From positions 1-37,337 of the forward strand of contig JAHYJA010000012.1 of NCBI GenBank assembly GCA_019429325.1: DNA of 37,337 nt. Direction: 5' to 3'. The DNA comes from Bacteroidales bacterium (lineage in GTDB: Bacteria; Bacteroidota; Bacteroidia; Bacteroidales; VadinHA17). The position numbers and the translations under genes were made by a program. The notes below the pieces were generated by a model. That model was not told where the DNA came from. It worked only from the letters and a program-made list of their open reading frames with translations, and did not search any database. This document shows, piece by piece, positions 1 through 37,337 of this stretch. Numbering within the stretch: the stretch's first letter is position 1; every line of letters starts with the position of its first letter.

Positions 1-1016
1 GCGTTTTCTTCTTCCATATTATCACCAAAAAAGAGGGCGAGAACAAGGTCAGTTCCTATCTCAAATGACTCACTGCATGCCTGTTCGGCTATCTCAACCC
101 AGCCATCCGAAAAGAGGTGAAGGTCGGCCCGGTAATGATCGAAATGAAGAGCTCTCAGGATCCTGATCTCATTTTCAGTCAGGGTTCTCTGACGGTACGA
201 CCGGCAGGTGCCGATTGATGGAAGCTTTCTGGTTATTTCCGGGAATAGCCGGATCACGACTTTATCATCCCGGCTCTCTTTAGTGCCTGGGCTCCTTCCG
301 GTGCTGAATACTATTTTCTGGCGTATCCGCGCTCCCTTTTCGATTGTGACCGGATATGGTTCCGACAGGGGGGTGGAATAGGTTTTGTAAGAAGCATCTG
401 TCCAGTTCCTCTGATCCTCTGTCTCAAATATGTCTCCCTCAAACTCAATCCTGCAATTGACTCCGTGGGTAAACCATTGCATTGATTTGATATCCAGGAA
501 TATCTGATGAGGGCTTATCTCTTCGGGAAAGAATGACTGCTCTCTTAATCCACCTCCGTGTTCAATTATACAGTTGTTTCCGGCGCACCCTTCAACAGGA
601 TGAAGAATGCAGAGCCCGATCCTGTTCTTCTGAAAAGCTGTCATTGCTTCGCCTTCAAAAGTGCAGATTAAAGTGCAGTCAGATCTGCCTTCTAATCTGA
701 CATCGGCAACAAAATCGATCCCTCGCGAATTGTAATGTGCCCTGTACTTTATGAAGAAGGCATCAGTGCTGGTTTCAACTGTCTCGTCGCTTATAACAGG
801 ATTAATCGTTAGCCAATCACTGTCGCGCACCGCGGCGTATATCATTCGGATTAACTCATTGCCACCCGCTTTCACATACCGGATCGCACCGTTTTCATAA
901 ATCATTGACAGATCGCCTGCAAACACTTCGATATTGAGGTCATTTTCACAATGATTGCCGTGTAATAAATAATTGCTGTCCTTACTTGACAACAGTGCTG
1001 CCTGATCATTCATCAT
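1..1016 (-). CDS. Partial CDS (C-terminus runs off the window), D-apionate lactonase-like / putative sugar lactonase family
   Basis: Not in the ORF track because it has no stop in the window. My reverse-strand reading from ATG at 1016 is open to position 1: MMNDQAALLSSKDSNYLLHGNHCENDLNIEVFAGDLSMIYENGAIRYVKAGGNELIRMIYAAVRDSDWLTINP...NRIGLCILHPVEGCAGNNCIIEHGGG...ISPHQIFLDIKSMQWF. The pattern resembles the ApnL-like family from memory. The ATG overlaps the stop of the next gene upstream (ATGA at 1016-1013). Confidence 0.5.
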   Translation of the reverse strand, partial: MMNDQAALLSSKDSNYLLHGNHCENDLNIEVFAGDLSMIYENGAIRYVKAGGNELIRMIYAAVRDSDWLTINPVISDETVETSTDAFFIKYRAHYNSRGIDFVADVRLEGRSDCTLICTFEGEAMTAFQKNRIGLCILHPVEGCAGNNCIIEHGGGLREQSFFPEEISPHQIFLDIKSMQWFTHGVNCRIEFEGDIFETEDQRNWTDASYKTYSTPLSEPYPVTIEKGARIRQKIVFSTGRSPGTKESRDDKVVIRLFPEITRKLPSIGTCRSYRQRTLTENEIRILRALHFDHYRADLHLFSDGWVEIAEQACSESFEIGTDLVLALFFGDNMEEEN

Positions 1017-2560
1017 TTATCATTATTGATTAGCCTTAGGAACCAGTCATCCCCATGTGCGGGAGAAGTCAATCCTTTTCCGTCTTTTGTTTTTCCGCCG
1101 TTGATAATCTCCTGAAGATCACTTGCATTTATCCAGATGACCGAGTATTCTCCCTGTTCCGGATTCAGGTTCACTGTTCCCCCTTCCCCGAGATAGACAA
1201 GATATTCTTTCCCGGACAAGGCAAGGCAATAGCCATTGTCTGTAATTTCATTCATCGGACTCATTTTATAGTATCCGAGAGATTCAAAAAAATCGAGTGT
1301 ATTATGAAAAATTGCATGAATCTCATTATTTGCCATTTCAGGGTCAAGGGAGCCTGAGAATCCTGATGATGAATCACCGTTCATGTCGGCAAAATTTATC
1401 ATTGCCGCTGCCATTGTAGCCACTATTGTATTTTTCCTGATATCGCTGTTTGTATAGGTTGGATGATATTTATTTCCCGGCCAGAGTGTTTCCTGAGCAT
1501 AGAGTCCTTTTCCCCCTGGATGATTTCTCATCAACCCTTCATACAGTACTTTATGGTCGGTGGTTTTTGGCCCCTGCAGTGTAACAAAATCAAGCCATGG
1601 TTCATCCATGAATTCGCTGTCGCCTGTTGGAGTATGCACCGTAATGAGATTACCGGATTTGTTTAACTCCTTTATCCTTATACCTGCATTAATTATTTCT
1701 TCCCGCGTGAGGTAAGGGGAGTGTGGAAGGGTAGGTTCGGGTCCGCCCACATTAAACACTATGTTCCAGTATGGTGCAAGTCGGGCTATTGTATAACTTA
1801 GATAGAGTTCAAGCTTATCAGGATCAGTTGGAAAGTCAGAATTTCTGCCAAGGAATCCTGCAAATGGAAAAACAATTATCTTTCTGCCTGCCAGTTCATT
1901 CAGGACTTTCTCCATCCTGTCAAATTCCTCAGGAACAGGTATCTGCCTGTCAGAATCCCACAGACCTGGTGTCCTCCAGCCTTTGCCTCGTCCTTCAGTG
2001 TTTCTGTTGAGGTAATGACTGGCTATGGAGAGCGTGTTATACCTGTTCTCCTGCAGCCAGTCGAGAAACCTGTTCCGTTGAACATCGCTCCATTCATCAC
2101 CGGTTATAAGATTTGAAGTGTCGGCAAAAAACCTGTCACCAGCGTGAAAACTGCGCAGGAGGAGAGGCATGCCTGATGAGTATCCAAACCAGACAGGATT
2201 AGCCTCGTAAAGGGTTACCAACCCGGGAAGATCAGATTCATTGCACAAGAAAGTCCCTGTAAAATTTTTACTTCTATCTGAAAATTCAGCTGTGAATTTC
2301 CACCGGCCCGTCTGGTCAGGCATTAACCTTATTTTCCAGGTGTGGTTGCCGGCATAAAAACCAGGGAACCCAACAATAGTGCCGTCGGGACGGGTACAAA
2401 TAACATTAAGGCTGACATCCTCAAAAGGATTTGAGTATGTTCTTCTGTTTTCAATCGTTGATTCAAATATCTGCCAGATTCCTGTTTCCGTAGATTTTCT
2501 GCAACCGGATATCAGCAGGATTATCAGACATAAGGAATATATTATTCTGTGTTGTACCAT
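1013..2560 (-). CDS. DUF5060/DUF4038-type glycoside hydrolase-like lipoprotein (apiosidase/GH140-related superfamily)
   Basis: 515 aa ORF with lipoprotein signal (LLISGC), N-terminal Ig-like DUF5060-type domain (GFYAGNHTWKIRLMPDQTGRWKF), TIM-barrel motifs (NRYNTLSIAS, DEPWLDFVTLQG, YAQETLWPG) and a C-terminal collagen-binding-like domain. Confidence 0.7.
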   Translation of the reverse strand: MVQHRIIYSLCLIILLISGCRKSTETGIWQIFESTIENRRTYSNPFEDVSLNVICTRPDGTIVGFPGFYAGNHTWKIRLMPDQTGRWKFTAEFSDRSKNFTGTFLCNESDLPGLVTLYEANPVWFGYSSGMPLLLRSFHAGDRFFADTSNLITGDEWSDVQRNRFLDWLQENRYNTLSIASHYLNRNTEGRGKGWRTPGLWDSDRQIPVPEEFDRMEKVLNELAGRKIIVFPFAGFLGRNSDFPTDPDKLELYLSYTIARLAPYWNIVFNVGGPEPTLPHSPYLTREEIINAGIRIKELNKSGNLITVHTPTGDSEFMDEPWLDFVTLQGPKTTDHKVLYEGLMRNHPGGKGLYAQETLWPGNKYHPTYTNSDIRKNTIVATMAAAMINFADMNGDSSSGFSGSLDPEMANNEIHAIFHNTLDFFESLGYYKMSPMNEITDNGYCLALSGKEYLVYLGEGGTVNLNPEQGEYSVIWINASDLQEIINGGKTKDGKGLTSPAHGDDWFLRLINNDK

Positions 2561-2596
2561 TCTTTCAGTGTTGTGCGTTTGTGGTAAAACCAGATA

Positions 2597-3442
2597 TCAG
2601 AAAGTGAGGTTTTTCAGATATTCAGATGCCGATCTCAGGCAGGCAATTCCATCAGGGACATTATCCCGTTCAACCATATAGTGATTAATTCCCTGTGAAT
2701 AAGCTTCACTGAATATTGGCCGGAAATCGATAATCCCGCTGCCGGGACACTCAAAATCCATTGCCTCACCGGGGGCCATATCCTTTATGTGCAGGATATT
2801 ATATCGCCCCCTGTACTTCTTCAGGACCGACAGAGGATCGCCTCCTCCCTTTGCCACCCAGTATATGTCGAGTTCACATTTTACCAGCTTGCTGTCGGTA
2901 TTCGCCATGAGGTAATCGAAAGGGAGGCCTTCTTCCATCGGTATGAATTCCTTGTCGTGATTATGCCAGCAGAATGTGAGGCCATTCTCATGGCATTTCT
3001 GGCCCAGGATGTTCAGCCTTTCCGCACTTCTCTTACACTCATCGAGGCTGAATGGACCGCCCGTGTACCATGGCCAGTAGGTAACTGCGATCTTCATCCC
3101 AAGCTTACTGATCAGGTCAAAGCTCTTCATCAGTTCCTCGTCGGTGGCTGTGAAATTTATCCCGCCGGCAATTGGCTTAAGTCCGATCTCTTTGAGAAAG
3201 GCCAGATAGCTCTCAGCCGATTCGCCCAGGAACCCTCCTGTTTCAATTTCGGTGTATCCGAATGAGGCTGCCATTCTGAGAACAGCTTTCCAGTCGCCTT
3301 TAAGCTCACTCCCGATTATTCCTGAGATGAAACCAAAGTCTTTAAGCCTGTTCTGCTGCGGAATTGAGAAAATATCAGTTACAAATGCAGCCGAAGCGAT
3401 TACCGCGGCAGATCCTGTTATAAATTTTCGTCTTGTTATCAT
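2597..3442 (-). CDS. Sugar phosphate isomerase/epimerase (xylose isomerase-like TIM barrel) with N-terminal export signal
   Basis: 281 aa: MITRRKFITGSAAVIASAAF Tat-type signal; FCWHNHDKEF, CELDIYWVAKGGGDPLSVLKKYRGRYNILHIKDM motifs typical of the family. Confidence 0.8.
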   Translation of the reverse strand: MITRRKFITGSAAVIASAAFVTDIFSIPQQNRLKDFGFISGIIGSELKGDWKAVLRMAASFGYTEIETGGFLGESAESYLAFLKEIGLKPIAGGINFTATDEELMKSFDLISKLGMKIAVTYWPWYTGGPFSLDECKRSAERLNILGQKCHENGLTFCWHNHDKEFIPMEEGLPFDYLMANTDSKLVKCELDIYWVAKGGGDPLSVLKKYRGRYNILHIKDMAPGEAMDFECPGSGIIDFRPIFSEAYSQGINHYMVERDNVPDGIACLRSASEYLKNLTF

Positions 3443-3520
3443 TTTGTTCCTGATTTTGTTGTGGTTCTTAAGACAGAAGACAAATCAAAAATCAAAAAAC
3501 CTCGTTCCCTAGGCCCCATC

Positions 3521-3587
3521 GCTCCCTCGCTCCCTCGCTCCCTCGCTCCCTCGCCCCTCGCCCTGAGCCCTGTGCCCTGAGCTCCCT
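3521..3587. repeat. Short tandem repeat: four exact copies of GCTCCCTC (3521-3552) decaying into CCCTCGCCCTGAGCCCTGTGCCCTGAGCTCCCT
   Basis: Direct reading of lines 3481-3590; ends 1 nt before the stop codon of the Gfo/Idh gene (3589). Confidence 0.85.
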
Positions 3588-3588
3588 G

Positions 3589-4914
3589 CTAATATACCGG
3601 CAGTTTCCACGGTGACCTGTATAACGGAGAAATATATTCATTTGCCCTGGTACTGTTTGTGAAGCGGTTATTGGCATTGTCCCATAGAAGAACAGATTCT
3701 CCGCAACGGGCTGCAATATTGGGAATATGCACATGCAAAGCTGCTGCTCTTCCGGTTTCGGGCGGGCAGGCCGGTTTACTGCCACTTCTGATGCACTCCA
3801 GGAAATTCTTTACATGTTCTCCATGGGATTCTCTGCCTTCGGTGAACCTGTATTCTTCGGTTTTAGGTTTTTTTGCCTGACCGTCCCACTCCGGATAAAC
3901 AATAATCTTCGATCTGTCTGCTACGATAGTAGCATTATCGCCGATAAATGCAAATCCGTATTGCATCTCATAAGGGCCTTTTTCAACTCCGGCTGTCATA
4001 TCCCAGTTGATAACAAAGTCATCTTTCGGATATATTACTGTCATCGAGTCGAAGGTCTCCCGGCTCCTTGGCTCGCTGAAGGTGTTTGCACCGTAAACCA
4101 TGACTTTTTCCGGAGGCACATCAATATCTTTCGCCCATAAGCCTATGTCAAGCAGATGTACGCCCCAGTCGGACATAAGTCCTCCTCCATAGTCCCAGAA
4201 CATTCTCCAGATCCCGTGAAACCTCGTACGATTGAATGTTCTCGCGGGAGCAGGTCCCAGCCACATGTCAAAATCGACTCCCTCAGGTACCGGTTCATCG
4301 GGTACTGTCCTCTGACCTGTCCCGTATGCGAAATTGGCCCATATATTAATTCTCCTTAGTTTCCCGATACTGCCGTTCTTAATAAGTTCCATCGTCTTCT
4401 TAAAGACAAATCCGCTTCTTTGCTGCTGACCTATCTGAACAACACGGTTACCGTAATAAGAGGCGGCCTTTACCATTATATTACATTCCGCAATAGTATT
4501 GGCCATCGGTTTTTCGCAATAGACATGCTTTCCCGCCTGAAGGGCGTAAACTGTCATCAGGCAGTGCCAGTGATCGGGCGTGCCGACAATAACAGCATCT
4601 ATGTCTTTCTGTTCGAGTAATTTGCGAAAATCCTTATAGAGTTTCGGTTTCTGACTGTGATTCTTTAAAACATCAGATGCCCTGTTGTTGAGTACTGTCT
4701 CATCGACATCACATAATGCCACACAGTTGACACCAGGATTGGAGAGATGATGCTCAAGGATTCCGAATCCCATGTTTCTGCATCCTATGAGTGCCACATT
4801 AAGCGTATCAGTCGGAGAGACGCCTGCTGACCAGGCCCCTGACGGAATAATAACATTCAGCCCGAGTCCTGCGGAGGTTAGCGAAGTTCTGCGGATAAAT
4901 TTTCTTCGATCCAT
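3589..4914 (-). CDS. Gfo/Idh/MocA family oxidoreductase, Tat-type signal
   Basis: 441 aa: MDRRKFIRRTSLTSAGLGL signal; NVALIGCRNMG, DVDETVLNNR, VIVGTPDHWHCLMTVYALQAGKHVYCEKPMA (EKP motif). Confidence 0.88.
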   Translation of the reverse strand: MDRRKFIRRTSLTSAGLGLNVIIPSGAWSAGVSPTDTLNVALIGCRNMGFGILEHHLSNPGVNCVALCDVDETVLNNRASDVLKNHSQKPKLYKDFRKLLEQKDIDAVIVGTPDHWHCLMTVYALQAGKHVYCEKPMANTIAECNIMVKAASYYGNRVVQIGQQQRSGFVFKKTMELIKNGSIGKLRRINIWANFAYGTGQRTVPDEPVPEGVDFDMWLGPAPARTFNRTRFHGIWRMFWDYGGGLMSDWGVHLLDIGLWAKDIDVPPEKVMVYGANTFSEPRSRETFDSMTVIYPKDDFVINWDMTAGVEKGPYEMQYGFAFIGDNATIVADRSKIIVYPEWDGQAKKPKTEEYRFTEGRESHGEHVKNFLECIRSGSKPACPPETGRAAALHVHIPNIAARCGESVLLWDNANNRFTNSTRANEYISPLYRSPWKLPVY

Positions 4915-4926
4915 ATCTGCTAATAA

Positions 4927-5928
4927 TTAAATTATAGTTGCCCTGCTCATGGCAAGAAGGTTTTGATGCGGGGTAAGAACTGTTATCTCACAACCTGCTG
5001 CCAGTAAATATTTCTGATCCTTGTATTTTTCCACAAGCGACCTGGAAATAGCATAAACTTCATCTTCAGATTTGTCTTGTACAAGCACCGGATTAATATT
5101 GCCGCCGATTACAACCTCATTGCCCAGTTTTTCCCTTGCAAGATCTATATCAACCTGCCAGTCAAGGTCAATAATATCGGTATTGATTTCTTTTAATGAT
5201 TCAAGCAAATGTGTTATATCGCCACAAATATGCAGTTTGACCTCAGCTCCGCATTCATGGATAAAAGCAATTAATTCGGCATGACGATCTTTAATATAAA
5301 TATCGTATGTATCCCTGTCTATCTGCGAACAGATTGCATCACCCATCCCTATAAGATCACAGCCTGCTTCAATCTGGGCTCTGGCAAATTTCTTTGCTGT
5401 AATCATGCATTTATCCATAAGCAGGTTCGAAAAATCAGGATCTGTCATCAGACTGAGGAGCATCTCACTGACCCCTGCCAGATCGCATGCTTCGGCAAGC
5501 GGGCCCTCTATCCAGCCGCTTACAGGAACGGTCCCTTTAAGCAATTGCTGGTAGTATTCTGCTCCCTTTATCCTGTCGTAAGTTCGTTCACAATTGAATA
5601 CATCGGGGTCAGGGAGGTTTCTGACATCCTCAATTGTTCCCACAATCCTGTCAAGACAGCGTGGAACGCCCTCATCGATATAATCAATCCGGGCCCCGAA
5701 AGCAGAAGTTTCACGGTATGGATCCGATATAAGGCTGACCATATCGGTGTCAAAGTATTCCATTGCCCGGATATTGCTTTCAACCAATGTTTTATAATCC
5801 GAGGCAAATTTTCCGTATGTAGTATTGTTAAATCTTGCGGCAAAATGCATGAGTATCGGCCGGAAGAATACCTTTTCCTTATTCCCGTTACCTCTTAAGA
5901 GCGCATGATAAAGTTGTAGCTTATTCAC
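4927..5928 (-). CDS. Uroporphyrinogen decarboxylase (URO-D) family / corrinoid-methyltransferase-like protein
   Basis: 333 aa: RPILMHFAARFNNTTYGKF, GWIEGPLAEACDLAG, HECGAEVKLHICGDITHLLESL, GNINPVLVQ. Confidence 0.8.
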   Translation of the reverse strand: MNKLQLYHALLRGNGNKEKVFFRPILMHFAARFNNTTYGKFASDYKTLVESNIRAMEYFDTDMVSLISDPYRETSAFGARIDYIDEGVPRCLDRIVGTIEDVRNLPDPDVFNCERTYDRIKGAEYYQQLLKGTVPVSGWIEGPLAEACDLAGVSEMLLSLMTDPDFSNLLMDKCMITAKKFARAQIEAGCDLIGMGDAICSQIDRDTYDIYIKDRHAELIAFIHECGAEVKLHICGDITHLLESLKEINTDIIDLDWQVDIDLAREKLGNEVVIGGNINPVLVQDKSEDEVYAISRSLVEKYKDQKYLLAAGCEITVLTPHQNLLAMSRATII

Positions 5929-5983
5929 GAAAGTTTTTATCCCAAGTTAGAACAAATTCTGATAATGGCTTAATGTTTTGAGC

Positions 5984-7552
5984 TTAGAAATATACTTTAT
6001 TTCCCGGATCGGCTGTTGAATACAGGATAACATCTCCTGCTTCGACACGGTATCCTTTTGGAATATTCCTGGCTGTTAACCGGATGGTGTGCTTACCCTC
6101 AGGCAGGTCGTATTTCCATGCCACCTCGAGCCTGCGTATGCGGGACTGTGTCGGCATTTTCACAGTTTCAAGAAACACGTCATCAGCTAAAACATCGAAT
6201 TCAAGAGTTGCCTCGGGCATGTTACTTTCTTTGACAGCTCTGCCGGTTACAACAAAACCACAACCCTCCATTTCGAATGAAAGTTCGGGAGTCTCAGCAG
6301 TGAGCCACTTCCGCAAACCATGACGTACAGTAGGAAAAATACCCTCAAAGGCGACTTCGTACGGCACCTGTTGCGGAACCTGATATTTAATTAAAAGTTT
6401 GTCGCCTTCAGCTCCGCCGCCATTGAGTCTGATCATATCAGTGGCATGCCGGTATCCGGTCTCATACACCTTGTTGAGCGACATGTCGGTGTACCGGAAG
6501 TTCATATTTTCCACCTTTTCTATGCCCTGTTTCCAGTAATCGGGAATCTGGCTGTAACCTGTCATGGTTGCGAGGATACCGGCAGCATTGGCAGGGTTGC
6601 AGTCGGAATCGTAACCGCAGCGGGTGCTGATATCGACAGTTGCCCCGAAATCACCTTTGCCGTAGAGCAGTCCGATCACAATATAAGCCGCATTGATCTT
6701 TGCATCGATATTAAAAGGACGGAAAACGCCGTCAGGACATCCCTTATCAAAAGTCCATTTTTTTTGCGCTTCAAACCAGGCCCTTTTCCAGTCATCGGGA
6801 TCTTGTTTGTACCACCGGATAATATCAGCAATACATTTATGGAATTGGCTCTGCTCAGGAATGGTTTTCAGTGCTTCGGTAACGATGAATTCGATATCAT
6901 TGTAGACAAAGGCAAGGGCATACATCGCTGCGACATATATACCGCCATAAACGCCATCTCCATAATTCATTATGTGTCCGATCCTGTTGCCAATTCCGGC
7001 TGCCGTATTAACCATTCCGGGTGACATAAGGCCTGCAAAGTCGGCCTCAATCTGAAAGTCGATATCATCTGCATGAGGGTTGTTCTTCCAATGCCCCGAA
7101 GCAGGAGGCATTATTCCGTTCAGAATATTATACCTGGCGGCCTGATTGGCGTGCCACAACTGGTATTCAGCGTTTGCAAATGCCAGGGCATGCAACGAGT
7201 CAGGTGCATCCAGACCATGTTTCTCAAAAATGTCAACAAATGTCAGGTCCATATACACATCGTCGTACAGACCCGGAGAGTTTTCGTAATACCAGAGCAT
7301 CCGGGTATCGTCCCAGGGTATGGGTACGCGATCTCCGATCATTGTTCCGTTCCATTGAAATTCCGTAGGACCTCCATAAGTGCACCCTATTACCTGGCCT
7401 GCCCATCCTCCTTTTATTTTGTCCTGAAGAAGCTCAATGGGAATGGTTACAATTTCTCTTTCGGCGTATTGGACATCTTTTTTTTGGACCGTCTGTGTCT
7501 GGCAGGAGATTAAAACCGTTACCACGAGAGATAGTACTATAAGCTTTCTCAT
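5984..7552 (-). CDS. ADP-ribosylglycohydrolase family lipoprotein
   Basis: 522 aa: MRKLIVLSLVVTVLISCQTQ lipoprotein signal; IPIELLQDKIKGGWAGQVIGCTYGGPTEF, RCGYDSDCNPANAAGILATMTGY (DraG-type Asp cluster); C-terminal beta-rich extension. Confidence 0.8.
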   Translation of the reverse strand: MRKLIVLSLVVTVLISCQTQTVQKKDVQYAEREIVTIPIELLQDKIKGGWAGQVIGCTYGGPTEFQWNGTMIGDRVPIPWDDTRMLWYYENSPGLYDDVYMDLTFVDIFEKHGLDAPDSLHALAFANAEYQLWHANQAARYNILNGIMPPASGHWKNNPHADDIDFQIEADFAGLMSPGMVNTAAGIGNRIGHIMNYGDGVYGGIYVAAMYALAFVYNDIEFIVTEALKTIPEQSQFHKCIADIIRWYKQDPDDWKRAWFEAQKKWTFDKGCPDGVFRPFNIDAKINAAYIVIGLLYGKGDFGATVDISTRCGYDSDCNPANAAGILATMTGYSQIPDYWKQGIEKVENMNFRYTDMSLNKVYETGYRHATDMIRLNGGGAEGDKLLIKYQVPQQVPYEVAFEGIFPTVRHGLRKWLTAETPELSFEMEGCGFVVTGRAVKESNMPEATLEFDVLADDVFLETVKMPTQSRIRRLEVAWKYDLPEGKHTIRLTARNIPKGYRVEAGDVILYSTADPGNKVYF

Positions 7553-7639
7553 AATTGTTTATTTATAATTTAATACCTGTAATTTAATCCAGATCAGTTT
7601 GTTAAGTCGTTTTGCAGGTTCTCTTTTCACAGTATGGCT

Positions 7640-8820
7640 TTAATTATATGATCTTTCACCGATAATTAATACCCATGGGTTGTTATCGGGTGCTTTAAAA
7701 GCAGAATCAGGGGATGTCGTTCCCTGTATGGCGATCTCTCCGTTTTTGGGATTAAACCAGCAGAAAGAAAGGCCTTGGGGTACATTCCTGATCTCAATCT
7801 CCCCCCCGTTTTCAAGGTATGAAATATAGAATTTCCCTTCTTTGGCAAGAAGCGGTTTATTTGCATCGGTAAGATCCCATCTCTTTTCCATATCGGCAAA
7901 GTCAAAACCACCGAATGCACTTGAAACAAGCCCTGCATAATTACTGCCTTCCTGTGACATAGCTTCTCTCCACGACATCGGTGCATTTGTCCAGCTGTCC
8001 CAGCCGGGTTCGTCGGGCGTTATCTTCCATTGCCACAGGCATACTGCCCCGTAAACAACACCCATGGTACCGCCGTGCATAAGCTGGTTCCATGCTTCCT
8101 CACCCTGCCACCAGCCAAGACCGTTTTTACCGTTACCCATCCCTTCATAAGTGGGCTCTCCGTTCAGGTTTGCCTTTACAGGTTTGTTGTCGTACATCCT
8201 TTCAACCTTATGATATAGATGTAAACCATCGTGACCTGTCTGTGCCCATTGAAAATCAAGCCAGGGCTCATCCTGTCGGCTGCATACTCTTTTACCTGGC
8301 CCGTTGTTGCCCTGAAAGGAATTGACCATGGAGTATCGCCAACCACAAGAAAGGATTTGCCATTAGCATGAATAATATTGCGTTTTCCCTCCGACATTTT
8401 CAGGAGTCCACGTCTCAGAAGGCTGTTATTGCCGGTGTAAGTAACGGAGATCAGTGAACCTTTTTTACCGGAAAGACCTCTGTCATGAGGGCTGGAGAAG
8501 GTTGTCCAGTACCAGGTTGTGCCGGCATCCGGAGGTGAGAACCTGATTTTCCATGTGTTTCCTCCATCCCAGAAAGCCGGCCTTGTCAGGGTGTCCCCGT
8601 TTCCGTTCGTGAAGTATGCCCAGACATCCATATCCGTATATCCGTTATCGTAAGATGATTGTGATTTCAGCGTAATCTCATGGGTGGTCCATTGCTGAAC
8701 TTCAGGTGGTGGCAAATGATCGGCACAACTTGAAGTTATTACAACTGCAAATAACACTGCAAAAATGATCTTCCATGGCAACAGTTGGGTTTGGGTTTGA
8801 TTTAGTGTGTCTTTTTTCAT
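7640..8820 (-). pseudogene. DUF5060/DUF4038-type hydrolase, internally deleted and frameshifted
   Basis: ORF 8176..8820 holds the N-terminus (lipoprotein signal SSCADH, DUF5060-like, GDTPWSIPFRATTGQVKEYAADR); ORF 7640..8329 resumes in another frame at DEPWLDFQWAQTGHDG...NGEPTYEG. By comparison with the intact relative at 1013..2560, roughly 145 residues of the catalytic domain are missing. Confidence 0.8.
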
Positions 8821-8865
8821 TCGAGAATAACTTTTTTATGTTATTGTATATTAAGATGTTCGAAT

Positions 8866-8888
8866 CCCTGCCTGTCGGACAGGCAGGG
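8866..8888. repeat. Perfect 11-bp inverted repeat CCCTGCCTGTC-G-GACAGGCAGGG
   Basis: Direct reading; intergenic between 7640..8820 and 8923..10449. Confidence 0.85.
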
Positions 8889-8922
8889 TGTCAGCATGAT
8901 TTTATAACAGTTGGCATTCCTC

Positions 8923-10449
8923 TCAACTCTGCAGCGTAACTTGTCCGATTAAAGCAAACCCTTCCCCATCAATCAGCGTTTCCTTCAGCCCCACCTTCAC
9001 TTCGTGCTGTGGGTCAGTGCTTCTATCCAGTAGCTTGAATTTCACGGAATATTCACCTTTTTGAAATGCAGATGGCAGGTCAGGAATATACTGTTCTTTT
9101 CGCTTTTTACCCGGTAACCAGTTCCTGTTTCCCGAATCTTCAATAACCACATCGAAAGTATGACCATCGATGGAAGAGGTAAAGCGGAATATAAGTGCAA
9201 ATGTGTGGTAAGCAGGGGCAATACCTTTGTTCAGCCACTCCATTTCAATAGTATTGATACCCGACTTCAGCTTTTTTGGAAAGGTAACCGATGCAGGGAA
9301 ATACCAGTACCCGCACAGGTTGGCCAGTTCTTTGGTCAGCTCCGGGTTATCGGAGAGCCACTCTTCGGCGTAGCCGTGATACCCGATGTAGGTTGCCCGC
9401 ATCGTTTCAATGGCATTTTTCATAATTTCGGCGGCTGAATATCCTAAAGAAGGTAATACCTCTGATCCGTTCGGACCTTTCCAGTTGCCGTCGCGCTTAA
9501 CCATGTGGTAATGCTGTAACTCAAAAATGATGGGCTTCGTCAGGTAGAGCGGATCATAAAAGTGCGGATGGCTGACCGACCAGGTTTCTGCATTTTGCTG
9601 AAGGTACCATTCAACCATCGGGCTGTCATCACGCAGGGTAATTCCGGTTGAAATCACAGCCTCAAGCAATCTCAACTGATCTTCTTTGGGTTTTCCGTAA
9701 TAGAGCAGATCGTCGGTTACCACCAGCTGACTGTTTTTATAGTGTTTCAGGTGAAGGTCAGCATGGGCTATCACCTCATCGGGAGTTGGCGGCACCTTTG
9801 TCGAGAAGCTTGTATGCCCTTCGCCCCATTCGCCTATACTCCCGATATCGACATAGCGTACCCATGGCTTGCCATCATACCTTTCGGCAAAACGGCGGTG
9901 GAAGTTGTCAAGCTTTTCCAGGAAAACCTGATCATCCCATTTTGGGGTCCACGACCTGGTACCCCATGCTTCGGTCACCGTTCCTTTTGCCCCGGCTTTT
10001 TCGACCCAGACGGGCGTGGCATACATCACCCCGTTTTGCTGTTGCCCCGCCGAACCCGGCCATGTTCCGGTTTCCTTGCAGGTTATCCTGAAGGAAATAC
10101 CATAGCCTGATGGTACATATTTTTCAACCACGTCATCAATATAATGCCAGTCGAAAATCCCCTCTTCGGGCTCAAGGTAACTCCAGGCCAGCCTCAGGTA
10201 CAGGTGGTCCATTCCGGGAAAAGAATAAAACAGGGAGTCATCTGTTATCTGATATTTTGAGATGCCATTGTCCAGCAGGTGGTGGTACCAGCCTTTGTGT
10301 GGATTTTTTAATACCCTTAGGGAATCCCATTTTTGTGTAAATTCAATGGTATTTAACTTTTTATTCTGCACGTTGCAGGAAACAAGACATGTTTGAATTA
10401 AAAGCAGGACTGCAAGAGCCCGGAAGATAAACTTCATTTCCTTATGCAT
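8923..10449 (-). CDS. DUF4832-type putative glycosidase lipoprotein
   Basis: 508 aa: signal LVSCNVQNK; NPHKGWYHHLLDNG...YLRLAWSYLEPEEGIFDWHYIDDVVEKY...SGYGISFRITCKETG; RYVDIGSIGEWGEGH. Confidence 0.7.
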   Translation of the reverse strand: MHKEMKFIFRALAVLLLIQTCLVSCNVQNKKLNTIEFTQKWDSLRVLKNPHKGWYHHLLDNGISKYQITDDSLFYSFPGMDHLYLRLAWSYLEPEEGIFDWHYIDDVVEKYVPSGYGISFRITCKETGTWPGSAGQQQNGVMYATPVWVEKAGAKGTVTEAWGTRSWTPKWDDQVFLEKLDNFHRRFAERYDGKPWVRYVDIGSIGEWGEGHTSFSTKVPPTPDEVIAHADLHLKHYKNSQLVVTDDLLYYGKPKEDQLRLLEAVISTGITLRDDSPMVEWYLQQNAETWSVSHPHFYDPLYLTKPIIFELQHYHMVKRDGNWKGPNGSEVLPSLGYSAAEIMKNAIETMRATYIGYHGYAEEWLSDNPELTKELANLCGYWYFPASVTFPKKLKSGINTIEMEWLNKGIAPAYHTFALIFRFTSSIDGHTFDVVIEDSGNRNWLPGKKRKEQYIPDLPSAFQKGEYSVKFKLLDRSTDPQHEVKVGLKETLIDGEGFALIGQVTLQS

Positions 10450-10716
10450 TTTTTATTGATTATTTACTCCAGAGAATATAATTTTCGATCCGTTCCTGAA
10501 CGATAAACCCAAAGTGCGTCAGCAGTCAAAATGCTTATTCTTCATCAGTAAATATAAAAAGAGTTAGTCAATGGATCAATGTTTCCGGCTGAAATTTGTA
10601 ATATTGAGAGGCAAACAGTTTGAATGAATGATGCGGAAGCGATTCATTGAACTACAAGAGCAGCCATCAGGTAAAAAAGAATCTGAATGTTTAATTAATA
10701 ATGAAATGAGAAGGAT

Positions 10717-11433
10717 ATGACTAAGGTAGAGGAACTTGCAAAAATGATCGATCATTCCATTCTGCATCCGACAATGACGGATGATGATCTGCATAAGGAG
10801 TGCGAGGTTGCGCTTAAGTATAATGTGGCTTCAGTTTGTGTAAAACCTTATGCTGTAAAGCAGGCTGCAGGGATATTAAAAGGTTCTGATGTGCTGGTTG
10901 GTTGTGTTATAGGATTCCCTCATGGCAACAGCTCAACGGAGGTGAAGGTTTTTGAGGCGGAGCATGCCTGTAAAGAAGGAGCAGTTGAAATAGATATGGT
11001 TATCAATATCGGGAAAGCCCTTGGAGGTGACTGGGAATATATTGAAAATGAGATAAAAGCTGTTGCTGATGCCTGTCATCGCAATAATGCCATCGTAAAG
11101 GTTATTTTTGAAACTGATTATGTTACCAAAACAGACGATAAGATAAAACTTTGCCGAATATGTACCAGTGCTGGTGCTGACTTTGTAAAAACATCAACAG
11201 GGTATGGATTCGTTAAGAGGGAGGATGGCACTTATAATTACACGGGAGCCACTGTTGAAGATATAGAACTTATGCGCAGACATTCTGGCCCTGATGTACA
11301 GGTTAAATGTGCAGGCGGAGTCCGGACACTCAGCGACCTGATTAAAATGAAAAGTTCCGGCGCCACCCGCTCAGGTGCCACAGCCACTGTGGCAATGCTT
11401 GAAGAAGCAAAGAAGCTTTTTGGAGATAAATAG
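10717..11433 (+). CDS. deoC: Deoxyribose-phosphate aldolase
   Basis: 238 aa: MIDHSILHPTMTDDDL, VGCVIGFPHGNSSTEVKVFEA, EIDMVINIGKA, VKVIFETDYV, ADFVKTSTGYG, VKCAGGVRT. Confidence 0.95.
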   Translation: MTKVEELAKMIDHSILHPTMTDDDLHKECEVALKYNVASVCVKPYAVKQAAGILKGSDVLVGCVIGFPHGNSSTEVKVFEAEHACKEGAVEIDMVINIGKALGGDWEYIENEIKAVADACHRNNAIVKVIFETDYVTKTDDKIKLCRICTSAGADFVKTSTGYGFVKREDGTYNYTGATVEDIELMRRHSGPDVQVKCAGGVRTLSDLIKMKSSGATRSGATATVAMLEEAKKLFGDK

Positions 11434-11475
11434 TACCTCAATATTTTTATATCTTTACCGAAAACCTGCCAGATT

Positions 11476-12759
11476 ATGAAAAATGTGAATGTTTTTTTAC
11501 AAGAGCATAAACTAAGAGCTTCTGATATAGATATTCAGCAATTAGTTGATTTATTTACAACTGAAATGACAAATGGCCTTGCCGGCCGGGAAAGTTCTCT
11601 GCGTATGATACCTACCTACATTGAAGCCGACAACGAGTTCCTTTATGAAGTCCCGGTTGTTGCAATAGATGCCGGGGGTACTAACTTCAGGGCTGCAGAA
11701 GTAATCTTTAGTAAAGAAGGAGAACTTGAGATAAGGGATTTGGTCAATGCGAGAATGCCAGGATTGGATGGAGAGGTATCAAAGGATGAGTTTTTCAGTA
11801 CACTGGCCGGATATATAAAACACCTCGCAGTAAAATGCGACAGGATCGGTTTCTGCTTTTCCTATCCGACTGAAATTCTGCCGGAAAAAGATGGTATACT
11901 GCTTCAATTCTGCAAGGAAGTGAATGCTCCGGGAGTCATAGGGCAGATGATCGGGAAAAACCTTCTGGAGGCTCTTGGAATGCCTGAGAAAAAGATTGTA
12001 TTGCTGAACGATACAGTTGCCACCCTCCTGGCTGGCAAGTCCGCTTCGGTCAGTAAAACCTACGATTCGTTTATTGGTTTTATCCTCGGAACGGGAACCA
12101 ACACCTGCTATATCGAAAGCAACCGGAACATTCTGAAAAAACCCGGGCTTGATCCGGGGAAAAGCCAGATCATTAACATTGAGTCAGGTAATTTAGGCAA
12201 TCCGCCCCGCACGGCACTTGATACTGAATTCGATAACACGACCGCCACTCCGGGAAATTATGCCTTTGAAAAGATGATTTCCGGAGCTTATCTCGGGAAC
12301 CTTTGTCTTCACGTACTTAAAAGGGCTGCCACAGATAATGTTTTTTCACAAGAGACTGCCAGGCAGATCCTGGGTTTGTCCCAGCTTTCATCCGAAGACG
12401 CCAGTAACCTTGACACAATGTACGGGAATAAACTTAACCTCCTGGGCAAATGTATCTCGTCTGCAGAGGACGAGATCAACAGTGTCACCATAATTGACAA
12501 CCTGATTGACCGTGCCGCAAAACTGGTGGCAGCAAACCTTGCCGCTGTGGTTCTTAAAACAGGTAAAGGAGAATCGGCAGAACATCCCATCCTGATGACC
12601 ATTGAAGGAACTGCATTCTATAAGCTGCACAGGCTGAAGGAGAGGTTTGAGAATTATTTCTCGGACTACCTCAGCGGACAACGGAAGCGTTACGCCGAGT
12701 TTACCGAGGTCCCGCAATCAAGCCTGGTCGGGGCGGCACTTGCAGCTTTAGTCGAGTAG
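11476..12759 (+). CDS. Hexokinase family protein
   Basis: 427 aa: VPVVAIDAGGTNFRAAEV, GFCFSYPTEI, LLNDTVATLLAGK, IGFILGTGTNTCY, GAYLGNLCL, TIEGTAFYK. Confidence 0.9.
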   Translation: MKNVNVFLQEHKLRASDIDIQQLVDLFTTEMTNGLAGRESSLRMIPTYIEADNEFLYEVPVVAIDAGGTNFRAAEVIFSKEGELEIRDLVNARMPGLDGEVSKDEFFSTLAGYIKHLAVKCDRIGFCFSYPTEILPEKDGILLQFCKEVNAPGVIGQMIGKNLLEALGMPEKKIVLLNDTVATLLAGKSASVSKTYDSFIGFILGTGTNTCYIESNRNILKKPGLDPGKSQIINIESGNLGNPPRTALDTEFDNTTATPGNYAFEKMISGAYLGNLCLHVLKRAATDNVFSQETARQILGLSQLSSEDASNLDTMYGNKLNLLGKCISSAEDEINSVTIIDNLIDRAAKLVAANLAAVVLKTGKGESAEHPILMTIEGTAFYKLHRLKERFENYFSDYLSGQRKRYAEFTEVPQSSLVGAALAALVE

Positions 12760-12784
12760 AGATTAACCTAAAATATGAACAGAA

Positions 12785-13699
12785 ATGAAACTCGGATTTG
12801 TTAGTGCAATTTTACCTGAGCTCAGTCTGCAGGACCTTATCGATTATGCAGCGGAGCAGCGTTACAAATGTATCGAGGTCTGCTGCTGGCCCATGGGAAA
12901 AGCCGAAAGAAGGTATGCAGGTGTAACCCATATCGATGTGGATATGCTTGATGCTGAACAGGCTGCCCTTATTAACAGCTATCTCGTCAATATGGGAGTG
13001 GAGATCTCCGGACTGGGATATTATCCGAATCCACTAGATCCCGATGAGGAGAAGAGCAGTTTCTATGTGTCGCATATTAAGAAAGTGATCGACGCATCAG
13101 CCTTGCTGGGAGTGAACGAGATCAACACCTTTATCGGCAGGGACAAGAATAAATCGGTGGACGAAAACTTTGAAAGATTCCGGATTATCTGGAAACCCCT
13201 GATAGAATATGCTGAAGAGAGAAAAGTGAAGGTAGGCATCGAAAACTGCCCGATGATATTTACAAATGATGAATGGCCGGGAGGAAACAATCTGGCAACA
13301 ACGCCCCGTATCTGGAGACGTATGTTCAGCGAGATCAACAGCGACTTCTTCGGCTTGAATTATGATCCTTCCCACCTTCTCTGGCAGCAGATGGATTATG
13401 TTAAGCCACTCTATGAATTCAGGGAAAAAATATTCCATGTCCATCTTAAGGATGCCAGGGTATACCGCGACAAACTCAATGAGGTTGGTATTATGGCTGC
13501 CCCGCTTGAGTTTCATTCGCCGAAACTGCCCGGACTGGGTGACATTGACTGGTCGGCCTTCGTATCAGCGCTGAATGATATCAGATATGACGGCCCTGTT
13601 TGTGTTGAGGTGGAAGACAAGTCTTTTGAGAATTCACTCGACGACAGAAAGAATGCCCTGGTACTTACCAGGAGCTACCTTAAGCAATATATCATATGA
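12785..13699 (+). CDS. Sugar phosphate isomerase/epimerase (xylose isomerase-like TIM barrel)
   Basis: 304 aa: [85 protein letters not shown]. No export signal. Confidence 0.88.
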
Positions 13700-15819
13700 A
13701 AAGACAACTGTTTATATTATTGATATTTGCCTGGTTCCTTTCAGGTCGTGATACTGCCTGCGGACAGGTAATCTATGTAGGCCCTTCAGGTAACGACATG
13801 AACCCGGGAACAAGGCTGAGACCGCTTGCTACCCTTGAGGGGGCACGGGACAGGGCCAGGGAGCTTAAGCTGGTCAACATTAAGAATAATCCCATCGAAA
13901 TAATCATACTCGAAGGAGAGTATTTCCTGTCAGAACCTCTTATTCTAACCCGCGAGGATTCGGGAACTCCGACGGCCCCGGTGGTGTATAAATCGGAACC
14001 AGGTAAAAAACCTGTCTTCTATGGAGGCATTAAGCTGGCGGGTTTCGAGAGGGTAAACGAAAAACTTTGGAGAATGTACCTGCCTGAGGTTGCACGTTTT
14101 GGGTGGGATTTTGAGCAACTTTTTGTAAACGGAAAAAGAGCGGTCAGGGCAAGGACTCCCAGTGAAGGATTCCTTTTTATCAGGGATGTGGCTGAGACAG
14201 TTGTGGAAAAGGGAACAGGTCGTGCCCCTGAACTGGCCGTCCAGAAAATTTTCCTCGACAGTGCGGGCGCCGGGATATTCAGCGGAATGTCGCGGCAGGA
14301 AATGGAGAGAGCTATAATAACTTTCTACCACAAGTGGGACAATACCAGGAAGCCTGTTTATGATTATAATCCTGCCGATGCTGCAGTATTTACTATAGGA
14401 ACAGGAATGAAACCATGGAATCCTCTCGATAAACAGACACGTTATTTTGTCGAGAACTACAGGGGAGCGCTTGATGCTCCGGGGGAGTGGTTCCTGGAAC
14501 CTTCAGGCAATCTTTATTATGTTCCGCGGGAGGGCGAAAATCTATGGAACAGCACTTTTATTGTACCTGTAACAGATGAATTCCTTGTTTTCAAAGGTGA
14601 TGAGGAGACAGGGAAACCGGTTGAAAACATAAAATTTGAGGGCATCGCTTTTAAGGTTGCAGGCTACAGGATGCCTGAAAAAGGCAATGAAGCTGCACAG
14701 GCTGCTGCACCGGTTGATGCTGTAGTAAACCTCGATTTTGCCAGGAATATTACATTCATTGATTGTGAGATTGCGCATACAGGCAAATACGCTTTCTGGT
14801 TCCGGAGAGCATGCAGTAACTGCAATGTTGTTCAGTGCTATATGCACGATCTTGGCGCAGGCGGAGTGAAAATAGGTGAAACCGTTATCCGTTCCAAAAA
14901 ATCAGAGATAACAAACAATATCATTGTTGATAATAATATTATCAGGGATGCCGGACATCTTTTCCCCTGTGCAGTAGGAATTATTATATTCAATGCAAGC
15001 GATAACAAACTGACTCATAACGAAATATCCAGTCTGAGATATTCAGGCATATCGGTCGGGTGGGTCTGGGGATATGCAGAGAGCCCGTCGAAAAGAAATA
15101 TTGTGGAGTTTAACCATATCCATCATCTGGGCTGGGGTGAGCTGTGCGACATGGGAGGTGTTTACACCCTTGGAGCCTCCGAAGGAACAAGGGTAACAAA
15201 CAATCTGATCCATCATATCTATTCTTTCGATTACGGAGGATGGGGCTTATATACCGACGAAGGCTCCTATGGCATAGTGATGGAAAATAACCTGGTTTAT
15301 GCATGCAAGAGCTCAGGGTTTCATCAGCATTACGGAAAGGAGAACATCATCAGGAACAACATATTTGCCTTTAATATCAGGGCCCAGTTACAGGCCACAA
15401 GAGTGGAGGAGCACAGGTCGTTCTCCTTTACAAATAATATAATCTATTTTGATAAGGGAACGCTCCTTAGCAGTAACTGGAATAAGTTCAATCTGACAAC
15501 GGACCTGAACTGTTACTGGGACACCCGTTCCGCAGATATCTGGTTTGGGAATATGCGCATAAATGAATGGCAGAAATCAGGAAAAGACAAAAACTCAATT
15601 ATCGCTGATCCGCTTTTCAGGGATCCCGGAGGATACGATTTCAGGTTCAGGAACCAGTCAGTTATCCGGAAGATCAGGTTTGAACCGTTTGACTATTCGA
15701 TGGCTGGTGTATACGGGCCGGAAGAATGGAAAAAACTCGCTGAAACTGACCCGGCGACACTTGTAAGGTTTGACAGACTTGTCGAAAAAGCTGAAGCGGC
15801 AAGAGCAGGCGAGCGGTGA
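13696..15819 (+). CDS. Secreted right-handed parallel beta-helix protein (GH141-like)
   Basis: 707 aa: signal peptide; [77 protein letters not shown] repeats. Start overlaps the preceding stop (ATGA at 13696-13699). Confidence 0.8.
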
Positions 15820-15966
15820 GCGGTGATCAGTAATCAGTAATCAGTAATCGGTGATCAGTAATCAGTAGTAAGTAGTCAGCAACCAGTAACCAGCAACCAA
15901 TAACCAGCAACCAGTAACCAGTAACCAGTAACCAGTAACCAGTAACCAGCAACCAGCAACCAGTAA
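15813..15966. repeat. Tandem array of 22 heptamers: GCGGTGA x2, then TCAGTAA-type, then CCAGTAA/CCAGCAA-type
   Basis: Counted by eye: 2 units from 15813, 20 units from 15827 to 15966, in constant 7-bp phase. The first unit contains the TGA stop of the upstream ORF. Confidence 0.92.
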
Positions 15967-15983
15967 ACATAATTCAGAGCGGA

Positions 15984-17579
15984 ATGAGAACAAAAGAAAG
16001 CACAGCAAAGGGAATCAACCAGATACTGCCATGGCTGGTATCAATTGTCAGGATTGCCATCGGATGGCATTTTTTATATGAGGGAATGGTGAAAATCGTT
16101 GGCGGGACCTGGTCGTCGGCTCCCTACCTGGCAGGATCCAAATGGATCTTCGGTCCGCTGTTCAATGCAATGGCAGAAAGCCCAGCAGTTGTAGGCATAA
16201 TTGATTTCATGAATATGTACGGGATGATACTCGTAGGCGCCGGGCTGATTATGGGATTGCTTACAAGGTGGGCGAGCCTGGCCGGAGCAGTTATGCTTTT
16301 CTTCTATTTCGTCGCCTATCCGCCTGTGTCGGGTTATACAGTCGGAGTACCTGTTGAGGGAAATTACCTGTGGGTAAACAAGACTCTTATTGAGTTTCTT
16401 GTCCTTTCCGGATTTATTTTCCTCTCTTCAAAATACCATTTCGGGCTTGACCGGCTTTACAGCAACTGGAAAGAGATCAGGGTCCGGAAACCTGTTCCTG
16501 CCCCCTCCACGGAAGGTAAAAAGAAGCTTGATCGGAGAGAAGCCATTAAGGATCTGATAACAGTGCCTGCTCTGGGTCTCTTTGCTTATGCATTTTACAG
16601 GAAACGCAAATGGGATAGCTTTGAGGAGAAGCTTCTTCAGGTTGAGGGTATCGATGCAAATTCAAGTGAAACCCTGCTGACCTTTAACTACTCGACTCTT
16701 TCCGATCTTAAGGGACAGGTGCCAAAAGCTTCCATCCCGTACACTGACAAGGATGGAATGCCTGCAACATTTGAGCTCAGCCGGATAGTCATGGGGGGGA
16801 ACCTTATCGGGGGATGGGCTCACGCAAGGGATCTGATCTATGTCTCAAGGCTTGTGAAGACCTATCACACAGACGAGAAGGTGATGCAAACCCTTGCCCT
16901 TGCAGAGAAGTGCGGTATTAATGCAATTATTACCAATCCACAGCTCGGAAGGGTTTTCCAGAAATACAAGCGGGAATTTCATGGTAAAATGAAATTCATT
17001 TCCGACTGCGGAGTGGGTCTCGACTTCCAGAAGGGGATTGCGATGTCGCTGGCTGTTGACTCCGATGCTCTTTATTGTCAGGGGGAGATAACCGACAGGT
17101 GGGCCGATGAGAACTGGGATGATAGCGAAAAAAGAACGGTTGCGCAGCGCATGGAATTGCTTGGGAGGGGGCTTGATGAAATACGACGTTATGGCAAACC
17201 AGCCGGTATCGGCGCTCATAAGATTGAGGCTATTAAAGTGTGTGTTGAACATGGACTCAGACCTGATTTCTGGGTAAAAACCTGCCACAGCCATAATTAC
17301 TGGTCAGCTCAGCCGGAATCAGCATGGAAGGACAATATGTTCGATTACGATCCGGAAGAGACAATCCGCTTCATGGGAACCCTTAAAGAGCCATGGATCG
17401 CCTTCAAGGTACTGGCCGCCGGAGCCATCAAACCCGAGGTGGGCCTCAGGTACGCATTCAATAACGGTGCCGACTTTGTCTGCCTGGGAATGTATGACTT
17501 CCAGATTGTTGAGGATGTCAACATTGCACTTGACACTCTGAGCCAGGTTAAAGAACGTCCGAGACCATGGATAACATAG
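15984..17579 (+). CDS. DoxX-family membrane domain fused to a C-terminal TIM-barrel (aldo/keto reductase-like) domain
   Basis: 531 aa: N-terminal IGWHFLYEGMVKIVGGTW... with about 4 TM segments (DoxX); linker LDRREAIKDLITVPALGLFAYAFYRKRKW; C-terminal IVMGGNLIGGWAHARDLIYVSRLVKTYHTDEKVMQTLALAEKCGINAIITNP. Confidence 0.75.
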   Translation: MRTKESTAKGINQILPWLVSIVRIAIGWHFLYEGMVKIVGGTWSSAPYLAGSKWIFGPLFNAMAESPAVVGIIDFMNMYGMILVGAGLIMGLLTRWASLAGAVMLFFYFVAYPPVSGYTVGVPVEGNYLWVNKTLIEFLVLSGFIFLSSKYHFGLDRLYSNWKEIRVRKPVPAPSTEGKKKLDRREAIKDLITVPALGLFAYAFYRKRKWDSFEEKLLQVEGIDANSSETLLTFNYSTLSDLKGQVPKASIPYTDKDGMPATFELSRIVMGGNLIGGWAHARDLIYVSRLVKTYHTDEKVMQTLALAEKCGINAIITNPQLGRVFQKYKREFHGKMKFISDCGVGLDFQKGIAMSLAVDSDALYCQGEITDRWADENWDDSEKRTVAQRMELLGRGLDEIRRYGKPAGIGAHKIEAIKVCVEHGLRPDFWVKTCHSHNYWSAQPESAWKDNMFDYDPEETIRFMGTLKEPWIAFKVLAAGAIKPEVGLRYAFNNGADFVCLGMYDFQIVEDVNIALDTLSQVKERPRPWIT

Positions 17580-17621
17580 CCTGACAGAAGGTCATTTTCT
17601 GTCTACTTAACTTTGCTGAAA

Positions 17622-20141
17622 ATGAAATCATTTATTGGATGCCTTAGTATCGTTGCAGGTATTGCAATGGTCCTGGATTCGTGTACACAACAACCTGTTC
17701 AGGTCTTGTACGATTTTGATTCAGTGAATGACAGGATCTGGATCGGAGAAGATTTCTGGGCAGTGCCCCTCGAAGACTGGCGTATTAATAATGGTCGTAT
17801 TGAATTTACCGGCGAGGGACAACAGGCTACCTGCGCTCTTCTGCCGTACAGGATCGGCCAACATGAAAAACCATTCAGTATAAGCATGGAGATGGGCCTG
17901 CTCGATCAGGGTGAGAATAACGGATCAGCCGGACTGATCATTGGCTCACAGGCTTCTGAAGAAGATGACATCAGGGCCGCGATCTTCTTTGGAAGCGGTA
18001 TTAACGCCGGGATTCACACTGACGGCTACGCCTTTATCGGCCAGAATACAAAAAAATTACCGGCTGAGTTTGTGTTCAGCAAATTCCGGTTACTCCTCAC
18101 CGGCGATAAAAGTCCTGAAGGATTTCTTTTACGTCTTAATATTATTGATGATGAAGGCAATTCCGTAACAGAGGTGACATCTGTGCCGGAGACCCCGGTT
18201 ACCGGCATCATACAGTTTGTTAATAACCCGAGGAGTGCCAGATCAAAGAACAACGGGCCTAAATTCTGGTTCGATAACTTTGCGATTGAAGGCGCTGGCT
18301 TTGATTATGAACCTGAAAACAGATTTGGTCCTGTCTTGTGGAGCATGTACACTCTGAGCAGGAACACCCTTAAAATGACAGCACAGCTTCCTCCAATCTC
18401 TGAAATGGATAATCAAATCGTGGAGCTTGAACTGAAAACGGGTAAAAATTGGATATCTGCCGATACTCAACCAATAGAACCTGATTCACGCACCACTTCA
18501 TTCAGAATTGAAAACTGGGATCCTCTGAAGAAAAAGGAATACAGGATATTATACCGGTACATAAACATTCAGGGCAGGGAAGAGACCTTTAGTTATGCAG
18601 GCATGATACGGAAAGAGCCAGCAGGTGGCCAGTTGCGCATGGGAGCAATGACCTGCCAGTACCATACAGGGTTTCCTTACTCTCCCGTGGTAAGGAACCT
18701 CGGCTTAAAAAATCCGGATATTCTGTACTTCTCAGGTGATCAGATCTATGAGCAGAACGGAGGTTACCCTATAAAAAGGGAACCCGAAGATATGGCTATT
18801 CTGAGCTACCTTGGCAAATGGTATATGTTTGGCTGGGCTTTCGGTGATATTATGCGGGATGTTCCCGCCATCTGCACTCCTGACGATCATGATGTCTTTC
18901 AGGGCAACCTGTGGGGCGGGGGAGGAATAGCGAGGCCTCCCGGGACAGCAGGCAGCGATGATCTTATGGGATTTACCCAGACAGTCAGAATGGTCAATGT
19001 CGTAAATACAACACAGTGTTCTCATCTGCCCGATCCATTCGATCCTGCTCCCATAGAACAGGGAATGAAAGTATGGTACACGAGCCTTAACTATGGGAGG
19101 GTAAGCTTCGCTATAATAAGTGACAGGGTTTTCAAGTCGGGCCCTAACCTGGTGGCGGACTGGGAAGGAAGGAAAGACCATCTTAAAGAACCGCTCAAAG
19201 ATCCTTCAGTTATTGACAGACCTGAACTGGTTCTGCTGGGAGAGAGGCAGGAAGCATTCCTCGAAAACTGGATCAGGGACTGGAAAGATGTCGATATGAA
19301 AATTCTGTTATCACAGACACCTTTTACGAACGCTGCAACTCACCACGGACAGCAGGACGGCTACCTTTTCGGCGACCTCGATTCGGGAGGATGGCCAAAG
19401 AAAGCACGCGACAGGGCGATAGGAATAATACGCAAAGCTTTCGTTCTTCATATAACAGGCGACCAGCATATTCCTTCTCTCGTCCAGTACGGACTGGATA
19501 GTTTCCGGGATGCCGGCTGGTGTTTCTGCACTCCCGCGATTGCCGTTGGCTATTCCAGATGGTTCCGTCCCGATGAACTGAATATCCCAGTAAGCAACAG
19601 GCCGGAACATAACCTGCCCAATACCGGGGAATACACCGATGCATTCGGCAATAAAAACTATATCTGTGCAATAGGCAATCCGGGCGATTTTGGAGGGATC
19701 AGCAACCGCTATAAATTCCAGCAGGAAAAAACTGCCGGACTCGGGTTTGTTATTTTTGATATTGAAAACCGCGAAATTACAATGGAATCATGGCGCTTCC
19801 TTAGTGATGTTACCAGACCCGACAGTGAGAGCCAGCATCCGGGCTGGCCGCTGACAATCATCCAGACGGATAATTATGGACGCAAGCCTGTGGCCTTTCT
19901 GCCGACCCTGAAGATATCAGGAGATCCTGATCCCGTTGTGGAGATCATTAATCAGACAACAGGAGAACTTGAGTATATATTGAGGATTAAAGGCAATGAG
20001 TTTATACCCGGAGTATTCAGCAATGAAAGGTTCAAGGTAAAAGTCGGCTATCCTGAAAAAAACCTCGAAAAAACATTTTTTGATATTACTCCCGGTACTG
20101 CCTCCGGTCAATCAGAACTTATAATTGATTTCAATCAATAA
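17622..20141 (+). CDS. PhoD-like (alkaline phosphatase D family) metallophosphatase, lipoprotein
   Basis: Start set at the ATG at 17622; the track start at 17613 is TTG. Signal VLDSCTQQ; LYFSGDQIYEQNGGYP, CTPDDHDVFQGNLWGGGG, ILLSQTPFTNAATHHGQ, HITGDQHIPSLVQYG. Confidence 0.82.
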   Translation: MKSFIGCLSIVAGIAMVLDSCTQQPVQVLYDFDSVNDRIWIGEDFWAVPLEDWRINNGRIEFTGEGQQATCALLPYRIGQHEKPFSISMEMGLLDQGENNGSAGLIIGSQASEEDDIRAAIFFGSGINAGIHTDGYAFIGQNTKKLPAEFVFSKFRLLLTGDKSPEGFLLRLNIIDDEGNSVTEVTSVPETPVTGIIQFVNNPRSARSKNNGPKFWFDNFAIEGAGFDYEPENRFGPVLWSMYTLSRNTLKMTAQLPPISEMDNQIVELELKTGKNWISADTQPIEPDSRTTSFRIENWDPLKKKEYRILYRYINIQGREETFSYAGMIRKEPAGGQLRMGAMTCQYHTGFPYSPVVRNLGLKNPDILYFSGDQIYEQNGGYPIKREPEDMAILSYLGKWYMFGWAFGDIMRDVPAICTPDDHDVFQGNLWGGGGIARPPGTAGSDDLMGFTQTVRMVNVVNTTQCSHLPDPFDPAPIEQGMKVWYTSLNYGRVSFAIISDRVFKSGPNLVADWEGRKDHLKEPLKDPSVIDRPELVLLGERQEAFLENWIRDWKDVDMKILLSQTPFTNAATHHGQQDGYLFGDLDSGGWPKKARDRAIGIIRKAFVLHITGDQHIPSLVQYGLDSFRDAGWCFCTPAIAVGYSRWFRPDELNIPVSNRPEHNLPNTGEYTDAFGNKNYICAIGNPGDFGGISNRYKFQQEKTAGLGFVIFDIENREITMESWRFLSDVTRPDSESQHPGWPLTIIQTDNYGRKPVAFLPTLKISGDPDPVVEIINQTTGELEYILRIKGNEFIPGVFSNERFKVKVGYPEKNLEKTFFDITPGTASGQSELIIDFNQ

Positions 20142-20191
20142 TCAGGAACGTATAAATTCAGGTATTTGTTAAGCAACCAAAATGATCTGAA

Positions 20192-21853
20192 ATGAAAAAG
20201 CTTTTTGTGCTGTTGATTTTGACATGTGTCAATCAAATGGCTTTTAGTCAAGGTATTACTGAATTCGACCTTGTGATTTACGGAGGTACATCTGCCGGTA
20301 TCAGCGCGGCTATTCAGGCTTCGCGGATGGGAAAATCGGTAGTACTGATTGAGCCCACCAGCCGGATTGGCGGGTTAACTACAGGAGGATTGGGTCAGAC
20401 CGATATCGGCAACAAGCAGGCCATTGGCGGAATTGCCCGCGAGTTCTATCAGGATGTTAAGAAGTATTACCAGCAACCCGAAAACTGGAAATGGCAAAAA
20501 GCGGAAGAGTATCGCGATGGAGGCCAGACCCGCACCGAATCAGCCGAAGATGCCATGTGGACCTTCGAACCATCGGCCGCTCTGAAAATATTTCACCGGA
20601 TGCTTGCCGGGGAGAAAAATATCACCCTCGTTTATGACCAGCGGCTTGACAGGCAAAAAGGGGTTACGAAAAAGAAAGGAGTAATTACCTCCATCTCGAT
20701 GGAAAGTGGCCTGACATACTCCGGCAAAGCCTTTATCGACGCCACCTACGAAGGTGATTTAATGGCCACTGCAGGGGTCTCCTACGCCGTGGGCAGGGAA
20801 TCTGACAGAAAGTATGGCGAAACGCTCAACGGCGTTCATACCGCCGATACTGCCCGTACAATGACCAACCAGGTTTCACGTAATTCGATTAACCATAATT
20901 TTGTGCATGGAGTTGATCCATACCGCGAGAAAGGCAACCCTGCAAGCGGACTGCTGCCGTTTATCAATCCTAAAGGCCCCGGAAAGGAAGGTTCTGCAAA
21001 TAAAGGTGTGCAGGCCTATTGCTTCAGGATGTGCCTTACCGACCACCCCGAAAACCGTATCCCGTTTGAAAAGCCTGCAAACTACAACGAACTCGATTAC
21101 GAACTTCTGCTGAGAAACTACGAAGCAGGAGAAAAAGGATTTCCCTGGATCAACTCTGACATGCCCAACCGAAAAACTGATACTAATAACAGACTTGGTT
21201 TTTCAACCGATTTTATCGGGCAGAATTATGATTATCCCGAAGCCTCTTATTCCGAAAGGCAGCTAATTGCAGAACGCCACCGCAATTACCAGAAAGGACT
21301 TATGTGGACACTGGCATATCACCCCCGGATGCCCGAACACATCCGGAAAGAAGTATCGCGTTGGGGTATGTGCAAAGATGAATTTACCGAAGGTAACGGC
21401 TGGCAGGAACAGTTGTATGTGCGCGAAGCCCGGCGTATGATAAGTGATTACGTGATGACTCAGTACAACTGTGAAGGCCTTGCCGTGGCGTCCGACCCGG
21501 TGGGTCTGGCTGCCTACGGAATGGATTCGCACCATGTTCAGCGATATGTCACAGCTGAAGGATTTGTGAAAAATGAAGGTAATGTGGAAGCCCGTGTCAG
21601 AGGCCCTTATCCAATCAGTTACCGGGCCATCATACCCAAAGAAAAACAATGTAAAAACCTCCTGGTGCCGGTTTGCGTCAGCGCAACTCATATTGCCTTT
21701 GGTTCAATCCGGATGGAACCGGTTTTTATGGTGCTGGGGCAGTCGGCAGCCATCGCGGCCTCCATGGCAATCGATAAGCAAATTCCTGTGCAACATGTAA
21801 ATTACAATGAATTAGCGAAAACATTACTGGAAAACAAACAGCGGCTTCAATAA
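20192..21853 (+). CDS. FAD-dependent oxidoreductase, secreted
   Basis: 553 aa: signal peptide; [50 protein letters not shown]-terminal [13 protein letters not shown]. Confidence 0.88.
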
Positions 21854-21934
21854 AATGGTTATTGATTTGATGATATGATTTTTAGCCTGATTATTTTATG
21901 CACCTTGTGACCCTTTGTTTAACCCTTCGTGCGA

Positions 21935-21965
21935 CTTTGTGGTTAATAACTTTTTTACCACAAAG
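21935..21965. repeat. Intergenic inverted repeat CTTTGTGGT-N13-ACCACAAAG
   Basis: Direct reading; perfect 9-bp arms at 21935-21943 and 21957-21965, inside a degenerate 'cctttgt.../cgtgcgactttgtggtt' motif. Confidence 0.8.
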
Positions 21966-22001
21966 GACCCCTAAGTGTATCGGATAGAATGTTTAATTAC
22001 T

Positions 22002-22409
22002 ATGAAGAAACTGACACTTTGTTTATTGATTGCCACTTTAACAGGCAACTTTATGCTTGCCCAGATCACCTGGGTACACCTTTCAAGCAGTAATGGCGAT
22101 CTGGAACCTCCAAATGCCGGAAAACAGCAAACCTCCTGTGCCGTTGCCGATTTTGACAATGACGGCATAAACGATTTTTGCATCTCCGAGCGGACAACTG
22201 CTCCCGGACTTGTCTGGTACCAGCGAACAGAGAACGGATGGAAAAGACATATTGTTGAGGATGCGATCTGTTTTATTGAAGCAGGCACCATTGCTTTTGA
22301 TGTCGACAACGACGGCGATCTGGATATTCTCGGGAAACCTTATGATGGCGATGCTCCAGGGCTTGATATATGGCTTCAGAATGGAACAAACAGAATTATA
22401 TCCAGATAA
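22002..22409 (+). pseudogene. VCBS/FG-GAP repeat protein, collapsed remnant
   Basis: Signal peptide MKKLTLCLLIATLTGNFMLAQ; CAVADFDNDGINDFCISERTTAPGLVWYQR; FDVDNDGDLDIL runs directly into GKPYDGDAPGLDIWLQNGT. About 135 aa, much shorter than the multi-repeat proteins I would expect. Confidence 0.55.
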
Positions 22410-22411
22410 GT

Positions 22412-24184
22412 ATGGAGTTAAGAAGAATGACTCTCGTCAGAACAGGTTTACTGTTAACTGGTGTGGCAGGCATTTCTCTTGTGTCCTGTAAGCAGACTGA
22501 ACATCCGAATGTGATCCTTATAATTACTGACGACCAGGGTTACGGAGACATAGGATTTAACGGAAACCCCCATGTCAGAACCCCTGTCCTGGATAATCTC
22601 GCCAGGCAAAGCATCCGGTTCAATAATTTCTATGTATGTCCGGTTTCAGCACCTACCAGAGCCGCTCTGATGACAGGACGCTATTCACTCCGTACCGGTG
22701 TCAGGGATACTTATAACGGCGGAGCGATGATGGCATCATCGGAAGTAACTATTGCAGAATTGCTAAAGGAAGCAGGGTACTCTACCGGGATCTTCGGCAA
22801 ATGGCACCTTGGCGATAACTATCCGATGAGACCGGGCGACCAGGGGTTTGATGAATCGGTGATCCACCTTTCAGGTGGTATGGGTCAGCCGGGAGATTTT
22901 ACCACCTGGCCCAGAGGCGACAGCAGCTACTACGACCCAGTCCTCTGGCATAATGGTAGTCAGAAAGCTTATGACGGATACTGTTCCGACATCTTTACTG
23001 ATGAAGCAATCAGGTTTATTGATCAGAACAGAAACGACCCCTTCTTTTGCTACCTTTCATTTAATGCACCCCATACCCCGTTACAGGTGCCTGAAGAGTA
23101 TTATAATATATACAGGGATCTGGATCCATCTTCCGGTTTTGTGAACGACACAAGGCCTTTTCCGGTGATGAGCGAAAAAGACAAGGAGGATGCCAGGAGA
23201 GTATATGCAATGGTAACAAATATTGATGATAACGTGGGCAGACTTCTGAACAGACTTGAAGAACTTAAGATATCGGAAAAGACTATTGTCATTTTCATGA
23301 CTGACAACGGACCCCAGCAGAGACGCTATAATGCCGGAATGCGCGGACTTAAATCTTCAGTCTACAGCGGAGGTGTGAGGGTGCCTTTTTGGATCAGATA
23401 TCCCGGAACGAAAAGTACCGGCATCGATATAGAGGCAACGGCGGCTAATATAGATCTTTTTCCCACGCTGGCTGATATCTGTAATGCCAGAATACCTGAT
23501 GGCCTGAAGATTGACGGAATAAACCTCACCCCTTTTATAAGGGGAGAGAATATAAATACCTCTGATCGTTCACTCTTCTTCTACTGGACAAGACACTCTC
23601 CGGAACTCTATACCAATATTTCATTGCAGAAGGGAAGGTACAAGCTCGTTGGGAACGGTGACTTTAATGCCTCCATTGAGAAGTTTGAACTCTTTGATAT
23701 TGAACAGGATCCTTATGAGCAGAATAATTTCCTGAATGATAATCCTGCAAGAGCTGACGAGATGAAGAAAGAACTTGACCGGATTTTCTGCGACCTGGCG
23801 TCGTCGGATAACCTGCTTGACCGTCCACTTATCGTAATAGGTACCAGGCATGAAAATCCTGTTGTACTGAACAGGAATGACGCCGACGGGCAATGGGGAA
23901 TATGGGTGCAGTCAGAGATCTTTGGCTTCTGGCGGGTGCTGATAAATGAAGGCAGGTACAACCTCAGGTTTAAGTTCATTGAACCGGTTCCATCAGGCGG
24001 AAGGATGATGGTCGAAACAGGAGCCTTCATAAACCAGATGAAGAATGACAAAAGCGGAACAGACTTTTTAGAGATGAAAGACGTAAAACTTCCGTCAATA
24101 AGCTGCGATTTCGTTCCGTTCTATCTCTCCGGCACCAGTAGAATATTCCCGTTATGGGTTGAAATAGAACGTATTGATATTTGA
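22412..24184 (+). CDS. Sulfatase (S1 family, serine-type) with C-terminal beta-sandwich-like extension
   Basis: Start moved to the in-frame ATG at 22412 (MELRRMTLVRTG). NVILIITDDQGYGDIGFNGNPHVRTP; signature SAPTRAALMTGRY; GIFGKWHLG; FMTDNGPQQ. Confidence 0.9.
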   Translation: MELRRMTLVRTGLLLTGVAGISLVSCKQTEHPNVILIITDDQGYGDIGFNGNPHVRTPVLDNLARQSIRFNNFYVCPVSAPTRAALMTGRYSLRTGVRDTYNGGAMMASSEVTIAELLKEAGYSTGIFGKWHLGDNYPMRPGDQGFDESVIHLSGGMGQPGDFTTWPRGDSSYYDPVLWHNGSQKAYDGYCSDIFTDEAIRFIDQNRNDPFFCYLSFNAPHTPLQVPEEYYNIYRDLDPSSGFVNDTRPFPVMSEKDKEDARRVYAMVTNIDDNVGRLLNRLEELKISEKTIVIFMTDNGPQQRRYNAGMRGLKSSVYSGGVRVPFWIRYPGTKSTGIDIEATAANIDLFPTLADICNARIPDGLKIDGINLTPFIRGENINTSDRSLFFYWTRHSPELYTNISLQKGRYKLVGNGDFNASIEKFELFDIEQDPYEQNNFLNDNPARADEMKKELDRIFCDLASSDNLLDRPLIVIGTRHENPVVLNRNDADGQWGIWVQSEIFGFWRVLINEGRYNLRFKFIEPVPSGGRMMVETGAFINQMKNDKSGTDFLEMKDVKLPSISCDFVPFYLSGTSRIFPLWVEIERIDI

Positions 24185-24233
24185 TATGCCCGGATATTTA
24201 CGAAGAGTCTTAATGAAGTAAAACTATAAAATA

Positions 24234-24539
24234 ATGCGCAGAAGAGATTTTATAACCAGGGTCACAATTGCTGCCGGTTCACTCGGTCTTGGGATCGGTT
24301 GCAGCAAGAGAGCTTACACACATTCTGAAGGTTTATTGTTGAACAGGGAGCATGGCTGGGATAAAAACATCACCATGAAGCAAAAAACACAGGAATTATA
24401 TAAATTGCTTGTTCACTGGAGAAAAAGCCTGCATGCCAATTTGCCAGGCTCCCCTCCCTGGAGGGGCCGGGGGTGGGTCTTTCTCCAGACTCCCCTCCCG
24501 GGAGGGGAATTCTTAAAAAGAGAATCTCTTTCTGCATGA
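24234..24539 (+). pseudogene. Collapsed remnant: Tat-type signal peptide joined to a sulfatase-like C-terminal tail, ending in a repeat
   Basis: MRRRDFITRVTIAAGSLGLGIGCSK, then MKQKTQELYKLLVHWRKSLHANLP, which resembles the tail of S1 sulfatases (LYKLLVxWRKxxxAxxP). The remainder is encoded by the palindromic repeat. Confidence 0.5.
24450..24510. repeat. G/C-rich palindromic repeat: CCCCTCCCTGGAGGGG ... TCCCCTCCCGGGAGGGGA
   Basis: Direct reading; the second element (24491-24508) is a perfect 18-bp palindrome. Confidence 0.9.
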
Positions 24540-24620
24540 GAGATAGTATAATTGACTATGGTAAAAGCTATGAAAAGATAGAATAGATTATTTATGCCGT
24601 ACAAATTAGATTTTAGAATA

Positions 24621-26372
24621 ATGCTTAATAAAAATAACTGCAATCCATCCTGCTTAATTGCACTGGCAGCGTCTATTACTGCCTGTAGTGGTCCGTCTGC
24701 AGATACGAAGCCAAACATTGTAATGATCCTTGCCGATGATATGGGCTGGGGCGATATTAATGCCAATGGTAACGACCTGATATCAACACCGGTACTGAAC
24801 AGACTCAGGTCGGAAAGCCTGAGCTTTGACAGATTCTATGTATGTCCGGTAAGTGCTCCGACACGCGCCCAAATGCTAACGGGAAGATATTTTCTCAGAA
24901 CAGGTGTCTCTTCGGTTACCCGAGGATATGAAAATATGAGAAGCGATGAGGTTACAATTGCCGAAGTACTTAAAGATAACGGCTATACGACAGGGTGCTT
25001 CGGAAAGTGGCATAATGGCCGGTATTATCCGCAGCACCCCAACAGGAAGGGTTTTGATGAATTCGTAGGGTTTCCCGTCGGACACCTTGGATACTATTAT
25101 GATGCCTGGTTTCTCCATAACGATGAAGAAAAACAATCGTCTGGGTATACAAGCGATTATTTTACCCGGCAGGCTATTGAATTCATGGAGAGGAACAAAG
25201 AGAACCCTTTCTTATGTTACGTTTCACATAATGTTCCTCATTCACCCTTTCAGGTGCCCGAAAAATATTTCAGTAAATACAGGCAGGCAGGTCTTGACTC
25301 AACACTCTCCTGTGTCTATGGAATGGTGGAGAACATGGACGAGAACATAGGCCTTATCCTTCAAAAGCTTGAGGATCTGGATATTGCTGATAACACGATT
25401 GTGATCTTCTTGTCTGACAACGGACCCAATACCGACCGCTACAACGGCGGCATGAAGGGGAGAAAGGGATCTGTCGATGAGGGAGGGGTAAGGGTCCCTT
25501 TTTATATCAAATGGCCGCAAAACATAAAACCAGGAACAACTGAACAACTGGCTCAGGACATTGATATCATGCCCACTCTTTTAGGTTTGTGCAGGTTGGA
25601 ATACGATCCGGAGAAACCATTTGACGGCATCGATCTTTCCGGGATCATTAATGGTAAAAAGAAAACTTTTGACCGTCTCATCTTTTCGCGTCAGGGTAAC
25701 CAGGTGATTGAGAACTGCAACAGCTCCGTGAGGAATGACAGGTACCGCCTGGTACTTACCAGGAAAGACACCTTGTTGTACGACATGCTTAAAGATCCTT
25801 CACAAAGTACAGATATATTTGATATTGAAAACAATACAGGTTTGATGCTCCTTTCCGGACTCGTGGGTCTGAATAATGAACTGGTTTCAACCTATGAATC
25901 TGTAACAACAATTGAAGCCGGTTTCAGAGATGAAAAAAGCTTTACCCTCCCAGTTCAGGATGCCCTGCTCTCGGGGAAGATCAGGTTCTCAAGTATTCAT
26001 CCCAACCAGTCGCATACTGAGAACTGGATCCAGGAGGGCGATTCAATCTACTGGAAATTAAACATTAATAGTTCAGGAACCTATAAAGTAGAAATGCAAT
26101 ATGGTTGTCCGGCAGGTAAAACAGGCAGCATAATCCAGATCGAAAGTAACAGCGGATCGGTCATTTTTAGTATTGATGAACCTTTTGAGTCGGTCATTCT
26201 TCCTGATCGTGATTATGTCAGGCGAAGTGAATCAGTGGAAAGAACCTGGAGATGGATGGAAATCGGACAGATCATACTTAATGGTGGCCCGGAGACCGTA
26301 ATACTGAAACTTCTCGATGTTAAGAAGAGTGAAGCAGGACTTATTAAAGCCCTTAAGTTTAGCAGACTTTAA
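24621..26372 (+). CDS. Sulfatase (S1 family, serine-type) lipoprotein with C-terminal beta-sandwich-like extension
   Basis: Likely start at ATG 24621 (MLNKNNCNPSCLIALAASITACSG). KPNIVMILADDMGWGDINANGNDLISTP; signature SAPTRAQMLTGRY; CFGKWHNG; LSDNGPNTDRYNGGMKG. Confidence 0.9.
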   Translation: MLNKNNCNPSCLIALAASITACSGPSADTKPNIVMILADDMGWGDINANGNDLISTPVLNRLRSESLSFDRFYVCPVSAPTRAQMLTGRYFLRTGVSSVTRGYENMRSDEVTIAEVLKDNGYTTGCFGKWHNGRYYPQHPNRKGFDEFVGFPVGHLGYYYDAWFLHNDEEKQSSGYTSDYFTRQAIEFMERNKENPFLCYVSHNVPHSPFQVPEKYFSKYRQAGLDSTLSCVYGMVENMDENIGLILQKLEDLDIADNTIVIFLSDNGPNTDRYNGGMKGRKGSVDEGGVRVPFYIKWPQNIKPGTTEQLAQDIDIMPTLLGLCRLEYDPEKPFDGIDLSGIINGKKKTFDRLIFSRQGNQVIENCNSSVRNDRYRLVLTRKDTLLYDMLKDPSQSTDIFDIENNTGLMLLSGLVGLNNELVSTYESVTTIEAGFRDEKSFTLPVQDALLSGKIRFSSIHPNQSHTENWIQEGDSIYWKLNINSSGTYKVEMQYGCPAGKTGSIIQIESNSGSVIFSIDEPFESVILPDRDYVRRSESVERTWRWMEIGQIILNGGPETVILKLLDVKKSEAGLIKALKFSRL

Positions 26373-26432
26373 TGAAAATTATTTGCCAACTGCTTTGTCA
26401 ACCGTAGCCATGCGGAGGTTGGGTGAAGGCTG

Positions 26433-26453
26433 GCCAACTGCCAACTGCCAACT
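26433..26453. repeat. Three exact GCCAACT heptamers
   Basis: Direct reading; ends 2 nt before the stop codon of the minus-strand esterase (26456). Confidence 0.85.
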
Positions 26454-26455
26454 CC

Positions 26456-28198
26456 TTAATACAGCCAGCTTGTCAGATCTGCACCCGGGGGAGCCGTCTC
26501 TTTAATTCTTTGCAGGATTACCGGGACATACATCTCGTTATATCTGAGGCGGGAAATATAATTCGGACGTTCATGGTCGCCGTTCCAGCAATGCTCTGCC
26601 CTGTCGCCGTAATCAACTTCACCGTCATAATAGGGATCAGTGGTGCTTTCAAGGAACTCTTCCATAAGATAAACGGCGTTATTCAGGTAGTAATTATCCA
26701 TATCGCCGCAATATATCCTGATCTTTCCTCTGAGCTTCGGCCCGAGTGTTTTCCAGTCGCGTTCAAGTATATACCTGAGGTCATAATTTTCCCGCCAGTA
26801 GTCCGCCACTTCTTTATCTATCACCCCTGTTTTCTTATCCCATATTGGTTTGGGATATCCGTCTTCACCCCGGGGCGAGAAAACGGCCTGCCAGATGTCC
26901 CACTGGTCGCCCGACCTGCTTTTATTGCCAATCGCATTTTCCATAAGGTTCTGCATCCTGACTGTTGAACTTACGTTCCCGAGCCAGTCGCGGAAGCCGG
27001 GTCGCTCTATCCGGCCAAAGGGACCATTAAGGTAGTATGCATTTTCATCTTCATATATATTAACCAGGCAATATGCCCTGAAATCGACCGGGTCGGGACA
27101 GGCTGCGAAACAACCGTTATATTCGTCGGGATAGAAGACCTGTGCGGCCAGCGCTTCCCACCCTCCTGTAGAACCGCCGTATAGGAAGCGGGCCCATCCT
27201 TCGCCGATGCCCCTGAACCGTCTTTCTATTTCGGGTAAAAGCTCATAGGTTATTGCATCGCCGTAGGGACCAAGATTCTCGGAGTTTACCGCATATGAGT
27301 CATCATAATACGGATTTGCATGCTGGATCTCAACAATCAGCATTCTCGGGAAATCCTTCGAAATCCATTTTCTGTAAAAATCATAAGCTGTCTGCTGCTG
27401 GATAATGTTATATCCCGATATCCGGAATCTTTCACTATAATCAGTTTTCAGCGTTGTATCGGGAGGTTCGGTCCTGAAACCGCCGAAATCGGAAGGGAAA
27501 TGACCGTGAAAAATGCAGATCGGGTATCTTGCCCCAGGGTGATCATCGAATCCTTCAGGTACCAGTACATGGGCCCCGAGGTGCATCGGTCTTCCCCAGA
27601 ATTCAGAAAGGAGCTTACTCCCGATCTTTATGTGCCTTACATATTTGGTGTCCTCCGGGTCAGGAAGCGGGGGATTAATGCCATCGAGAATGAAGTTGTG
27701 ATTCATACTGCCGTTTCCCGTGATTTTAATCTTTACAGGTTTGCTGAAAAGATTTCCAGGCGCCCTCCTCCAGTTCTGCCCCTCACCACGGTCCATCGGA
27801 AGTTTCACAGCATGTCCGCCGGCCAGCCTGAATGTTTCATATTTATGCAGCACGGCCTGTAAATAATATTCTCCGGGAGGTATATCTGCCATTGCCGGTA
27901 AGGGAGCACCATCCTCATCTCCGTCAAATATCTTTGTTTCTCCTTTTTCCCAGCCTTCAACGTCCATACCGAATACCTGAGCAGAAAGGTAATCGATCCT
28001 CACCAGGTTTCTTGGCTCGGAACCGCTGCTGTCGGATATAATCAGCAACAATCTTCCGTCGAATGTATCATTATGCAGTGAATCGGCTATTGAGACACTG
28101 AATTTGAATACCGGTAAGTTTTTCTGCTCTTTGCAATTACATATTATCAATAAAGTAATTGCGATTACCGGAAGCAGTACTTTAATTTTTTTTCTCAT
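26456..28198 (-). CDS. Putative esterase (alpha/beta-hydrolase) lipoprotein
   Basis: 580 aa: signal LLIICNCKEQ; RYPICIFHGHFPSDFGGF; GEGWARFLYGGSTGGWEALAAQVFYPDEYNGCFAACPDPVDFRAY (GxSxG nucleophile). Confidence 0.8.
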   Translation of the reverse strand: MRKKIKVLLPVIAITLLIICNCKEQKNLPVFKFSVSIADSLHNDTFDGRLLLIISDSSGSEPRNLVRIDYLSAQVFGMDVEGWEKGETKIFDGDEDGAPLPAMADIPPGEYYLQAVLHKYETFRLAGGHAVKLPMDRGEGQNWRRAPGNLFSKPVKIKITGNGSMNHNFILDGINPPLPDPEDTKYVRHIKIGSKLLSEFWGRPMHLGAHVLVPEGFDDHPGARYPICIFHGHFPSDFGGFRTEPPDTTLKTDYSERFRISGYNIIQQQTAYDFYRKWISKDFPRMLIVEIQHANPYYDDSYAVNSENLGPYGDAITYELLPEIERRFRGIGEGWARFLYGGSTGGWEALAAQVFYPDEYNGCFAACPDPVDFRAYCLVNIYEDENAYYLNGPFGRIERPGFRDWLGNVSSTVRMQNLMENAIGNKSRSGDQWDIWQAVFSPRGEDGYPKPIWDKKTGVIDKEVADYWRENYDLRYILERDWKTLGPKLRGKIRIYCGDMDNYYLNNAVYLMEEFLESTTDPYYDGEVDYGDRAEHCWNGDHERPNYISRLRYNEMYVPVILQRIKETAPPGADLTSWLY

Positions 28199-28346
28199 GC
28201 TGTAATTTTAATTTTACTGTTTTTCCCCAAACAGGAAACTTAAGCCATTGATGCCGCGAAAAACGTGGTAATAGTTTCATATTTCATGGATTATTATTAA
28301 TTTGGATGATTATGCTGTGAAATAATTCTCAATTTATAAAAAAAAG

Positions 28347-29960
28347 ATGAGAGAGAGATTTCAATTTGAGATTATTCCTGCGATAGGGACCCTTGCACTG
28401 ACAATTACCGGATGTTCAACTGAAAGTGTGGCTGAAAAGCCTAATATAGTCCTTATCATGGCCGACGATATGGGCTATTCCGATATCGGATGCTTCGGGT
28501 CAGAGATCAGCACCCCAAACCTTGACTTGCTTGCAGAGCAGGGTATCCGGATGACTCAGTTTTATAATGCATCACGCAGCTGCCCGACCAGGGCTTCCCT
28601 TCTAACAGGATTATACCAGCACCAGGCCGGGGTGGGCGATATGGTATCAGATTTGGGCTATCCCTCATACCAGGGTTATCTGAATGATCAGTGCGTAACG
28701 CTTGCTGAAGCCCTTAAGATGTCGGGATATAATACCTGCATGTCGGGCAAATGGCATGTTGGAGCAAGACCTGAGGTTCACCCCATGAAGCGTGGTTTTG
28801 ACCGTTACTTCGGCCTTATTGACGGTGCCGGCAGCTATTTCGAGAGGAGGGCCTACAGGGTTAACCAGCAGCCTCCGCGCTGGATGCTCGACACTGTCGA
28901 TTATGACCCGCCGGCCACAGGCTTCTACCTTACAGATGCCATAACCGACTATGCATTATCATTCCTGAAAGTTGGCCAGGTTAACAGGAACCCCTTTTTT
29001 CTCTACCTTCCTTATACCGCACCTCACTGGCCCTTGCATGCTTTGCCGGAAGATATAGAAAGATACAGGGGTAAATATCAGAAAGGATGGGATTTCTTAA
29101 GGGAGGAAAGATACAGACGTTTAATGGAAACGGGGATAATAGACGGATCAGTCAAACTCTCTCCAGGAGATGAAATGGCTCCGGAATGGAATGATCTGTC
29201 AGATGAGGAAAAAGATATGTGGGACCTCAGGATGGCAGTCTATGCAGCTATGATCGACAGGATGGATCAGAATATCGGAAGGGTTGTCAATTATCTGACG
29301 GAAACAGGTGAACTAAACAATACCCTGATCATCTTCCTGGCCGATAACGGCGGATGTCATGAACCAATTAAGAACCGGGGCAATTATCTGCCTACAACTG
29401 CCGAAACAGGTACACGTGAATCATTTGACGCTTATGAATATCCCTGGGCCAATGCCGGCAACACACCATTCCGGATGTTCAAGCACTGGGTTCATGAAGG
29501 AGGGATAGCCTCTCCATTTATCGCATTTTATCCGGGATTGATAAAGGGAGGCACAATGTCAGATCAAACGGCTCATATTATAGACATAATGCCCACTCTT
29601 ATTGAACTGGCAGGAGGTGTTTACCCTGAAACACATAACGGAAAAACGATAAAGCCAATGGAAGGAATAAGCCTGGTCCCTGTTTTTAAAGGTAAAAGCC
29701 TCGTAAGAGACACCCCTCTTTTCTGGGAGCATGAGGGCAACAGGGCTGTACGTGACGGAGACTGGAAACTGGTGTCGGCTTATGATTACGGCAAAAAGGA
29801 ATTTAAGAAGTGGGAACTCTATAACCTGAAGGAAGACAGATCGGAACTTAATGATCTGAGTGAAAAATTCCCGGAAAAACAGTCTGAAATGATCGGGAAG
29901 TATGAAGGATGGGCTGAAAGGGCTGGTGTGGTTTCAAAAGAAGTAATTGACAGAAGGTAA
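28347..29960 (+). CDS. Arylsulfatase (S1 family, serine-type) lipoprotein
   Basis: 537 aa: TITGCSTES; KPNIVLIMADDMGYSDIGCFGSEISTPNLD; signature SCPTRASLLTG; MSGKWHVG; FLADNGG. Confidence 0.92.
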   Translation: MRERFQFEIIPAIGTLALTITGCSTESVAEKPNIVLIMADDMGYSDIGCFGSEISTPNLDLLAEQGIRMTQFYNASRSCPTRASLLTGLYQHQAGVGDMVSDLGYPSYQGYLNDQCVTLAEALKMSGYNTCMSGKWHVGARPEVHPMKRGFDRYFGLIDGAGSYFERRAYRVNQQPPRWMLDTVDYDPPATGFYLTDAITDYALSFLKVGQVNRNPFFLYLPYTAPHWPLHALPEDIERYRGKYQKGWDFLREERYRRLMETGIIDGSVKLSPGDEMAPEWNDLSDEEKDMWDLRMAVYAAMIDRMDQNIGRVVNYLTETGELNNTLIIFLADNGGCHEPIKNRGNYLPTTAETGTRESFDAYEYPWANAGNTPFRMFKHWVHEGGIASPFIAFYPGLIKGGTMSDQTAHIIDIMPTLIELAGGVYPETHNGKTIKPMEGISLVPVFKGKSLVRDTPLFWEHEGNRAVRDGDWKLVSAYDYGKKEFKKWELYNLKEDRSELNDLSEKFPEKQSEMIGKYEGWAERAGVVSKEVIDRR

Positions 29961-29982
29961 TTAAATTATAAAAACCCCGACC

Positions 29983-31826
29983 ATGAAAAGATCTATTCTG
30001 ACTACACTTTTTCTCTGCGCATATATTGCTTTAAGCGCACAGGGATATCCTTTTCAGAATACGAGTCTCCCGGAGAATGAGAGAATAAGGAATCTGATCT
30101 CGCTGATGACAATTGATGAGAAGATAAGCTGCCTCTCAACCCGCTTCACCGTTCCGAGGCTTGGAATTTACGGCACACGCACTATTGAAGGACTGCATGG
30201 ACTCGCTTACAGCGGTACTGCCAACTGGGCAGTAAAAGGCCCCAAGGCTTCACCAACAACCACTTTCCCGCAGGCCTACGGACTTGCTCAGACCTGGGAT
30301 CCGGAACTGCTCCGGAGAATAGCTGACTGGCAGGCAACTGAGGCCCGTTATCTTGCACAGAGCAAACGATTCGGAACAGGGGGCCTTATTGTCTTTGCGC
30401 CGAATGCGGACCTCGGCCGCGATATCAGGTGGGGCAGGACGGAAGAGTGTTTCGGGGAGGATGCCTTCCTCAATTCAGTTATGGTAACGGCCTGGGTAAA
30501 AGGACTTCAGGGAGATCACCCTCTTTACTGGAAGACAGCTTCGCTGATGAAACACTTTCTTGCAAACAGCAACGAGAACAACAGGACCTATAACAGCTCC
30601 GATTTCGACGACAGGCTATTCAGGGAGTATTATTCATATCCATTCTGGAAAGGGGTGGTGGATGGGGGATCTCAATGCTTTATGGCTGCCTACAACAAAT
30701 ACAACGGAATACCCTGCACAGTCCATCCTGTTCTGCGCAGTGTCACAATGAATGAGTGGGGCCTCAGGGGAATCATTTGTACTGACGGCGGAGCCTATCG
30801 TCAATTGCTGACTACACATGATTATTATCCATCACTGGATATTGCTGCTGCAGAGTGTTTTAAAGCAGGCATAACGGTTTTCCTTGATAATTACAGGGCT
30901 CCGCTTCAGGAGGCTCTCCAGAGCGGCCTGATTTCAATGAAAGAAATTGACGAGGCAATTTACGGGAACCTGAGGGTGCTCCTGAAACTGGGTCTTATGG
31001 ATGATTCACCGAATAATCCTTATTCGAACATTGGTATTTCCGACACAATAGCTCCCTGGACAAAACCGGAGGCCTTTGAACTGGTGCGAGAAGCGACGGG
31101 CGTGAGGATGTTGACCGCCAGGCAATAACACTCGAGCAGGAGGACCTTGTCAGACTTGTAATGAAAGCCAATCCAAACACTATAATGGTAGTTGTTTCAA
31201 GTTTTCCGTATGCCATTAACTGGACCGGAGAGAATGTCCCGGCAATACTTCATGTGAGCCAGTCAAGCCAGGAACTGGGCAATGCAGTCGCCGATGTGAT
31301 ATTTGGCAGGGTGAGTCCGTCGGGCCGCCTCGTGCAGACATGGATAACTTCAATAGATCAGCTTCCGCCAATACTCGATTATAACATTAGGAACGGAAGG
31401 ACCTACATGTATGATAAAAATGAACCACTTTTCCCCTTTGGTCACGGGCTTACATATACCAGTTTTTCTTATTCTGACTTGAAATTGTCGCGCAAATCAG
31501 TTCAGGCAAATGATATCGTTGAAATTACATTTAATGTCAGTAATACCGGTAATTACGACAGCGATGAGGTTGCCCAGCTCTATGTCAGTTTTCCGGATTC
31601 AAAGGAGGAAAGGCCCATAAAGGAATTAAAAGGATTTTCACGGGTAATGGTCAGGAAAGGAGAGTCCGAAAGAGTGACCATTTATCTGAAGGCAAATGAT
31701 CTGATGTACTGGGATGACATTAAACATAGATGGACGCTTGAACCCGGAAGGGTCAGTTTCTTTGTCGGATCCTCTTCTGTTGATAAAAGGCTTGAGGGAG
31801 AGATTACCGTACGAGGCCGGAGATAA
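29983..31826 (+). pseudogene. GH3 beta-glucosidase-like gene, internally deleted and frameshifted
   Basis: ORF 29983..31128 carries the N-terminal GH3 barrel (GGLIVFAPNADLGRDIRWGRTEECFGED, GIICTDGGAY). It breaks at LVREATG. The other frame resumes at EDVDRQAITLEQEDLVRLVMKANPNTIMVVVSSFPYAINW and continues to the C-terminal FnIII-like domain (31161..31826). Confidence 0.82.
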
Positions 31827-31833
31827 GAAGCAT

Positions 31834-32078
31834 AGGGCGAGGGGCAGGGAGCGAAGAGCAAGACAGGGCGAGGGTGCGATGGACCGATGGAGCGAAAGGA
31901 CGGGTCATTCAGTGGTCATTCGATAGTCATTCAATAGTTTAACAATGAATGACAGCGAAGCAAATGACGTCACGCTTGCGGGACAAATGACAGCCGACCC
32001 GTCCGCCGGAGCACTGGCGAAGGTGGAAGGCCAAATGACACTATCTTCCGTCTTCCGTCTTCGGTCTTCGGTCTTTTT
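31834..32078. repeat. Composite repeat island: G-rich AGGGCGAGGGGC motif, 3x 11-bp TCATTC(A/G)(G/A)T(G/A)G, CGCCGGAG..GGCGAAGG motif, 5x 7-bp TCTTCCG/TCTTCGG
   Basis: Direct reading: 31834-31844, 31905-31937, about 32000-32030 and 32044-32078. Confidence 0.8.
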
Positions 32079-32082
32079 TAAC

Positions 32083-32113
32083 TTGTTTATCAGCAGAATA
32101 TTCACTATCTTTA
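32083..32113 (+). promoter_or_regulatory. Candidate Bacteroidota promoter for the AbiEii-like operon
   Basis: TTG at 32083-32085, 20-nt spacer, TATCTTTA (7/8 match to TAnnTTTG) at 32106-32113; 22 nt upstream of the first ORF. Confidence 0.4.
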
Positions 32114-32135
32114 AGAGGATTTCAGGTCATAGTTA

Positions 32136-32405
32136 ATGAACAGCCCCGAATTAAAAGCATTTATACGCAAACACAGTTCTCTTTTCTGGTATATCCCGGA
32201 AGATAAGAAGGAGGACCTGAGTCCCGATATAGTTGTAGAGTTTATTTTTAATTACGGGACACTGGATGATGTTAAGACTTTAATCAAAATATTGGGAGTT
32301 GAGAATACAGCAAAAATTTTTTTTGCGGCCAGGGGGAGGAAAAAATTAAACTATTATCCTGAGATTTATAATTACTTCTCTCTCTATTTTAAAAGATATG
32401 CATAA
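32136..32405 (+). CDS. Small protein, putative antitoxin partner of the AbiEii-like protein (DUF6922-like)
   Basis: 89 aa: SSLFWYIPEDKKEDLSPDIVVEFIFNYGTLDDVKTLIKILGVENTAKIFFAARGRKKLNYYPEIYNYFSLYFKRYA; overlaps the next gene by 8 nt. Confidence 0.6.
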   Translation: MNSPELKAFIRKHSSLFWYIPEDKKEDLSPDIVVEFIFNYGTLDDVKTLIKILGVENTAKIFFAARGRKKLNYYPEIYNYFSLYFKRYA

Positions 32406-33015
32406 AGAGATCTTCACTGAAAATCAGCTTAAACTTTTTCCGCTGGTTAAAGCTTTTAAGCGGGAATTCTATCTTGTTGGAGGCACTGCAATAGCTTTAT
32501 ATCTGGGACACAGAAGGTCGATAGATTTCGATTTATTTAAAAGCTCTTCCCTTCATCAAAAAAGAATTATTTCAAAAATATCAGCGTCTCATTTTAAATA
32601 TAAGGTAACCAGAAGAGTTACGGAACAACTTAATGTGACTATAAATGATGTCTCATTTACTTTCTTTGAGTACCCATATGTAATTGATGCTAAAAACAAT
32701 TTTGAGGACGTAATGCGTTTGCCTTCCCTAATTGACCTTGCCGCTATGAAGGCATACGCCCTTGGACGAAGATCGAAATGGAAAGATTATGTCGACTTTT
32801 ATTTTCTTTTAAAAAATAATTTCACCATTAACCAGATTTCTGACCGTGCTGTTGAAATTTACGACCAGATGTTCTCACAAAAGCTATTCAGAGCGCAGTT
32901 AAGTTTCTTTAAGGATATAAATTATGATGAACCTGTTGAATGCCTTGAAGAAGCTCCTTCCAGAACTGAAATCCAAAGATTTCTTATCGACAGGGCTATC
33001 GATATCGGGATCTGA
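32398..33015 (+). CDS. Nucleotidyltransferase, AbiEii/AbiGii toxin family
   Basis: 205 aa: FYLVGGTAIALYLGHRRSIDFDLF (GG..A..L..GHR.S.D.D nucleotidyltransferase signature), DLAAMKAYALGRRSKWKDYVDFYFLLK. Confidence 0.85.
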   Translation: MHKEIFTENQLKLFPLVKAFKREFYLVGGTAIALYLGHRRSIDFDLFKSSSLHQKRIISKISASHFKYKVTRRVTEQLNVTINDVSFTFFEYPYVIDAKNNFEDVMRLPSLIDLAAMKAYALGRRSKWKDYVDFYFLLKNNFTINQISDRAVEIYDQMFSQKLFRAQLSFFKDINYDEPVECLEEAPSRTEIQRFLIDRAIDIGI

Positions 33016-33060
33016 CAAGTTACTTAACCGATGCTATCTGAGATTAATCTGGAAGTAAAC

Positions 33061-34406
33061 TTATTCACGCTTTATAAGACATACCCAGTCCTTTCCGTCG
33101 GATGCCGGAGGATTTCCTGTCGGTCTGAAGCCTCCGCCATTAACATTCGTCAGGCTTCCCTTTACCAGATCACCTGCTGTACGGGGATTGTACCACTCCA
33201 CGGTATATTTACCCTGCGGCAGTCTGATTACAGTCCCTCTGCCTTCAGGAAGATAAATGGAATATACCTCTCCTTCTTTTGCCAGACAATAGCTGTTATT
33301 ATCTCCAATGATCTCGTTGGCATTTCTCATTTCAGTGAAAGGCAGGTGTTTGTGAAAGAAATCAAGTGCAAACCTGGTCTGGTCCCATAATATGTCGCGA
33401 CTGCGCCAGTCCTCGCAACTCAGGTCCGAGTGAGGGTAATTATACCCGAAATACCATTCCACCCCTGCTCCCCCGGCCATAAGATTGCCCCAAAGCACCT
33501 TGTGCCTAATGGTGTCGTGACCAGGATCAAACTCATCTGGCATTGCCCCTTTCCAGTGCTGGCCAATCTCATCGGAACAAACAACCCATTTGTGATTTGC
33601 TTTGGCTGATTCGTTCAGCCAGTATAAGGCATCGCCGTGCACCTCGTTGATATTCCCGCATTGCACGGACGGGCCTTCGACGTTTCTGAATCCCAGGTAT
33701 TCCGTCATGTCTTTCAGCCTCTGTTGGGGAGCTGCATGTGTATGAATAACGATGAAATTATTATAAGGGTCTGTTTCCCTGAGATAATCAGCCATAAGTT
33801 TCGTGTCCCTGTAAGTCTGCCCATAAGGCGACCATTCAGTAGGGTGATGCTCTTCTCCGAGATTCCAGGTTATTCCCAGATGATGTGCAAACCTGGCAAC
33901 AAGCTCCCTCAGATACAGTTTCCGTTGTACATCGAGGTAGCCGCAATCGAGAAGACATTCATTTTCTGTCTCCTGCAGGACAAAATGTTTCATGATGCCC
34001 AGCCTGTCGGCGTGTTCAAATACTATTTTCCACTGGTCGAGTTTACTGCAATCGAAGCGATATCTTTCATTGCGGTCGGTGTAGGGCCATACATCCTCGC
34101 CATCTCCCAGAATGTTCATCGTAAGGAAATAGAAGCTGTTCATTCCTTATTTCCATCGGCGGCAAAATAGCCAGGTACAACATATTTTTCCGTACCGTTT
34201 GAGAATTCAGCATCGAGCCTGTAATTGGTGAATGGATTCACCGTATCATATTCGCTGGCAAAGGGGCCCGCAAAAGTGAGGGTTAAAGTATGCCATGCCT
34301 TCATCTCGCCATCGATGGCGAGTTCTGAGGTCCTTGTACATCTGAGTGCAAGCGGTACTGTAAGCAGTAATAAAATAGAGCTTAGAAATAAATTTGATTT
34401 TCTCAT
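33061..34406 (-). pseudogene. DUF5060/DUF4038-type hydrolase, internally deleted and split
   Basis: ORF 34140..34406 has the lipoprotein signal and start of DUF5060 (FSNGTEKYVVPGYFAADGN). ORF 33061..34143 has the C-terminal catalytic part (MNSFYFLTMNILGDGEDVWPYTDRNERYRFDCSKLDQWKIVFEHADRLGI...WVCLIKRE). The domain connecting them is absent. Stop and start overlap as ATGA. Confidence 0.75.
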
Positions 34407-34441
34407 TTGATATGATTTAAGTCTGGTGGGTCACGGGAAGG

Positions 34442-34579
34442 CTATTTTCCGGGGCTGTGTTCACATTCCTGCATAAACCAACAGAGCCAGCCTTGCAGGT
34501 TAAAGCCCCACGATCCCCAGCACAGCATGGTTACTATGCAGAGCAATACCGCCAGCGAATAACTTTGTGGTATGAACAT
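34442..34579 (-). pseudogene. Truncated N-terminus of a GRP/RhaT-like sugar transporter
   Basis: 46-codon reading MFIPQSYSLAVLLCIVTMLCWGSWG|FNLQGWLCWFMQECEHSPGK*. The first 25 residues resemble the start of DMT-type sugar permeases (ITMLCWGSWxN); the rest does not. Confidence 0.4.
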
Positions 34580-34664
34580 TTTCCGTTAAGATTTTAATAT
34601 GACAGCTAAAGTTATGAAAAAACAATAAATAAGGATGATATTATAAATTATTCGTAAAATATAT

Positions 34665-34672
34665 TAATTTTG
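34665..34672 (+). promoter_or_regulatory. Candidate -7 element (TAATTTTG) of the proBA promoter
   Basis: Exact match to Bacteroidota TAnnTTTG, about 140 nt upstream of proB; no clear -33 TTG seen. Confidence 0.45.
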
Positions 34673-34714
34673 CGCCGGATTTCGTTGGAAATAGTTATTA
34701 TTCTTATAAATTGA

Positions 34715-34800
34715 AACCTTCATCTGCTAATTTACATAACAAGATGATTAAAATCATGAAGGTTCCATTCGAGCAACTTAATATTCAATTCTATATCTAA
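34715..34800 (+). other. proB leader: inverted repeat AACCTTCAT/ATGAAGGTT overlapping an 18-codon ORF (34744-34800, MIKIMKVPFEQLNIQFYI)
   Basis: Direct reading; arms 34715-34723 and 34756-34764; ORF stop 11 nt before proB ATG. Confidence 0.4.
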
Positions 34801-34811
34801 GCTATTTTCGA

Positions 34812-35930
34812 ATGAAAAACAATAGTATAAAATTCAAGAGAATTGCGATCAAGGTGGGAAGCAACGTGATAAGTTGTAAAGACGGATCACTCAATGTAGG
34901 AAGGATGTTGCGCCTTGTCGAAGATATCGCCGTTCTCTGCAAGCAGGGTAATGAGGTAATATTAATCTCATCGGGAGCAGTCGCGGCAGGCAGGGGCGAG
35001 ATTATCCCATCAAAGAAGACCAACGAGATAGCGGCAAAACAGATTTGGGCCGCGGTAGGCCAGGTGAAGCTGATGTCTAACTACCAGTTCCTCTTTGGCA
35101 AATACGGTATACAGGCAGGTCAGATGCTTGCAACAAAAGAGAGCTTCAGGGACCGCAGGCATTACCTGAACATGAAAAACTGCATTACCGCAATGCTTGA
35201 GAACAAGGTCTTGCCTGTAGTCAATGAGAATGATACTGCATCGGTAAATGAGCTTATGTTCACCGATAATGATGAGCTGTCCGGCCTCATCTCCTCTATG
35301 ATGGATTGCAGAACACTGATAGTTCTTACCAACGTGGATGGAATTTTCAATGCTGTCCCGGGCTGTCCGGGCGCTGAACTGATAAGGGAGGTAGGACCGG
35401 AAACAGGTGACCTGAGCCAGTTCATCCTTTCTTCAAAATCCGGACTGGGACGAGGCGGCATGCTGACAAAGTACTCAAATGCCCGCAGAATTGCTGCTGA
35501 AGGGATAGATGTGTATATCGCAAATGGCAACCGCGATTCGATTATTTCAGACATAGTTAGGGGGAAAGATGTACCTTACAGCCATTTTATGGCCAGCACC
35601 GGCAGGTCAAATGGTGTGAAGAAGTGGCTCACTCATTCCGATACATTTGCACGGGGAGCAGTCTGGATCAACGAAGGTGCCCGGGCCGCTCTGACAGGAG
35701 ACAAGGCAACCAGTCTTCTGATGATCGGCATAACAAGGGTAGAGGGATATTTCAGGAAGGGTGATATAGTAAGGATACTCGATCAGGAAGGTAATCCCGT
35801 CGGGCTTGGGAAATCGCAGTACGATTCAAAGAAGGCTGAGCAAAGCATAGGTGAAAAACGAGGAAAGCCATTAATCCTTTATGATTATATGGTTATTAAT
35901 GAGAATATTAAGGAGACAGCGCTGGTATAG
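34812..35930 (+). CDS. proB: Glutamate 5-kinase
   Basis: 372 aa: RIAIKVGSNVIS, EVILISSGAVAAGRGEI, VNENDTASVNELMFTDNDELSGLISSMMDC, GLGRGGMLTKYSNARRIAAEGIDVYIANG; C-terminal PUA domain. Confidence 0.95.
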   Translation: MKNNSIKFKRIAIKVGSNVISCKDGSLNVGRMLRLVEDIAVLCKQGNEVILISSGAVAAGRGEIIPSKKTNEIAAKQIWAAVGQVKLMSNYQFLFGKYGIQAGQMLATKESFRDRRHYLNMKNCITAMLENKVLPVVNENDTASVNELMFTDNDELSGLISSMMDCRTLIVLTNVDGIFNAVPGCPGAELIREVGPETGDLSQFILSSKSGLGRGGMLTKYSNARRIAAEGIDVYIANGNRDSIISDIVRGKDVPYSHFMASTGRSNGVKKWLTHSDTFARGAVWINEGARAALTGDKATSLLMIGITRVEGYFRKGDIVRILDQEGNPVGLGKSQYDSKKAEQSIGEKRGKPLILYDYMVINENIKETALV

Positions 35931-35957
35931 TAAGCTTGACCCTAAACTGAAACTCAG

Positions 35958-37205
35958 ATGGATCTGTTACCCGTTTTCAGGAAAACTATTAAAGCAAGCA
36001 GGTCACTTGCCGGCACAGATGACAGAACGATCAATGAAACCCTTCTGTTGCTTGCCGGGTCAGCCATCGGCAATGCAGGATACATTATTGCAGAGAACAG
36101 GAAGGATCTGGATCTGATGGATGAGTCAGATCCGCGCTATGACCGGTTATTGCTGAATGCCGGGCGTATTAACGGAATAGCTGATGATATCAGGAACATT
36201 GCCCGGATGGCTTGTCCGACGGGCCGTATCCTTTCCAGGACCATCAGGCCAAACGGCCTTGTAATATCCAGAATATCAGTACCTTTTGGAGTAATAGCTG
36301 TGATCTATGAAGCCAGACCGAATGTAACCTTCGATGTGTTCTCCCTTTGCCTTAAGTCAGGAAATGCCTGCATCCTTAAAGGCGGCAGCGATGCATTGAA
36401 TTCCAACACTGCAATCGTAAACACTATTAAGGAAGTACTCGAAAGATCTGACCTGGATCCTGATATCATTACTCTCCTTCCTGCAGGTCGTGAGGAAGCA
36501 GTACAGCTTTTAAATGCAAGGGGTTTTGTTGACCTGATCATTCCAAGAGGCAGCAGGAACCTGATCGATTTTGTCAGGGAAAATGCCACGATCCCGGTAA
36601 TAGAGACCGGCGCCGGCATCTGCCATACATATTTTGACAGACACGGGGATAGGGAGAAGGGAAGGATTATAGTTAATAATGCCAAAACCCGGCGGGTGAG
36701 CGTCTGTAACGCCCTCGACTGCCTCATAATACATGAAGAGCGCTTACAGGATCTTTATTATCTCACTGAACTTTGTGCTGATTCAGACGTTATTATTTAT
36801 GGTGATAAGAAGGCATACGGTTCCCTCAAGGGAAACTACCCGGAACATCTGCTGAAAAATGCTACCTTTGAATCATTTGGCACTGAGTTCCTTTCATATA
36901 AAATGGCTGTAAAGACAGTCGGATCGCTTGAAGAAGCAGTTAAACATATTGATGAATTTGGCTCAAGGCATAGCGAGGCAATAATTTCTGAAGATGAGGA
37001 ACAGAAAAATAAATTCTTCAGAATGGTTGATGCATCGGCCGTTTACTCCAATGCATCGACCGCATTTACCGACGGGGCTGAATTCGGACTTGGTGCGGAA
37101 ATCGGGATCTCGACCCAGAAGCTTCACGCGCGCGGACCTATGGCACTTGAGGAGCTGACGACCTACAAATGGATAATCGAGGGCAACGGACAGATCCGGG
37201 ATTAA
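35958..37205 (+). CDS. proA: Glutamate-5-semialdehyde dehydrogenase (gamma-glutamyl phosphate reductase)
   Basis: 415 aa: [114 protein letters not shown]. Confidence 0.96.
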
Positions 37206-37337
37206 AATTACAATGCTGAAAATTTACCGGCATATTACATGTTAAACGACCTTGGATAAAAGAATTATGGTCCTGAACCTGGAAACTACAGAAACATTTT
37301 ACCGGAACCTTCCTGCGAAGATCAATAGCATAAGGAA

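Follow-up and report, generated by a model that had tools for sequence, protein, structure and literature searches.

A two-gene AbiEii-type module of a Bacteroidales bacterium with a small predicted antitoxin remotely related to DUF6922

Nucleotidyltransferase toxins of the AbiEii/DUF1814 family are widespread. In AbiE systems (type IV) the toxin and the antitoxin do not interact, and the antitoxin AbiEi carries an N-terminal winged helix-turn-helix (wHTH). To our knowledge, the neutralisation of AbiEii/DUF1814 toxins has been worked out for AbiEi- and MenA-type partners alone. In M. tuberculosis, MenA1 already provides an example of a small partner other than AbiEi (PMC10435456, PMC11375011): this antitoxin lacks a wHTH and is paired, in MenAT1 (Rv0078B-Rv0078A), with a DUF1814 toxin of about 200 aa. 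MenA1 (7.4 kDa) acts via one long helix, T39 of MenT1 and S78 of MenT3 are the residues phosphorylated when the antitoxin is present, and antitoxin-triggered auto-phosphorylation has been proposed as possibly general (PMC11375011).

We analysed a stretch of 37,337 nucleotides from contig JAHYJA010000012.1 of a Bacteroidales bacterium (the window), in which a small gene, ORF1, is followed by an AbiEii-type nucleotidyltransferase gene, ORF2. With a probability of roughly 75 %, we read this pair as a chromosomal two-gene toxin-antitoxin module resembling MenAT1, whose toxin would be neutralised directly by an antitoxin of the DUF6922 superfamily. The features of the locus are:

31827 to 34811, no strand assigned: interval between the GH3 gene and proB, with the module and a broken glycoside-hydrolase-like gene inside
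32136 to 32405, forward strand: ORF1, small partner gene and predicted antitoxin (89 aa, ATG start), predicted all-helical, remote DUF6922 homologue
32184 to 32189, forward strand: invariant F17-W18 of the FWY motif of ORF1, common to DUF6922 (FWD)
32398 to 32405, forward strand: 8-nt overlap ATGCATAA, with the ORF2 start codon within the end of ORF1
32398 to 33015, forward strand: ORF2, AbiEii/DUF1814 nucleotidyltransferase gene and predicted toxin (205 aa, ATG start)
32518 to 32532, forward strand: S41-I-D43-F-D45 of ORF2, metal-binding DxD with its Ser, invariant in 52/52 homologues
32659 to 32661, forward strand: T88 of ORF2, third-carboxylate position, T in 52/52
32749 to 32751, forward strand: K118 of ORF2, lysine of AbiEii motif III, 52/52
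32782 to 32796, forward strand: K129-D130-Y-V-D133 of ORF2, AbiEii motif IV (+DxxD), 52/52

Both ORFs and their 8-nt overlap, as claimed in a preliminary description of the locus, are present; the span described there starts at 32083 and so includes 53 nt of 5' flank before ORF1. ORF1 contains FWYIPEDKKEDLS...FIFNYG and ORF2 contains GGTAIALYLGHRRSIDFDLF. To see how the pair is kept elsewhere we collected relatives from one genome per species, with ORF2 at 53-68 % identity, resulting in 80 loci, nearly all in Bacteroidota. In 80/80 loci the toxin is immediately preceded by an ORF1 relative: 78 are separate small genes detected by phmmer (the one at L012 being cut by the contig end), one is fused to the toxin (L063) and one was found by tblastn at 60 % identity (L033). 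At L063 (3755-4615) the small gene and the toxin are fused in frame, apparently via a short deletion at the junction; the sampled relatives from the same genus are unfused, making the fusion a single case that we left out of the evidence.

Both starts could be assigned at 78 loci, and the two genes overlap at 77 of them. The overlap measures 8 nt at 40 loci and up to 38 nt elsewhere and its length is always 2 mod 3, which points to one ancestral overlapping pair. The overlap suggests coupled translation, and with ORF1 placed first, the overlapping frames would let antitoxin synthesis run ahead of that of the toxin. Median dN/dS among relatives is 0.087 for ORF1 and 0.077 for ORF2, corresponding to strong purifying selection; together with the presence of both ORFs in 80 loci, this means that neither arose by chance. 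For both genes the conservation exceeds that of many toxin-antitoxin pairs, a point against the toxin-antitoxin reading. The evolutionary distances of ORF1 and ORF2 correlate (r=0.79, with 0/1000 permutations as high), as expected of partners and equally of any linked genes. Rfam reveals no RNA family in 31700-33300, so nothing points to a known RNA antitoxin. The Bacteroidota -7 motif TANNTTTG occurs at most 150 nt upstream of the small gene at 51/78 loci (5.6 in shuffled sequences); it is absent within 150 nt upstream of the window's own ORF1.

We also surveyed the pairing from each gene separately, across 295 genomes of Bacteroidia. With the ORF1 profile there were 9 strong matches, one per bacterial family, and 9/9 adjoin this toxin, so that the claim of the preliminary description that the genes form a unit, for which it proposed a co-occurrence survey, holds. 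The outcome that it named as counting against the claim, a small gene found mostly apart from the nucleotidyltransferase, is not what the genomes show. In one of these genomes (G131) the small gene lies beside a C-terminal remnant of the toxin alone. Conversely, the toxin profile gave 8 subfamily matches, 8/8 of which have an ORF1. A broken toxin next to an intact small gene was found at three loci (L096, L169 and L170), and no intact toxin of the subfamily lacking ORF1 was seen among the surveyed loci and genomes. This asymmetric decay, in which the toxin is broken and the small gene kept, the reverse being unseen, argues for the toxin-antitoxin reading. The locus thus shows the genomic signature of a toxin-antitoxin module, namely linkage, patchy distribution and loss of the toxin first. 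At L095 (G124) a second partial copy, composed of an antitoxin C-terminus and a toxin N-terminus, lies about 1 kb from the pair, which suggests duplication and decay.

ORF2 belongs to the AbiEii nucleotidyltransferase family, as the preliminary description had claimed: it matches Pfam AbiEii/DUF1814 (PF08843) with 56.2 bits (cut-off 22.5, E=6e-15), and the 'GHR.S.DFDLF' signature corresponds to the motif-II region (S-x-D-x-D). The PADLOC match to AbiEii is weak. The four published AbiEii motifs (PMC3985639), that is GG, S-x-D-x-D, K and +DxxD, do not vary among 52 homologues except in one case at G29; the ORF2 residues are G28, S41-I-D43-F-D45, K118 and K129-D130-Y-V-D133. The AlphaFold2 model (pLDDT 94) has the predicted Pol-beta/MenT fold, and Foldseek places JHP933 (4ok0, E 4.8e-7), MenT4 and MenT1 (8an5/8an4) first, followed by ANT(2'')-Ia and more weakly by CCA-adding enzymes. 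Single-sequence and profile searches of PDB sequences for MenT or MenA homologues returned nothing significant.

Two active-site positions bear on how far the comparison with MenT can be taken. S41, present in 52/52 homologues, aligns by motif with MenT1 T39 and MenT3 S78 and thus provides a Ser at the phospho-acceptor position of MenT. The second position is that of the third carboxylate, which is E113 in JHP933 of H. pylori (PMC4125220). JHP933 is the best fold match of the ORF2 model and differs from it here, because ORF2 and its homologues (52/52) have Thr88; the other AbiEii-type proteins in the alignment have Asp, except for one with Ser. With Thr88 in place of the third catalytic carboxylate, the activity of ORF2 may differ from that of MenT.

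ORF1 has no confident family assignment, the sole hint in Pfam being DUF6922 (PF21956) with 14.1 bits, under the 27-bit cut-off. In a profile-profile comparison, 52 ORF1 proteins against 15 DUF6922 proteins match with 96.5 % probability (E=7e-10, 58 columns), compared to at most 2.1 % in 40 column shuffles and 0.1 % for a reversed profile. As the match exceeds these controls, ORF1 is, to judge from the profiles, a remote and divergent homologue of DUF6922; its profile also matches DUF6922 copies at E<=1e-5 in three genomes (G103, G127 and G158). The AlphaFold2 model consists of six helices (pLDDT 96.5) with no fold match in the PDB or among viral models, and with a helical protein of this size a match may have been missed. 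ORF1 has no HEPN match in Pfam and no fold match, and hence does not resemble the partner in a HEPN/MNT (type VII) system. The preliminary description had proposed that the partner is a non-AbiEi protein and a distinct type of antitoxin. The first proposal stands, since the 89-aa protein is all-helical in prediction and matches neither AbiEi nor a wHTH in Pfam, NCBIfam or PADLOC; the second stands in that ORF1 is not AbiEi and fails in that it is not an isolated type, given its divergent kinship to DUF6922.

These results weigh on whether the pair could be a classical type IV AbiE system in which ORF1, a reduced and non-binding AbiEi, would mainly repress the operon or antagonise the effect of the toxin. 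The toxin family, the antitoxin-toxin gene order and the AbiEii motifs I-IV are shared with the AbiEi-AbiEii pairs of Streptococcus and Lactococcus. However, AbiEi is a larger wHTH protein and ORF1 is not, as the database searches, the all-helical model and the homology to DUF6922 indicate. Furthermore, a true AbiEi (265 aa) does occur in the same class at other AbiEii loci (L162), and an operator search upstream of ORF1 revealed no clear palindrome, only short repeats of doubtful meaning. Lacking AbiEi, the pair falls outside the AbiE systems, and the reduced-AbiEi explanation is very improbable.

DUF6922 itself accompanies AbiEii-type genes in Bacteroidia. Of the 94 DUF6922 copies in the 295 genomes, at least 78 immediately precede an AbiEii-type gene on the same strand; at most 16 of 94 have no AbiEii neighbour among the matches listed, a point against the toxin-antitoxin reading. 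The source genome holds two further DUF6922-AbiEii pairs (contigs C247 and C30). These pairs share with our locus the gene order, the toxin superfamily and a homologous partner. They differ in the C-terminus of the small protein (GRKKLNYYPEIYNFFSL in ORF1 compared to FRCY...Q..NP..WPY in DUF6922) and in the toxin, since most aligned DUF6922-linked toxins keep the third carboxylate that the ORF2 branch lacks. An N-terminal HTH_3 or HTH_3-like domain precedes DUF6922 at nine loci (L132-L134, L136, L137, L141, L150, L153 and L157), above the Pfam cut-off at L133 and L134, and these genes are upstream of AbiEii where checked. A DNA-binding part joined to a neutralising part is the usual layout of an antitoxin, and this arrangement suggests, on domain order, that DUF6922 is the neutralising domain. 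One branch of AbiEii toxins thus seems to have a DUF6922-like family as its usual partner. Our literature search, limited to papers outside subscription journals and preprints, found no paper on DUF6922 or PF21956, nor on DUF6922-AbiEii pairs (PF21956 with PF08843). The novelty most likely resides in the partner, a largely undescribed type of antitoxin, while the toxin is ordinary. Contig C4 of the source genome (L004) carries a fourth AbiEii-type gene. The partner encoded upstream of it (L004 1140-1475, about 110 aa) is a different one and may represent one more type of antitoxin.

By analogy we infer that the pair works like MenAT1 with an unrelated antitoxin. Common to both are the S/T-x-D-x-D, K and motif-IV residues of the toxin and the small wHTH-free partner; ORF1 differs in its predicted six-helix domain and in having no match to MenA1 in PDB sequence and fold searches, with 8an5 among the entries. 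ORF2 would be an AbiEii/MenT-type toxin that adds nucleotides to an acceptor RNA, by analogy with MenT at tRNA 3' ends, and in this way blocks translation. We lean slightly towards the view that it stops growth by nucleotidyl transfer, the likely acceptors being those 3' ends. MenT1 itself is not known to be toxic in E. coli. Provided that the pair is a toxin-antitoxin module, ORF1 would probably neutralise ORF2 by binding it directly, near the active site, a prediction drawn from ORF1 having no recognisable DNA-binding domain. Such binding might in addition induce auto-phosphorylation of Ser41, as MenA1 does on T39 of MenT1, an idea we put forward tentatively. The pair, with its unrelated antitoxin and a Ser that is invariant at the acceptor position, would offer a direct test of the proposal that auto-phosphorylation is general. 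If the reading is true, DUF6922 would gain a function, and a large unnamed partner family of Bacteroidota would represent a further way to control the same enzyme. A stronger version is somewhat unlikely: in it, DUF6922 and the ORF1 branch would together be a superfamily of antitoxins not described before, which would have a new fold made of helices and serve only AbiEii-type enzymes across Bacteroidota, and the Thr88 toxin would catalyse a chemically different transfer or act on another acceptor.

The distribution of the module is patchy even within the genus of the window, where the subfamily toxin is found in 4/25 examined species, while proB, the housekeeping gene downstream of the module, was found in 22/25 of the same species. 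The spacing between GH3 and proB is 228-300 bp in four congeners compared to 2,989 bp in the window, corresponding either to a gain in the window's lineage or to a loss in the others. Nucleotide-sugar genes, AAA_14 ATPases and other toxin-antitoxin-like genes are commoner among the immediate neighbours of the relatives than among the controls (118 genes from 60 random windows in six unmatched genomes), which makes this a lead and not a result.

A rival reading takes ORF2 as a non-toxic nucleotidyltransferase, such as a modifying enzyme of surface-polysaccharide loci, and ORF1 as the subunit that binds its substrate or regulates it. The high conservation and the lost third carboxylate would fit, as would the presence of GDP-mannose-dehydratase-type (7/125) and UDP-sugar-dehydrogenase (6/125) genes next to relatives, neither nucleotide-sugar family being among the 25 commonest of the 118 control neighbours. 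However, AbiEii, HEPN and nucleotidyltransferase genes occur in these neighbourhoods too, and the genes beside the module in the window are not of the polysaccharide-synthesis kind. The patchiness within the genus, the asymmetric decay and the toxin-antitoxin toxins among the best fold matches of ORF2 also argue against the enzyme explanation, which we consider improbable. The flanks at L008-L087 often carry polysaccharide-type genes (GDP-mannose dehydratase, UDP-sugar dehydrogenase, UpxY/NusG-like and Wzz-like) and small toxin-antitoxin-like genes (AbiEii, HEPN/MNT and AAA_14), and may be an insertion hot spot.

Alternatively, infection may trigger the pair to act against phages (abortive infection), by whatever biochemistry, a role compatible with the toxin-antitoxin reading and raised in the preliminary description. 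Some AbiE systems confer phage resistance (PMC3985639) and the patchy distribution would be in line with such a role. Against it, the neighbours of relatives include no confident defence gene, only candidate PADLOC classes (PDC-S01, PDC-M05A and others), which are too weak a basis for claiming defence. No relative of the subfamily toxin was found in viral contigs, and phages and plasmids carry distant AbiEii alone, at about 30 % identity. As the analysis yielded no evidence of defence, we consider this role unlikely.

Genes flanking the module are damaged on either side. Upstream, the GH3 beta-glucosidase gene (29983-31826, forward strand) is split into 29983-31128 and 31161-31826, and about 300 bp are missing near 31095 compared to the congeners L255, L259, L260 and L262, corresponding to a broken gene or an assembly error. 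Downstream, the glycoside-hydrolase-like gene beside the module (33061-34406, reverse strand) also looks split, into 34140-34406 and 33061-34143.
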